Of a stretch of 64,000 nucleotides of DNA, positions 1 to 64,000 are shown piece after piece (within the stretch, counting starts at the first letter, position 1; every line of letters starts with the position of its first letter). The stretch is from an uncultured Bacteroidota bacterium. Lineage in GTDB: Bacteria > Bacteroidota > Bacteroidia > Flavobacteriales > Flavobacteriaceae. Position numbers and translations under genes: made by a program. The notes beneath the pieces were generated by a model that saw nothing but the letters and a program-made list of their open reading frames with translations, ran no database searches and was not told where the DNA came from. The stretch covers positions 1 through 64,000 of the forward strand of contig CACNGE010000001.1 of assembly GCA_902619855.1 (NCBI GenBank). The letters run 5' to 3'.

Positions 1-1102
1 CAACATGAGCGATCGCCTTGCCAATCTACAACAAGCTGTTGATCGGATTGATGATGAGATAGGCAGAGTTCTTCATTGCGCATCAGTTTATGAAGTACCT
101 GCTGTGGGCTTTTCGGGAGCTCATTTCCTAAATACTTGTTTGGTGGCATTGTCATCTAAAACACCTGATTTGATTTTGGAAAATCTTCAAGCGATCGAAA
201 GGGCATTGGGTCGCGAGCAGGCTTCAGATGGCCTGTACCACGATCGCCCCATTGATCTCGACTTGATCATGGTTGATGACCAAGTCATAAACACAAGCAC
301 ACTGACTGTACCACACCCACGATTACATGAGCGAAGATTTGTACTGCAGCCTCTTTTTGAGATCGCTCCTGAAAAAGGGGTGCCAAATCACGATCAAACT
401 ATTGCGCAGTTGTTCAAGAAATGTGATGATTTTACCAAACTGTCTCTTTTGGGAGGAGTGATAGAGCGACCAGCCATTCATTTTTTACGTCAATTTAATC
501 GGATTTGTGTGGAGGGAACCATTGGTTGTGGGAAAACAAGTTTGGCAAAGCGAATAGCCGAGGATATTCATGCAAAACTGTTCTTAGAGCGATTTGCCGA
601 AAACCCCTTTCTACCCAAATTTTATGACAATGCCGAGCGTTATGCATTTTCCTTAGAAATGTCGTTTTTAGCCGATCGATTTAAACAGCAACACGAACTT
701 TCAGAACAGCCCAATTTATTTGATCAAGGGGTTGTGTCGGATTATGAAGTACACAAGTCTCTGATTTTTGCTCAGTTTACGCTACAACCTGATGAGTTTT
801 CACTCTATCGAACGATATTTTACAATATGATGCGCGACATACAACAACCAGATTTGTATATCCTACTCAAGCAAACAACGCCTAGATTATTGTCAAACAT
901 CAAAAATAGAGGACGTAGCTATGAGCGTTCCATTGATGCTGATTATTTGAACAAAGTGCGTCAGGGTTACCAAGACTTTAAGCGTTCGCATCCAGATTGG
1001 AACATCGTAGAAATAGATTTGAGTGAACTCGATTTTGTATCAAATGATAGAGATTATCATTTGATTATCGATCGACTCAAGGCTGCTTTGACTGTGAACT
1101 AA
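1..1102 (+). CDS. folK: HPPK (FolK) fused to deoxynucleoside kinase, 5' end truncated by window edge
   Basis: N-terminal HPPK motifs (SDRLANLQQAV, RPIDLDLI, PHPRLHERRFVLQPL), then a dNK P-loop domain (CVEGTIGCGKTSLAKRI). Frame is open to the window start (..N-M-SDRL), so the true start lies upstream. Confidence 0.9.
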   Translation, partial: NMSDRLANLQQAVDRIDDEIGRVLHCASVYEVPAVGFSGAHFLNTCLVALSSKTPDLILENLQAIERALGREQASDGLYHDRPIDLDLIMVDDQVINTSTLTVPHPRLHERRFVLQPLFEIAPEKGVPNHDQTIAQLFKKCDDFTKLSLLGGVIERPAIHFLRQFNRICVEGTIGCGKTSLAKRIAEDIHAKLFLERFAENPFLPKFYDNAERYAFSLEMSFLADRFKQQHELSEQPNLFDQGVVSDYEVHKSLIFAQFTLQPDEFSLYRTIFYNMMRDIQQPDLYILLKQTTPRLLSNIKNRGRSYERSIDADYLNKVRQGYQDFKRSHPDWNIVEIDLSELDFVSNDRDYHLIIDRLKAALTVN

Positions 1103-1613
1103 ACAACTCCCACACAACCAGTCCAACACTTACTGAAACATTGAGCGAATGCTTGGTTCCCTCTTGTGGGATTTCTAGCACTTCATTGGCAGCACTAACA
1201 ATTTCTTGTGAAACACCCTTTAACTCATGTCCAAATACCAAAGCATAGGTGGTGTTGGGTTTGGGTGTGAAGTCTGACAAACTTGTGGAGCCTTCTGCTT
1301 GCTCGATTGCCAAAACAACAACCCCTTTCGATTTGAGCTGATCAACAGCATCAGAGGTATTTTTGCAGTACTGCCATTGCACACTTTCAGTAGCACCCAA
1401 AGCAGTTTTACGAATGTCTTTGTGAGGGGGGGTAGCTGTGATTCCACAGAGTATGATTTCTTGTATGCGGAAAGCGTCAGAAGTTCGAAAAATTGAACCT
1501 ACATTATGGGAGCTCCTCACATTGTCCAACACCAAGATTATAGGGTTTTTTTTGGCGTTTTTAAATTCATCCACATCCAATCGATTGAGTTCTGCATTTT
1601 TGAGTTTGCGCAT
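1077..1613 (-). CDS. TrmH/SpoU-family RNA methyltransferase
   Basis: LDNVRSSHNVGSIFRTSDAF, FGHELKGVS and IPQEGTKHSLNVSVSVGLVVWE SPOUT motifs. ATG at 1613 preferred over the ORF-track start at 1673. Confidence 0.9.
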   Translation of the reverse strand: MRKLKNAELNRLDVDEFKNAKKNPIILVLDNVRSSHNVGSIFRTSDAFRIQEIILCGITATPPHKDIRKTALGATESVQWQYCKNTSDAVDQLKSKGVVVLAIEQAEGSTSLSDFTPKPNTTYALVFGHELKGVSQEIVSAANEVLEIPQEGTKHSLNVSVSVGLVVWELFSSQSKQP

Positions 1614-1688
1614 GATCCAAAAATACAACTTGATTGGCAAACCATTTTCCAAAGCAAATAAGTATTTTAGCAAGACAACTCAGAATAT

Positions 1689-4289
1689 TTGACAGCAAAA
1701 CCATCATCTAAGGAAACGCCATTGATGAAGCAGTACAATGAGATTAAGGTGAAATACCCAGATGCTCTATTGTTGTTTCGGGTAGGTGATTTTTACGAAA
1801 CTTTTGGTGATGATGCTGTTCGCACTGCAGATATTTTGGGCATTGTGCTCACCAAACGAGGGGCTGGTAGTGCAAGCGAAACAGAATTGGCTGGGTTTCC
1901 ACATCATGCATTAGAAACCTATCTCCCAAAATTGGTTCGGGCAGGTGAGAGAGTAGCGATTTGCGATCAGTTGGAAGACCCAAAATCAACAAAAAAATTG
2001 GTCAAAAGGGGGGTAACTGAACTTATCACACCTGGAATTACTTTGTTTGATGGGGTTCTGGACGAAAAGTCAAACAACTTTGTAGCTGCTTTACACATCA
2101 ATAATCAAATACATGGATTGTCTTTTCTCGATATTTCGACAGGTGAGTTCCAACTCACGCAAGGAAGTCAAACGGAAATATCGATCCTGATTCAGCAGTT
2201 GGCTGTCAAAGAAGTATTGGTTGCCAAACCAATTAAGAAGCAGATTGTAGAGAGTTATGGTGCAGGATTTCCAGCATATTATCTTGAGGATTGGGTGTTT
2301 CAAGAAAATTATGCGATAGAGCGTTTGCAGGGTCAATTTGGCGTTGCATCACTCAAGGGTTTTGGAATTGCTGATCTTCATGCTGGTATCATTGCTGCAG
2401 GGGTGATTTTGTATTATCTCAACGAAACTGAGCATGCGCAGTTGGATCACATCACTCACATTCATCGCCTCGATTGCGAGGTGCAAATGTGGATGGACCC
2501 ATTCACCATTCGGAATTTGGAATTGATTTATCCTAATGCACCACAGGCAACCACTCTTTTGCAGGTGATGGATCATACAAAAACTCCCATGGGTGGGAGA
2601 ATGCTAAAGCGATGGTTGGTTGCTCCACTCACCGATTTGAAAGCCATTGAAAAGAGATTGAGTATTGTAACTGATTTTTACCAACACTCAAATCGAAAAC
2701 AGCGCATGAAAGAACTGCTTCAATCTTTCGGAGATTTGGAGCGTTTAATGGCAAAAGTAGCCACAGGTAGAATTAGCCCTAGAGCAATCAATCAACTCAA
2801 AAACACCTTGCTGCTCATTCCAAAAGTAACAGAAATCACCTCAAAAAGCGACCAAGAAGCTTTGCACTCTTTAGTAGAGGGATTGGATTCTTGTTCTGCT
2901 TGTTGTCAATGGATTACAGACCGATTGTCTGAAGACGCCCCTACCCAATTGGGTAAAGGTGACACCATCGCTTCAGGATATTCTGATGAGCTAGACGACT
3001 ATCGCTCGATTGCTCGTGATGGGAAAAAAATTCTGGATGAGATGCTGGAAAGAGAAACTGAAAAAACAGGGATCAGTTCTCTCAAAATATCATTCAACAA
3101 TGTTTTTGGCTATTATATCGAGGTGCGAAACACGCACAAAGACAAAGTGCCAGAAACATGGATTCGAAAGCAGACACTGGTCAATGCTGAGCGATATATA
3201 ACAGAAGAGCTCAAGGTCTATGAAACAAAAATCATAGGAGCAGAAGACCAGATTGCTCAACTCGAACAACATTTGTTTCAAGAGCTTGTGAAGGGATTGA
3301 TCCCCTATATTGAAACTATTCAAAACAACGCACGCATATTGGCAGAGCTTGACTGTTTGTGTGGGTTTGCAAGTTTGGCAAAGGCAAGAAATTATCATTG
3401 TCCAACCTTGAATGATGGTGACTCGTTGACAATTGTACAAGGTCGTCACCCAGTGATAGAATATCAAATGGCCCCAGAAGAATCGTATATCCCCAACGAC
3501 CTTGAGCTCAACAAAAATAATCAGCAGATTATTATGATTACAGGTCCCAATATGTCAGGGAAATCGGCAGTGTTAAGACAAACAGCGCTAATCGTACTCA
3601 TGGCTCAAGTAGGGAGCTACATTCCTGCAGATCGGGCTGAAATTGGAGTTGTTGACAAGCTGTTTACTCGTGTAGGTGCAAGTGATAATATCTCCCTGGG
3701 GGAGTCCACTTTTATGGTTGAGATGAACGAAACAGCTGCAATTGTCAATAATCTGTCTGCACGTAGTTTGGTTCTGCTCGATGAGATTGGGCGTGGCACG
3801 AGCACTTATGATGGTATATCAATTGCCTGGGCGATTGCCACCTATTTGCACGAACATCCTCATCATCCCAAGACCTTATTTGCAACGCACTATCATGAGC
3901 TCAATGAAATGACAGAGCAATATGAACGAATACAGAACTATACTGTTTCTGTAAAAGAGCTAAAGGATGATGTGTTGTTTTTACGCAAATTAGTTCCTGG
4001 TGGCAGTGCGCATAGCTTTGGTATTCATGTGGCTAAGATGGCCGGGATGCCTCAGTTTATCTTGCAACAATCCAAACAACTATTGGAAAAGTTAGAAGCA
4101 AGTCGTGGTACAAAAGAGAAGAAAAAAGATGACGAAATGCAATTGAATTTTTTTCAAATGGATGACCCACTTCTTGAAGAAATTCGAGATCAAATAATGG
4201 ATTTGGATATTGATCATTTGACCCCTATGGATGCTTTGATGCAGCTCAACAGTTTGCGTAAGAAGTTGGGAAAGAAAAAGGACTTGTAG
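1689..4289 (+). CDS. mutS: DNA mismatch repair protein MutS
   Basis: ETPLMKQYNEIKVKYPDALLLFRVGDFYETFGDDA, Walker A GPNMSGKSAVLRQ, DEIGRGTSTYDG. Apparent TTG start. Confidence 0.97.
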   Translation: MTAKPSSKETPLMKQYNEIKVKYPDALLLFRVGDFYETFGDDAVRTADILGIVLTKRGAGSASETELAGFPHHALETYLPKLVRAGERVAICDQLEDPKSTKKLVKRGVTELITPGITLFDGVLDEKSNNFVAALHINNQIHGLSFLDISTGEFQLTQGSQTEISILIQQLAVKEVLVAKPIKKQIVESYGAGFPAYYLEDWVFQENYAIERLQGQFGVASLKGFGIADLHAGIIAAGVILYYLNETEHAQLDHITHIHRLDCEVQMWMDPFTIRNLELIYPNAPQATTLLQVMDHTKTPMGGRMLKRWLVAPLTDLKAIEKRLSIVTDFYQHSNRKQRMKELLQSFGDLERLMAKVATGRISPRAINQLKNTLLLIPKVTEITSKSDQEALHSLVEGLDSCSACCQWITDRLSEDAPTQLGKGDTIASGYSDELDDYRSIARDGKKILDEMLERETEKTGISSLKISFNNVFGYYIEVRNTHKDKVPETWIRKQTLVNAERYITEELKVYETKIIGAEDQIAQLEQHLFQELVKGLIPYIETIQNNARILAELDCLCGFASLAKARNYHCPTLNDGDSLTIVQGRHPVIEYQMAPEESYIPNDLELNKNNQQIIMITGPNMSGKSAVLRQTALIVLMAQVGSYIPADRAEIGVVDKLFTRVGASDNISLGESTFMVEMNETAAIVNNLSARSLVLLDEIGRGTSTYDGISIAWAIATYLHEHPHHPKTLFATHYHELNEMTEQYERIQNYTVSVKELKDDVLFLRKLVPGGSAHSFGIHVAKMAGMPQFILQQSKQLLEKLEASRGTKEKKKDDEMQLNFFQMDDPLLEEIRDQIMDLDIDHLTPMDALMQLNSLRKKLGKKKDL

Positions 4290-4307
4290 TTTTTAGGAAA
4301 ATTGCCT

Positions 4308-4315
4308 TACATTTG
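4308..4315 (+). promoter_or_regulatory. Bacteroidota -7 element TACATTTG upstream of tRNA-Gly
   Basis: TAnnTTTG motif 10 bp before the tRNA 5' end. Confidence 0.55.
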
Positions 4316-4325
4316 CGTTCCAAAT

Positions 4326-4397
4326 GCGAAAGTAGCTCAGGGGTAGAGCATCACCTTGCCAAGGTGAGGGTCGCGGGTTCAAATCCCGTCTTTCGCT
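4326..4397 (+). tRNA. tRNA-Gly (GCC)
   Basis: GCGAAAG/CTTTCGC acceptor stem, TAGCTCAGGGGTAGAGC D-arm, CACCT-TGCCA-AGGTG anticodon arm, GGTTCAAATCC T-arm. Confidence 0.96.
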
Positions 4398-4410
4398 CTT
4401 TTTAGTCCAA

Positions 4411-4496
4411 GCTGAAGTGGTGGAATTGGTAGACACGTTGGACTTAAAATCCAATGAACAGTAATGTTCGTGCGGGTTCAAGTCCCGCCTTCAGTA
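4411..4496 (+). tRNA. tRNA-Leu (TAA)
   Basis: Class II tRNA: GCTGAAG/CTTCAGT acceptor, anticodon stem TTGGA-CTTAAAA-TCCAA, variable arm, GCGGGTTCAAGTCCCGC T-arm. Confidence 0.95.
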
Positions 4497-4502
4497 CGAT
4501 TT

Positions 4503-4543
4503 TATTCCCAAGAATAATTTTTTATACTTGGGAATATTTTTTT
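4503..4543 (+). terminator. Rho-independent terminator after tRNA-Leu
   Basis: TTCCCAAG-aataattttttata-CTTGGGAA hairpin followed by a T run. Confidence 0.7.
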
Positions 4544-4600
4544 AATATGCATTTGATTCTAAAGAATTAAATCTAAGTTAATCTCTATAAAAATTGTAAT

Positions 4601-4630
4601 GATAGTTTCGAAAATAGCTAAATTGGGTAC
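4601..4630. repeat. R0: partial copy of the tRNA-chimera-like repeat
   Basis: gatagtttcgaaaatagctaaattgggtac, compared with gattgtttcgaaaatagctcaattgggtgtac in R1. Confidence 0.7.
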
Positions 4631-4649
4631 TGAAACAAATTAAATAAAT

Positions 4650-5045
4650 TTGGATATGTTGATGAACATAAAATATTTTTATTTTTTAGTTTTTGTAGTT
4701 ACATTTTTATCATTCGGTTTGGTTCAAGATTACATCAGACCAAACTATGATGGAGGAAATGACGTTATAATTTATTTTCTTGGAGTAATTCCCAACTTCC
4801 TTCCAGGTATTGGTCTTCCAAGTATGTTTTTTGTAACTATTCCAGATATTTTTAAACCTAATACATCTGTTTACAGAAATAGATTAAAGTTGTCAATAAT
4901 CGTTTCTATGATTGGTCTAATTGGAAATGAGTTTATAACTATTTACACTCCAGGAAGAGGAGTTTTTGATTGGAATGATGTATTATGGACAATTATTGGT
5001 GGAATAGTTTTTTATTTTCTACATAGAAGAATACAAAACTTATAA
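4650..5045 (+). CDS. Small multi-pass membrane protein, unknown function
   Basis: Intact 131-aa ORF with several hydrophobic segments. Confidence 0.6.
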   Translation: MDMLMNIKYFYFLVFVVTFLSFGLVQDYIRPNYDGGNDVIIYFLGVIPNFLPGIGLPSMFFVTIPDIFKPNTSVYRNRLKLSIIVSMIGLIGNEFITIYTPGRGVFDWNDVLWTIIGGIVFYFLHRRIQNL

Positions 5046-5147
5046 TATTAAATATTCGTTCGTCCTAACTTTAAAATCTTTGAATTTGATTATAAATAAA
5101 ACTATAAATTTTCATGTGAAAATGTTGATAAGAAACTCTTATGAATA

Positions 5148-5555
5148 ATGGCAAAGAAAACTTGGATAGAAAAAAGAGATTGTAATAAGTCATATAAAAT
5201 TAAAACGATTGATAAAAAATTCGCGGACATTCCAGAAGGAAGTAAAATGTTTATTGCTACACCCAGAATAATTGACGATTACATTAAGCATATACCTTAT
5301 GGAAAATCAACCGAATTGTCAACAATGCGAAATGATTTGGCAATTGAGTATCAAGCGGATAATACTTGCCCTGTAACCATAGGAATTTTTTTACGAATTG
5401 TTTCAGAAGCGTCATATGAGGAATTAAAATCAGGTAAAGGAATTGAAGAAGTTACACCTTTTTGGAGAATCGTAAATCCTAAGTCCAAATTAGCGAACAA
5501 ATTAGAATGCGGTGCTGAGTTTATCAATAAGCAAAGAGAGAGTGAGGTTATATAA
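5148..5555 (+). CDS. MGMT-like / alkyltransferase-like DNA-binding family protein (tentative)
   Basis: MAKKTWIEKRD... IPYGKSTELSTMRNDLA...CPVTIGIFLRIV...TPFWRIV resembles small stand-alone MGMT-domain proteins. By recall, not searched. Confidence 0.5.
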   Translation: MAKKTWIEKRDCNKSYKIKTIDKKFADIPEGSKMFIATPRIIDDYIKHIPYGKSTELSTMRNDLAIEYQADNTCPVTIGIFLRIVSEASYEELKSGKGIEEVTPFWRIVNPKSKLANKLECGAEFINKQRESEVI

Positions 5556-5601
5556 TTAATCTTTAAACAATAAATTACAAATGAAGAAAAAATTAATTAT
5601 C

Positions 5602-5700
5602 AAACTTTCTCAAAAAAGTCAGGGATTGTTTCGAAAATAGCTCAATTGGGTGTACGATTATATTCCGAAGAATAATTTTTTATTGTTAGGAATATTTTTA
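5602..5700. repeat. R1: tRNA-chimera-like repeat with terminator-like hairpin
   Basis: aaactttctcaaaaaagtcagggattgtttcgaaaatagctcaattgggtgtac followed by gattatattccgaagaataattttttattgttaggaatattttta. The second half matches the tRNA-Leu 3' flank. Confidence 0.85.
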
Positions 5701-5705
5701 ATGAA

Positions 5706-7727
5706 CTACAGCCTCTCAATAATCTTCTGCATCATAGACTTTAGCTTATCTATTTCAGATTGTTGCTCTGATAGAATACTCTGCTGTTCCTTGATCAAAA
5801 CATCTTGTTCTTTAAGCGCATTAATAAGAACAGGCACAAGCCCTTGATAGTTTACAGACTTAACTCCGTGACTTTCTGAAACAAGTTCAGGAAATACTTT
5901 CTCTATGTCTTGTGCAAGTAGACCTATCTTTTGTTTCTCACTCTCATCCTTTTTCATTGTATAGCTCTTACCGTCTATTTGTAGAAGTTTAGACAAAGTA
6001 GAACCAAGAGATACAATGTTTGCTTTAAGGCGTGCATCAGAATTTATGTTAAGATTCCCTGCAAGAGTTGCATCACCATTAAACTTAACTAAAAGTGCAT
6101 CACTTCTGTTATTGAAAGCTGTTCCATTCCCAATTACAAAAGCGGTATTGTCTAAACTAAATTCAGTGGCACTACTTGTTACAGTCGAGCCTGCTAAGTT
6201 ATATTGACCAACTGCTAAAGAACTACAATCACTTGCTGTTGTTCCCTCACCCATAGCTGTTGAATGATCTCCAATTGCGTCTGTGACAAAACCCATTGCA
6301 GTTGAATTGCTTCCGCTTGCTTCTGTATTAGCACCTATAGCTGTTGAATCATCCCCACTAGCTATTGTTCCTCTTCCCATAGCTGTAGAACTGCTTCCAC
6401 TTGCTAAATTATCATTACCAACAGCGAATGCATTTGAACCGCTTGCTGTAGTGTAATCAGCAACCTCAATACCCCCTGCTTCATTACTGTTATAACTAAA
6501 AGGCAGATTAGTAAGTCCGCTACCATCACCAACAAAAGATGAAGCAGTAACGCTTCCCGCTACAGTTGTTGTACCATCGAACAAAACTTTAAATGCATTT
6601 GACCTATTATTTGTATCAGTACCATTCCCAATCACCAAAGCAGTGTTAGTCGTTAAATATGTATCTGGATCAGCATTGTTGCTAACTGAATTATATTGTC
6701 CTAAAGCCACACTGTTAAAAGCATGTGAATTTGTTCCTTGTCCTATTGATAAGGAATGATTTCCAGAAGAAACAGTTTCTCTTCCGAGTGCAGCTGAAGA
6801 ATAACCAGTTGACTGAGTTGATAATCCCCCTGCAAAAGAATTTTCACCAATAGATTGAGTAGTGGTACCAATTGCTAAGGAAGCATTTCCAGTTGCCTGT
6901 GCGCCATTTCCAAGAGCAACACTTGTATCTCCTGAAGCAACAGATACATAACCTCCTGAAATCGAATGAGCGCCTGATGCTGTTGAATCAAGACCAACGG
7001 CAAAAGAGGATTGACCCGTAGCGCCTGTAGTTGTACTTGCAGAACTTTGATAACTTAAATCAACAGCAGTATTGCCAATATCTCCATGATTAGCAGCATT
7101 TGCAGAAGAAAGTCTTACTCCTACATTTCCAGCTTCTGTAACAAAGCTCAAAACACCTATCTCATTATTAGAATAGTTTTTATCATACTCAATTATTGAA
7201 ATTACACCCCATGATTTAATAGAGGTTCCTTCAGACAAAACCATTCCCTCAATCAAAGCTTTGTCTTCAGTTTCATTTGCTTTTCTAAATGTCGATTCGT
7301 CAGGGTTGCCATTTATTCCTGTAGAATAAACACTATAAATTTCAGCAACAGTATTTTCTGGAATAGTATAGGATTCGTCATACCACAAAACTTTAAAAGC
7401 TTTAACATTTGCTTTTAATGACCCAAGGTCATATAATAATGCTCCAGCAGAGAGGCTAGAACTAATTTTATGTCCTTCTGTTAGGATAATTTTTTCTAAA
7501 GACCACCATCCGCCAGAAACTCCATCATTAACCCCAACAGTTCCAGGTTGAGTTGTGCCATCAAAAGGATCCTCTTCAGTTCCTAATGGAAGAGTTTGAA
7601 GAATATACCCAGCCGGAACCGTATAAGTTGGGTTCTCTAAACTTATAACTTCAGAAATATTCATTGGTAACTTAGTATGCTGTGCAAACAGATTAATGCA
7701 AAATAAAATTAAAAATATTCTTTTCAT
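5706..7727 (-). CDS. Secreted YadA/Hep_Hag-type head-repeat protein with C-terminal peptidase S74 intramolecular chaperone domain
   Basis: Signal peptide; many SxAxGxxxxAxGxxS repeats; C-terminus SDARLKANI...IGLLAQDIEKVFPELV...VNYQGLVPVLINALKEQ plus coiled coil. Confidence 0.85.
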   Translation of the reverse strand: MKRIFLILFCINLFAQHTKLPMNISEVISLENPTYTVPAGYILQTLPLGTEEDPFDGTTQPGTVGVNDGVSGGWWSLEKIILTEGHKISSSLSAGALLYDLGSLKANVKAFKVLWYDESYTIPENTVAEIYSVYSTGINGNPDESTFRKANETEDKALIEGMVLSEGTSIKSWGVISIIEYDKNYSNNEIGVLSFVTEAGNVGVRLSSANAANHGDIGNTAVDLSYQSSASTTTGATGQSSFAVGLDSTASGAHSISGGYVSVASGDTSVALGNGAQATGNASLAIGTTTQSIGENSFAGGLSTQSTGYSSAALGRETVSSGNHSLSIGQGTNSHAFNSVALGQYNSVSNNADPDTYLTTNTALVIGNGTDTNNRSNAFKVLFDGTTTVAGSVTASSFVGDGSGLTNLPFSYNSNEAGGIEVADYTTASGSNAFAVGNDNLASGSSSTAMGRGTIASGDDSTAIGANTEASGSNSTAMGFVTDAIGDHSTAMGEGTTASDCSSLAVGQYNLAGSTVTSSATEFSLDNTAFVIGNGTAFNNRSDALLVKFNGDATLAGNLNINSDARLKANIVSLGSTLSKLLQIDGKSYTMKKDESEKQKIGLLAQDIEKVFPELVSESHGVKSVNYQGLVPVLINALKEQDVLIKEQQSILSEQQSEIDKLKSMMQKIIERL

Positions 7728-8431
7728 CGTTTGATAATTTTAAATGATTTTGTGTTGTTTTTGTCTGTAGTGACTTTTAATATGAATGTTCCTACACCCA
7801 TTTCACTCATATCTATTTGTTTTTGATTTGTGGCTTTTACTTTTCTACCTCTTAGGTCAAAAAGCTCCGCTTGCAAAACGTTTTCTCCTTGTATGTAGAT
7901 TCTATTGGCTGTTGGGTTAGGATATACTGAGATACCGCTGTTGGCTTGTAATATATTTTCTACTGTAAGACTAGCTCCAGAAGCACTAGCTGTTACAGCT
8001 TTAAAGGATACGGATTCTGTAAATGTATAACTGACAGTATTATTAGCTTGATCAAGATTACCTACATATGTAGTCCAGCTGTCATCATCTGCTTGAAGCT
8101 CCATGACCAGATCCCCTTCATTAATTCCGTTAAGTTCCTCATCGAGATAAGAAAAAGTAAGGGTTCCTGTAAACCCAGAAAGTAAAGCAGATGTGTTGTA
8201 AACTCGTAAAACAGAATTATTACCTCCAGCTGTAGCAGCAGTGATGGAACGGGACACGTCGTTAGCTCCGCTTATAACATAAGTATCAGCAGGAGCAATT
8301 TCTAATCCATCAAGATTTATGGAACTACCAGATGCAACTGAAACCGATGCACCTGAATTTACAGTTAATATTTGACTAAACAGAAACGGACAAGCCAAAA
8401 GTCCAAACAAATAGATTACATGTGTTTTCAT
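7724..8431 (-). CDS. Secreted protein with T9SS type A C-terminal sorting domain
   Basis: Signal peptide; C-terminus GISVYPNPTANRIYI...LFDLRGRKV...MSEMGVGTFILKVTT. Stop and start overlap (ATGA) with the downstream S74 gene. Confidence 0.8.
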   Translation of the reverse strand: MKTHVIYLFGLLACPFLFSQILTVNSGASVSVASGSSINLDGLEIAPADTYVISGANDVSRSITAATAGGNNSVLRVYNTSALLSGFTGTLTFSYLDEELNGINEGDLVMELQADDDSWTTYVGNLDQANNTVSYTFTESVSFKAVTASASGASLTVENILQANSGISVYPNPTANRIYIQGENVLQAELFDLRGRKVKATNQKQIDMSEMGVGTFILKVTTDKNNTKSFKIIKR

Positions 8432-8494
8432 GAATTAAAAGTAAAAAAAAAAAACGAGCCCGAAAATCAATTATTAACCCCAATACTAATCAGA

Positions 8495-8588
8495 AAACTT
8501 TCTCAAAAAAGTCAGCTTTTGTTTCGAAAATAGCTCAATTGGGTGTACAACTTTATTCCCAGGAATATTTTTTTGGGAATATTTTTTT
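8495..8588. repeat. R2: tRNA-chimera-like repeat with terminator-like hairpin
   Basis: aaactttctcaaaaaagtcagcttttgtttcgaaaatagctcaattgggtgtac matches R1 at 51 of 54 bases, then TATTCCCA...TGGGAATA hairpin and T run. Confidence 0.85.
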
Positions 8589-8648
8589 GCTCACACAAAA
8601 TATAAATCCCATTCATATTTAAACACAGGGTTTTCATAAATTGCGGGG

Positions 8649-10076
8649 ATGAAAACCAATGCAATGAAGAAAATTATATTATTCCTTTTGTTTCCACTAT
8701 TATCTTTTTCTCAAGAAAAAACAATTGAATCTTTTTTTCAACAATACAATTATAATTGTGAAAACTACAATGGAGAAGATCTTTACGAGTTTTTCGGATT
8801 TGACATTGAAGATGATGTAACACCGGCTTTAGAGGCAATTGATTCATTTTGTGAAAATGGTTCAGAGCCAAATAAAAACGAAGCATTCATTATAGCTACC
8901 AATGTGAATGTTAGGAATTTACCCTCTTTAGAAAAAGGTGTTGGAAAAAAATTATTTAAAATAAATAAAACGATCCCTGGATCTATGCAACCTGATGGAG
9001 GCCGCCAAGAGCAAGAATGGATTTGGTTTAAGCCAACCAAAGTTTCAATAATTGATTCTGTTATTAGGGATAATAATCTTTGGTATAAAGTTGTCGGAAA
9101 GAAGCTCTCAAATGAAGAATTGAACAATTTAAAATCTTGGAGTGATTGGAATATTGTAATGGATAGCCTTTATAATTTTAATCCTAATAATGATAAAATC
9201 AGAAAAAATCATTCTCAAGCTAAACAAAAGTTATTAGGTCGTTGGATACACCACAGTCTTGTTCATCGTTTTCCAGAAGACAGTTTTTCAAATAGAGTGA
9301 GATTTTACAATGGAAAATACACAGCACAAAAATCCAAAGAGGACTGGACAGGTGATGAAGTATCAGTTGAATTTGAGGTTATTAATGGTCGTGTGGAGGG
9401 AAAATACCGTTACCAACCGGGACAATATGATGGAGAATCTTGTAAGTTTAGCGGATTTATAGAATCTAACACAAAAATTGAGGGTCAATACTTATGTTTT
9501 GTTGAGGGAAAACTTAGTGATCGGGGTGAACTAAATATTCGAAATATGGATAATAATGCATTTGAAATTTTTGCAAATTCATATGAAAATTCATCAGTAT
9601 TGACTCGGATGGGAACTCAATATTTTAGATATAAATTTGAAAAACCCAAAATATATGAAGATGCAGATAAATATAAAGGAACAGTGTTCAGACCTGGTCA
9701 ATACAAAGTGTTTTTAAAAGAGATTGATGAATATAATGCTGTTTGTTGCCCAGATAATTTTAATACTTATGAAATTATACTAAACATATCAGACCAAATT
9801 AATGGTTTTATTTCAGCAAGATCATGGGGATATCATGGTTTGGAAGGTAAGTTTTTGGATGCTAAAATAAAGAATAAGAACACTATTGAATTTACTTTAT
9901 CATATTCTGATGAGGGTTTTCACTATAAAGCTCCTAACTATACTATTGAAATTCTTGATGATAAGACTTTAAAATATACAAGTGATGGGAGATATTTTTA
10001 CTTCAACTCAGATAAAGGCAGAAATGAATTGGTTTTTAATTATACATTTACACCAAAGCCTAGCTCAGAAAAATGA
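8649..10076 (+). CDS. Secreted protein with SH3-like N-terminal segment, unknown function
   Basis: Signal peptide (KKIILFLLFPLLSFSQ); ATNVNVRNLPSLEKGVGKKLFKI resembles a bacterial SH3 domain. Confidence 0.55.
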   Translation: MKTNAMKKIILFLLFPLLSFSQEKTIESFFQQYNYNCENYNGEDLYEFFGFDIEDDVTPALEAIDSFCENGSEPNKNEAFIIATNVNVRNLPSLEKGVGKKLFKINKTIPGSMQPDGGRQEQEWIWFKPTKVSIIDSVIRDNNLWYKVVGKKLSNEELNNLKSWSDWNIVMDSLYNFNPNNDKIRKNHSQAKQKLLGRWIHHSLVHRFPEDSFSNRVRFYNGKYTAQKSKEDWTGDEVSVEFEVINGRVEGKYRYQPGQYDGESCKFSGFIESNTKIEGQYLCFVEGKLSDRGELNIRNMDNNAFEIFANSYENSSVLTRMGTQYFRYKFEKPKIYEDADKYKGTVFRPGQYKVFLKEIDEYNAVCCPDNFNTYEIILNISDQINGFISARSWGYHGLEGKFLDAKIKNKNTIEFTLSYSDEGFHYKAPNYTIEILDDKTLKYTSDGRYFYFNSDKGRNELVFNYTFTPKPSSEK

Positions 10077-10212
10077 GCCTATAATTTAGTTTCAAACTTT
10101 ATTTTTCTTCTTAATTAGCTTTAAATTTCAATTCTGGCATTGTTATTGGAATTAACCTTCATAACCGCTTCAGTTTTATATTCCATGACTATAAAATTGA
10201 ACTTTAAATTTT

Positions 10213-10704
10213 TTGATTATGAAAACTTTTAATTTTTTTATTTCTGCGTTGACAATTATTTTCTTTTTTGGGTGTGGTTCAAAAATGAATTACACTTCTC
10301 TAAATGAGTCCAAAGAATTAAAAATGCCATTTAACAAAAAAGATTATGTGGATACAGAAAGTATTTTCTATTCTATACAATCTACTAGGGGGACTGGTGC
10401 AAAGTCCGGTATCGCTAAAATGAATACCCTTAAGGCTAAAAGTGATCTAACATTAAAAATTAACTCTCTCATTAATAGTAAGGTCACAAATCTAGGTCGA
10501 GGAAGTGACAATAGTTCATTTAACAATCAATTTACAAGTATTTCAGAAAGTGAAGTGAAAAGTTATATTGAACAACTTAAACTCGTTGATGAGAAGTGGT
10601 ATGTGGTTGGCAATAATTCATATGGTAAAGAAGAATTTGAACTCTGGCAAGTATATAGTGTAGCTGTAAACAATGTTTCTAATATAGCAATGCTTAACAA
10701 TTAA
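10213..10704 (+). CDS. LPP20-like lipoprotein (tentative)
   Basis: Lipobox FFFGCGSK; KAKSDLTLKINSLI...YIEQLKLVDEKWYVV pattern. Probable ATG at 10219. Confidence 0.5.
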   Translation: MIMKTFNFFISALTIIFFFGCGSKMNYTSLNESKELKMPFNKKDYVDTESIFYSIQSTRGTGAKSGIAKMNTLKAKSDLTLKINSLINSKVTNLGRGSDNSSFNNQFTSISESEVKSYIEQLKLVDEKWYVVGNNSYGKEEFELWQVYSVAVNNVSNIAMLNN

Positions 10705-10715
10705 AATCCATTGCT

Positions 10716-12215
10716 ATGTTTAGGTTATGCTACATTATTGTATGTATTGCATTTCCTTTAAGTTTTTTGTCTTGCTCTTCAGCTAATCTTCAAATTTCTG
10801 ATTGTGAAATCAATCAAGAGACTAACTTCTTTGTTATAGAAGAAATTAATAAATCTGAAATTGATAATCTTTCTGGAAAGAGATTAGCTGAGTTGAAGAC
10901 AAAGCTTATTGTTCAAATCAATACGTCGTTGACTTCAAAATCTCAGCTTATTCAATCTGTTGAGGGTGAAATATCTCAAGAACAGTTTCTTGTTACTACA
11001 ACAAGTGAATCATTTGGAGATTTAACAAACCCCACGGTATCGTTTTGCCAAAAGGGTAAAACTCGATTTGTTACTTTGAGTGTAGATAAAGAGAAATTTT
11101 TAAATAAAATTAGATTAACTCTTTTGAATAAAATTGATGTCACAGAAAGCATGATGTCATCCTTTTTAGAATCATATAATGATGAGAAGTATTCATTTAA
11201 TAAGAAAAAACTTGAACAGTTTGAAAATGAAATTATTCAAATTGAGTCTTTAAATCGAATTTTAATTTCTAATCCTAGACTTTTTAAAGATGATTATAAA
11301 ACTCAAAAAGTAATAGAAATTAAATCTATGTTTAATGAGCTCTCAAAATTAGTTGACTCTTTTGATAGAGAGATGAGGGAAATTGATGAACTAATTGCCC
11401 AGAAAAACTATAAATCAGCTTATCAAAAGATTAGTTCATTGAATGATCTTTATGATTCAAATTCTAATATTGGAAAACAAATAAGTGCTAAGAAATCTAA
11501 AATTAAAGATTTTATTAAGAATTTTTGGTCTGCTAATTACAGGATGTTTCATAAATACGTTTTTGAGGGGAAATTTAATTACGCAAGAGAAAATGTTCTC
11601 GTGTTGTGGATGCTAACAATTAATGACTCTTTACACAGTGAGTATAAGAAAATTAAAGGCACATACATTAAAGAGTTAGTTAAGTTTGAAACAAATAGAT
11701 TGATGAATGGGAAAACCAAAAAAAGTGAAATTACATTTGGTATTGATATTTCTAGCCACGATGGGGCTACAAATTTTAGTTTAGATAGATCAATACCTAT
11801 TTTATCATTTGGATTGACACACAATTTTTTAGTCAATCCTAGGATTGGAGTTATTGCTAAATTTAAACATAATACAAATTCAAACCTTGGTTTTGAAGAG
11901 ATTAGCAGAGATTTTAACAACCCATTTAATGAGATATGTGGAGGAATTCTAGTTGGACCATTAGAAATTAATTTCGGGAAAGTTTTGGACTATGATTTCA
12001 CTTCTTTAGAAACAAAATACTCAATTTTTAGAGGAGATAAAAAAGGATTGAAAAACTATATTCAATTACATGTGGGGTTTAATTATCTACACTTTGTCAA
12101 CAATGTTAAATTAAATCAATTTAGTGTTTCAACAGGTTTGAATTACAATTTTAGATTTAATAGAAGACTAAATAAGAAGGAAAAAAAGTACATCGCTAGT
12201 TTACACAAGTTTTAA
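10716..12215 (+). CDS. Lipoprotein with LPP20-like N-terminal region and C-terminal barrel-like region
   Basis: Lipobox LSFLSCSS; KRLAELKTKLIVQINTSL...GKTRFVTLSVDKEKF; coiled-coil-rich centre. Adjacent to the 10213 gene. Confidence 0.5.
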   Translation: MFRLCYIIVCIAFPLSFLSCSSANLQISDCEINQETNFFVIEEINKSEIDNLSGKRLAELKTKLIVQINTSLTSKSQLIQSVEGEISQEQFLVTTTSESFGDLTNPTVSFCQKGKTRFVTLSVDKEKFLNKIRLTLLNKIDVTESMMSSFLESYNDEKYSFNKKKLEQFENEIIQIESLNRILISNPRLFKDDYKTQKVIEIKSMFNELSKLVDSFDREMREIDELIAQKNYKSAYQKISSLNDLYDSNSNIGKQISAKKSKIKDFIKNFWSANYRMFHKYVFEGKFNYARENVLVLWMLTINDSLHSEYKKIKGTYIKELVKFETNRLMNGKTKKSEITFGIDISSHDGATNFSLDRSIPILSFGLTHNFLVNPRIGVIAKFKHNTNSNLGFEEISRDFNNPFNEICGGILVGPLEINFGKVLDYDFTSLETKYSIFRGDKKGLKNYIQLHVGFNYLHFVNNVKLNQFSVSTGLNYNFRFNRRLNKKEKKYIASLHKF

Positions 12216-12332
12216 ATGTAGAATTGTCAATCTCATTTAATGCAGGGGCTTTTTATTTTTTGAAATTAAAAACTATATCAATTTTAACTTTGGTAATATT
12301 AGTTATTTAATAAAACTGTTTAAGAATCTGAT

Positions 12333-12408
12333 GATTGGTTTAGAAAATAGCTCAATAGAGTATACGATTATCCTCAAAAATAATTTTTTGTTTTTGTGGT
12401 TTTTTTTG
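12333..12408. repeat. R3: diverged copy of the tRNA-chimera-like repeat
   Basis: gattggtttagaaaatagctcaatagagtatacgattatcctcaaaaataattttttgtttttgtggtttttttt. Confidence 0.75.
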
Positions 12409-12456
12409 ATTTAAAACGAAGTTGAATAAGCTGCCGAATTTTTTTAATTTAGTTGC

Positions 12457-13839
12457 ATGAAAAATTTATTCTTTGCCCCTTTCTTACTAATACTAGGTGT
12501 TGGCTTAAACGCTCAAATCAGTGTAAACGATAGTCAAATTAAAGATTTGCTAGACCCTATTGATTTGCAAGATGCCGTTTCGAAATCATACCTGTTAGAC
12601 CATATAAATCAGTTACAAGCACAAATCAAATATTTGCAGAAAAACATAAGTGTACCGCCTGCGAATGAATGTATTGATGGAAATGCCGGTGAGTATGAAT
12701 GTTTGGGTATTGACCTCATGTCTACAGTAAGCCTAGAGCAACTTGACGCCGCCGCAGCAAACGACTGTTGGGGCTGGAGTGACACACTAACTGGAAGAGA
12801 ATACGCTATAATAGGCCTTGATAATGGAACAGCGTTTATTGATATTACAATTCCTAATTCCCCAGTCATAATTGGAAAACTACCGACACAAACGCTTGCT
12901 AGTATTTGGCGTGACATAAAGGTTTTTGGAAATCATGCCTATATCGTCTCCGAGGCAGACAATCATGGCATGCAAGTTTTTGATCTCACTCATTTAAGAG
13001 ATACCACAACTTATACGGTTTTTTCTGCCGACAGTCATTATGATGGATTTGGGAATGCGCATAATATTGCGATCAACGAAGACTCTGGTTATGCCTATGC
13101 TGTGGGGACTCAAACATATAATGGGGGTGCTCATTTCATTGATATCACTAACCCTGATAATCCAACCAGTGCTGGGGGGTATGACGAAAAAGGCTATTCT
13201 CATGATGCAATGATTGTTACATACAATGGCCCTGATCTCGACTATAAGGGTAAGGAAATTTATATTGGATCCAATGAAGATGAAGTCGTCATAGTGGATG
13301 TTACTGATAAATCAAACCCGACCTTTATTTCAAGCATACAATACAGCTCAACCCAGTATACCCATCAGGGATGGTTGACAGAAGACCATAAATACTTCCT
13401 TGTTGGGGATGAGTTGGATGAGGTTCAATATGGTATCAACGCAAGAACGATTATTTTGGATTTTTCTGATTTAGATGAGCCAGTGAATCATGTTGAATAT
13501 ATATCTCCAAACGCAGTAGTCGATCACAATGGCTATGTTGTTGGTGACTTATTTTATTTGGCAAGCTACACAGGGGGCCTTCGTATTTTAGGCCTGGAAA
13601 ACATTGAATCAAAAGAAGTTACAGAGAAATATTATTTTGACACTCATATTGGACATGAGACTCAATCAGCTAGAAAACCAGTTATCATTGGATTTGACGA
13701 TGATCATGACAACCCCAGAAAGGGCAATGAAGATTTGTTCAATGGTGCTTGGAGCGTATATCCTTTTTTAAAAAGCGGCAACTTAATTGTTAGTGACATT
13801 AATAAAGGGCTTTTTGTGTTAAAAGTAGATACTTTGTGA
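12457..13839 (+). CDS. LVIVD-repeat / choice-of-anchor B family secreted protein
   Basis: Signal peptide; CWGWSDTLTGREYAIIGLDNGTAFIDITIPNSPVIIGKLPT and further propeller-like repeats. Confidence 0.8.
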   Translation: MKNLFFAPFLLILGVGLNAQISVNDSQIKDLLDPIDLQDAVSKSYLLDHINQLQAQIKYLQKNISVPPANECIDGNAGEYECLGIDLMSTVSLEQLDAAAANDCWGWSDTLTGREYAIIGLDNGTAFIDITIPNSPVIIGKLPTQTLASIWRDIKVFGNHAYIVSEADNHGMQVFDLTHLRDTTTYTVFSADSHYDGFGNAHNIAINEDSGYAYAVGTQTYNGGAHFIDITNPDNPTSAGGYDEKGYSHDAMIVTYNGPDLDYKGKEIYIGSNEDEVVIVDVTDKSNPTFISSIQYSSTQYTHQGWLTEDHKYFLVGDELDEVQYGINARTIILDFSDLDEPVNHVEYISPNAVVDHNGYVVGDLFYLASYTGGLRILGLENIESKEVTEKYYFDTHIGHETQSARKPVIIGFDDDHDNPRKGNEDLFNGAWSVYPFLKSGNLIVSDINKGLFVLKVDTL

Positions 13840-13977
13840 GGTGACAAAATCGTTGGAGGTTCAAATGTTATGAGCACTTGTTTCTTTGGTAAATGTTAAT
13901 TAATAATTAAGTTATTAAAATTTAGCTCAACTAATCTTGATTTTAATTAGATTTAAAAAAATTTAAATAATTAAATT

Positions 13978-15687
13978 ATGAATAAACTCTACAATTTAAC
14001 ATTAGCTTTATTTCTAACTGGTTTTTGTTATGGACAAACAGTATTTATAAATGAAATTCACTATGATGACGCTAGCAGTGATTCAGGCGAGGGTGTCGAG
14101 ATTGCCGGTCCCTCAGGTACTGATTTAACTAACTACACAATTACTGCCTATAACGGAGGAAATAATGAATCATATAAAACTTTGTCATTGACTGGAGTAA
14201 TACCTGACTTAGGGAGTTCTGGGTATGGAACTATATTTTTTCCCATATCAGGACTTCAAAATGGTGCTCCTGATGGACTTGCGCTTGACAACGCAGGAAC
14301 TCTAATTCAGTTTTTGAGTTACGAAGGATCACCGTTTACAGCCTCTGGCGGACCTGCTGATGGGATAACTTCTACAGATATTGGTGTGGCTGAAACAGGC
14401 ACAACTCCTGACGGACATTCCTTACAACTTAAAGGGACGGGTACTACTTATGAAAATTTTACTTGGGATGGTCCAAAAGCTAATACTTATGATGCAATTA
14501 ATACTGATCAAATTTTTCAAGCTCTAGTGGATCCAACAATAACAATTTCAGTGACTTCCATTTCTGGTCTTGCATATGTTTCAGGGAATAGTTCAATTGT
14601 TTCTGAATCTTTTAGTGTTAGTGGATTAAACTTGAATGAAGGAATTACCATATCTGTACCTCAAGGATTTGAGGCTTCAGAAGATGATACAACATTTTCG
14701 AATGCTGATATTGTTCTTCCGGCTTCCAGCGGTTCTGTATCAACTACTCAAATTTATGTAAAATTATCTTCTGGTCAACAAGAAGGTGATTATTCAGGGT
14801 CCTTAAATATTAATTCAACGGGTTTAAGTGAAAGTGTAACAATTTCTGGACAAGTGTATCCAGATTCATTTGTTAGTAATTTATCTCAAGACTTGTTTAT
14901 AAGTGAATATGCTGAAGGTAGTAGCAGTAATAAATACATTGAAATATACAATCCTACTGCCCAAACTATTGATTTATCTTCATACGCAATTGCTTCTGTG
15001 TCAAACGACCCTACAATTATTGGATGGCATGAAAGTTTTAATACATTTACGGAAGACGCAACAATATCCTCTGGCGAAACATATGTATGGGCTAACTCAG
15101 GTTCAAACGCAACCATTTTAGCTGTAGCTACAGCCCCAACAGGTGAAACTGGAACAGCTTATTTCAATGGTGATGACGGTTATGCGCTTGTTAAAGGCAC
15201 CGAGACTTCATATGTGGTTTTGGATATTATTGGAGATTTCAATGGAGATCCGGGTAGTGGATGGGATGTTGCTGGAGTAAGTAGCGCTACAAAAGATAAA
15301 ACACTTGTTAGAAGGGATTTCGTTACAAAAGGAAATAACAATTGGTCCTCTAGTGCTGGAACGAATTCATCAGATTCTGAATGGGTAGTACTAGACAAAG
15401 ATGATTTCAGTTTTGTTGGGTCTCATCCTCATACAGATGCAACACTATCAATTTTTGGTTTTGAAAATCAACGTGTTAAGGTATATCCTAATCCAGTTGA
15501 AGTGTTACTTAACTTCTCAGGTTTAACGTCACCTGTTCAAGCAACTGTATTTGATATGCTTGGAAAACGTCAGCTTCAAAGTGAAGTGATAAACAGCCTA
15601 GATGTTAGCTCATTAAAATCTGGGTTATATATGGTTGAGATTAAAAATGAAAACAGCGCTAAAGTGTTTAATATCCTTAAGAAATAA
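13978..15687 (+). CDS. Secreted protein with two lamin-tail-like domains and T9SS C-terminal sorting domain
   Basis: VFINEIHYDDASSDSGEGVEIAG and LFISEYAEGSSSNKYIEIYNPT; C-terminus VKVYPNPVEVLLNFSG...SLKSGLYMVEIKN. Confidence 0.85.
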   Translation: MNKLYNLTLALFLTGFCYGQTVFINEIHYDDASSDSGEGVEIAGPSGTDLTNYTITAYNGGNNESYKTLSLTGVIPDLGSSGYGTIFFPISGLQNGAPDGLALDNAGTLIQFLSYEGSPFTASGGPADGITSTDIGVAETGTTPDGHSLQLKGTGTTYENFTWDGPKANTYDAINTDQIFQALVDPTITISVTSISGLAYVSGNSSIVSESFSVSGLNLNEGITISVPQGFEASEDDTTFSNADIVLPASSGSVSTTQIYVKLSSGQQEGDYSGSLNINSTGLSESVTISGQVYPDSFVSNLSQDLFISEYAEGSSSNKYIEIYNPTAQTIDLSSYAIASVSNDPTIIGWHESFNTFTEDATISSGETYVWANSGSNATILAVATAPTGETGTAYFNGDDGYALVKGTETSYVVLDIIGDFNGDPGSGWDVAGVSSATKDKTLVRRDFVTKGNNNWSSSAGTNSSDSEWVVLDKDDFSFVGSHPHTDATLSIFGFENQRVKVYPNPVEVLLNFSGLTSPVQATVFDMLGKRQLQSEVINSLDVSSLKSGLYMVEIKNENSAKVFNILKK

Positions 15688-15708
15688 ATAACTTTTTCTA
15701 ATAATTTA

Positions 15709-15738
15709 AAAAGCGGAACTTGTGTTCCGCTTTTTTTT
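15709..15738. terminator. Bidirectional terminator between convergent genes
   Basis: AAAAGCGGAAC-TTGT-GTTCCGCTTTTTTTT between 13978(+) and 15737(-). Confidence 0.8.
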
Positions 15739-16777
15739 ATTGCTTTTTAATAAGTAAAGCGTAAACAGGGAAGTGATCGCTATAACCTCCAGTAAATTTA
15801 CCACCTGCAAAACTCCTAAAAGGATAGCCTTTATAGCGCCCTTTTTTATTGTAGAGATAACTTGGGTTAAATATTCCTGCTTTCCAAAAATACCAGTTGG
15901 TATCACTTTCGCCTAGTAGGCTAGGGCTCACATGGACTTGGTCCAATACGTTCCACTTGTCGCGATAGCAGCTAGTACCAATTCCTTTTTTATAAAAGGA
16001 CATCATGGGGTTGTAAAAAATACTGTTTTCCGATACTTCGTCTCGTTCACCAACAGCACCCAAAACATCCTCAACACTTTTATTATTGGGGTCATCATTA
16101 AAATCACCCATATTGATGATTTTGGCATTTGGGTTTATGGCACGAATCGAATCAACTGTCTTTCTGTTTAGTTCACCAGCTGCAATGCGCTTTGGCTCGC
16201 TTGTCGCTTGACCACCACTGCGTGAAGGCCAGTGATGAACAATCAAATAAATGAGCTCGTTGTCAAGTAATCCCGACACAACCAACTGGTCTCTTGTGAA
16301 GTCTCGATCACCACCAGAATCAAAGAGAGAAAGAAAATGTGTTTTAGCTCTCAGAAGAGTAAACTTACTTTTCCTATACAACAAGCAAACATCGATACCA
16401 CGTTCGTCAGGCGATTCAAAATGAGCAATCCCATAATTATATTTTTTAAGCTGTGGCGTTTCTACGAGTCGCTCAACCACATAGCGATTTTCAACTTCAG
16501 AAAGGCCAATGACAGCAGGAGGTCCCCCTGTCAGTTCTCGTGCCACATCAGCGATAACAATTGCAGTGTTGGTTAGCTTCTTTTCAAAAATATCTTCTGT
16601 CCAGCGATCACGTCCTTCTGGCGTGCGATCATCGTCTCTAGTTTCTGGATCGTCATAATGATCAAAAAGGTTTTCAACGTTGTAAAACGCAATGGTTTCA
16701 ACGGCATATGTTTGAATTTGCGATCTAGTGTAGAAAAGCGCAAAAAAGAGTAGAATAATTGTTAATGTTTTTTTCAT
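15737..16777 (-). CDS. Secreted endonuclease/exonuclease/phosphatase family protein
   Basis: Signal peptide; VETIAFYNVENLFD, IGLSEVENR, VHHWPSRSGG, NMGDFNDDP, YSDHFPV motifs. Confidence 0.9.
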   Translation of the reverse strand: MKKTLTIILLFFALFYTRSQIQTYAVETIAFYNVENLFDHYDDPETRDDDRTPEGRDRWTEDIFEKKLTNTAIVIADVARELTGGPPAVIGLSEVENRYVVERLVETPQLKKYNYGIAHFESPDERGIDVCLLYRKSKFTLLRAKTHFLSLFDSGGDRDFTRDQLVVSGLLDNELIYLIVHHWPSRSGGQATSEPKRIAAGELNRKTVDSIRAINPNAKIINMGDFNDDPNNKSVEDVLGAVGERDEVSENSIFYNPMMSFYKKGIGTSCYRDKWNVLDQVHVSPSLLGESDTNWYFWKAGIFNPSYLYNKKGRYKGYPFRSFAGGKFTGGYSDHFPVYALLIKKQ

Positions 16778-16838
16778 AATTATTATTCAATTTTAACTAA
16801 AATAAATCTAAATTGCTAAAAAATAAAAAATCATTTTT

Positions 16839-19553
16839 GTGCGCATTTTTATTTTGTTTTTTCTCTCGTTGAGCGTTGGTTTTGCTCAAAATAATGTTTC
16901 TGGGTTGATTGTAAATCAAGATGGTAAGCCCGTTCAAAATGCACTTGTGCAAGCCCCAGAACTCGCTTTGCAAACCCAATCCGACGAAAACGGAAGTTTT
17001 GTATTGGATATTTCTTCTTCTGCTTTACTCACTGTTTCAGCAGATTCTTATCAAACTTATGTTGCTGAGGTATTCCCTGGAGACGTGATCACGATTAATC
17101 TACTTTATGAAGAGGTTGATGGTCTAGATCAATTTTCTGAATCGATGAGTATGATTACCCTAAGCGACGACGAACTGAGTGAAGATGACCAAGCAGCCGA
17201 CAATATTTCTGGCTTGCTGCAATCTTCTCGCGATGTGTTTTTGCGAACAGCTGCCTATGAATTGAGTTCATCTTTTTTTAGAGTCAGAGGTCTTGATTCC
17301 GATTTAGGTTCTGTTCGTATGAATGGTATCCCGATGAATAAGTTTTATAACGGTCGCCCACAATGGAGCAATTGGGGTGGACTCAACGACCTAATGCGCA
17401 ACCAAGAGTTTAATGCTGGACTCCAAACGTCTGATTATGGATTTGGGGGACTGATTGGCTCAACCAACATCAATACTAAAGCCTCTTCATATCGCAGTGG
17501 TGGACGTGTGACCTATTCTTCATCCAACCGATCCTATGCCAATCGTGTGTTGGTAAGTTATGCAAGTGGTCTCAACACCAAAGGATGGGCTTATGCTTTG
17601 GCAGTGTCCAATCGCTGGGGAGAGTCGGGCTTTAATGATGGGACTTTCTACGACGCCCAATCCTTTATGTTGTCGGTTGAAAAGGTGCTCGAAAAACAAA
17701 GTTTAAATCTTACGTTGATTGCAACTCCCAATCGTAGAGGAAAGTCCTCACCTAACACCCAAGAAGTATATGACCTGATGGGTACGAAGTACAATGAGTA
17801 TTGGGGCAATCAAAGTGGGGAGCAGCGAAACTCACGAGTCAAAAGACTTAATGAGCCAATAGTAATGCTAAACCATGAAATCCAGTTGTCTCCTACATCC
17901 ACATTACAATCGAGTGTTGCCTACCAATTTGGGGAGTTAGGAAACAGCCGATTTGATTATCCAGGGGGTGCAAATCCAAGCCCAACCTATTATCAAAAAT
18001 TACCGAGTTATTTTCTTGCTGACGCTGATGGACCTGATTATGCTGGTGCCTTCCTAGCACAAGAGCGATTGTTGACTGATGGTCAGATTGATTGGAATCG
18101 TATATATGATGCCAATCTCACTGCTGCCGCTAGCGATTTGCCAGCTGCATATGTATTGTATGAGGATCGATCAGATGATACGCAACTCACTCTCAACACT
18201 TCTCTCAAATCCTTTTTATCCGACAAAGTGAGTGTTGTATTTGCCTTGACTCATCAAGACTTGCAATCGGAAAATTTTGCTGAAATCCAAGATATGATGG
18301 GAGCCTCACGCTATCTAAACCGCGATTCTTTTGATGGGTATGCTTACAATCTTGAAGACCCAGACGGCATTGCTGGGGTAGGAGATCGATTTAAGTACAA
18401 TTATATTTTTGATGTTCAGCAGACAGAGGCTTTTTTAAAAACCCAATTTTCATTAAATCGATTTGACGGTTTTGCAGCAGGATCATTCAAAAGCACCTCT
18501 TACCAACGCGAAGGTCTTTATCGCCATGGGGCCTATACCGATAATTCATTTGGTAAAGGAAAAAAACTCATCTTTGACGCTCTAAGCGGAAAAGCTGGAT
18601 TGACATATAAGCTCAGTGGAATTCATTTGTTTGATGTCAATGCAGCATGGATGCAGCGCGCACCACACCTGCGAAACACCTATGCCAACTCCAGAGAAAA
18701 TCACTATGTCGTAGGCGAATTGGCGGGGCGTGAACTTGAGCTTGAAGAACTCACCGCTTTTGATGTGAGTTACATATTACGAGCACCAAAACTGACTGCG
18801 CGCCTCACAGCCTATCACACAGTAATTACCAATGCCAGCGAAATCTCTTTCTTTTTTGCTGAAGGAATTGGAGGAGACACCTCTTCTTTTGTACAAGAGA
18901 TTTCACAAAATATCGACAAGGAGTTTCAGGGTGTTGAGTTTGGATTTGAAGCCAATGTTCTCCCAGCACTTACGCTCAAAGGAGCTGCTTCGGTTGGGCG
19001 TCATCTCTATTCCAACGACCCTAGTGTTTACTTGACCTCCGATGACTTTGGGTATTTGGATTTTGGCACTGCAAAAATGAAAAACTTACGGATTGCCAAT
19101 GGACCCCAAGAAGCATATTCAGTCGGATTTGAATACAGAGAGAACTATTGGTGGTTTGGTTTCACGACCAACTTCTTCAATCACACTTATGTCGATGCCA
19201 GCCCAATTAATCGTACCCAAAACTTTTTATTGGACAGCGACGGATTGCCTTTTAATGACTATGATCCAGAGTTGGCAAGAAAATTATTACAGCAAGAGGA
19301 GTTTGGCGAATATATGGTATCCAACGTTGTGCTTGGGAAATCCTGGCGGATCAATCGAAACTTTTTGGGCTTTTTCTTGAGCGTCAACAACCTATTTAAC
19401 GAGGCATTTAAGACTGGTGGATTTGAGCAGTCTAGGAATGCAAATTTCAGAGAACTCCGGCAAGAGTTATCTTCGCCAAAACGGCAGTTTGGACCAAAGT
19501 ACTGGTACGGACGTGGAACGAATTATTTTTTGAATGTATATGTACGATTTTAA
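16839..19553 (+). CDS. TonB-dependent receptor with N-terminal carboxypeptidase-regulatory-like domain
   Basis: VSGLIVNQDGKPVQNALVQAPE..., plug FRVRGLDSDLGSVRMNGIPMN, C-terminal FLNVYVRF. GTG start. Confidence 0.9.
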   Translation: MRIFILFFLSLSVGFAQNNVSGLIVNQDGKPVQNALVQAPELALQTQSDENGSFVLDISSSALLTVSADSYQTYVAEVFPGDVITINLLYEEVDGLDQFSESMSMITLSDDELSEDDQAADNISGLLQSSRDVFLRTAAYELSSSFFRVRGLDSDLGSVRMNGIPMNKFYNGRPQWSNWGGLNDLMRNQEFNAGLQTSDYGFGGLIGSTNINTKASSYRSGGRVTYSSSNRSYANRVLVSYASGLNTKGWAYALAVSNRWGESGFNDGTFYDAQSFMLSVEKVLEKQSLNLTLIATPNRRGKSSPNTQEVYDLMGTKYNEYWGNQSGEQRNSRVKRLNEPIVMLNHEIQLSPTSTLQSSVAYQFGELGNSRFDYPGGANPSPTYYQKLPSYFLADADGPDYAGAFLAQERLLTDGQIDWNRIYDANLTAAASDLPAAYVLYEDRSDDTQLTLNTSLKSFLSDKVSVVFALTHQDLQSENFAEIQDMMGASRYLNRDSFDGYAYNLEDPDGIAGVGDRFKYNYIFDVQQTEAFLKTQFSLNRFDGFAAGSFKSTSYQREGLYRHGAYTDNSFGKGKKLIFDALSGKAGLTYKLSGIHLFDVNAAWMQRAPHLRNTYANSRENHYVVGELAGRELELEELTAFDVSYILRAPKLTARLTAYHTVITNASEISFFFAEGIGGDTSSFVQEISQNIDKEFQGVEFGFEANVLPALTLKGAASVGRHLYSNDPSVYLTSDDFGYLDFGTAKMKNLRIANGPQEAYSVGFEYRENYWWFGFTTNFFNHTYVDASPINRTQNFLLDSDGLPFNDYDPELARKLLQQEEFGEYMVSNVVLGKSWRINRNFLGFFLSVNNLFNEAFKTGGFEQSRNANFRELRQELSSPKRQFGPKYWYGRGTNYFLNVYVRF

Positions 19554-19560
19554 AGAAAGT

Positions 19561-20931
19561 ATGATGAAGTTTTTTAGCAGATTTACCAATTTGATAATAG
19601 CAGCTGTGCTCGTTGTTTCCTGTCAACAGGAAGATGTTTTTGACATACCTTATAGTCTTGGCGCAGAGGAAAACCAAATGCTAACCACGCTTTTGTCTGA
19701 TGTTGAAAGCGGGACAATGTCGATGATTTCGATAACTCAATTGAAAGACCTTCGTGTTTCTGGGGAGGCTGTCGAGATTACGTCTGACTTGGTTATGAAG
19801 GGCTATGTGACATCCTCCGATTCCACAGGCAATTTTTATAAGGAAATCTACGTGCAAGATGATCCCAAATCACCCACAGACGCTATACGTCTGTTGATCA
19901 ATCTTACTGATTCCTATAATATGTTCAACCTTGGACGTGAAATATATATTAACCTCAAGGGCCTATACATTGGGGAGTATCGTACAGGAGATGGAGTTGT
20001 TTCTATTGGCTCGCTTGACGTGGGTGAAGATCGTTTATCTCAGATATCGGAAGCATTGACCAAAAAGCACGTCCTTCGTTCAAACGAAACATCCGATCTT
20101 ACGCCACTTTCAGTACAGTTTTCGCAAATCTCCGATGACCATGTGGGTATGATGGTTGAGGTTTCTCAAGTGAGTGTTGTTGCTGCTCAGGTAGGACTAC
20201 CTTATGTTGATCCGGACGACTCTTTTGATACTCAGCGTACATTGGAAGCTTGTGAGGGCTTTGGTAAATCATCTTTTATTTTAGAAACGAGTGCTTATGC
20301 AAATTTTAAGCAAAATTTACTACCATCTGGCACAGGTACTATTCGAGGGATTGTAAGCAAAACCTATGATGGAGACAGCCTTGTTTTAATGTTAAACTCG
20401 ATAGATGATGTAGACATGACAGGGGAAGAGTGTAGTTTGTATGCGTCTGTTTTTGAAGATGACTTTTCGAGTGGGGATTTTACAAATTGGACGACCTATA
20501 ATGTAACGGGCTCACAACAATGGGAGGTTGTAAGTTTTGGCAATCCTGCTCCCAGTGCAAAGATGTCTGGATACAGTGGTGGTGCTAGAGTGAATGAAGA
20601 TTGGCTTATTTCAAAGGCGATTGACTTAAGTGCGAGCTCTGGAAATGTATTTTTTATATTTGATTCTGTTAAAAGATATAGTGGTGACGACATAAAAGTA
20701 TTCTATGCAACAGACTACGCTGGAGGCAACCCAAACTCAGACGGCACATGGTCACAGTTATCACCAACACTTGATACAAATACTGGTTCGTGGAGTTCAT
20801 GGACAAGCTCAGGAGCTCAAACTTTGGATAATGCTACTGGTGGTAATTTATTCATTGCTTTTAAATACACATCAACCTCATCTACTGCAGCCACTTTTGA
20901 GATAGACAATGTCAAAATTGTTGTTGAATAA
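19561..20931 (+). CDS. DUF5689-like lipoprotein with choice-of-anchor J-like C-terminal domain
   Basis: Lipobox VLVVSCQQ; ISITQLKDLRVSGEAVEITSDLVMKGYVTSSDSTGNFYKEIYVQD; FEDDFSSGDFTNWTTYNVTGSQQW. Confidence 0.75.
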   Translation: MMKFFSRFTNLIIAAVLVVSCQQEDVFDIPYSLGAEENQMLTTLLSDVESGTMSMISITQLKDLRVSGEAVEITSDLVMKGYVTSSDSTGNFYKEIYVQDDPKSPTDAIRLLINLTDSYNMFNLGREIYINLKGLYIGEYRTGDGVVSIGSLDVGEDRLSQISEALTKKHVLRSNETSDLTPLSVQFSQISDDHVGMMVEVSQVSVVAAQVGLPYVDPDDSFDTQRTLEACEGFGKSSFILETSAYANFKQNLLPSGTGTIRGIVSKTYDGDSLVLMLNSIDDVDMTGEECSLYASVFEDDFSSGDFTNWTTYNVTGSQQWEVVSFGNPAPSAKMSGYSGGARVNEDWLISKAIDLSASSGNVFFIFDSVKRYSGDDIKVFYATDYAGGNPNSDGTWSQLSPTLDTNTGSWSSWTSSGAQTLDNATGGNLFIAFKYTSTSSTAATFEIDNVKIVVE

Positions 20932-21982
20932 TTTGAGAAAGGTATCATATTTTATTTTTTGGGGTTGGCTTTTAGCTCCATCTCTTTCAATTGGCCAGAT
21001 TCCCAGTGGCTATTACAACACGGCTGAAAACAAATCTGATCAGGCACTCCGATTGGCCTTGCACAATATTATTGACGATCACATAGATTATCCTTACACA
21101 AGTAGTTTCACTGACACATGGGATATATTAAAAGTTTCAGATGCTGACCCCAACAATGCAAATAATGTCATTTTGATCTACACTGGAGAGTCTGTAAATG
21201 GACCAGAGGAATATGATGGTTGGAATCGAGAACATGTTTGGGCAAAGTCAAGAGGGGATTTCGGCACCTCACGTCCGATGGGTACAGATGTGCACAACCT
21301 ACGTGCCAGTAACAGCAATGTTAACTCTACACGCTCGAATTATAGTTTTGATAATTGCACTTATAACAGCTGTAATCAGATTTATGGAAATTTGTACAGT
21401 AGCTCTGCACTTGTTTTCGAACCTCGTGATGAGGACAAGGGTGATGTTGCGCGTATTATTTTTTATATGGTTGTACGATATGAAGGAGAAAATGAGGAAG
21501 AAGATTTAGAAATGACTGAAAGTATTCTTTCTACATCAAGTAAATCACCTCGTCACGGCGTTCGCTCAACTCTTTTGGAGTGGCACGAATTAGACCCAGT
21601 TGATGATTTTGAGCTTAACCGAAACGATGTGATTTACAGTTACCAAGGCAATCGAAATCCCTTTATTGATCACCCAGAGTTAGTTGATTTTTTGTGGGGA
21701 GATGAGCAACAAACGCCTTGGAACAGTTCGCTCTCAAACCCTACAGAACTAGTAGATCGTGAATTGTTTGTTCCCAACCCAATCCAAACGAGCTATATCG
21801 ATATCAGTCCAAACCTTAATCCAAACTTCATACAGATTTATAATGCTCAAGGTAAACGAATAAATCAATCGCCAGGTACATTTAAACGACTCAAAATGCC
21901 CATAGCCTCAGGTATTTACTTTTTACGCTTTGTTTTTGATCAAACAATAGTGAACAAGCGAATTGTGGTCAAAGCGCCTTAA
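20909..21982 (+). CDS. Secreted endonuclease I family nuclease
   Basis: GYYNTAENKSDQALRLALHNII, WNREHVWAKSRGDFG, DVHNLRASNSNVNSTRSN; C-terminal T9SS-like segment. Confidence 0.9.
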   Translation: MSKLLLNNLRKVSYFIFWGWLLAPSLSIGQIPSGYYNTAENKSDQALRLALHNIIDDHIDYPYTSSFTDTWDILKVSDADPNNANNVILIYTGESVNGPEEYDGWNREHVWAKSRGDFGTSRPMGTDVHNLRASNSNVNSTRSNYSFDNCTYNSCNQIYGNLYSSSALVFEPRDEDKGDVARIIFYMVVRYEGENEEEDLEMTESILSTSSKSPRHGVRSTLLEWHELDPVDDFELNRNDVIYSYQGNRNPFIDHPELVDFLWGDEQQTPWNSSLSNPTELVDRELFVPNPIQTSYIDISPNLNPNFIQIYNAQGKRINQSPGTFKRLKMPIASGIYFLRFVFDQTIVNKRIVVKAP

Positions 21983-22400
21983 GCACATGGGTAACAATCC
22001 CCCAAATCATAAGCTCGTTTTCTTCTGTGACTAGTATGGGTTTATAGCGTTTGTTTTCGGCCATGAGCCATATACAGTCCTTTTCGACTTTGAGTCGCTT
22101 GACTGTAAAATCACCATCGATTAGGCAGACTGCAATTTTTCCATCCTGGGGCTCCAAACTGCGATCAATGACCAGCAAGTCTCCGTCGTCCAAGCCTGCT
22201 CCGATCATTGACTGCCCAGCAACACGTGCGTAAAATGTGGCAGCTTCGTTTTTGACAGCTACCTTGTCTAAGCTAATGCGTGTTTCTTTAAAATCATCGG
22301 CTGGCGACGGAAACCCCGCCGATACGCCTTCTCCTGCTAGCCACACCCCTTGTCCCGAAGTATCGGGAGTGAAGAACTGTAGTCCTCCTTCTTTCTTCAA
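21969..22400 (-). CDS. umuD: UmuD-like / LexA-like autoproteolytic DNA polymerase V subunit
   Basis: SAGFPSPADDF cleavage region, GQSMIGAG Ser motif, DFTVKRLK Lys motif. TTG start with an AGAGGA-like sequence upstream. Confidence 0.9.
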   Translation of the reverse strand: MKKEGGLQFFTPDTSGQGVWLAGEGVSAGFPSPADDFKETRISLDKVAVKNEAATFYARVAGQSMIGAGLDDGDLLVIDRSLEPQDGKIAVCLIDGDFTVKRLKVEKDCIWLMAENKRYKPILVTEENELMIWGIVTHVLKAL

Positions 22401-22418
22401 ACCTATTCCTCTTTATGT

Positions 22419-23711
22419 TCAGCGCACACGAATCACGTCACGTACATCGGTTGTGTAGCGTGGTGACAAATGTGCTTGCCTCATCTTATAGGTTCTGTTC
22501 AAGTCTTGATTTGCAATTTTTATTTTATGTGGGCCAAAACGTTTGTGTAGGTAATCGATGCGTTGCATCAAGGCTTGGTGCTTTGGATTTTCATAAGTAA
22601 ACAAGGTCATTTGATAGGCATCCTCTGGTACAATACCTGTAACCATTACCCCAGCTTTTTTATATGATATACCAGATTTATAGATCAAATCTAGGCCTTG
22701 GAGCGCTGTTTTGCTCAGGGTCAAACTCGAGTTGGTGGCAAAGGGCAAATGAATCATTGTGCTGTTGCGATACTGTGGCATGTTGGGCATAAAGGGATTA
22801 CTGCGCACAAACACAACCAGCGCATGGCATCTACTGTTTTGCTTGCGCAGCTTTTCGGCACACAGACTCGCAAAGGTCGAAACACGCTCGCGCAGTTCTT
22901 GAAAGTCATCGATGAGCGATTCAAAGCTACGTGTAGTGGCAATGGCTTTTTTGGGTGCCGCAACCATTTCTAGTGGAATGGAAGATTTCCCGAGCAGGTC
23001 GTGTTTGAGACGAAGCCCAACGACACTCATTTCTTTTCGCACCCAAATATCGGAGAGTTGAGTGAAGTCATAAGCAGTATGTACGTTACGCAACACCAAT
23101 CGTTTGTTGTGGCGATACCCAATGCCCCATACGTCGCCAATGGCAAGCCATTTCAATGCTTTGATGCGCTTTTCTTCAGAATCGATCACATAGACTCCGT
23201 TGGTTCGATCTGCAAATTTTTTAGCCACTCGATTCGCAACCTTTGCCAAAGCTTTACTCGGACCAAGTCCAATACTGACAGGCATTCCCGTCCACTTGCG
23301 AACTCGCTTTTGTATTTGCTGTGCGTAGGCTTCTAAATCGTAATGTTCAAACCCTTCAAACTGTAAAAAGGCCTCATCAATACTATACACTTCCACCAGA
23401 GGGGTAAACTGTTTGAGCACGTCCATCACACGCCGACTCATATCTCCGTACAATGGATAATTTGACGAAAACACCTTGACGTTGTGCTGGTTGAAAAACG
23501 AATGGTAATGATGTGCAGGCGCACCCATGGGCAAGCCCAAAGCCTTGACTTCATTGCTGCGTGCAATCACACAACCATCATTGTTGGAGAGGATAGCAAT
23601 TGGCTTGCCCTCCAACGATGGTTGAAAAACTCGCTCACAAGAAGCGTAAAAGTTGTTACAATCGACAAGTGCAAACACATTCAAAAATACACTTTTTAAA
23701 CATGATTTCAT
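22419..23711 (-). CDS. umuC: UmuC-like Y-family DNA polymerase
   Basis: FALVDCNNFYASCERVFQPSLEGKPIAILSNNDGCVIARS, YSIDEAFL, GLGPSKALAKVANRVAKK. Start may be the internal GTG at 23678. Confidence 0.95.
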   Translation of the reverse strand: MKSCLKSVFLNVFALVDCNNFYASCERVFQPSLEGKPIAILSNNDGCVIARSNEVKALGLPMGAPAHHYHSFFNQHNVKVFSSNYPLYGDMSRRVMDVLKQFTPLVEVYSIDEAFLQFEGFEHYDLEAYAQQIQKRVRKWTGMPVSIGLGPSKALAKVANRVAKKFADRTNGVYVIDSEEKRIKALKWLAIGDVWGIGYRHNKRLVLRNVHTAYDFTQLSDIWVRKEMSVVGLRLKHDLLGKSSIPLEMVAAPKKAIATTRSFESLIDDFQELRERVSTFASLCAEKLRKQNSRCHALVVFVRSNPFMPNMPQYRNSTMIHLPFATNSSLTLSKTALQGLDLIYKSGISYKKAGVMVTGIVPEDAYQMTLFTYENPKHQALMQRIDYLHKRFGPHKIKIANQDLNRTYKMRQAHLSPRYTTDVRDVIRVR

Positions 23712-23792
23712 CTATTTTTTCTTAACAACTATATGTGCTATCTACTTGAAATAGTGTAGATTTGTATAGCAGACAAACAAACTCTTGCCAAG

Positions 23793-26525
23793 ATGGACAA
23801 GTATTCGTTTTTGAATGCTGCGCATACAGCTCATTTTGCAGAAATGTATGACCAGTATTTGATTAACCCAGATAGCGTAGAACCCAGCTGGCGTGCCTTT
23901 TTTCAAGGATTTGATTTTGGCATGGAACAACAAGCGGATCTGGAAATCCCTGATGATGTCCTCAAGGAGTTTCGTGTGGTCAAGCTCATCGACGCTTATC
24001 GGGGAAGTGGTCACTTATTCACCAAAACAAACCCTGTTCGCAAACGTCGCCAGTACAAACCAACGCTAGATATCAAAAACTTTGGACTCGATCAAGAAGA
24101 CTTGACAACTGTTTTTAGCGCAGGAAATATCATCGGGATCGGAGCAGCTACTTTGGCCGATATTATCATTCACCTCGAACGTATCTATTGCGAGTCGATT
24201 GGTATGGAGTATATGTATATTCGCCATCCCGAACGCGTCAATTGGATTCAGAAGTGGATCAATAAAAATGGAAATCACCCAAATTTTAACAAAGAACAAA
24301 AAACACATATTCTCAAAAAACTAAACGAAGCAGTGACGTTCGAGCAGTTCTTACACACAAAATATGTTGGTCAAAAACGCTTCTCTTTGGAGGGTGGAGA
24401 GTCACTGATTCCCGCCATAGATGCACTGATCGAAACTGCTGCCCTGGATGGCGTAGAACAATTTGTGTTTGGGATGGCGCATCGTGGTCGACTAAATACC
24501 CTGACTAATATTTTTGGAAAATCAGCTACTGATATTTTTAGTGAGTTTGATGGAAAAGATTATGAAGAGGAGGTCTTTGATGGGGATGTGAAATATCACC
24601 TTGGTTGGACGTCCAATCGAATGACAGATTCAGGTTTATGGGTCAATCTCAATATCGCACCAAACCCATCTCACTTAGAGGCAGTCAATGCTGTTGTTGA
24701 AGGCATCACCAGAGCCAAACAAGATCGGACTTATGCCGACCAACCTAAAAAGGTAATGCCCATTCTCATTCATGGGGATGCAGCGATTGCCGCTCAAGGG
24801 GTGGTGTACGAAGTTGTGCAAATGGCACAACTTGAAGGCTATAAAACGGGAGGTACAATACATATTGTGGTTAACAACCAAATTGGTTTTACCACCAATT
24901 ATCTCGATGGGCGATCGAGTACTTATTGCACAGATGTTGGCAAAGCAACTCTGTCGCCAGTTTTGCACGTCAATGCAGATGATGTGGAAGCTGTTGTTCA
25001 TGCCATTCACTTTTCGGTGGCCTATAGAAACAGATTTAAAAGAGATGTTTTTATTGATTTATTGGGGTATCGAAAGTATGGGCATAACGAAGGTGACGAG
25101 CCAAGATTTACCCAGCCAAAACTTTACAAGGCCATAGCCAATCATAAAAATCCCAGAGATATTTATGCTGAAAAATTGATTTCGGAACGTGTGATTACTC
25201 ATCATGAACTCGATCAAATGGAAAAGGAGTACAAAGCCAGAATGGAAGAAAAACTGGAGGTGTCTCGTAAAGAAGAAAACACGATCATCACCCCCTTTAT
25301 GCAAGATGAGTGGGAGGGATTTCAGCGAGTTAAAGTTGATGAAATGCTTGAGCCTGTTGACACATCGTGTGATATAAAAACATTGAAAAAAGTGGGAAGT
25401 GCCATCACAAAACTTCCTGAGGATAAATCTTTTATTCGCAAAATTCAACGCTTGACAAGCGAACGACACAAGATGTTTTTTGAAAACAAAGCACTGGACT
25501 GGGCCATGGGGGAGATGCTCGCCTATGGGTCATTGCTTGCCGAGGGTCATGACGTTCGGGTGTCTGGTCAGGACGTGGAGCGAGGAACTTTTTCTCATCG
25601 TCATGCTGTGATCAAAGTAGAGGATTCAGAAGAGGAGTTGATCCTACTCAATTCAATTTCTAAAGACCAAGGTCAGTTTTCGATTTACAACTCACTGTTA
25701 TCCGAATATGGTGTCATGGGCTTTGATTATGGCTATGCTTTGGCAAGACCCAAGTCATTGACGATTTGGGAGGCTCAGTTTGGGGACTTTAGCAATGGTG
25801 CTCAAATAATGATAGACCAATATTTGTCTTCTGCCGAGGACAAATGGAAATTGCAAAATGGCCTGGTGCTTCTACTCCCTCATGGGTATGAAGGGCAAGG
25901 GGCAGAGCATTCTTCTGCTCGTATGGAGCGCTATCTACAGCTTTGTGCAAAAGACAATATGTATGTTGTTGATGTCACAACACCAGCCAATTTATTTCAC
26001 GTGTTGCGAAGACAAGTCAAACCCCGTTTCAGAAAGCCATTAGTGGTGTTTACACCCAAAAGTTTGTTGCGTCATCAAAAAGTGGTTTCTTCAATTGATG
26101 AATTTACATTAGGAGCTTTTCAGCCAGTGATTCGAGAAGATGTCATTCCAATTAAAAACACTAAAACGCTCGTATTTTGTACAGGCAAATTTTATTATGA
26201 CCTTATCGATGAGCGTGAAAAACAAGGTCGTGATGATGTCGCTATCATACGATTGGAACAATTGTTTCCCTTGCCCAAAAAAGAAATTGACAACATATTA
26301 GCAGATTATGGCCATGTTTCCGATGTGGTTTGGGCGCAAGAAGAACCTCGAAATATGGGTGCTTGGAGTCATTTGCTATTACACCTACCAGCAGCCCAGC
26401 AGTTTCGTGTGGCTTCCAGACGATTCTATGGCACACCAGCTGCGGGAAGTGCGACAAGATTCAAGAGACGACACCAACAAGTACTGGACTATGTTTTTGA
26501 TCGTTCTAAAAATAATATGCGTTAA
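23793..26525 (+). CDS. sucA: 2-oxoglutarate dehydrogenase E1 component
   Basis: FLNAAHTAHFAEMYDQYL, KRFSLEGGESLIPAID, GMAHRGRLNTL, HGDAAIAAQGVVYE, LLPHGYEGQGAEHSSARMERYLQLC. Confidence 0.97.
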   Translation: MDKYSFLNAAHTAHFAEMYDQYLINPDSVEPSWRAFFQGFDFGMEQQADLEIPDDVLKEFRVVKLIDAYRGSGHLFTKTNPVRKRRQYKPTLDIKNFGLDQEDLTTVFSAGNIIGIGAATLADIIIHLERIYCESIGMEYMYIRHPERVNWIQKWINKNGNHPNFNKEQKTHILKKLNEAVTFEQFLHTKYVGQKRFSLEGGESLIPAIDALIETAALDGVEQFVFGMAHRGRLNTLTNIFGKSATDIFSEFDGKDYEEEVFDGDVKYHLGWTSNRMTDSGLWVNLNIAPNPSHLEAVNAVVEGITRAKQDRTYADQPKKVMPILIHGDAAIAAQGVVYEVVQMAQLEGYKTGGTIHIVVNNQIGFTTNYLDGRSSTYCTDVGKATLSPVLHVNADDVEAVVHAIHFSVAYRNRFKRDVFIDLLGYRKYGHNEGDEPRFTQPKLYKAIANHKNPRDIYAEKLISERVITHHELDQMEKEYKARMEEKLEVSRKEENTIITPFMQDEWEGFQRVKVDEMLEPVDTSCDIKTLKKVGSAITKLPEDKSFIRKIQRLTSERHKMFFENKALDWAMGEMLAYGSLLAEGHDVRVSGQDVERGTFSHRHAVIKVEDSEEELILLNSISKDQGQFSIYNSLLSEYGVMGFDYGYALARPKSLTIWEAQFGDFSNGAQIMIDQYLSSAEDKWKLQNGLVLLLPHGYEGQGAEHSSARMERYLQLCAKDNMYVVDVTTPANLFHVLRRQVKPRFRKPLVVFTPKSLLRHQKVVSSIDEFTLGAFQPVIREDVIPIKNTKTLVFCTGKFYYDLIDEREKQGRDDVAIIRLEQLFPLPKKEIDNILADYGHVSDVVWAQEEPRNMGAWSHLLLHLPAAQQFRVASRRFYGTPAAGSATRFKRRHQQVLDYVFDRSKNNMR

Positions 26526-26549
26526 CTTTACAAAGACAACAACAGAAAA

Positions 26550-27743
26550 ATGATTCTTGAAATGAAAGTCCCCTCACCAGGGGAATCAATCACCGAAGTT
26601 GAAATTGCGGATTGGCTCGTGCAAGACGGCGACTATGTCGAGAAAGATCAAGCCATTGCTGAGGTCGATTCTGACAAAGCTACATTAGAACTCCCTGCTG
26701 AAGCCAGTGGAACCATAACCTTTCAGGCAGAAGTGGGCGACGCAATAGCTGTTGGAGCAGTGGTTTGTTTGATCGATACTGAAGCAGAAAAACCTGCAGG
26801 TTCTGCGACCACCCACACTGTTGAGAAAAAAGAAACCCCTACAGCCCCAAAAGAGGAGATTGAAAATTATGCTGCTGGAGCGCCTTCGCCAGCTGCCAAA
26901 AAGATCCTTGACGAAAAAGGGATTGACGCTGTTTCAGTACAAGGCACTGGACGCAATGGTAGGATTACCAAAGAAGACGCAATCCAAGCAGTTCCTTCGA
27001 TGGGAACTCCTACAGGAGATCGACCCCTTCAACGTAAAAAAATGTCTTTACTGCGGCGTAAGGTTGCAGAGAGATTGGTTGCTGCCAAAAACGAAACAGC
27101 AATGCTCACGACCTTTAACGAGGCCGATATGTCAGCTATTTTTGATTTGAGAATGAAATATAAAGAAAACTTTAAAGACAAGCATGGGGTAGGCTTGGGC
27201 TTTATGAGCTTTTTCACCAAAGCCGTTGTCCGCGCCTTACAGCAATTTCCAGATGTAAATTCGATGATTGATGGAAACGAACAGATTCTCTTTGACTATT
27301 GCGATATCAGTGTGGCAGTGTCTGGTCCAAAGGGTTTGATGGTTCCAGTGGTGCGCAATGCTGAAAACATTAGCTTTAGCGAGATTGAAAACGAAATCAA
27401 AACATTGGCGATTCGCGCACGCGACGGAAAAATTACTGTTGATGAAATGACAGGTGGAACTTTCACCATATCCAATGGGGGCGTATTTGGGTCTATGTTA
27501 TCCACTCCAATAATCAATCCACCACAGTCAGGTATTTTAGGAATGCACAATATCATACAGCGGCCTGTGGCTGTTGATGGCAAAGTAGAGATTCGTCCGA
27601 TGATGTACCTCGCCTTGTCTTATGACCATCGCATCATTGATGGTAAAGAGTCGGTTGGTTTTTTGGTGGCTGTCAAGGAAGCCCTTGAAGACCCGGTCAA
27701 TCTGCTGATGGATGGAAACGCTAAAAAGGCGTTGGGGATGTAG
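26550..27743 (+). CDS. sucB: Dihydrolipoyl succinyltransferase (2-OGDH E2)
   Basis: Lipoyl domain [17 protein letters not shown]3-binding motif, catalytic [19 protein letters not shown]. Confidence 0.97.
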
Positions 27744-27745
27744 TC

Positions 27746-28183
27746 TTATCTCAAATACAGCCAGTCATTTTTATAATCAATGATCGCATTGACAGATTGT
27801 AGGATATCTGCGCCGATAATTCCATCAACTGCCTCGATATTGTGTTTTTGAAGAGCGTGATTCACTGCTTGCATATCAAACAACACAACTGATCTTCGCT
27901 TGGAAGACCACGAACCAATCACCAATTCATTGTGATGCGCCACTTTAGTATCCAACTCATTGGCACTTGCACTTGAAGCCTTCTCCTCACTTGGCTTAGG
28001 ATTGAGATGGAAATGCGTCGCCAGCTCAGTCGACACACAAGTCGTTGAAGCGCCAGTGTCAAGAACAAACCTTCCTGCAGTGCCATTCAATGTTGCAATC
28101 ACAACATAATGATTGGTCGGGAGGGTCAACAAACGAGCTCTGGTGTAGCCCCTCGATCGTAAGAATTGATAAAGTGTGTTCAT
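27746..28183 (-). CDS. Retropepsin-like aspartyl protease family protein
   Basis: GRFVLDTGASTTCVS active-site motif and DGIIGADIL in a 145-aa protein. Confidence 0.8.
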   Translation of the reverse strand: MNTLYQFLRSRGYTRARLLTLPTNHYVVIATLNGTAGRFVLDTGASTTCVSTELATHFHLNPKPSEEKASSASANELDTKVAHHNELVIGSWSSKRRSVVLFDMQAVNHALQKHNIEAVDGIIGADILQSVNAIIDYKNDWLYLR

Positions 28184-28212
28184 AAGTATGATAAATTGCC
28201 CTCAAATCTATT

Positions 28213-28220
28213 ACTTTTGC
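28213..28220 (+). promoter_or_regulatory. Bacteroidota -7 element TACTTTTG upstream of tatD-like gene
   Basis: TAnnTTTG motif just before the ATG at 28225. Confidence 0.4.
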
Positions 28221-28224
28221 GCAG

Positions 28225-28992
28225 ATGTTGATTGACACACATACTCATATCTATGCAGATGCTTTCGATGATGATCGTGACGAGGCGATCAGTCGTGCTA
28301 AGTCGGTAGGGGTTTCACAGCTGATCCTTCCTGCGATTGACTCAAAAACAACTGCTATAATGCATAAAGTAAAACAGGCTTATCCTGAAACCATTCATCT
28401 GATGATGGGTCTGCACCCAACTCATGTGGGTCTTAATTTTGAGGAGGAGCTTGCACATGTTAAAGAACAGCTTGAAACTCACTCTTTCGTGGCAGTGGGT
28501 GAAATTGGGATGGACTTGTATTGGGACAAAACCTATCAAAGTCAGCAGCAAGAGGCCTTTGCTCGTCAAATCGATTGGGCACTTGATGCAAAATTGCCCA
28601 TTGTGATTCACTGTCGTGACGCTTTTGCACCAATCTTTGAAGTACTTAAGGGGATCAATGACAGTCGTTTGCGAGGCGTATTTCATTGCTTTACAGGCAC
28701 CAAAAATGATGCGCAACGTGCGCTCGATTTAGGTTTTTATTTAGGAATTGGGGGCGTTGTGACATTCAAAAATGGAAAAATCGATAGGTTTTTAGCTGAT
28801 TTGCCTTTAGAAAAAATAGTATTGGAATCCGATTCACCCTATTTGGCGCCAACACCACATCGTGGAAAAAGAAATGAAAGTGCCTATTTGCCAATTGTTG
28901 TCAACAAAATGGCGGATGTATTCAAGACAACAGCTGCCGAAATGGCGAGAATTACATCTAATAATGCAAAAGAATTATTTGATTTAGCATAA
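28225..28992 (+). CDS. TatD family hydrolase
   Basis: MLIDTHTHIY, GLHPTH, VGEIGMDLYWD, IHCRDAF, FHCFTGT, LESDSPYLAPTPHRGKRNE. Confidence 0.95.
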   Translation: MLIDTHTHIYADAFDDDRDEAISRAKSVGVSQLILPAIDSKTTAIMHKVKQAYPETIHLMMGLHPTHVGLNFEEELAHVKEQLETHSFVAVGEIGMDLYWDKTYQSQQQEAFARQIDWALDAKLPIVIHCRDAFAPIFEVLKGINDSRLRGVFHCFTGTKNDAQRALDLGFYLGIGGVVTFKNGKIDRFLADLPLEKIVLESDSPYLAPTPHRGKRNESAYLPIVVNKMADVFKTTAAEMARITSNNAKELFDLA

Positions 28993-29038
28993 ATTTTTAT
29001 GAATAAGTGGCATATTTGGGCTTCAAACAAAAGAATTT

Positions 29039-29126
29039 AGAGAGGTGGCCGAGTGGTCGAAGGCGCACGCCTGGAAAGCGTGTATACGCCAAAAGCGTAT
29101 CGAGGGTTCGAATCCCTTCCTCTCTG
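29039..29126 (+). tRNA. tRNA-Ser (GGA)
   Basis: AGAGAGG/CCTCTCT acceptor, CACGC-CTGGAAA-GCGTG anticodon arm, long variable arm, GGGTTCGAATCCC T-arm. Confidence 0.95.
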
Positions 29127-29194
29127 CTAGTTTGTTTCACATATTTTTATATCTTTAGCGTCCAAACAAAAACTATAATTCAATTATTTCTATC

Positions 29195-30025
29195 ATGAAA
29201 CGATTATCACTCTTATTATTTTTCGGTGCTCTAATGTCACATCCAGTGTTGTGGGCAAGCACAAACATTTCACAAGACCCCAATGAAGAAGTCGCTGTTG
29301 AAGAAGTTGATTCTGTAGATGTTGACTCCCTAGCTGTTGCTGACGAGGTTGCAATGGAACCTATGTCGGAGGCAGAAACGGAAGAAGCTGCACCAGCAGG
29401 GTTTACACAAGAACTCAAGAAGCGATTCATTGAGGGTGGACCAGGATTTATGGGTATTGTATTGCTCTGTTTAATCCTAGGACTAGCAATTGCAATTGAG
29501 AGAATTATTTTCCTCAATCTATCAACGACCAATACTGTCAAACTCATTGCATCTGTTGAGGATGCACTCAAAAGTGGTGGGGTAGAAGCTGCTAAAGAAG
29601 TTTGCCGAAACACTAGTGGTCCCGTTTCATCAATCTTTTATCAAGGTTTAGATCGTTCTTCAGAGGGAATTGAAAACGCTGAAAAAGCAGTTGTTGCCTA
29701 TGGAGGTGTTCAGATGGGTCAGCTAGAGAAAAATGTATCTTGGATCTCATTGTTTATTGCCTTAGCGCCCATGCTTGGATTTATGGGTACTGTAATTGGT
29801 ATGATTCAAGCATTTGACAAAATTGAAGCTGCTGGCGACATGCAACCTTCACTCGTTGCAGGTGGTATTAAAGTAGCACTTTTGACAACTGTATTTGGAT
29901 TAATTGTTGCAATTATTCTACAAATATTCTACAACTATATTGTTGCAAAAATTGATGGTATTGTTAATGATATGGAAGACGCTTCCATTACATTAATGGA
30001 CATGTTGGTTGCAAATACAAAGTAA
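29195..30025 (+). CDS. exbB: MotA/TolQ/ExbB proton channel family protein with N-terminal acidic extension
   Basis: GPGFMGIVLLCLILGLAIAIERI, ISLFIALAPMLGFMGTVIGMIQAF, VALLTTVFGLIVAI. Confidence 0.9.
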   Translation: MKRLSLLLFFGALMSHPVLWASTNISQDPNEEVAVEEVDSVDVDSLAVADEVAMEPMSEAETEEAAPAGFTQELKKRFIEGGPGFMGIVLLCLILGLAIAIERIIFLNLSTTNTVKLIASVEDALKSGGVEAAKEVCRNTSGPVSSIFYQGLDRSSEGIENAEKAVVAYGGVQMGQLEKNVSWISLFIALAPMLGFMGTVIGMIQAFDKIEAAGDMQPSLVAGGIKVALLTTVFGLIVAIILQIFYNYIVAKIDGIVNDMEDASITLMDMLVANTK

Positions 30026-30048
30026 TATTTGACCAATAAAGCATCCTT

Positions 30049-30495
30049 ATGAATACGCAAAAGATTTTAAAATATACTGCCCTTGTGTTTGGTGTTATCG
30101 GCTTGATCCTTCAAGTCGTTATCCTCAACCAAGGCGATGACACGATTAAATTAAATGCTCTATCCGGAAACTATGGTGTTGTTTCTACCATGGTGACTTT
30201 GGCACTAGTCGTGTTGGCAATAACAGTATCACTCACACTAATTTTCTCCATTACCAATTTAGCCTCTGATCCTAAGAAGCTCAAAAAAGCATTGCTTTCT
30301 ATTGGTGCATTTGGAGTTGTTGTACTCGTTGCATTTTTGTTTTCTTCAGGAACAGAAACACCATTAAAAGATGGTGATATTCTATCTGCAGCTGGTTCAA
30401 GGTGGATTGAGACTGGTCTACGTACATTCTATTTCCTTGTATTTATTGCTGTTGGTTCAATGTTATACACTGGCATTATTCGTTTAAAAAAATAA
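30049..30495 (+). CDS. Membrane protein in exbB-exbD operon, unknown function
   Basis: Four-helix-like hydrophobic profile; between exbB and exbD. Confidence 0.65.
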   Translation: MNTQKILKYTALVFGVIGLILQVVILNQGDDTIKLNALSGNYGVVSTMVTLALVVLAITVSLTLIFSITNLASDPKKLKKALLSIGAFGVVVLVAFLFSSGTETPLKDGDILSAAGSRWIETGLRTFYFLVFIAVGSMLYTGIIRLKK

Positions 30496-30501
30496 AGTGT
30501 C

Positions 30502-31125
30502 ATGGCAAGAAGAAAAGCACCCGAAGTCAATGCAGGATCAATGGCAGATATTGCCTTTTTACTGCTGATTTTCTTTTTGGTAACAACAACCATTGAAACC
30601 GATTCTGGTCTGAATAGGAAATTACCTCCCATGGAAGATGTGGTGGATCCACCTATTATCAAGGAGCGTAACATCTTTACTGTAGTTGTCAATAAGTACA
30701 ACCAATTGCTTGTAGAAGAAAAGCCACTTGAGCTTGTAAATTTACGAGAAGAAGCAGTTAAATTTCTCGATAATGGCGGAGGTAAAGGTGAAGAATCATG
30801 CGATTATTGTTTAGGAGATCGAGACCAAGATTCGTCTGATAACCCTGACAAAGCAGTGATATCGTTGAAAAATGACCGTGAAACGGACTATAAGGTTTAT
30901 ATCGCAGTCCAAAACGAATTGGTTGCAGCATATAATGTATTACGTAACAGAGAGTTCAAACGCTTAAACCCTAACTTGGGCCTTGATTTTGTTCAGGCAA
31001 ATAAAATCTATAGCGATCCAAGAACGAGCATTACTGAAAAAGAACGACTCAAACCCCTGTTGGGCGAAGTAAAGTTGTTGTTTCCACAAAAGCTTTCAGA
31101 AGCTGAACCGAGTAAAACAAATTAG
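30502..31125 (+). CDS. exbD: ExbD/TolR family protein
   Basis: APEVNAGSMADIAFLLLIFFLVTTTIETDSGL. Confidence 0.9.
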   Translation: MARRKAPEVNAGSMADIAFLLLIFFLVTTTIETDSGLNRKLPPMEDVVDPPIIKERNIFTVVVNKYNQLLVEEKPLELVNLREEAVKFLDNGGGKGEESCDYCLGDRDQDSSDNPDKAVISLKNDRETDYKVYIAVQNELVAAYNVLRNREFKRLNPNLGLDFVQANKIYSDPRTSITEKERLKPLLGEVKLLFPQKLSEAEPSKTN

Positions 31126-31127
31126 CA

Positions 31128-31610
31128 ATGTCAAAGTTTAAGAAGAAAAAAGGAGGAGACCTTCCAGCAATATCAACCGCTTCGCTGCCAGATATTGTAT
31201 TTATGTTATTGTTCTTTTTTATGGTAGCAACTGTTATGCGTGACAACACTTTATTGGTGTCAAACACATTACCAGCTGCCGATCAGGTGCAAAAGCTAGA
31301 TAAAAAAGATCGAGTGATGTACATCTACGCAGGAAAGCCAAGTGCACGTTATCAAGATAAATTTGGTACCCAGGCTCGTATCCAGCTCAATGATAAATTT
31401 GCAACAGTTCAAGACGTTGCAGCTTTTGTATTGGCCGAAAAGGCGTCAAAACGACAAGAGTTGCAAAACGTGTTGACAACTGCACTCAAAGTTGATGGGG
31501 ACACCAAAATGGGACTCATTTCTGATATCAAACAAGAACTGCGTAAAGTCAACGCACTAAAAATTAATTATACGACTCGCGTTGGGGATTATTCTCAAAA
31601 CCTGAACTAG
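31128..31610 (+). CDS. exbD: ExbD/TolR family protein (second copy)
   Basis: LPAISTASLPDIVFMLLFFFMVATVMR. Confidence 0.9.
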   Translation: MSKFKKKKGGDLPAISTASLPDIVFMLLFFFMVATVMRDNTLLVSNTLPAADQVQKLDKKDRVMYIYAGKPSARYQDKFGTQARIQLNDKFATVQDVAAFVLAEKASKRQELQNVLTTALKVDGDTKMGLISDIKQELRKVNALKINYTTRVGDYSQNLN

Positions 31611-31634
31611 GTCGGACAGATACAGCAATCATAT

Positions 31635-31662
31635 AAGCGCCAGCATCATTGGCGCTTTTTTT
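31635..31662 (+). terminator. Terminator after the exb operon
   Basis: AAGCGCCAgcatcatTGGCGCTTTTTTT. Confidence 0.8.
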
Positions 31663-31673
31663 ATTTTTGAGAT

Positions 31674-32324
31674 ATGCAAAAACAGCTATTTGTATTTCTT
31701 TTTATGACGAGTTTTACTCTCGCACAATCTCAAGCTGATTCAGCATACAGAGAGGATCAGATATATGCCGATATTGGCTACCCACTGCTTCTCAATGCCC
31801 CTGATGGGATCACCCAAAATAAACTATCTCATACCTTCTCTCTTGGATATATTCGCGATATGCCAATCAATGACAATCGAAACATAGCCATTGGACTGGG
31901 TTTGGGAATCAATTATAATGTGTTATATACCAACCTGCAATTCAATGACGATATGACCACCAATGTGGTATCAAGTGATATCATTAATCAATGGAACTCC
32001 ACTGAAGTAGAAATTCCATTAGAATTTAGATGGAGAAACTCAACCCCGACCAATTATCGATTTTGGCGTGTTTATGCAGGGTTAGTTGGCCATTATGCAC
32101 TTTCGGCAAAACAATACACAAATTCAGGTTCGTTGAAGTCTACAGTACCTCTTACGACTCGAAACTTCAGATTGGCATTTCGATTAAATGTTGGAAACAA
32201 CACATGGAATTTGACTTATTCTTATCCGATTGATTCATTATTCGATTTTGGGAAAAGTACTGAGGATAAAACACTTAACGAAATAAAAACTGCAAAATTG
32301 GGCTTGATTTTTTATATTTTCTAG
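31674..32324 (+). CDS. PorT-like outer membrane beta-barrel protein
   Basis: Signal peptide, barrel-like alternation, aromatic C-terminus LIFYIF. Confidence 0.6.
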   Translation: MQKQLFVFLFMTSFTLAQSQADSAYREDQIYADIGYPLLLNAPDGITQNKLSHTFSLGYIRDMPINDNRNIAIGLGLGINYNVLYTNLQFNDDMTTNVVSSDIINQWNSTEVEIPLEFRWRNSTPTNYRFWRVYAGLVGHYALSAKQYTNSGSLKSTVPLTTRNFRLAFRLNVGNNTWNLTYSYPIDSLFDFGKSTEDKTLNEIKTAKLGLIFYIF

Positions 32325-32415
32325 AAAAAATCAGTTAAAATTTCATCAAATTCACAAGAAAAAAAATTAAATAGTATCTTTACGAGATAAAGTCTTTTTA
32401 AAACCTAATTAAAAA

Positions 32416-35409
32416 ATGAAAAAATTATTAACACTTATAGCCGTGTTTGCATCGTTTACGATGTGGGCACAAACCCAGGTTTCGGGTACAGTTACTGACG
32501 CAGACGGACAACCGCTTCCGGGGGCAAATATTGTATTGGATGGCACCACAGGTGCTGTTTCTGACTTTGACGGAAATTTTTCTCTGTCAACTGATCAACA
32601 ACCACCATTTACGCTCACTGTTTCTAGTGTGGGCTTCGTATCGAAGACAGTAGATGTAACTTCGGCTAGTGGGGCATTAACAATCCAACTTTCAGAAGGC
32701 AGCACACAGCTTGACGAGATTGTGGTATCGGCTTCAAGAATGGCAGAGCGAATTTTTGAATCTCCTGTAACGGTTGAAAAGTTTAGTTTGCAGAAAATTG
32801 AAAATACACCATCTGCTGACTATTTCAATGGACTTGCAAACCTTAAAGGTGTAAGTTTGGTTGAAGCTGGACTTGTGTTTAACCAAGTTCAAATCCGAGG
32901 GTTTTCTGACATCTATAACGAGGGTCTTGTTACACTGGTAGATGGAATGAATAACCAAATGCCTGTATTTGGCTTTGCGGTTGGTAACCTCATTGGTTTA
33001 AATGAGTTAGATGTACAAAGTATTGAGCTTGTACCTGGTGCTGCTTCTGCATTATATGGTGCTGATGCTTATAAGGGGATTTTATTTCTAAACAGTAAAA
33101 ATCCGTTTGATCATCAAGGAATTAGTGTTAAAATTAAGCAAGGAATTACAGAACAAGACACTGCTGGGCAAAATGATTTTACAGAAATCTCTGTTCGAAT
33201 GGCAACACAATTGTCAGATAAATTGGCAATAAAAGCATCACTTTCGCACAAAGAAGGAACAGATTGGTCTGCACAAGATTATAGACATAGTGTAGACGGA
33301 GTTATTATTGACAATTATGCTGCAAATTCTCCTGACTATAACGCTGTAAATGAAGAAGGTGAGATTACTTTCTCAACTCCTTTGATATGGGATCAGCTGG
33401 CTGGTGTAGCTGGTAATTCCGCTATTTCAGGGTTTACAAATTATTCGCCTAACTATTTCGGAACAATTCTATCTTCTGGATTTAATGATGTTGATATGTT
33501 TGGATCAGAAACTAGCAATACAAAAGCAAACTTGGCTATACATTACAGGCCAAATGAAAATTCAGAAATCAGTCTTCAATCGTTGATTGGTACTGGAACA
33601 GCTCCTTTATCAACTGGTGGGACTCGCTACCATTTAGATGATGTTCAAATTGAACAACACAAACTTGAATATAAATCCGGAGGCTTAACTTCAAGAATTT
33701 ATTTCACAAAAGAAGATGCGGGCGAAACTTTGGTTGCTCAATTAATGTCTATTGCTTTGCAACAACGGTCCTCATACCCTCAAGCAGATGGCTCAGTTGC
33801 CACAGGAATTCAATCTGGTTGGGGTCTAACTTATTTGCAAACATATTTAGGTGCACTTGCTGGAACAAAAGGATATATTACAGATCCTACCAACCCATTA
33901 TCTGTGTTAAATGGTGTAGGACTTTTAATTGGGGATTTTCAAAATCATATTTTTGGTAATGCAACCCCTAATCCTGATCCCACAACAGCACCCATAGTTC
34001 CATTTCTTCCTAACGAAGCAACTGCAGCACTTACCATTGATGACCTGTTTGGAGGTCCTGGTTCTACGCAAGCTGCCCATGATGCAGCAAGAGCTGCTGC
34101 GGATGCCGGAATGTTAAAGCCAGGGACATCCGAATACCAAGCAGCATTCAACGAAATATCAAATATTTCAGCAAATAATTTGGGAGCCGGAGCAAAAATT
34201 GTAGATGTTTCAAAAATATATAATTACGAAATTGACTATGATTTTGAAGATAAGCTTTCGGTTGGACAATTGATCGTTGGAGCAAATCTCAGACAATATA
34301 ACCTCAACACTCAAGGAACATTGTACACTGATTATGATAAGCCAATTGAGTACCAAGAATATGGAGCTTACGCACAGCTTAAGCGTAATATTTTTGATGA
34401 TAAAGTGACGCTCACGGGATCACTTAGATATGACAAGCAAACTGTACTTGAAGAAGGGAATATAACACCTAGGTTGGGATTGCTTTTTAATTTGAGCGAA
34501 AACCAAAATATCCGTTTTTCTGCTCAGCAAGGCTTTAGAAATCCAACAAATCAGGATAAGTTTATTGGCTACAATCAAGGAACTTACACCATCCTTGGCT
34601 CTTCTAGAGACAATATAGAGAGATTTAGTCAAACACTTCCTTTGAGAAATAGTGTTAGAGATGCTAATGGTAACCATCAGAACTTACACACATTTACAGG
34701 TGAAGAGGTTTTAGGCAACGGCTATGATATATTTTCTGGTGTTGCTGTTGATCTTGACTATGTTAAACCTGAGGTTGTCACGATGTTTGAGCTGGGTTAT
34801 CGTTATAATATTTCAGATCTTACATTAGATATCAGTGCGTACTTCAGTAACTATCAAGACAAAATAGCAGGAAAATATGTAAACGTTCCAGTTCTAACCA
34901 ACAATAATGGGACAACTTATTCAGATGCTGCTGCTGCTATTGCTGCGGATAATTATTATGGATTCCAAGTTGACTCAAACCTGGATGAGGAGTTTAACGC
35001 CTATGGAGTAAGTTTAGAGGCAACAAAATCCTTTTCAAATAATCTGTCAGCGAATCTTGTATACGAGTACAATCAAAAAGACTACGAGGAAAACTCTAGT
35101 GTTACATCTTTTGTTTCATGGAATACACCAGATCACCGAGTCAAAGGAGGTTTAAACTATACGAATGGACTCTTTTCTTTAAACACTAATGTTCGTTACA
35201 ATTCTGCGTATTATTATGAGTCTTCTTTTTTTAGTGCTGATATTGACTCTAATACTGTTATTGATGCAAAAGCTTCATTTGCATTGCCTGCATTAAATGC
35301 AACCTTAGAAATCGGTGGTAATAATATTGGTGGAGACAATTATGTTTCTCTTCCAGGTTCTGGTCTGATTGGATCAGTTTATTACACTGGGCTTAGAATT
35401 GACATCTAA
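32416..35409 (+). CDS. TonB-dependent receptor with carboxypeptidase-like regulatory domain
   Basis: QVSGTVTDADGQPLPGANIVLDGTT; plug VQIRGFSDIYNEGLVTLVDGMN; barrel. Confidence 0.92.
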   Translation: MKKLLTLIAVFASFTMWAQTQVSGTVTDADGQPLPGANIVLDGTTGAVSDFDGNFSLSTDQQPPFTLTVSSVGFVSKTVDVTSASGALTIQLSEGSTQLDEIVVSASRMAERIFESPVTVEKFSLQKIENTPSADYFNGLANLKGVSLVEAGLVFNQVQIRGFSDIYNEGLVTLVDGMNNQMPVFGFAVGNLIGLNELDVQSIELVPGAASALYGADAYKGILFLNSKNPFDHQGISVKIKQGITEQDTAGQNDFTEISVRMATQLSDKLAIKASLSHKEGTDWSAQDYRHSVDGVIIDNYAANSPDYNAVNEEGEITFSTPLIWDQLAGVAGNSAISGFTNYSPNYFGTILSSGFNDVDMFGSETSNTKANLAIHYRPNENSEISLQSLIGTGTAPLSTGGTRYHLDDVQIEQHKLEYKSGGLTSRIYFTKEDAGETLVAQLMSIALQQRSSYPQADGSVATGIQSGWGLTYLQTYLGALAGTKGYITDPTNPLSVLNGVGLLIGDFQNHIFGNATPNPDPTTAPIVPFLPNEATAALTIDDLFGGPGSTQAAHDAARAAADAGMLKPGTSEYQAAFNEISNISANNLGAGAKIVDVSKIYNYEIDYDFEDKLSVGQLIVGANLRQYNLNTQGTLYTDYDKPIEYQEYGAYAQLKRNIFDDKVTLTGSLRYDKQTVLEEGNITPRLGLLFNLSENQNIRFSAQQGFRNPTNQDKFIGYNQGTYTILGSSRDNIERFSQTLPLRNSVRDANGNHQNLHTFTGEEVLGNGYDIFSGVAVDLDYVKPEVVTMFELGYRYNISDLTLDISAYFSNYQDKIAGKYVNVPVLTNNNGTTYSDAAAAIAADNYYGFQVDSNLDEEFNAYGVSLEATKSFSNNLSANLVYEYNQKDYEENSSVTSFVSWNTPDHRVKGGLNYTNGLFSLNTNVRYNSAYYYESSFFSADIDSNTVIDAKASFALPALNATLEIGGNNIGGDNYVSLPGSGLIGSVYYTGLRIDI

Positions 35410-35430
35410 TTAAGGAAATTTGTTTTAAAA

Positions 35431-35457
35431 AAAGCACCCATTTGGGTGCTTTTTTTG
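35431..35457 (+). terminator. Rho-independent terminator
   Basis: AAAGCACCCA-TT-TGGGTGCTTTTTTT. Confidence 0.85.
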
Positions 35458-35493
35458 TTTATAAATCAATCAATAAAATCACAGTTTTTGCCT

Positions 35494-35501
35494 TATATTT
35501 G
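35494..35501 (+). promoter_or_regulatory. Bacteroidota -7 element TATATTTG upstream of atpD
   Basis: TAnnTTTG with a TTTG-like -33 element (gtttttg) upstream. Confidence 0.6.
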
Positions 35502-35523
35502 CAGCCAATAAAACAAGTTTTAG

Positions 35524-37065
<1,542 letters not shown>

Positions 37066-37070
37066 TCATT

Positions 37071-37349
37071 ATGATTTTAGAAGTTATTAGTCCTGAGGCT
37101 ACACTATTCAGCGGAGAAGTGAACTCTGTTGCTGTTCCTGGAGCAAATGGTGCGTTTCAAGTCCTTGATAATCATGCACCGATTGTTTCAATTCTAAAGC
37201 CGGGAACTGTAAAAATAGGAGGTAAAATTTCTCTTCCTGAAGAGACAGCCCACAATTTCAAACAGCAGGGCGAGGAAACATTTTTGGAGTTACCAAACGG
37301 CGGAACTCTCGAAATGCAACAAAACAAAATTGTGCTATTGGCAGATTAA
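37071..37349 (+). CDS. atpC: F0F1 ATP synthase subunit epsilon
   Basis: ILEVISPEATLFSGEVNSVAVPGANGAFQVLDNHAPIVSILKPG, directly after atpD. Confidence 0.92.
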   Translation: MILEVISPEATLFSGEVNSVAVPGANGAFQVLDNHAPIVSILKPGTVKIGGKISLPEETAHNFKQQGEETFLELPNGGTLEMQQNKIVLLAD

Positions 37350-37387
37350 TCCCTTTTCTTCATAATCGAATACCTTTTCTTTAAAAG

Positions 37388-39235
37388 ATGAAATTAAATG
37401 ACATGAAAGAGGCTAACGATCAGTTTATGCAAAAAAGTCATATTCATATTTTCGTTTATGTCTTTTTCCTTTTTTTGGCATCACAATTCCATTTGACTGC
37501 ACAAGAGACAGTTCTTGATGAAGTTATTGTCTCATCACCTCGAATTGAACTCTCATTAAATCAGCAATCCCGATCGGTCGTAACCATCACTGCCGAAGAG
37601 ATTGTAGAGAGTGGAGCAACAACTTTGATTGATATATTAGACAATGTTCCTGGGATCGAGCTTCGAAGTCGAGGAGCGCAAGATGTGCAATCAGACATCT
37701 ATATTCGTGGAGGTGGATTTGATCAAGTTCTTCTGTTGATCGATGGGATAAAGGTGGATAACCCACAAACAGGACATCACACACTCAATGCGATTGTCCC
37801 AATTGAGATGATCGATCGAATAGAAATTCTAAAGGGAGCAGCAGGTCGTATATATGGGCAAAATGCTTTTTCGGGCGCTATAAATATTGTGACGAAAAAA
37901 TCGCCAGCCGAAGGCCTAAAAGTTTTTCTTGGGGGTGGCTCTTTTGACTATCAAAAGGCAGCTGTATTTGCAGCAGACCAACGTGAGTCGTCGAGTCACA
38001 CACTACTGATCGAATCAACATCATCGGATGGCTATCGTTACAACACCGATTATTACAACCAAAACTATTTTTGGAAATCGAGCTGGGAGACGAGTCAAGA
38101 ACCACTAGACTTTATTGCTAGCTTTAATAATCGACATTTTGGAGCAAATGGATTTTATGCAAGACCTGAAAATACAGACCAATATGAAGCGACACAAAGC
38201 AGCTTGTTGGGGGTTTCAACTTCATTTCAACCCAATGATAAGTTGAGGGTTCAGCCGAAATTATATTGGAAACGTGGGCAAGACGAATATATATTTATAA
38301 GAAATAACCCAAGCATTTATAGAAACCTACACATCACCAATAAGGTAGGAGGTGAAGTAAACACGGCTTGGACGCACAAAGCAGGCACCACTGGAGTTGG
38401 TTTTGAGCTTGCAAGGGTCAGTATACAAAGCAATAACCTAGGCAATCACTTTCGTACGCTTATTCATGGGTATCTAGAACATCGGTATGCTAAGAATCGT
38501 TGGGATATTACCCCAGGACTTTCTATAAGCCACTACACTGATCAGGACACATTCTACTATCCTGGAATCGATATTGGCTATCAAATCGCAGATCATGCAA
38601 GATTGTATTTCAATTCTGGATACACCTATCGAATTCCAACATATACCGATTTGTATTACAACGACCCAAGTACAGAGGGAAACCAATCATTACTTCCTGA
38701 AAAATCACTCTCGACAGAGATCGGTTATCGCTTGCGCAAAAACAATTGGAAATTGTCCTTGTCTATTTTTCAACGTGATGCGAAGAACTATATCGATTAT
38801 GTTGCACAGCAAGAGAATGAGAAATGGAAGGCAACGAATATCGATGCGATAAAGACAAAAGGTGGGGAGTTTGACTTTATGACAATGATTGGCAGCCACA
38901 AGCTGTCATTCGGTTATGCCTTTTTGGATGATGATGTGAATGGGGTGAGTGCGATCTTTTCTCGTTACACTATCAATTCAAGAAAACACCATATTTCTTC
39001 TCGTTGGGGTGTGCAATGGAGTCAATCAATCAACACATCTGTTTCCTATGGTTATGCCGAGCAAGCTTCAGGTTATAACTATGATATTGTGGATGCTCAT
39101 ATTTGCTATAAAAATAATCGAATGATGCTTTCTTTGCAGGCAAATAACATCTTGAACACTGCTTATACAGAGCAAAACAATGTACCCATGCCCAAAGGAC
39201 ACATTTTACTTTCACTACATTATCAGCTGTATTAG
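37388..39235 (+). CDS. TonB-dependent receptor (BtuB-like)
   Basis: VLDEVIVSSPR, plug IYIRGGGFDQVLLLIDGIKVDNPQTGHH, C-terminal barrel. Confidence 0.9.
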   Translation: MKLNDMKEANDQFMQKSHIHIFVYVFFLFLASQFHLTAQETVLDEVIVSSPRIELSLNQQSRSVVTITAEEIVESGATTLIDILDNVPGIELRSRGAQDVQSDIYIRGGGFDQVLLLIDGIKVDNPQTGHHTLNAIVPIEMIDRIEILKGAAGRIYGQNAFSGAINIVTKKSPAEGLKVFLGGGSFDYQKAAVFAADQRESSSHTLLIESTSSDGYRYNTDYYNQNYFWKSSWETSQEPLDFIASFNNRHFGANGFYARPENTDQYEATQSSLLGVSTSFQPNDKLRVQPKLYWKRGQDEYIFIRNNPSIYRNLHITNKVGGEVNTAWTHKAGTTGVGFELARVSIQSNNLGNHFRTLIHGYLEHRYAKNRWDITPGLSISHYTDQDTFYYPGIDIGYQIADHARLYFNSGYTYRIPTYTDLYYNDPSTEGNQSLLPEKSLSTEIGYRLRKNNWKLSLSIFQRDAKNYIDYVAQQENEKWKATNIDAIKTKGGEFDFMTMIGSHKLSFGYAFLDDDVNGVSAIFSRYTINSRKHHISSRWGVQWSQSINTSVSYGYAEQASGYNYDIVDAHICYKNNRMMLSLQANNILNTAYTEQNNVPMPKGHILLSLHYQLY

Positions 39236-39708
39236 TTGAACGTAAGTTTTCGTAAAGCACTAAAAATCAAATCATTTTCCCAACCACGATATTGAAGATA
39301 CTGAACCCATTTCTTTTTTCTTTTTTCAATTGATTCTTTCTTTTTTTTAAGATCCTCCCAGCGTTTTTGGGCGAGCGTATTAAAGGTCTGTTGATAGTCC
39401 TTTTCAGAAATTTGCTTGAGTCCCTTATCAATATTGTAAGTTGTAATCTTTCGGAGTTTCAGTTCGTTTACAATTCTTTTTTTCCCCCATTTTTTGATTG
39501 AAAATTTGCCTCGCACATAAAGCATAGCAAAACGCGTTTCGTTGAGATAATCGTGTTGAATCAAGTGAGAGATCACAGCATCAGAGGTATCACGATAAGC
39601 ACCGAGTTGTAGTAACTTATTTTTGACTTCCTGATGACATCTTTCTTGGTAAGCGCAGTATCGTTCTAGTCGAGTTTTTAGCTCTTCCAAAGAATAGGTC
39701 TTTCGCAT
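39232..39708 (-). CDS. recX: RecX family regulatory protein
   Basis: CAYQERCHQEVKNKLLQLG, LNETRFAMLYVRGKFSIKKWGKKRIVNELKLR. Confidence 0.85.
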   Translation of the reverse strand: MRKTYSLEELKTRLERYCAYQERCHQEVKNKLLQLGAYRDTSDAVISHLIQHDYLNETRFAMLYVRGKFSIKKWGKKRIVNELKLRKITTYNIDKGLKQISEKDYQQTFNTLAQKRWEDLKKKKESIEKRKKKWVQYLQYRGWENDLIFSALRKLTFN

Positions 39709-39724
39709 GGTCTAAAATAAAAAA

Positions 39725-39753
39725 AGCGACCCAAAACATTGAGTCGCTTTTAT
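39725..39753 (-). terminator. Terminator of rng
   Basis: AAGCGACccaaaacattgaGTCGCTTTTAT between recX and rng. Confidence 0.6.
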
Positions 39754-39754
39754 A

Positions 39755-41305
39755 TTAAATATGAATTACTTTACCATTATTATCAAAAAAACGGTAGTGT
39801 AGATAGGTGTAAGCATCGCGTGGAATAACTTTTATCCACTTTTTATGCTTGAGATACCAATGAAAACGAACAGATTTCATCCCTTGCATCAAATAAGCAG
39901 CAACAAAAGGATGCGCATGCAAGCGTATTTTCTTGCTACTGTGCTTTGGATGATTAACAATTTTCTCCAAGTCTGCCTCGATTCGATCGAGCAGAACAAT
40001 TGGAGCTTCCACTTCACCATCCTTATTAGGGTTGGGTTCCATGGTTTTGATATCCATTTCTGGTCTCACACGCTGACGAGTCATTTGAATAAGACCAATT
40101 TTACTGGGTGGAAGAATTTTGTGTTTAGCTCTGTCTGAGTTCATTTCCTCTCGGAAGTGATCAAAGAGTTTTCTCCTATTTTCAGATCGAATCATATCGA
40201 TAAAATCAATAACAATAATACCACCCATATCACGTAAACGCAATTGCCTTGCAATTTCAGTTGCAGCAATAAGGTTCACTTCGAGTGCAGTATCTTCTTG
40301 ATTTTTAGCCTTATTTGAGCGATTTCCACTATTGACATCAATGACGTGGAGTGCTTCAGTATGCTCGATAATCAGATAAGCACCACGACTCATTGAAACT
40401 GTGTGACCAAATGAAGATTTGATTTGTCGCTCAACTCCAAAACGCTCAAAAATGGGTGTTTCGGATTTGAACAGTTTTACAATCGACTTTTTTTCAGGAG
40501 CGATTTGATCCAAATAATCTTTCACTTCTCCAACCATCTTTTTGTCATCGACGTGGATTCCTGTGAAGCTGTCATCAAAAATATCTCGCAATATGCTCGA
40601 AGCACGATTGAGTTCACTCAATACTCTTGAAGGGTAGTCGGCTTTCTTTATTGATTTGCAAAGGTCTAACCAACGTTTGTGAAGTTGTTGCATATCCCGA
40701 TCGAGCTCTGCCACTTTTTTTTCATGAGCGACTGTGCGAACGATCACACCAAACCCTTTAGGTTTGATACTAAGCACCAATTTTTTAAGGCGTGTTTTTT
40801 CTTCTCTCGTTGGTATTTTTTGAGATATAGAAACACGATCTGAAAATGGAATCAACACCAAATATCGACCAGCCAAGGACAATTCAGAACTGATTCTTGG
40901 TCCTTTGGTTGAAATCGGTTCCTTGATGATTTGAACCAATACAGATTGGTTAGATTGAACTGCGTCTGCAATTGCCCCGTCTTTGTGAATTTCGGGTTCT
41001 AAAGCAAACTTTTTAAGAGAAAAATCTTTCACTTTACCTGTGCTTACACCTTTGATGAATTTAAGAAAACTGCGTACTCTGGGTCCTAGATCATGATAAT
41101 GCAAAAAGGCATCTTTTTCATAACCTACATTGACAAATGCAGCATTCAATCCAGGAAGTATTTTTTTAATCTTTGCAAGAAAAATATCACCAACGTGAAA
41201 TTTATTCGTGCCAACTTCCTTTTGATATTCGATCAATTTTCCGTCCTTAAGCAAGGCAAAATCTACAGATGAGGATTTTGAACGAATGATTAGTTCTTTA
41301 CTCAT
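39755..41305 (-). CDS. rng: Rne/Rng family ribonuclease (RNase G)
   Basis: S1-like VGDIFLAKIKKILPGLNAAFVNVGYEKDAFLHYHDL; VIDVNSG; GGIIVIDFIDM; GLIQMTRQRVRPE. Confidence 0.95.
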   Translation of the reverse strand: MSKELIIRSKSSSVDFALLKDGKLIEYQKEVGTNKFHVGDIFLAKIKKILPGLNAAFVNVGYEKDAFLHYHDLGPRVRSFLKFIKGVSTGKVKDFSLKKFALEPEIHKDGAIADAVQSNQSVLVQIIKEPISTKGPRISSELSLAGRYLVLIPFSDRVSISQKIPTREEKTRLKKLVLSIKPKGFGVIVRTVAHEKKVAELDRDMQQLHKRWLDLCKSIKKADYPSRVLSELNRASSILRDIFDDSFTGIHVDDKKMVGEVKDYLDQIAPEKKSIVKLFKSETPIFERFGVERQIKSSFGHTVSMSRGAYLIIEHTEALHVIDVNSGNRSNKAKNQEDTALEVNLIAATEIARQLRLRDMGGIIVIDFIDMIRSENRRKLFDHFREEMNSDRAKHKILPPSKIGLIQMTRQRVRPEMDIKTMEPNPNKDGEVEAPIVLLDRIEADLEKIVNHPKHSSKKIRLHAHPFVAAYLMQGMKSVRFHWYLKHKKWIKVIPRDAYTYLHYRFFDNNGKVIHI

Positions 41306-41461
41306 AATGATGATTTAGTTCCTTCGAATTATATAATCCGAGGGAGGGATTAAACAAGATTTTGCACAGGATTTATGTGCGTCGGGGAAATGATTTTTGG
41401 CAGTCAAAGGCCGAAAATCATCTCATGTCAAAGATCGTGTTGGGCAATGCGGCACTGTAAC

Positions 41462-41554
41462 TTACGCTTTCTTTTTATGTCTGTTTGCGCGACTTCTTTT
41501 TTTGCGCTTGTGCGTGGCTACCTTGTGCCTTTTTCTTTTTTTACCACTTGGCAT
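41462..41554 (-). CDS. 30-aa highly basic small protein (candidate ribosome-associated)
   Basis: Manual translation MPSGKKRKRHKVATHKRKKRSRANRHKKKA*. Below the ORF-track length cutoff; lies between rng and HU on the same strand. Confidence 0.8.
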   Translation of the reverse strand: MPSGKKRKRHKVATHKRKKRSRANRHKKKA

Positions 41555-41578
41555 AGTGAGTATTTAAATATTAATGAA

Positions 41579-41869
41579 CTATGATACTTTTACCTTTTCT
41601 TTAATTCGATCGACAAAAACTTTGGCAGGCTTAAAAGCCGGGATATTTTGTGCCGGAATCGAAATGGTAACATTTTTTGAAATGTTTCTACCTTTTTTTT
41701 CAGCACGTGTCTTTATTATGAAACTCCCAAAACCTCGTAGATAAACATTTTCTCCAGTTTCTAAAGAATTTTTAACTTCTTTCATAAATTGCTCTATAAT
41801 TGCCTGAGTTTCAATTTTTTCAACGCCAAGACGATCCGAAATTTTGGTGACAATATCTGCTTTTGTCAT
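41579..41869 (-). CDS. HU/IHF family DNA-binding protein
   Basis: MTKADIVTKISDRLGVEKIETQAIIEQFMKEVKNSLETGENVYLRGFGSFIIKTRAEKKGRNI. ATG at 41869 preferred. Confidence 0.93.
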   Translation of the reverse strand: MTKADIVTKISDRLGVEKIETQAIIEQFMKEVKNSLETGENVYLRGFGSFIIKTRAEKKGRNISKNVTISIPAQNIPAFKPAKVFVDRIKEKVKVS

Positions 41870-41975
41870 ACTTGTTAGTTTTGGTTTATTATAATTTTTT
41901 TGGTGAGCAAATATATAAATTATAATTGAGTAAATCTCTTGCTTATCAGGGTATAAATTAAATATCTTGCACATA

Positions 41976-43022
41976 ATGTCAGCAAACGATTATTTTTCGA
42001 ACAAAATTCAGCAATGGTATTCTGAAAATAAAAGGGATTTGCCTTGGCGTCATGATAATGACCCTTACAGAGTTTGGCTTTCCGAAATTATCCTTCAGCA
42101 GACTCGTGTCGCCTATGGCGAATCTTATTTTAATACATTCGCCACAACTTTTCCTAACGTTCATTTATTGGCTGCCGCCAGTGAAGAAAAAGTATTAAAA
42201 CTCTGGCAAGGATTGGGGTATTACAGCAGGGCTCTTAACCTGCACAAGACGGCTATTTTAGTTGCCAATAACATGGATGGAATTTTCCCTAAAACCTATA
42301 AGGACTTGCTTGCGCTCCCCGGTGTTGGGCCCTACACTGCTGCTGCTATTTCGTCAATTTGTTATCACGAACCACATGCTGTTGTTGATGGAAATGTATA
42401 TCGTGTGTTGTCTCGTTTTTTTGGAATCAAGACTCCCATCGATCAACATCAATCAAAAAAACAATTTGAAACCCTTGCCAATGATTTGCTCGACACAAAT
42501 CAACCAGGTAACTACAATCAGGCAATTATGGAATTTGGTGCCATGCAGTGCACGCCCAAATCCCCAAACTGTCATCAATGCATTTTGAATCAAGCTTGTG
42601 TTGCACGACAAACCAACAAGGTGAGTGAATATCCTTACAAGAAAAAAAATAAAACGATTAAAAAACGATATTTTAATTATTTTGTTCCTTTGCTTCCCAA
42701 CAACAAAACTGCACTCATTCAAAGAAAAGAAAAAGATATTTGGCAACATCTTTACCAATTCCCTCTGATAGAATCCAAGAGCCCTTTGACTGCAAAAAGC
42801 ATGAGTCAGCAGGAACAATTTCCAGCATGGGCTTTGTCTGAAAAACTCTATCTTTTCAACCCCAAACCCTGGGTACATCAATTAACACATCAACATATTT
42901 ATGCCAGTTTTTGGATTGCACCAACAGTTGCTGTTCCCCATAAAATCGTCTCAACAGCAAAGCTGACCGATTACCCAGTGTCGAGACTGATTGAACGATT
43001 CTTGCACAAGTTTTTCGATTAG
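41976..43022 (+). CDS. mutY: A/G-specific adenine glycosylase
   Basis: LPWRHDNDPYRVWLSEIILQQTRV, GVGPYTAAAISSI, CTPKSPNCHQCILNQACVA (Fe-S). Confidence 0.96.
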   Translation: MSANDYFSNKIQQWYSENKRDLPWRHDNDPYRVWLSEIILQQTRVAYGESYFNTFATTFPNVHLLAAASEEKVLKLWQGLGYYSRALNLHKTAILVANNMDGIFPKTYKDLLALPGVGPYTAAAISSICYHEPHAVVDGNVYRVLSRFFGIKTPIDQHQSKKQFETLANDLLDTNQPGNYNQAIMEFGAMQCTPKSPNCHQCILNQACVARQTNKVSEYPYKKKNKTIKKRYFNYFVPLLPNNKTALIQRKEKDIWQHLYQFPLIESKSPLTAKSMSQQEQFPAWALSEKLYLFNPKPWVHQLTHQHIYASFWIAPTVAVPHKIVSTAKLTDYPVSRLIERFLHKFFD

Positions 43023-43046
43023 CTTATTTTTGGTAGAAACATAGTT

Positions 43047-43448
43047 ATGAGTGGTACTTTAAATAAGGTAATGCTAATTGGTCATCTTGGTGATGAAGTC
43101 AAATTGCGATATTTTGACAACGGAGGCTGTATTGGTCGTTTTCCGTTGGCGACAAATGAAAGCTATACAAACAAGCAAACAGGAGAGCAAGTGACCAATA
43201 CCGAGTGGCACAACATTGTTTTGAGAAATAAAGCAGCTGAAACCTGCGAAAAGTTCCTCAACAAAGGGGACAAGCTTTTTGTTGAAGGACGTATCAAAAC
43301 ACGCAAGTGGCAAGGGGATGACGGCAACCCACGATACAGTACCGAAATCCATGTGGATGAATTTACGTTTTTAACTAACCGCCCGAAAGACTCAACCCCA
43401 CAAGAACAAAATTTACCTGTAGATGGTGACGATGATCTACCTTTCTAA
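43047..43448 (+). CDS. ssb: Single-stranded DNA-binding protein
   Basis: NKVMLIGHLGDEVKLRYFDNGG..., C-terminal tip DDDLPF. Confidence 0.96.
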   Translation: MSGTLNKVMLIGHLGDEVKLRYFDNGGCIGRFPLATNESYTNKQTGEQVTNTEWHNIVLRNKAAETCEKFLNKGDKLFVEGRIKTRKWQGDDGNPRYSTEIHVDEFTFLTNRPKDSTPQEQNLPVDGDDDLPF

Positions 43449-43459
43449 TTTGAACCCCC

Positions 43460-44761
43460 TTGTTGACAACACTTGTCTTTATTGCTGATGGAATCGACAT
43501 CGATATATTGCTTCGATTCACACTTCTTTTCCTACTTCTAATCAGTTCTGGATTAACGTCGGGATCAGAAGTTGCTTTTTTTGCACTTTCTCCAGCCACA
43601 CTCAAAGCTGCTGCCAATCACTCTCAAAGGACAAATAGATTAATGGCTAAACTTCGCCAGAATCCACAGCGATTACTTGCAACGATTTTGATCCTCAATA
43701 ATCTCATAAACATCTCTATCGTCATGCTTTTTGCAAGCATGAACCACGCACTATTTTCGGGAATTCCGTACCCATGGCTCACTTTGCTTGTTGAGGTTGG
43801 GTTTGTAGCTGCATTTATCTTGATTTTTGGTGATATTATACCCAAGGTATATGCCAATCGAAATGCCGAATCCTTTGCGCTATTGATGGCACTTCCTTTG
43901 TTTGTCATCGATCGGTATTTATTGTTTTTTCTTGCTGTTCCCCTGAGTAAATTTACATATTTTTTTCAAAAAAGATTACAGAAACGCACTTCAGACTTCT
44001 CTGTGGATCAGCTGTCAAAAGCACTTGAAATGACCGAAGATTCTGCCACTTCGAATGAAGAACAAAAACTTTTGGAAGGAATCGTCAACTTTGGAAATTT
44101 TGATGTCAAACAAGTTATGAGACCCCGAATTGATGTATTTGCACTCAACCAAGAGGAGTCCTTTAAAGATGTTTTGGAGAAAGTTGTAGAAAAAGGGTAT
44201 TCGAGAGTTCCTGTATACAATGAACAGATCGATACGATTTCTGGGGTATTGTATATCAAAGATTTACTGCCCCATATTCACCTTAAAAATTTTGATTGGG
44301 TATCCATTCTTCGAGAGCCGTATTTTGTTCCTGAAAATAAAAAACTAGATGATTTGCTTGTAGAGTTTCAATCAAAACGAATTCATTTGGCGGTGGTTGT
44401 TGATGAATATGGTGGAACTTCAGGTGTTGTTTCTCTTGAAGACGTCATTGAAGAAATTGTTGGCGAGATCAGCGATGAGTTTGACGATGATGACTTTATG
44501 TTCTCGAAGATAGATGAGAACACTTTTGTCTTGGAGGGGAAAACTTACCTTAAGGATTTTTACCGAATACTTTCGATAAGGGATTTAAAGCCCTTTGAAG
44601 ACATGAAAGGTGAGTCTGAAACCTTAGCTGGATTTGTTCTTGAATATCTTGGGTATTTCCCAAAAGCAAAAACTTCTTTTTCTTTTGCCAATTGTACTTT
44701 TGTAGTCGAAGCAACTGATCGAAAACGAATCAAACAACTCAAGGTGACAAATCATAAGTAA
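43460..44761 (+). CDS. gldE: Gliding motility-associated protein GldE (CNNM/CorC-like)
   Basis: DUF21-like membrane domain, CBS domains, VVVDEYGGTSGVVSLEDVIEEIVGEI; between ssb and gldD. TTG start. Confidence 0.9.
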   Translation: MLTTLVFIADGIDIDILLRFTLLFLLLISSGLTSGSEVAFFALSPATLKAAANHSQRTNRLMAKLRQNPQRLLATILILNNLINISIVMLFASMNHALFSGIPYPWLTLLVEVGFVAAFILIFGDIIPKVYANRNAESFALLMALPLFVIDRYLLFFLAVPLSKFTYFFQKRLQKRTSDFSVDQLSKALEMTEDSATSNEEQKLLEGIVNFGNFDVKQVMRPRIDVFALNQEESFKDVLEKVVEKGYSRVPVYNEQIDTISGVLYIKDLLPHIHLKNFDWVSILREPYFVPENKKLDDLLVEFQSKRIHLAVVVDEYGGTSGVVSLEDVIEEIVGEISDEFDDDDFMFSKIDENTFVLEGKTYLKDFYRILSIRDLKPFEDMKGESETLAGFVLEYLGYFPKAKTSFSFANCTFVVEATDRKRIKQLKVTNHK

Positions 44762-44771
44762 AAGCATTTCT

Positions 44772-45311
44772 GTGAAAAAAATCATTGTTTTACTTTTCAT
44801 TGTTGGTTGTCATACACCCATGCCCAAAGCAAGTGGGATGTTAGCGCTGGATTATCCCACACCAAACTACCAAGCCATTGTTTCAGATTGTCCATTCGAT
44901 TTTGATATCAATTCTCTATCATCAATTGATTTGCAGTCCAATTGCTTTTTTTCCTTGTCCTATCCAACGATGAAAGCAAAAGTATATATGAGTTATTTTG
45001 ATCTTCGTCAGCACAATATTGATGATTTGATCAAGGATTTTAATGATCGTCTCACCGATCATACAAGACATCAAGCGCGGATTCAAGAAAGTACCTACAA
45101 AAGTATAGAGCACCAGAAATATGGGCGATTTTTTGAAATCACTGCAAATGCACCATCCAACCTACATTATATGGTTACAGATCAAAAAAATCATTTTATT
45201 TCTGGCTTATTGTTTTTTTCTGCAACGCCCAATTATGACTCTTTATACCCTGCAGTACAGTATATCAAAAATGATTTGCGACAATTGACAGAGAGCTTGA
45301 CTTGGCGCTAA
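44772..45311 (+). CDS. gldD: Gliding motility lipoprotein GldD
   Basis: Lipobox LFIVGC; PKASGMLALDYPTPNYQ; directly downstream of gldE. Confidence 0.88.
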   Translation: MKKIIVLLFIVGCHTPMPKASGMLALDYPTPNYQAIVSDCPFDFDINSLSSIDLQSNCFFSLSYPTMKAKVYMSYFDLRQHNIDDLIKDFNDRLTDHTRHQARIQESTYKSIEHQKYGRFFEITANAPSNLHYMVTDQKNHFISGLLFFSATPNYDSLYPAVQYIKNDLRQLTESLTWR

Positions 45312-45736
45312 GTATTCTTTTTTGCGCAAGTTTCTTTTTTGCAGGCATCTTTTTTAGTGCAGCAGCCTGATTTTTTATTTGAAGCAGATGACATGTTTGA
45401 CACTGTGTATGTATCGCCAGTATTGATCACTGTCAGTGCCAAGTCGTCGGTTTTCAAAAGGGATGAATTATAGAGTACAGTAGCAATTGAGGTTTCGAAA
45501 TCCACTGATGCCATTTGTACACCTTCCATCTTTTTCAAATTGTTTTCGATTGCTTTGGCACAACCCATTTTACACATCATGCCAGAAATAGAAAATGAGG
45601 CCTCAGACAGATTGGTGTCATCTACATTCTCTGCAATGTTAGTCGTTGCAGCTACAACTTTGATTTCTGGTTTTGGTTGTTGGGTACATCCAATAAGAAA
45701 AAGCAAACTCGTTAGTGAAAATAGTAATGATTTCAT
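45308..45736 (-). CDS. HMA-domain lipoprotein with Cys-rich C-terminal tail
   Basis: Lipobox LFLIGC; ISGMMCKMGCAKAIENNL; tail SGCCTKKDACKKETCAKKNT. Confidence 0.82.
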   Translation of the reverse strand: MKSLLFSLTSLLFLIGCTQQPKPEIKVVAATTNIAENVDDTNLSEASFSISGMMCKMGCAKAIENNLKKMEGVQMASVDFETSIATVLYNSSLLKTDDLALTVINTGDTYTVSNMSSASNKKSGCCTKKDACKKETCAKKNT

Positions 45737-45804
45737 GCGAATGATTTATTGTGTAAATGTACCAATTAATCTTAAAACATTTCCCACCTTTGTTCAGTAA
45801 AGCT

Positions 45805-46686
45805 ATGAAAATTCAGTCCCTTAAATGGATATACCTCGCCACACTTTCGGTGGTATGGGGCAGCTCGTATATTCTCATCAAGTGGGGGTTGGTTGCACTA
45901 AGTCCACTTCAGTTGGGAAGCCTTCGCCTTTTGATTACCACAGTTGCTTTGTTTTTGGTAGGGTATTCGTCGTTGCAATCACTATCGAAATATCATTGGA
46001 AATGGCTTGCCATTACTGGCTATGTCGGCACTTTTTTCCCAGCCTTTCTATTTGCCTTTGCCCAACAATATATCGATTCTGCCATTGCTGCGATTCTAAA
46101 TGCCCTAACTCCTTTGCTGACGCTTATTTTTGGGTTGTTGTTTTTTCATGTTAAAATCCAGAGAAAGCAATTTTTTGGCGTTGGAATTGGACTCATAGGA
46201 TCGGTTGGCCTCATTTTGGGAGGGATTCACACAGCATCAAATATCAATCCGTTGTATACCATTTTGATTTTTGCTGCCTCATGCTGTTATGCGATCAATA
46301 TTCATTTTATCAAGACTCACTTGGCGCAAGTCGGAGTCATGGCAATCACATTGGGAAACTTTGTATTTATGGCACCTGCAGCATTGGTTGTACTAATATT
46401 TTCTGACTTTTTTACTGCACAAACCTTTTCGCATCCTGAGATTTATCCTGCCATTGGCTACATCACAATCCTCGCATTGGCGGGCAGTGCCTTTGCCAAA
46501 TACCTTTTTAATAAATTTGTAAAAATCACCTCAGCAGTGTTTGCCTCCTCTGTCACCTATACTCTTCCTGTCGTTGCTTTATTTTGGGGAGTTTATGATG
46601 GTGAGGTAATCACACAATTTCAATTGCTGTCAGCTGCTGTAATTCTTCTAGGGGTTTATTTATCACACACAAAAAAAGCGGCCTAA
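45805..46686 (+). CDS. EamA/DMT family transporter
   Basis: SVVWGSSYILIKWGL and ten hydrophobic segments. ATG at 45805 preferred. Confidence 0.88.
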   Translation: MKIQSLKWIYLATLSVVWGSSYILIKWGLVALSPLQLGSLRLLITTVALFLVGYSSLQSLSKYHWKWLAITGYVGTFFPAFLFAFAQQYIDSAIAAILNALTPLLTLIFGLLFFHVKIQRKQFFGVGIGLIGSVGLILGGIHTASNINPLYTILIFAASCCYAINIHFIKTHLAQVGVMAITLGNFVFMAPAALVVLIFSDFFTAQTFSHPEIYPAIGYITILALAGSAFAKYLFNKFVKITSAVFASSVTYTLPVVALFWGVYDGEVITQFQLLSAAVILLGVYLSHTKKAA

Positions 46687-46697
46687 GCCGCTTTTCT
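46671..46697. terminator. Terminator overlapping the stop codon of the EamA gene
   Basis: AAAAGCGGCCTAAGCCGCTTTT; TAA stop sits at the hairpin apex. Confidence 0.75.
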
Positions 46698-46713
46698 TTT
46701 TTTGAAAAAAATT

Positions 46714-48780
46714 TTATTCAGCACTAACTGTTTCTCCATTGATTTTAACATCTCCGATAGTGGCATCTACCGTTTGTGGACCCAGAGGAACAGTTGTAGT
46801 TGTAGGAATCAGCAAGCTTCCAAAGCTTTTATAATTCCCATAGGTTGTTTCTTGTGTTTGGGTTTGCCCCATCATTTCAGTAACAGTTGTCTGTTTGAGT
46901 TTTAGACCTGATTCTACTGCATAGTAGGTTGTAGTCGTCGTGCTTTGCCCTTTCATCTCAAGGGCATATGCATTTTGACCATCAACTTCTTCAGTTCCTG
47001 TAACAGTTACATTTTCATTTTCCATCATTTTAAGTTCAGGAACAATTCCAATAGCAGCTTGCATATCTGCTGCCATTTCTGGCGGAAGATCCATGCTATT
47101 GCCCATTTGTTCAACCTTTGCGCCACTGGCATTCACAATTACTGTCGCCAATACATTTCCACCCATTTTGATGATTTGCTTTTGCTCATCAGCGGTGTTA
47201 ATTGAGGTGGCTTCTAGCGCATTGCCCATAAAGTTTGCATTATAACTTACTTCAAGAGTTTGAATAGCGTTGAGCGCGTCAAGCCCTCCGATTGCGTCGA
47301 TATAGTTTGCCAGAATGGTTTGTGCGCTTACCCCATCAGGCAACTCAAAAGATGCTGGGCGGTCAATAACATTTCCATACTTGTCATAATAGTTTACTGG
47401 AACAACATTCCCATTAAATTGTACTTTTTCCAAATTATCTAGAACCTCAGATGCTTTACCAGTCACAACCACACGGGCTTGATCCACTAGAAAATACTTC
47501 TGAGCTACTCGTTGAATATCTTCTTTTGTAACACTATTCACACTTTCCAAATAGGTTGTGTAAAAGTCGTCTGGAAGATCTTCGGTTTCAATTTCCAAGG
47601 CATAAGACGCAACGGTACTTGGTCGTTCAACAGCACGTACAAAGCTACCCACATATTTTGCTTTTGCTCGACTCAACTCTTCATCACTAACCATTTCATT
47701 TTTCATGCGATTGATTTCATATAAGAGCTCAACGACTGCACTGTCAACAACTGCATTTCTCACGCTCGCACTTGCGCGAAAACGGCTATTAGTGTATTTG
47801 TTGTTCCCCATGCGTGAATAGGAGCCATAGGTGTACCCTTTGTCTTCTCTGAGATTCAGAAACAAACGAGCTTCACCACCACCTCCTAAAATGCCATTGG
47901 CAATTAACAGCGGAAAATAATCTGCATCCTTTTTTCGCAAGCTAACTGTATTTTGAACAGACACTTCTGTCTGAACTGCGTTTGGCATATTCACAAAATC
48001 AATTTGAGTGCTGCTTACATTGTTCACTTCTGGAAAATTATCATTAGGAAAGTCTTTCTTTTTCCATTTTCCAAAAAGTTTCTTCACTTGTTCTTTTAAG
48101 CCCTGGGCATCAACATCCCCAACAATGATCAAATACGCATTGTTTGGTAGAAAGTAACGCTTGTAAAACGCTTTTACATCTGCCAAGCTGATTTTCTCAA
48201 CACTTTCTTTGGAAACGTACTCGCCATACGGGTGATTTTTACCATAGGCCAGAAGGTTTTCGACACGTCTGGCAGCGGATGTTACACTTTTTTCGGATGA
48301 TTTTATACCATCGAGGATGATATCTCTTTCTTTGTCAAATTCCTCTTGAGTGAAATTAGGATTGAGTGCAGCTTCAGACATGAGCTCCAACACACGATTA
48401 AAGTAACGAGATAGTGAACTTGCACTTGCGCTTTGTGACCCAAAGTTGATGCTTGCCCCCATGAAGTCAACTTCTTCGTTAAAGCTGTCTTTGTCAATTT
48501 TCTTAGAACCTTTACCAAGCAGAGCAGCTGTCATGGCAGATACGCCAGCCATTTCACCCTCAGCGATTGGGGGGTTATCCAGTGTTAAGCTCACTGAAGC
48601 ACGTGGCAACTTGTTGTTTTCTACAATGAGAACTGATAATCCATTTTTAAGGGTAAATCGTTCGGGTTCTCCAAGCTGTATTACAGGAGCAGGTCCTGGT
48701 TGTGGCTGTTGACTGCGATCTACTTGCGCAAATGCAGGAAATGTCAGCAATAATGTAAGTATAAATAAGATTTTTTTCAT
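46714..48780 (-). CDS. M16 family peptidase, apparently non-catalytic partner, with LolA-like C-terminal region
   Basis: M16 fold sequence without HxxEH (GVSAMTAALLGKGS in its place); C-terminal YIDAIGGLDALNAIQTLEVSYNA... Confidence 0.82.
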   Translation of the reverse strand: MKKILFILTLLLTFPAFAQVDRSQQPQPGPAPVIQLGEPERFTLKNGLSVLIVENNKLPRASVSLTLDNPPIAEGEMAGVSAMTAALLGKGSKKIDKDSFNEEVDFMGASINFGSQSASASSLSRYFNRVLELMSEAALNPNFTQEEFDKERDIILDGIKSSEKSVTSAARRVENLLAYGKNHPYGEYVSKESVEKISLADVKAFYKRYFLPNNAYLIIVGDVDAQGLKEQVKKLFGKWKKKDFPNDNFPEVNNVSSTQIDFVNMPNAVQTEVSVQNTVSLRKKDADYFPLLIANGILGGGGEARLFLNLREDKGYTYGSYSRMGNNKYTNSRFRASASVRNAVVDSAVVELLYEINRMKNEMVSDEELSRAKAKYVGSFVRAVERPSTVASYALEIETEDLPDDFYTTYLESVNSVTKEDIQRVAQKYFLVDQARVVVTGKASEVLDNLEKVQFNGNVVPVNYYDKYGNVIDRPASFELPDGVSAQTILANYIDAIGGLDALNAIQTLEVSYNANFMGNALEATSINTADEQKQIIKMGGNVLATVIVNASGAKVEQMGNSMDLPPEMAADMQAAIGIVPELKMMENENVTVTGTEEVDGQNAYALEMKGQSTTTTTYYAVESGLKLKQTTVTEMMGQTQTQETTYGNYKSFGSLLIPTTTTVPLGPQTVDATIGDVKINGETVSAE

Positions 48781-48782
48781 AA

Positions 48783-50105
48783 TTAGTTTTCTTTGGTTTC
48801 TGGTAAATATTCAAGTACCAAACGCTGGTTAGGGTTTAAGTACTTATTGGCAACATCTTTGATTTCCTCTCTAGTAATCGAACGATAGATATCAATTTCG
48901 GTGTTGATTAAATTCGTGTCATCGTAGAGCATGTGATATCGGGCTAGCGAATTGGCAATTCCCTCAACAGATGCGTTGGAACTGACAAATGCATTTTCAA
49001 TTTTGTTTTGCAATTTTTGATAATCGCGTTCCGATATCAATTGATTTTGAATTTTGACAATCTCTTCATCCATTTCGCTTACCAAGTCACTTAGTGTATT
49101 TTCACCAAGGGGCAATCCGAAAATGACATACATGCTGTAATCTTCTTGTGAAATATTGAATGCTCCTGTTTGCAAAGCCATTTTTTTCTCATCAACAAGT
49201 TTTTTATACAATTTAGAACTTGGACCATCACTGAGATAAGTTGAAATCATATCTAAAACTCTAGAATCTCTTTCGGTAAAACCAGGCGTTCGGTATGCGT
49301 TGACCACAGCAGGAATTTGAATATTTGAATCATATGCCGTCGCATTAATGCTTTCTGTTATTGGATCATCTTTCTCATAGTTACGGTCAATATCGGCTCC
49401 TCTTGGGATATCGCCAAAATAGTCTTGGATCATCTTTTTTGTGGTTGAAATATCAATATCACCAGCGACTACCAAAACAGCATTGTTTGGCACATAAAAT
49501 TTCTTATTGAAGGCCAAAAATTCGTCAAGGGTTGCTGCATCAAGATGTTCCATTTCACCAATGGTAGTCCAACGGTAGGGGTGTTTACTAAACAGATTTT
49601 TCTTAACGTTCTCAAGAAATTTTCCATAGGGTTGGTTATCCACTCGCAGTCTTTTTTCTTCCTTGACCACTTCGTTTTGGGTATCAACCCCAATTTGATT
49701 GATGATAGGATGTAACATCCGCTCGGATTCCATCCAAAGACCAAGCTCGAGGTTGTTTGAAGGAAAAACTTCGTAATAGTAGGTACGGTCATCCGTTGTA
49801 TTCGCATTATTTGTACCTCCATTTTCGGTAACAATAGAAAACCATTGTCCACGTTCAATATTTTCAGTGCCTTCGAAAAGTAGATGCTCAAAAAAATGAG
49901 CAAAACCAGTTCTGTCTGGTTGTTCGTCTTTGGCTCCAACGTGATACATGACAGATGTTGTTACCACAGGCGCATTATTATCTTGGTGTAAAATGACGTG
50001 TAAACCATTGTCTAAATCGTATTCTTCAAAAGAAACCGACTGTGCAAGACAGAAAGACAATGGAAAAAGTAGGAATAAAACTAATTTTTTAATCATGATA
50101 TTCAT
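48783..50105 (-). CDS. M16 family zinc peptidase (catalytic)
   Basis: FAHFFEHLLFEGTENI (HxxEH), signal peptide; 2 bp from the 46714 gene. Probable start at MIKKL. Confidence 0.9.
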   Translation of the reverse strand: MNIMIKKLVLFLLFPLSFCLAQSVSFEEYDLDNGLHVILHQDNNAPVVTTSVMYHVGAKDEQPDRTGFAHFFEHLLFEGTENIERGQWFSIVTENGGTNNANTTDDRTYYYEVFPSNNLELGLWMESERMLHPIINQIGVDTQNEVVKEEKRLRVDNQPYGKFLENVKKNLFSKHPYRWTTIGEMEHLDAATLDEFLAFNKKFYVPNNAVLVVAGDIDISTTKKMIQDYFGDIPRGADIDRNYEKDDPITESINATAYDSNIQIPAVVNAYRTPGFTERDSRVLDMISTYLSDGPSSKLYKKLVDEKKMALQTGAFNISQEDYSMYVIFGLPLGENTLSDLVSEMDEEIVKIQNQLISERDYQKLQNKIENAFVSSNASVEGIANSLARYHMLYDDTNLINTEIDIYRSITREEIKDVANKYLNPNQRLVLEYLPETKEN

Positions 50106-50199
50106 TATTTAAGTTGATGTATAAATATACATAATGAACGTTAAATGTTAATAAATTATTTTGATGAAATAAAAATTGTAATATAACTAAACAAGATTG

Positions 50200-50207
50200 T
50201 ATATTTG
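50200..50207 (+). promoter_or_regulatory. Bacteroidota -7 element TATATTTG upstream of rplU
   Basis: TAnnTTTG motif. Confidence 0.6.
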
Positions 50208-50237
50208 CACCCGCTAAAAAGCAAAAATAAAATAGAA

Positions 50238-50783
50238 ATGTACGCAATCGTAGATATAGCTGGGCAGCAATTTAAAGTTGCAAAAGACAAAAAAGTATAC
50301 GTACATCGTTTGGACGCTAAAACTGGTACAAAAGTTTCTTTTGATCAGGTTTTGTTGTTGGACGACGGTGGAAAAGTTACTGTAGGCGCCCCTGCTATCG
50401 CCAATGCTTCTGTAGAGGCAAAAGTGGTCAAACACCTAAAAGATGACAAGGTCATCGTGTTTAAGAAAAAGCGACGTAAGGGTTATCGTGTCAAAAACGG
50501 ACATCGACAGTCACTTACTGAAATCGTTATCGAATCCATCGGCACTTCTGCCAAGAAGAAACCAGCACCTGCTGCCAAAGCTGAAAAAGAAGCTGTAAAG
50601 GCCAAGCCTGCTGCAAAAAAAGAAACTGCTAAAGCAGCTCCTAAAAAAGCTGCTGCAAAACCAAAAGCTGACTTGAGTACTAAGACAGTTGCTGAGCTCA
50701 AAGCAATGGCAAAAGAAGCTGGGATTTCTGGATATACGAGTTTGAAAAAAGCAGAACTAATTGCGGCATTATCCGCTAAATAA
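50238..50783 (+). CDS. rplU: 50S ribosomal protein L21 with C-terminal Lys/Ala-rich and SAP/Rho-N-like extension
   Basis: [24 protein letters not shown]...[16 protein letters not shown], then AKP-rich linker and [36 protein letters not shown]. Confidence 0.95.
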
Positions 50784-50791
50784 AATATACC

Positions 50792-51049
50792 ATGGCACAC
50801 AAAAAAGGAGTAGGTAGCTCGAAAAACGGAAGAGAATCAGAATCGAAACGCTTGGGCGTAAAGATTTTTGGTGGTCAGCCTGCCATCGCAGGTAATATTA
50901 TTGTACGTCAACGTGGTACAAAACACCATCCTGGCGAAAACGTTTACTTAGGTAAAGATCATACACTACACGCCAAAGTGGATGGTGTAGTGAAGTTTAC
51001 CAAAAAGAAAGATAATCGATCTTATGTGTCTGTTGAGCCTAACGCTTAA
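50792..51049 (+). CDS. rpmA: 50S ribosomal protein L27
   Basis: [51 protein letters not shown]. Confidence 0.98.
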
Positions 51050-51072
51050 GACCTAAATTAAAACTTATTTGA

Positions 51073-51103
51073 AAACCCTTTGCGATTGCAAAGGGTTTTT
51101 TGT
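51073..51103 (+). terminator. Terminator of rplU-rpmA
   Basis: AAAACCCTTTGCgattGCAAAGGGTTTTTT. Confidence 0.85.
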
Positions 51104-51122
51104 TTGAAATTGTTTGAGAATA

Positions 51123-51155
51123 AAAAAACCGAGACATTGTCTCGGTTTTGTTTTT
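51123..51155 (-). terminator. Terminator of ahcY
   Basis: AAAAAACCGAGACattGTCTCGGTTTTGTTTTTT. Confidence 0.8.
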
Positions 51156-51173
51156 TCCTATCAGAACAGCTGA

Positions 51174-52481
51174 TTAGTATCGATAATACTCTGGCTTGTA
51201 TGGCCCTTCAACTTTAACGCCAATATAGCTGGCTTGTTCTTTTTCAAGTTCTTCAAGTTCAACACCCAATTTTTCTAGGTGCAAACGAGCGACCTGCTCA
51301 TCTAAGTGCTTGGGTAACATATAGACTTTGTTTTCGTAGCGATCGCTGTGTTTCCACAACTCAATCTGCGCTAGTACTTGGTTGGTGAATGAATTACTCA
51401 TCACAAAACTTGGGTGACCAGTAGCACAACCCAAGTTGACAAGGCGACCCTCAGCCAATACAACAATGTCATTTCCATCAACATTGTACAAATCAACTTG
51501 TGGTTTGATTTCGTCTTTGGTATGACCATAATTTTCATTTAGCCAAGCCATGTCGATTTCGTTGTCAAAGTGTCCAATGTTACAAACAATTGCTTTGTCT
51601 TTCATGGCACGGAAGTGGCGTTCAGTAACGATGTTTTTATTTCCAGTAGCAGTTACTATGATATCTGCATTTGCGATTACTGTTTCAAGTTTTTTCACTT
51701 CATATCCATCCATGGAAGCCTGAAGTGCACAAATTGGGTCAATTTCAGTAACAGTTACTATGGCTCCTGCACCTTGAAAAGAGGCAACAGTACCTTTACC
51801 TACATCACCATAGCCAGCGACAACAACACGTTTTCCTGCAAGCATAATGTCAGTTGAACGGCGTACAGCATCAACAGCGCTCTCTTTACAGCCATATTTA
51901 TTGTCAAATTTAGACTTGGTAACAGAGTCATTCACATTGATTGCTGGAAGCGTTAGCGTTCCGTTTTTCATGCGTTCATACAAGCGATGAACTCCTGTTG
52001 TTGTTTCTTCCGAAAGCCCTTTGATCCCTGAAACGAGCTCAGGAAATCTGTCCAATACCATATTGGTCAAATCACCACCATCATCGAGAATCATGTTTAA
52101 TGGCTTTTGATCTTCCCCAAAAAATAGGGTTTGCTCAATACACCAATCAAACTCTTCTTCGTTCATTCCTTTCCACGCATAAACAGGGATGCCAGCAGCA
52201 GCAATGGCAGCAGCAGCATGATCTTGAGTGGAGAAAATGTTACATGAACTCCATGTCACGTCTGCTCGCAAGTCCACAAGCGTTTCGATAAGAACAGCTG
52301 TTTGAATGGTCATGTGAAGGCAACCAGCAATTCGGGCACCTTTCAAGGGTTTTTCTTCTTTGTATTGCTCGCGCAGCGCCATCAGTCCTGGCATCTCTGC
52401 TTCTGCAAGCTGAATTTCTTTACGCCCCCAGTCTGCAAGGGTGATGTCTTTGACTTTAAACGGTAGTGTCTTTGTTGCCAT
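51174..52481 (-). CDS. ahcY: Adenosylhomocysteinase
   Basis: [57 protein letters not shown] at 52481 preferred. Confidence 0.97.
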
Positions 52482-52528
52482 AGTTGTATATTTGCTTTCT
52501 ACAATTTTTGCCAAAATTACAAATACCA

Positions 52529-53134
52529 ATGCCCATATACAAACACTGTCAACTAAATTCTTTTTCAAAATTATGGGTGTGGCATATTACTGAGGGTGAG
52601 GAGGAGTTAATCGAACATATATCACTGGGTTTAAATTGTACCAATCGCCTTGAAGCGATAACACATACAAATCATCGTAAGGGGTTTTTGGCAGTGCGAT
52701 CTTTACTCAACTTTGCAAACATTTCACCCGACAACCTTCACTATACCAACAATGGCAAGCCATATCTTCTAAACGGGCCATATATATCTTTTAGCCATAC
52801 AAATGATTATGCTGCAATTGCCGTTGGAAAATCACCCATAGGAGTGGATGTTGAGCGTCATCGAACGAAAGTGAAGCGTGTCGCACAAAAATTTGTCAAC
52901 CCCAAGGATAAAGCACCACTAGACACCATTGCTGGCTTAACAGATCTGTGGTGTGTCAAAGAGTCGATGTACAAAGCCATTTCAATTCCTGGCATTCGGA
53001 TGAGCAAGGATATATCTGTCGATTTGAGAATACCAGATCAGGGTGTTGCGACATATAAAAATGATACCTACGACATTTTTCGTTACGTTTGGAATGACCA
53101 TAGTTGTGCAGTAACTGTAAAAAATCAAGTATGA
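52529..53134 (+). CDS. 4'-phosphopantetheinyl transferase superfamily protein
   Basis: [27 protein letters not shown]...[12 protein letters not shown]. Confidence 0.82.
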
Positions 53135-53391
53135 ATATCTCTGTAGAAATCACATTTACACCCCTTCATGATCAGTATCGTGAGCGCATCAAAAATTTTA
53201 TTATTGACTTACGAACTGGTGGGTTTACGATCTCAGAAACTCCTCTGAGCACCCAATTGTATGGTTCATATGATGCCCTAATGCCCTTTTTGACAGAAAC
53301 AATAAAAACTGCCCTTGAGGAAGAAGAAAAGGGGATCATGCACCTAAAAATATTCAATTCAGATCGCAGTGATTATGTCTCAGATTTTTGA
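53131..53391 (+). CDS. YkoF/MTH1187-like thiamine-binding domain protein (tentative)
   Basis: 86-aa [32 protein letters not shown]...; coupled to a pnuC-like gene in a thiamine-associated locus. Confidence 0.5.
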   Translation: MNISVEITFTPLHDQYRERIKNFIIDLRTGGFTISETPLSTQLYGSYDALMPFLTETIKTALEEEEKGIMHLKIFNSDRSDYVSDF

Positions 53392-54013
53392 TTTTCTTTT
53401 TGCGCAATACGCCTCTTATGAAACCTTAGATATTGTTTTGGAAGCAACAGCTGTTGTGTTTGGCCTGCTCAGTGTTTGGCTTGCCAAAAAAAATCATATT
53501 GGGGTTTTTCCGACTGGGATGATTTCAACCTCAATCTATGTTTATCTATTACTCAAATGGGGTTTGGTTGGAGACATGCTCATCAACACCTACTATTTTA
53601 TCATGTCGGTCTATGGTTGGTTTATTTGGACAAGAGTCAATGACCTAAAAGAGGTGACCCCTATTGCAAGGATTCTTCGGAGTGAAAGAAACTACCTCGT
53701 AATGCTTTTCTTGGGAAGCTTGATCTTTGTGTATGGTGTTTATCAATGGTTTGGACTTTGGAATTCATCTACAGCTGTGATTGATACAGTTACCACTGCT
53801 ATCTTTTTTTCAGGGATGTGGTTGATGGCGCGACGTAAAATAGAAAATTGGATTTTTTGGATTGTTGGCGATATCATTTCAATACCTTTGTATCTGATCA
53901 AAGGCTTTAGTTTAACAAGTATACAATACCTAATTTTCACTTTTATTGCCATCTATGGCTATTTGGAATGGAAAAAAATTTTAGACAAATACCCAGCAAT
54001 TGTAAAAAGGTAG
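53375..54013 (+). CDS. PnuC/PnuT family vitamin transporter
   Basis: VFGLLSVWLAKKNHIGVFPTGMISTSIYVYLLLKWGLVGDMLINTYYFIMSVYGWFIW. Confidence 0.85.
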   Translation: MSQIFDFLFAQYASYETLDIVLEATAVVFGLLSVWLAKKNHIGVFPTGMISTSIYVYLLLKWGLVGDMLINTYYFIMSVYGWFIWTRVNDLKEVTPIARILRSERNYLVMLFLGSLIFVYGVYQWFGLWNSSTAVIDTVTTAIFFSGMWLMARRKIENWIFWIVGDIISIPLYLIKGFSLTSIQYLIFTFIAIYGYLEWKKILDKYPAIVKR

Positions 54014-54534
54014 TTTTGTTTGGTCCAGAATCGACTGGAAAGACAACACTTGCTAAACAGTTGGCAGCGCATTTCAAATCAGATTGGGTTCCTGAATATG
54101 CACGCGAATATCTTCAACAAAAGTGGGATGAGACGAAAGAAATTTGCACCAAAGAAGACTTGCCGATCATTGCTGCTGGACAAATGGCAATTGAAAATCA
54201 AAAGGTCAGTACAACAGACACGATTTTGTTTTGTGACACCGATTTGCTGGTCACCAAAATATATTCCGAAGTTTACTTCGATGGTTATTGCGACCCTGAC
54301 TTGCATCATTTTGCAGTCAATAACACTTACGATTTGTATCTTTTGTTGGATATTGACACGCCCTGGGTTGCCGATGATTTGCGCGATAAACCAAATGAAA
54401 GAGACATAATGTTAGCAGCATTTAAACAAGCACTTCATTCCTTCAAGCGAACATTTGAACTGATTCAAGGGCTGGGAGAACATCGTTTACAGGCTGCCAT
54501 ACAAGCCATCCAATCACACTTTGCCTATGTTTGA
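53968..54534 (+). CDS. NadR/Nrk-like P-loop ATPase
   Basis: KVVLFGPESTGKTTLAKQLAAHF...VPEYAREYL...FCDTDLLVTKIYSEVYFG-like motifs. Overlaps the pnuC-like gene. Confidence 0.82.
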   Translation: MEKNFRQIPSNCKKVVLFGPESTGKTTLAKQLAAHFKSDWVPEYAREYLQQKWDETKEICTKEDLPIIAAGQMAIENQKVSTTDTILFCDTDLLVTKIYSEVYFDGYCDPDLHHFAVNNTYDLYLLLDIDTPWVADDLRDKPNERDIMLAAFKQALHSFKRTFELIQGLGEHRLQAAIQAIQSHFAYV

Positions 54535-56029
54535 GTTTTCAAAAAGTCAAATCAACCAACTTAAAAAGCGTGGAATTTCTGTTGCCAATGCTGAGGCAAT
54601 GATTGCGAATATAAATCAGCAAAATACCTACTGCAATATTCATCGGCCAGCAACATTGGGCGATGGAATTATCGAGTTTAGCACAACCGATTTACAACGC
54701 TATGCAAAACTCTATAGCGATACTGCAAACAATTTTCAAGTCGCCCGATTTATCCCAGCTTCAGGAATGGCCACTCGAATGTTTAGTTTTTTATCCCCAC
54801 TTTTTGTGGAGGACAGACAAGCATTTGCCAAAGCCCTTGAAACTCATCAAGACAGCCCAAAAGTCAAAAAATTTTTGGAAGGATATCGCTATTTTCCTTT
54901 TTATAAAGCGATGAAAGAGCAAATGGAAAGAGAGCACAAAACCAGCAGCGACAGCATCGATTTTTTACACACATTCATACAAGCTTTATTTAAACAATAT
55001 GCCAATCAGCCGAAGGCATTTGTGCATTTCCATAAGTATGCAGAACAATTGAGAACTGCTATCGAAGAGCAGTTGATGTATGCTGTTCAATTTGCCCTTG
55101 TCAATAATCGTATTTCCAATCATTTTACGATCTCTCCTGGTTTGGAGGAAGCTTTTGATCAGCATGTCAAAAAAGCTTGTTTAGCGATCGAACGTACCCA
55201 TGCTTGTACAATCGATATTGACTACTCGGTGCAAGAGGCTTCTACAGATTCCCTGGTTATTGATGCTGATGGACAATTGGTTACAGATTACCAAGGACAA
55301 TTGGTTTTTCGTACTGGGGGCCATGGTGCTTTGCTTCAAAACCTCAACAACATAGATGCAGATCTTGTGTTTATTAACAACATTGACAATGTTTCTCCAC
55401 AAGCACAGCACGAGGAATCTGGCATGTATAAGCGTGTTTTAGGGGGCTATCTATTGCACATACAACAAGAGGTTTTTCGATTGCTCCGAACGATTGTTGA
55501 AGAAGGTGTTTTGGACGAGGCGATTCATTTTTTGGATCAACATTTTCACGTGCATATACAAGAAGATGACATAGCACTGAGAAGGCAAAAGGTTATTGAC
55601 CGACTCAATCGTCCCCTTCGTGTTTGTGGAATGGTGCCAAACAGTGGCGATCCCGGAGGAGGCCCTTTTTGGGTGGAAGATGAAATGGGTGTACACTTAC
55701 AGATCGTTGAGCGAGCACAAGTAGACTTGCGTCAACCTTCACAAGCTGTACATTTTCAACAAGGAACACACTTCAACCCTGTCGAGTTGGTCTGTAGCTT
55801 GGTCGATTTTGAAGGGAATCCATTTGACTTGCGCGCTTTTGTCGATCCATCTACCTATTTTATTGTTGAGAAGACCCTGAATGGAAAACCGATAAAATCA
55901 ATGGAGCACCCAGGGCTGTGGAATGGGTCTATGGCTTTTTGGAACACCTTATTTGTTTCAATACCATCAAGCATGTTTACCCCTGTCAAAGAAGTCATTG
56001 ATTTGTTGCGAAGTACACATCAAAATTAA
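54521..56029 (+). CDS. DUF4301 family protein
   Basis: VARFIPASGMATRMFSFL, FRTGGHGALLQNLNNIDADLVFINNIDNV, MVPNSGDPGGGPFWV. Confidence 0.75.
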   Translation: MPMFEFSKSQINQLKKRGISVANAEAMIANINQQNTYCNIHRPATLGDGIIEFSTTDLQRYAKLYSDTANNFQVARFIPASGMATRMFSFLSPLFVEDRQAFAKALETHQDSPKVKKFLEGYRYFPFYKAMKEQMEREHKTSSDSIDFLHTFIQALFKQYANQPKAFVHFHKYAEQLRTAIEEQLMYAVQFALVNNRISNHFTISPGLEEAFDQHVKKACLAIERTHACTIDIDYSVQEASTDSLVIDADGQLVTDYQGQLVFRTGGHGALLQNLNNIDADLVFINNIDNVSPQAQHEESGMYKRVLGGYLLHIQQEVFRLLRTIVEEGVLDEAIHFLDQHFHVHIQEDDIALRRQKVIDRLNRPLRVCGMVPNSGDPGGGPFWVEDEMGVHLQIVERAQVDLRQPSQAVHFQQGTHFNPVELVCSLVDFEGNPFDLRAFVDPSTYFIVEKTLNGKPIKSMEHPGLWNGSMAFWNTLFVSIPSSMFTPVKEVIDLLRSTHQN

Positions 56030-56035
56030 TTCTAT

Positions 56036-56043
56036 TATCTTTG
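56036..56043 (+). promoter_or_regulatory. Bacteroidota -7 element TATCTTTG upstream of the TPP riboswitch
   Basis: TAnnTTTG motif immediately before the aptamer. Confidence 0.55.
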
Positions 56044-56049
56044 CCCCAT

Positions 56050-56118
56050 CTCAAAGGGGTGCCTAAAAGGGCTGAGATCATACCCATTGAACCTGGGCAG
56101 ATAATGCTGCCAAGGGAA
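56050..56118 (+). ncRNA. TPP riboswitch (thi-box)
   Basis: aaaGGGGTGCCtaaaagGGCTGAGAtcatACCCattGAACCTGggcaGATAATGCtgcCaAGGGAA. Confidence 0.93.
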
Positions 56119-56169
56119 ATTTTAACCATCAGAATAATTACCCCTTTTGTTCGTATAAAACGATTACTA

Positions 56170-58359
56170 ATGAAATATGCACTATTGATACTATTCTCTT
56201 GTATGTTTTTTGGACATGCTCAACAACAACTAGATAGTTTACAATCAACAATTGATTTAAAAGAAGTCATAGTCTCTTCTTTGCAAGCAACCAGTGAAAC
56301 GCCAATGGCTTTTAGCAATCTTACAAAAGAAGAATTGAGTGAGCGAAATTTAGGTGTTGATATGCCAATTCTTCTTCAATTCCTCCCTGGCACAGTCTCC
56401 ACCAGTGATGCTGGTGCAGGCATTGGCTACACAGGCATTCGGGTACGTGGTAGTGATGCCACTCGCATCAATGTCAGCATTAATGGAATCCCTTATAATG
56501 ACGCCGAATCGCAAGGCACATTTTGGGTAAATCTACCTGATTTTGGTTCGTCGGTTGGGTCTCTTCAGTTGCAAAGAGGTGTTGGAACTTCGATGAATGG
56601 GGCAGGGGCTTTTGGTGCTAGTATCAACTTGACAACAGATCGTATATCAGACTCGTCTTATGTGCAGTTGGCCAATGGTTTTGGGAGTTTTAACACACGT
56701 AAGCATTCTGTCATGTTTTCCACTGGTCTTTTATCGGACCAGTTTGAATTGTCAGGGCGTTTATCCAAAATTGATTCCGATGGTTATATTGATCGTGCAA
56801 GCGCAGACTTAAAATCTTATTTTTTACAGGGGATTTTTAGGCATCAAAACACCCAAATCAAAGCACTTGCTTTTGGAGGGTTTGAGCGCACCTATCAATC
56901 TTGGTTTGGTATTGATGAAGAGACTTTGCAAACCGATCGAACCTATAACCCCGCTGGAGAAAACTATAACAGCGATGGAAAGCTGATTGGGTTTTATGAT
57001 GATCAAGTCGATAATTATAATCAAGATCATTATCAGCTACATTGGGAGCAGGGGGTCAATGCCTATTGGTCTTTTGCGCTAGGGCTAAACTACACCTACG
57101 GAAGAGGGTATTATCAAGAACTCAATGATCTTTGGTACGATCAAAATATCAGTTTTTCTGGCAATAGTTCGAGTGCTTATTTGCAATTGCCCAACAGTGA
57201 TGCAGTGGATACAGAAAACATCACCCAAAAATGGTTAGACAATGATTTTTACGTTGCCAATTTGATGGCAGCATTTGAAAAGGGCAAGCAGAAGCTCAAC
57301 CTCGGATTTTCATACAGTAATTATATTGGTGATCACTTTGGCACTTTAATTTGGGCGCAAAACGCTGGTGGTGCATCACCAAACCATCGGTTTTATGAAA
57401 ATAAAGGAGAAAAAAAGGATACAAATATGTTTGCCAAACTCACACATGCCATTGGTAATCAATGGACAGTTTATACTGATGTGCAATATCGCTGGGTTGA
57501 TTATTTTGCCAATGGTATGCAAGCAGGTCAGGTACCAATTGATGTGGATATAAACTATGGCTTTTTTAATCCAAAAGCAGGGGTTACTTATCGAATGAAT
57601 CCCAACCAACAGCTCTACTTTTCTGTGGCTCGTGCACATAAAGAACCCAATCGAACAGATTTCGAAAATGGAAACCCTTTGCCAGAGGAGTTAACAGATT
57701 TTGAATTAGGATGGCGTTATAACCAGTCATCGATACAGTTTGTTGCCAATGCCTACTTTATGGACTACACAAATCAGCTTGTTCTGACAGGGGCAATCGA
57801 CGAGGTGGGCGCACCAATCCGAACCAACAGTGGAAGCAGTTATCGTTTGGGAGTAGAGTTGGATCTCAACTGGGTAATCTCTGATAAGTGGCAATGGCAA
57901 TCCAATTTATCGCTGAGTGAAAATAAGAATCGTGATTTCTTTTTTGAGCGCGATGCAAAGTTGCAGCCTCTGGGAAATACCAACCTCTCTTTTTCGCCAA
58001 ATGTGGTTGGTGCCAGTCAGTTGCACTACAAACCAACAGATAAATTATCTATGGGCTTATTCAGTAAATATGTTGGGGAGCAGTTTCTTGGCAACATCGA
58101 CTCTCTATTATCGAAGCTAGAGGCATACATTACACAAGACATCAATATTCAATACAAGATGACTCCCAATTGGTGTGAGACTTTGCAGTTACAACTGTTG
58201 CTAAATAATATTTTGGATAAAAAATATGTATCCAATGGTTATTTCTATACCTATGATGATGATTGGAGCAACCCTGGTTCGATTACGACCACAGAGGGGG
58301 TAGGGTATTATCCTCAGGCAGGATTTCATTTTTTGACTGGAATGACAATAAGCTTTTAA
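56170..58359 (+). CDS. TonB-dependent receptor, predicted thiamine-related uptake
   Basis: IGYTGIRVRGSDATRINVSINGIPYNDAESQGTFWVNLPDF plug; preceded by a TPP riboswitch. The ORF-track start at 56041 reads into the riboswitch; ATG at 56170 gives a signal peptide. Confidence 0.9.
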   Translation: MKYALLILFSCMFFGHAQQQLDSLQSTIDLKEVIVSSLQATSETPMAFSNLTKEELSERNLGVDMPILLQFLPGTVSTSDAGAGIGYTGIRVRGSDATRINVSINGIPYNDAESQGTFWVNLPDFGSSVGSLQLQRGVGTSMNGAGAFGASINLTTDRISDSSYVQLANGFGSFNTRKHSVMFSTGLLSDQFELSGRLSKIDSDGYIDRASADLKSYFLQGIFRHQNTQIKALAFGGFERTYQSWFGIDEETLQTDRTYNPAGENYNSDGKLIGFYDDQVDNYNQDHYQLHWEQGVNAYWSFALGLNYTYGRGYYQELNDLWYDQNISFSGNSSSAYLQLPNSDAVDTENITQKWLDNDFYVANLMAAFEKGKQKLNLGFSYSNYIGDHFGTLIWAQNAGGASPNHRFYENKGEKKDTNMFAKLTHAIGNQWTVYTDVQYRWVDYFANGMQAGQVPIDVDINYGFFNPKAGVTYRMNPNQQLYFSVARAHKEPNRTDFENGNPLPEELTDFELGWRYNQSSIQFVANAYFMDYTNQLVLTGAIDEVGAPIRTNSGSSYRLGVELDLNWVISDKWQWQSNLSLSENKNRDFFFERDAKLQPLGNTNLSFSPNVVGASQLHYKPTDKLSMGLFSKYVGEQFLGNIDSLLSKLEAYITQDINIQYKMTPNWCETLQLQLLLNNILDKKYVSNGYFYTYDDDWSNPGSITTTEGVGYYPQAGFHFLTGMTISF

Positions 58360-58775
58360 TTATAGATAAGCACTAGGTTGCCAGAACGACGAATGCCATA
58401 GTTGAACAAACCATATTCTACGCCATCAGTTAGTGGTTGGCCTGTGACAAGGCTGTAGGTTGAATCGTCGCAACTGCATTCAACAATGATATCGTTGATC
58501 GTGGTTTTCGAACAATCGCTGGGTATTTGGTTGGGACAACTTGCTTCCCAAGCCAAGATTTGAGAACCATCGAGGTTGTAGAGGTGCACTCCTTTCACTC
58601 CCAACTGTTCTATAGTGATAGATCCACCAGTAAATCGAAGACCGTCATAGAGTGGTAGATCGAGACTGAGCTCAAATTCAAAAGGTGGTAAATTATTTAG
58701 GTAAGGGTTTTGCTGTATCGGATCACTTTTACAACCCAATACACACAATAAAACAACACATGTTAACCACTTCAT
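58356..58775 (-). CDS. Lipoprotein with degenerate Rieske-like C-terminal region (tentative)
   Basis: Lipobox LLCVLGC; AWEASCPNQIPSDC...VECSCDDSTYSLVTGQPLTDGVEYGLFNYGIRRSGNLVLIYN. Confidence 0.55.
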   Translation of the reverse strand: MKWLTCVVLLCVLGCKSDPIQQNPYLNNLPPFEFELSLDLPLYDGLRFTGGSITIEQLGVKGVHLYNLDGSQILAWEASCPNQIPSDCSKTTINDIIVECSCDDSTYSLVTGQPLTDGVEYGLFNYGIRRSGNLVLIYN

Positions 58776-58865
58776 TTTCGCTACAAATTACGCCAAAAAA
58801 ATAGATTTTTGTATATTTGCCTAATATCCCAGCCTCTGGGATTTTTTCATTCTAAAATCAAAATT

Positions 58866-59339
58866 ATGAGTGCGGTTTCTTACTATACGCCCGAGGGGCT
58901 AAAAAAACTTCGTGATGAACTCAACCATTTGAGAGATGTTGAACGACCAAAAGCATCACAGGCAATTGCAGAGGCTCGTGACAAAGGCGACTTGAGCGAG
59001 AATGCTGAGTATGATGCAGCCAAAGAAGCGCAGGGTCTTCTTGAATTAAAAATTTCAAAGCTAGAAGCAACACTAGCTAACGCAAGAGTGATTGACGAAT
59101 CTCAACTCGATGACTCCAAGGTTCATGTACTCTCAACAGTAAACATCCGGAATGTAGCCAACAATATGGAAATGACCTATACTTTGGTTGCTGAGAGTGA
59201 AGCAGATATTAAGACTGGGAAAATTTCAGTTAGCTCTCCCATTGGGAAGGGTCTATTAGGTACCAGTGTTGGTGATATTGCTGAAGTCATTGTGCCAAAT
59301 GGGGTGTTGAAGTTCAAAATTCTATCAATCAACAGATAA
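58866..59339 (+). CDS. greA: Transcription elongation factor GreA
   Basis: YYTPEGLKKLRDELNHLRDVERPKASQAIAEARDKGDLSENAEYDAAKEAQG. TATATTTG promoter-like motif at 58812-58819. Confidence 0.97.
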   Translation: MSAVSYYTPEGLKKLRDELNHLRDVERPKASQAIAEARDKGDLSENAEYDAAKEAQGLLELKISKLEATLANARVIDESQLDDSKVHVLSTVNIRNVANNMEMTYTLVAESEADIKTGKISVSSPIGKGLLGTSVGDIAEVIVPNGVLKFKILSINR

Positions 59340-59341
59340 AA

Positions 59342-59731
59342 ATGCCTTCTATTTTTACTAGAATTATCAATGGTGAAATTCCTTCATATAAAATTGATGA
59401 GGATGAGCATTGTTATGCCTTTTTGGATATTAACCCCAATGCTGTAGGTCATACATTATGTGTTCCAAAGCAAGAAGTTGACAAGCTTTTTGACTTAGAT
59501 CAAGAAATCTATATGCACCTGATGCAGTTTTCAAAACGAATTGCAGTTGCGCTTGAGCAAGCAGTACCCTGCAAAAGAGTAGGCATGGCTGTAGTCGGAC
59601 TGGAAGTACCACACGCTCATGTTCATCTGATTCCCATTCATCAGATGACTGATATGAGCTTTCAAACCAAAGTAAATATGCAGGAAGAAGATTTTATTTC
59701 ACTTGCGAAAAAAATCAGATCGAAAATTTAG
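59342..59731 (+). CDS. HIT family protein
   Basis: SIFTRIINGEIPSYKIDEDEHCYAFLDINPNAVGHTLCVPK; HAHVHLIP. Confidence 0.95.
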   Translation: MPSIFTRIINGEIPSYKIDEDEHCYAFLDINPNAVGHTLCVPKQEVDKLFDLDQEIYMHLMQFSKRIAVALEQAVPCKRVGMAVVGLEVPHAHVHLIPIHQMTDMSFQTKVNMQEEDFISLAKKIRSKI

Positions 59732-59732
59732 C

Positions 59733-60896
59733 TTACCTCTTTAAAGCGATTTCAAAATGTGTCCCTTTATTTTCTGCTGTTGAGCGCACTTGAATACTCC
59801 CCTGGTGATAGTCTTCAATAATTCTTCGACATAATGATAACCCCAACCCCCAGCCTCTCTTTTTTGTTGTCACACCAGGCTGGAAAATACGATTGATCAA
59901 CTGCTTTGGAATGCCCTTCCCATTGTCAATTACGTGTATGCGTACTTTATCTTTTTCATCAGCGATTGAGAGTTCAATGGTTCCTTTTCCCACAACTGCA
60001 TCAATGGAATTATTAAGTAGGTTTTCAATCACCCAACAATAGAGTTCCTTGTTAATAGTTAGATTGATTTTAGTAGCACTGGCGTTAAATTCAAATTCTA
60101 TTCCTTGACTGGCTTTTCCTGAAAGATAATCATAAACTTCGCGAGAGCTACTGACAATATCGGTTTCTGTTTTGACAGGAAGAGAACCAATTTTAGAAAA
60201 TCGATTGGTGATGGTTTCCAAACGCTTTAGGTCAGCTTCCATGGGCGTCGTTATTTTTTCTTTTATTCCTTTAGATTTCAAAATCGAAACCCATCCCATG
60301 AGTGATGATAAGGGTGTTCCCAATTGATGGGCAGTTTCCTTGGCCATGCCTGTCCAAAGTTTATTTTGAATAGCAATTTGAGACGTACGTAAATAAAAAT
60401 ACACCAAAGCACCAATGGTCAATAAAAGCAATATCAAAGCACTTGGGTACAATTTTAGTTTTTCGAGCGTAGCCGATTGCCCATAGTACATGCGTTGATT
60501 CACAGCATTTTCAAAAACAATTTCGATGGGGTCATTTTGTTTTTTTAAATTTTCTAAAGTGTTTTTTAGGAGAAAAGAGTCTTTGATAAGAGCACGTTGG
60601 GGGTTAATATTATTGAATGAAATGATCTTATCATTTTCATCAACGACAATCATGGGGATACTATTTTCACTTGTTAGCACTTTAAAAATCAAAGGATCAA
60701 CATCGTCGTTTAGGTCAATGTCTTTTACAAACTGTTTTTGGGCAAGCGCCCAAACTTCCATTCTTTGACGTTCATCGATTTCGGTTTGTTTGACCAGTCG
60801 AAAAAGGCTCCAAAGAATCAACGCAACTGTGGCAGACAGTAAGATAAGTATTACCAGGCGGGACTGTGAATTCAAATAGAAAGCAGGAGTTTTCAT
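59733..60896 (-). CDS. Membrane sensor histidine kinase
   Basis: Two TM segments, KETAHQLGTPLSSLMGW H-box, NLLNNSIDAV N-box, KGIPKQLINRIFQPGVTTKKRGWGLGLSLC. ATG at 60896 preferred. Confidence 0.92.
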   Translation of the reverse strand: MKTPAFYLNSQSRLVILILLSATVALILWSLFRLVKQTEIDERQRMEVWALAQKQFVKDIDLNDDVDPLIFKVLTSENSIPMIVVDENDKIISFNNINPQRALIKDSFLLKNTLENLKKQNDPIEIVFENAVNQRMYYGQSATLEKLKLYPSALILLLLTIGALVYFYLRTSQIAIQNKLWTGMAKETAHQLGTPLSSLMGWVSILKSKGIKEKITTPMEADLKRLETITNRFSKIGSLPVKTETDIVSSSREVYDYLSGKASQGIEFEFNASATKINLTINKELYCWVIENLLNNSIDAVVGKGTIELSIADEKDKVRIHVIDNGKGIPKQLINRIFQPGVTTKKRGWGLGLSLCRRIIEDYHQGSIQVRSTAENKGTHFEIALKR

Positions 60897-60975
60897 CTGC
60901 CAACTAAGATAATTGATTTTAAATAATGTTTTCAAACACAAAATATGTAGTTTTGTTTGTATCGAGACAAATCTT

Positions 60976-61338
60976 ATGGAAGTTTTAGGACGTATCAAAC
61001 ACATATACGAAACCAAAGAATATGGAAGCAATGGCTTTCGAAAGCGTGAGCTTGTTGTAACCACTGAAGAGCAATATCCACAACACCTATTATTGGAGTT
61101 TGTGCAAGACAAATGTGACTTGCTCAATTCTTTTTCTGAAAATGATCGAGTGAAGGTTGGCATTAATTTGCGTGGGCGAGAATGGCAAAGTCCACAAGGA
61201 GAGACAAAGTTCTTTAATTCTATTCAAGGCTGGCGAATCGAATCTTTAGAGCAGTCGGGAACACCAGAATCCCCACCACCACCATTCGACCCTGCTGAAA
61301 ACACCAACACGGAGGCACCAGACGACTTGCCTTTTTAA
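60976..61338 (+). CDS. DUF3127 family protein with SSB-like C-terminal tip
   Basis: MEVLGRIKHIYETKEYGSNGFRKRELVVTTEEQYPQHLLLEFVQDKCDLL...; ends EAPDDLPF. Confidence 0.85.
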   Translation: MEVLGRIKHIYETKEYGSNGFRKRELVVTTEEQYPQHLLLEFVQDKCDLLNSFSENDRVKVGINLRGREWQSPQGETKFFNSIQGWRIESLEQSGTPESPPPPFDPAENTNTEAPDDLPF

Positions 61339-61350
61339 ACAGGCTTAATT

Positions 61351-61983
61351 ATGTATCGCTTGACCGATGCTTTATTGTTTCCTTCGCCAGAACAAGCCTC
61401 TGCTGAGGGAATTGTTGCTGTTGGGGGAGACTTGAAACCTGAGCGAGTTATGCTCGCCTATCGCAAAGGAATTTTTCCCTGGTTTGAATCTGATGACTTT
61501 CTACTCTGGTGGAGCCCAGACCCCAGGATGGTCCTGTTTCCAGATCAAGTCAAAATCTCGAAAAGCATGCGCGCAGTCTTGCGAAAAAAACAGTTTGAAG
61601 TGACCTTCAATAAGGCTTTCGATGATGTTGTAGAAGCCTGTGCAAAAGTCAAACGCTTTGGACAAAATGGAACTTGGATCACCCCTGGACTTATGGAAGC
61701 ATACTCAACACTTCACACCCAAGGTCATGCCCACTCTGTTGAGGTATGGGAGGAAGGCGTTCTTGTGGGGGGTCTGTATGGTGTTGACTTGGGCACTGTG
61801 TTCTGTGGAGAGAGTATGTTTTCAAAAGCCAATAATGCCAGTAAGGTTGCCCTTATTTCACTTGCCAAAGAACTCAAAAAAAACAAGTACGAACTCATCG
61901 ACTGTCAAGTGCCGACACAACACCTTGCCAGCATGGGTGCAGAATCAATTCCCAGATCGGAATTCTTGACTTATTTGTCCTAA
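61351..61983 (+). CDS. aat: Leucyl/phenylalanyl-tRNA-protein transferase
   Basis: FPSPEQASAEGIVAVGGDLKPERVMLAYRKGIFPWF, WWSPDPRMVL, LVGGLYGVDLGTVFCGESMFS. Confidence 0.96.
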   Translation: MYRLTDALLFPSPEQASAEGIVAVGGDLKPERVMLAYRKGIFPWFESDDFLLWWSPDPRMVLFPDQVKISKSMRAVLRKKQFEVTFNKAFDDVVEACAKVKRFGQNGTWITPGLMEAYSTLHTQGHAHSVEVWEEGVLVGGLYGVDLGTVFCGESMFSKANNASKVALISLAKELKKNKYELIDCQVPTQHLASMGAESIPRSEFLTYLS

Positions 61984-62550
61984 CTTCTTTACCTCTTTAT
62001 ATCGAGAACAGCTGACCAAGTGGTCGTTTACCATCCCTGTTGCCTGCATATGTGCATAGACAATCGTACTTCCAACAAAATTAAATCCATGTTTTTTGAG
62101 AGATAAACTCATCTGATCGGACAGTGCTGTTGTTGAGGGTACCTGATCGATTGTCTGGTATGTGTTTTGAATGGGTTGATAATCGACAAACGACCATAAA
62201 AATTTACCAAAAGAAAGCTTTGACTGCTGGATGTTTAAAAATATTTGTGCATTATTTATTGCAGCTTTGATTTTAAGTCGATTGCGAATAATTCCACGAT
62301 CGCTACACAATACATCTATTTTCTTCTTGTCATAGCGTGCGATCTTTTGCGCATCAAAGTTGTCGAAAGCCTTGCGAAAGTTCTCCCTTTTACGAAGTAT
62401 TGTCAACCAGTTGAGACCTGCTTGAAAAGTCTCAAGAAGGAGAGTTTCAAAAAGCTTCTCATCGTCATAAATGGGCACTCCCCATTCGGTATCGTGATAG
62501 ATTTTATAATCAGGCTGGGCTTCACACCAAGGGCAACGATTTTTTTTCAT
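61945..62550 (-). CDS. tag: DNA-3-methyladenine glycosylase I
   Basis: RCPWCEAQPDYKIYHDTEWGVPIYDDEKLFETLLLETFQAGLNWLTILRKRENFRKAF. Confidence 0.96.
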   Translation of the reverse strand: MKKNRCPWCEAQPDYKIYHDTEWGVPIYDDEKLFETLLLETFQAGLNWLTILRKRENFRKAFDNFDAQKIARYDKKKIDVLCSDRGIIRNRLKIKAAINNAQIFLNIQQSKLSFGKFLWSFVDYQPIQNTYQTIDQVPSTTALSDQMSLSLKKHGFNFVGSTIVYAHMQATGMVNDHLVSCSRYKEVKKLGQISQEFRSGN

Positions 62551-63248
62551 GATGAGGCATAGAGGTTTTTTTCAAATGTTTCTATTGTAATCGAATCGGA
62601 AAGATTGTGGTTTCCTATGGCTGTACGGCATAAGCTTTTAAGATAGCCACCAACACCAAGAGCTTGCCCAAAGTCGTGTGCGATCGATCGTATATATGTG
62701 CCTTTGCCACAACAGATTCGAAAGGCCACATTCGGAAGAGTAATGTTGGTGATTTCAAAGTCATAAACAATCACCTCCCGGCTTTTGATTTCAACTTGTT
62801 CACCAGCTCTTGCGTGTTCGTAGAGGCGTTTACCCTTGCGCTTAATCGCAGAAAACAGGGGTGGTTTTTGTTGGATATTTCCAACAAATCGTCTTGTGGC
62901 ATGCTTTATATCATTTTCAGTCAACTTTGTGGGGTCAGACTGAGGAATGACTTCTGTCTCGAGGTCGTAGGAAGGAGTGGTTGCACCAAGACAAATCGTG
63001 CCAGTATAGGTCTTATCAGTCGCTATTAGATCTTGAATTTGCTTGGTTTTTTTTCCTGTACAAACAAGCATTAGTCCAGTCGCCAAAGGATCTAAAGTGC
63101 CTGCATGACCCACTTTTATTTTTTTAATTTCAAATCGTTTTCGCAGAAGCCAATGGATTTTATTGACCACCTGAAAGGATGTCCATTCCAAGGGTTTGTT
63201 GACAAGTAGTACTTGTCCATTTTGAAAATCATCTAGTTGACACATCAC
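62547..63248 (-). CDS. truB: tRNA pseudouridine(55) synthase TruB
   Basis: LLVNKPLEWTSFQVVNKI, KVGHAGTLDPLATGLMLVCTGKKTK, GTYIRSIAHDFG. Confidence 0.97.
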   Translation of the reverse strand: MMCQLDDFQNGQVLLVNKPLEWTSFQVVNKIHWLLRKRFEIKKIKVGHAGTLDPLATGLMLVCTGKKTKQIQDLIATDKTYTGTICLGATTPSYDLETEVIPQSDPTKLTENDIKHATRRFVGNIQQKPPLFSAIKRKGKRLYEHARAGEQVEIKSREVIVYDFEITNITLPNVAFRICCGKGTYIRSIAHDFGQALGVGGYLKSLCRTAIGNHNLSDSITIETFEKNLYASS

Positions 63249-64000
63249 AGTTGAGAAGTCACAATTGCAATGGTTCCAACACCTGCGCAGTAGTAAGCAA
63301 AATAGCGCAACTTAGATCGCTTGACTAGCGAAATCATCCACTGACAAGCAAGATACCCACTGACAAAGGCAGCAATAAACCCAGCGATCACTGGTCCTAT
63401 AGAGAGGCTTTCATGCGAAAGTCCACCATCTAAAACTTTTTTCACCATACTTCCCAAAATAAGCGGAACAACCATCAGGAATGAAAATCGAGCAGCTTTG
63501 TCTCTGGTAACACCCAAGAGCAAGCTCGTGGCAATGGTCGCACCACTTCTCGAAACACCAGGAAGAATTGCAAAGGCCTGTGCAACGCCAATCCACAAAG
63601 CCTTGGGAAGGGATATTTTTTTCAGATTTTCTGAGGGCTTATCAGCGATATAAAGAAGTGCTGCAGTCACCCATAACATCAGTCCTACAAGTAGAATGTT
63701 ACCAAAAAAATAACTTCCAATTGCCTCTTCAAAAAAAAACCCAACCAAGGCAGCTGGCATCATTGATAGAATGATTTGAAGACTGAATTGAGTCGATTTG
63801 TTGTTGGAAAATCGAAACAAATCACGAATGATTTCCCAAACGTCGTCACGAAAAACAACTAGTGTTGCAAGCGCTGTTGCGCCATGGACAACAATAGTGA
63901 AAATCAAATTTTCATCTGTCTTATTTTGATTTTCAAACAGGGCTTGTGTCAGCTCTAAATGACCACTTGACGAGACAGGTAAAAATTCGGTAATCCCTTG
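63245..64000 (-). CDS. uppP: Undecaprenyl-diphosphate phosphatase, 5' end truncated by window edge
   Basis: Reading back to 64000 gives QGITEFLPVSSSGHLELTQALFENQNKTDEN before the ORF-track start; internal ILPGVSRSGATI. Confidence 0.96.
   Translation of the reverse strand, partial: QGITEFLPVSSSGHLELTQALFENQNKTDENLIFTIVVHGATALATLVVFRDDVWEIIRDLFRFSNNKSTQFSLQIILSMMPAALVGFFFEEAIGSYFFGNILLVGLMLWVTAALLYIADKPSENLKKISLPKALWIGVAQAFAILPGVSRSGATIATSLLLGVTRDKAARFSFLMVVPLILGSMVKKVLDGGLSHESLSIGPVIAGFIAAFVSGYLACQWMISLVKRSKLRYFAYYCAGVGTIAIVTSQL

Follow-up and report, generated by a model that had tools for sequence, protein, structure and literature searches.

Gene cassettes bounded by a conserved half-site at tRNA-Leu in marine Flavobacteriaceae, and a large serine integrase as the likely enzyme behind them

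In SCC and pseudo-SCC elements, large serine recombinases (CcrA/CcrB/CcrC) act at one chromosomal site at a gene end, where tandem composites arise that include recombinase-less members. A different task is served by XisF, the fdxN-element excisionase of cyanobacteria, which removes one element in development. The integrase considered here resembles both. XisF is its best NCBIfam match (3e-36), although below the cut-off (125 vs. 375), and CcrB matches at E=5.5e-33. The system is nevertheless not SCC, as the CcrB and CcrC models score only 114 and 77 bits against a cut-off of 900, the target is tRNA-Leu and not rlmH, no ccrA-ccrB pair was seen beside the integrase, and the cargo serves marine surface and polysaccharide functions.

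The ssrA islands of Dehalococcoides are a second point of comparison (DsiB; PMC3146451). They too are tandem islands at one RNA gene, many of them without an integration module, and their serine recombinase gene likewise lies antisense at the target, its 3′-end overlapping attL (PMC3146451). The dsiB frame is reported to run into the target RNA gene, as do the frames of most integrases here (PMC3146451). The differences lie in the target and in the amount of shared sequence: tmRNA and 20 bp in DsiB islands, tRNA-Leu or tRNA-Met and 4 bp here, and the conserved motif at the far boundary is 15 bp there compared to a half-site of about 61 bp here (PMC3146451). The present units are also small (0.1–4 kb), cross genera and belong to another phylum.

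The tyrosine-integrase islands collected in Islander also target tRNA 3′-ends and keep the tRNA intact, but the enzyme here is a serine integrase and the ends share 4 bp, with no tRNA fragment (PMC4383910). According to that 2015 reference database of tRNA-located islands, serine integrases were not known to use tRNA genes (PMC4383910). Integrons and CALIN offer a functional parallel in their tandem small cassettes, common site and mixed gene orientation, although the recombinase is different and no attC features were seen here. A literature search that left most subscription journals outside its reach found no description of the repeat, of its elements, or of tRNA-gene serine integrases in Flavobacteriaceae.

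Repeat R and the array in the window

The window, the 64,000-nucleotide stretch of DNA analyzed here, comes from a 1.53-Mb genome (G000, 73% complete) of a small-genome marine genus of Flavobacteriaceae. Related contigs are from uncultured Flavobacteriaceae and Bacteroidetes, including the single-cell genomes AG-913-F17 and AG-908-E14. An earlier note on this DNA, made from the sequence alone, had placed four intergenic copies of a repeat behind a tRNA pair, and all four are found there (R0–R3; Table 1). They score 39.9–87.0 bits with a position-weight matrix built from 34 sequences, R0–R3 included, and independent searches agree with them. Nothing else in the 64-kb window scores above 15 bits, and no score above 5 was obtained in 20 Markov-1 shuffles of the window.

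Table 1. Coordinates of the tRNA genes, repeats and units of the array (window positions)
Feature	Position	Strand	Remarks
tRNA-Gly(GCC)	4326..4398	+	ARAGORN; conserved neighbor of the target tRNA
tRNA-Leu(UAA)	4411..4497	+	Integration target (predicted); junction GTAC 4494-4497; homology blocks stop here in many pairs
Left end of first unit	4498..4546	+	Terminator hairpin now serving tRNA-Leu; similar left end after nearly every R
Unit 0	4498..4630	+	No gene; ends in degenerate R0
R0	4571..4636	+	Degenerate half-site, GGGTAC in place of GGGTGTAC; core from 4606; 39.9 bits
Unit 1	4631..5655	+	VanZ-like gene 4650-5045 (weak match), unknown gene 5148-5555; ends in R1
R1	5594..5659	+	Full half-site; GTAC 5652-5655; core from 5629; 87.0 bits
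Unit 2	5656..8548	+	Antisense pair; ends in R2
YadA-head/S74-chaperone protein (unit 2)	5706..7727	-	
Por_Secre_tail protein (unit 2)	7724..8431	-	
R2	8487..8552	+	Full half-site; GTAC 8545-8548; core from 8522; 78.6 bits
Unit 3	8549..12365	+	Genes 8649-10076, 10213-10704, 10716-12215, no family above cut-off; ends in R3
R3	12304..12369	+	Half-site with ATAC for GTAC; core from 12339; 47.6 bits
Right flank of array	12366..13839	+	Choice-of-anchor B gene 12457-13839

Thirty-four copies from the genus align over 66 columns almost without gaps. The conserved part covers about 61 bp (AnTTTnTTCAAAAAAGTcAGcGATTG-TTTCGAAAATAGCTCAATTGGGTGTAC), with GTAC at its end. Of the shared core described in the earlier note, the left part is conserved and longer than claimed, and the right part consists of varied terminators. 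There is no single sequence 3′ of the GTAC; many different intrinsic-terminator hairpins are found instead, starting at most 14 nt away. Such a hairpin follows R in 56 of 64 copies, compared to a mean of 18 and a maximum of 27 in shuffles. The note's count of 43 matching bases out of 48 between the right part of R1 and the 3′ flank of tRNA-Leu is correct, and the likeness is there because both are left-end terminators of neighboring units. R itself shares only the GTAC with tRNA-Leu and has no other run in common with it. Its left part does resemble the 5′-end and D-arm of tRNA-Gly, but the likeness is short (CGAAAnTAGCTCA) and is gone in distant copies (TTCGAGAATAGGTCAATnnnGTGTAC). An Rfam scan of the window returned tRNAs only, R giving no match.

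The order mutS-tRNA-Gly-tRNA-Leu is kept in more than 15 loci. GTAC is the usual tRNA-Leu 3′-end across Flavobacteriales (the 3′-end pattern was matched in 104 of 120 genomes), and hence GTAC was there before any insertion. A unit starts immediately behind one GTAC, stops with the following one, and comprises a left terminator, genes in either orientation, and R. Units measure 0.1–4 kb and hold 0 to 3 genes; two without genes, of 111 bp, occur in G120 in addition to unit 0 of the window. Pieces of the window array recur elsewhere. The upstream part of unit 0 resembles L029 7583-7648 and L032 4452-4517. The gene pair of unit 2, or its first gene, adjoins R in three other genomes (G007, G001, and G071). 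The left 1.5 kb of unit 3 is found with 92.8% identity in G008 (L043), next to another left neighbor, and the right flank of the array also follows an R behind tRNA-Leu(CAA) in G008 (L100). Pfam scans of 30 proteins, encoded for the most part in arrays, found no recombinase in the window array. This, together with an empty PF00239 search of G000, bears out the earlier remark that no integrase is visible in the window.

All 13 genomes sampled from the genus gave matches to R in a DNA search, and 12 of them did so in a profile search, with 1–9 copies each; G000 has about 10. Some dozen further small genomes of marine Flavobacteriaceae carry it, and diverged copies are present in larger genomes (G120, G094, G182, and G092). 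It is rare in wider samples (9 of 301 genomes in the family, 4 of 397 in the order). Viral contigs gave no exact match and four loose ones attributable to chance, and R was not found in phage and plasmid collections. The arrays are tied to tRNA-Leu genes, chiefly at the mutS-tRNA-Gly-tRNA-Leu(UAA) locus: in 16 tRNA-Leu loci, all 30 copies are co-oriented with the tRNA. A few lie away from tRNA-Leu, for example beside tmRNA (L035, L078).

Next to R, several genera have a gene pair for a Por_Secre_tail protein and a trimeric surface protein of the YadA/S74 or a similar kind (window 5706-8431, L027 5897-8622, L074 179-2370, L097 6394-8858, L085, L087, and L089). The flanking segment itself (window 12366-16777; L100 4415-9171) stands after tRNA-Leu(UAA) arrays in G000 and G007 and after tRNA-Leu(CAA) in G008, which suggests that the two tRNA-Leu sites have exchanged chromosomal segments.

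Movement of the units

When loci were compared, the ends of homology blocks lay within 6 bp of a GTAC in both loci in 30 of 139 cases (0.35 expected); these 30 include orthologous tRNA-Leu ends and related pairs and are not independent events. Three genomes (G012, G064, and G071) share a unit with a GH10 xylanase gene at 94.5–95.7% identity, compared to 71–77% for mutS. The edges of the unit fall exactly at GTAC. No two of the three genomes have the same right neighbor; on the left, two have the unit immediately after tRNA-Leu and one has it after an R. That three lineages share it almost unchanged speaks for integrase-free units having moved recently. A filled and an empty state can also be compared between genomes, none being found within one strain: in G008, a KdgK-KDPG-aldolase unit with its R sits exactly at GTAC between tRNA-Leu and an S9-peptidase unit, and in G005 the S9-peptidase unit follows tRNA-Leu directly. 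tRNA-Leu(CAA) serves as a second site (L045 vs. L100).

On the strength of these sequence comparisons, the units between R copies are mobile, including by transfer across genera. The exact GTAC borders and the filled/empty pair uphold the earlier proposal of repeated cassette insertion behind tRNA-Leu with R as the boundary. That proposal was to fall if the copies were scattered over the genome without association to gene gain and loss; R is instead tied to tRNA-Leu, and its units move.

The KdgK-KDPG-aldolase pair, followed by R or a decayed R, occurs in seven loci in several chromosomal contexts (L092 2108-2173, L093, L031, L032, L035, L042, and L094). There are also gene-less units of about 150 bp which start with an inverted sequence like the tmRNA 3′-end and end in a tRNA-Leu 3′ fragment (GGTTCAAGTCCC..GTAC). 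They lie at L034 2893-3042 and 16700-16832, L043 1575 and 2589, and L080 5132, and can replace R as the left neighbor.

A serine integrase paired with R

Related genomes have elements of 7.2 to about 42 kb with R at one end; at the other, an antisense integrase gene abuts the 3′-end of tRNA-Leu or tRNA-Met. The smallest (G069, L140) reads tRNA-Leu, antisense integrase gene (6543-7874), cargo and R over 7.2 kb, and its integrase has 443 aa with Resolvase, Recombinase and zinc ribbon domains. In G094, R follows about 42 kb after the integrase at tRNA-Leu. The closed genome G120 has two tRNA-Leu genes, each with an integrase (absolute positions 1243.9k and 955.3k) and with R 27–29 kb downstream; the pairing there is one of order and not of a single proven element, because R is distant and other units lie between. 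In G006, the integrase is at tRNA-Met (ending GCTAC) and an R ending GGGACTAC is found 32 kb on. Judged by its sequence, this half-site is of the same family as R, the last bases following the target. The element ends accordingly share a short core, GTAC at tRNA-Leu and CTAC at tRNA-Met.

The enzymes have the domain make-up of large serine integrases, Resolvase plus Recombinase (plus zinc ribbon) in about 440–560 aa. PF00239 and PF07508 were found in all four integrases tested, and PF13408 in three, in two of them below cut-off. The gene adjoins the tRNA attachment site in L105, L136, L138, L140, L154, L157, and others, and the reading frame mostly extends into the tRNA. The integrases from R-bearing genomes fall into a single clade (support 100/99) that excludes the ones found at tmRNA, tRNA-Arg, -Asn, and -Lys. 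R is present in five of the six genomes with this clade, compared to 9/301 in the family sample; in the sixth (G219), where no R was found, the element runs off the contig. A serine integrase is thus likely to be the enzyme behind R.

G000 (73% complete) yielded no integrase of this family (no PF00239 hit), and 19 of the 27 R-bearing genomes searched have none. Remnants are nonetheless present. Behind tRNA-Arg on contig C7 of G000, a stretch of 257 bp matches the left end of the G006 element at 87.5% identity and takes in the integrase C-terminus (72% aa identity over 80 residues). A remnant follows tRNA-Leu in G065 (89.7% over 302 bp), and another stands at the start of the tRNA-Leu array in G007 (46 bp, 93.5%). 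These indicate that such elements were once present in the three genomes and that the integrase was lost.

The variant at tRNA-Met also bears on the origin of R. The earlier note had taken the repeat to be a scar in which the 5′ part of tRNA-Gly is fused to the 3′ part of tRNA-Leu, or else a mobile boundary element mimicking one. The first idea was dropped, since only GTAC is shared with tRNA-Leu and the tRNA-Gly likeness is lost in distant copies. With 61 bp conserved across genera and a close variant at tRNA-Met, R was not made from tRNA-Gly. The second idea came close to the truth, R being an independent conserved half-site. The interpretation is therefore partly supported as a whole.

The tRNA-Arg gene and remnant on C7 lie at L165 14068-14395, and a weak R-like copy (GGGACTAA) is found 11 kb downstream (L099 5226-5291). 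Other large serine integrases lie antisense at the 3′-ends of tmRNA, tRNA-Met, -Arg, -Asn, and -Lys (L141, L144, L145, L146, L148, L149, L150, L151, L159, L160, and L162). The use of tRNA genes by serine integrases may be widespread in Flavobacteriaceae.

Proposed mechanism and rival explanations

R is most probably the conserved right-end half-site of mobile elements that a large serine integrase inserts at the tRNA-Leu 3′-end, with relatives at tRNA-Met and probably at tRNA-Arg; the window would then hold four integrase-less units. The units could alternatively be shuffled by homologous recombination between repeats and conserved flanks, with R having no enzyme of its own now. Flank homology could indeed exchange units within the genus, and R and the terminators are short shared sequences, but the GH10 units break at GTAC between flanks only 71–77% identical, and their left neighbors (tRNA-Leu or R) are unrelated except for 4 bp. 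We therefore hold this to be unlikely. Hardly better placed, and in our view quite unlikely, is a tyrosine integrase that builds the array at tRNA-Leu, with R as its degenerate attR, descended from the tRNA-Leu 3′-end. Elements of this type with classical tRNA-Leu 3′-fragment scars do exist in the family (L129, L130), and such scars are seen on contig C23 of G000 itself (L034 3037, 16829). However, the classical scars share 25–29 bp with tRNA-Leu and R shares 4 bp, so that no tRNA 3′ fragment of about 20 bp or more marks its distal end. Moreover, R genomes carry mainly XerC/XerD, the extra tyrosine integrases being mostly at other tRNAs; no PF00589 integrase was found in the arrays examined, and R pairs with serine integrases.

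The frequent terminator after R, and the frequent position of R behind a co-oriented gene, would fit a transcribed element (a 3′ UTR or small RNA) that is no recombination site at all. That is very improbable, given that the same gene and R carry different terminators in different genomes, that R is also found upstream of divergently oriented genes (R2, L027 12785, and L033), and that Rfam knows only tRNAs in the window. Least credible, to the point of being negligible, is an integron-like attC array lacking its integrase (CALIN). The two kinds of array are alike in having units of 1–3 genes flanked by repeats, but inspection of 34 aligned copies revealed no inverted RYYYAAC/GTTRRRY boxes, R is conserved in sequence and not in structure, and its partners are serine integrases. 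An IS200/IS605-type target tetranucleotide, a dif/Xer site, a coupling-sequence-tolerant tyrosine integrase and an integron attC were set aside for want of matching boxes, of a constant hairpin sequence and of a suitable enzyme in the vicinity of the arrays.

If a serine integrase does act through R, a full element would consist of the tRNA-GTAC, its own terminator, the antisense integrase gene (3′-end toward the tRNA), cargo, R-GTAC and the old downstream sequence. We infer attP to be R-GTAC-left terminator and attB to be tRNA-Leu-GTAC-terminator, integration giving tRNA-Leu-GTAC-new terminator ... R-GTAC-old terminator. The incoming left end would restore termination of the tRNA transcript, and the former terminator would be displaced behind R. 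Since every insertion would leave a target-like GTAC at the tRNA, units would accrete in one orientation. In the presumed attP, the P and P′ sides do not form obvious inverted repeats, and the right side varies freely, which is unusual for serine integrases. The integrase would recognize R, the crossover would fall inside GTAC, and the cassettes would circulate as circles. Units 0–3 may have been moved in trans by the integrase of another element, or may be decayed full elements or stranded remnants, and the array may still be movable.

The array is best read as an accretion of integrase-less cassettes with 4 bp shared, resembling SCC/pseudo-SCC and the Dehalococcoides ssrA islands. More tentatively, and at somewhat less than even chances, it may belong to an integron-like cassette system in which a tRNA-targeting serine integrase recognizes one half-site (R), tolerates almost any hairpin-bearing other side, requires some 4 bp of shared sequence, and works in trans on cassettes of 0–3 genes that lack an integrase and circulate between marine flavobacterial genera. 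Cassette accretion at tRNA-Leu would account for gene turnover in ocean bacteria with streamlined genomes, and it can be seen in single-cell genomes; the small cassettes carry xylanase, peptidase, uronate-degradation, and surface-protein genes. A whole set of serine integrases lies at the 3′-ends of tRNA-Leu, -Met, -Arg, -Asn, -Lys, and tmRNA. If real, an integrase requiring one fixed half-site plus a 4-bp core, the latter in a nearly universal tRNA end, would make a useful insertion tool.

Two further gene sets were seen near R in the closed genome G120 (L115). Just before a weak R copy, at 3005-6760, lies a set like a diversity-generating retroelement, with a Fib_succ_major target, an Avd-like protein, a template-like repeat and a reverse transcriptase split in two frames. 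At 6841-8327, an AbiEi-like antitoxin and its probable AbiEii-like partner form a unit between two R copies.
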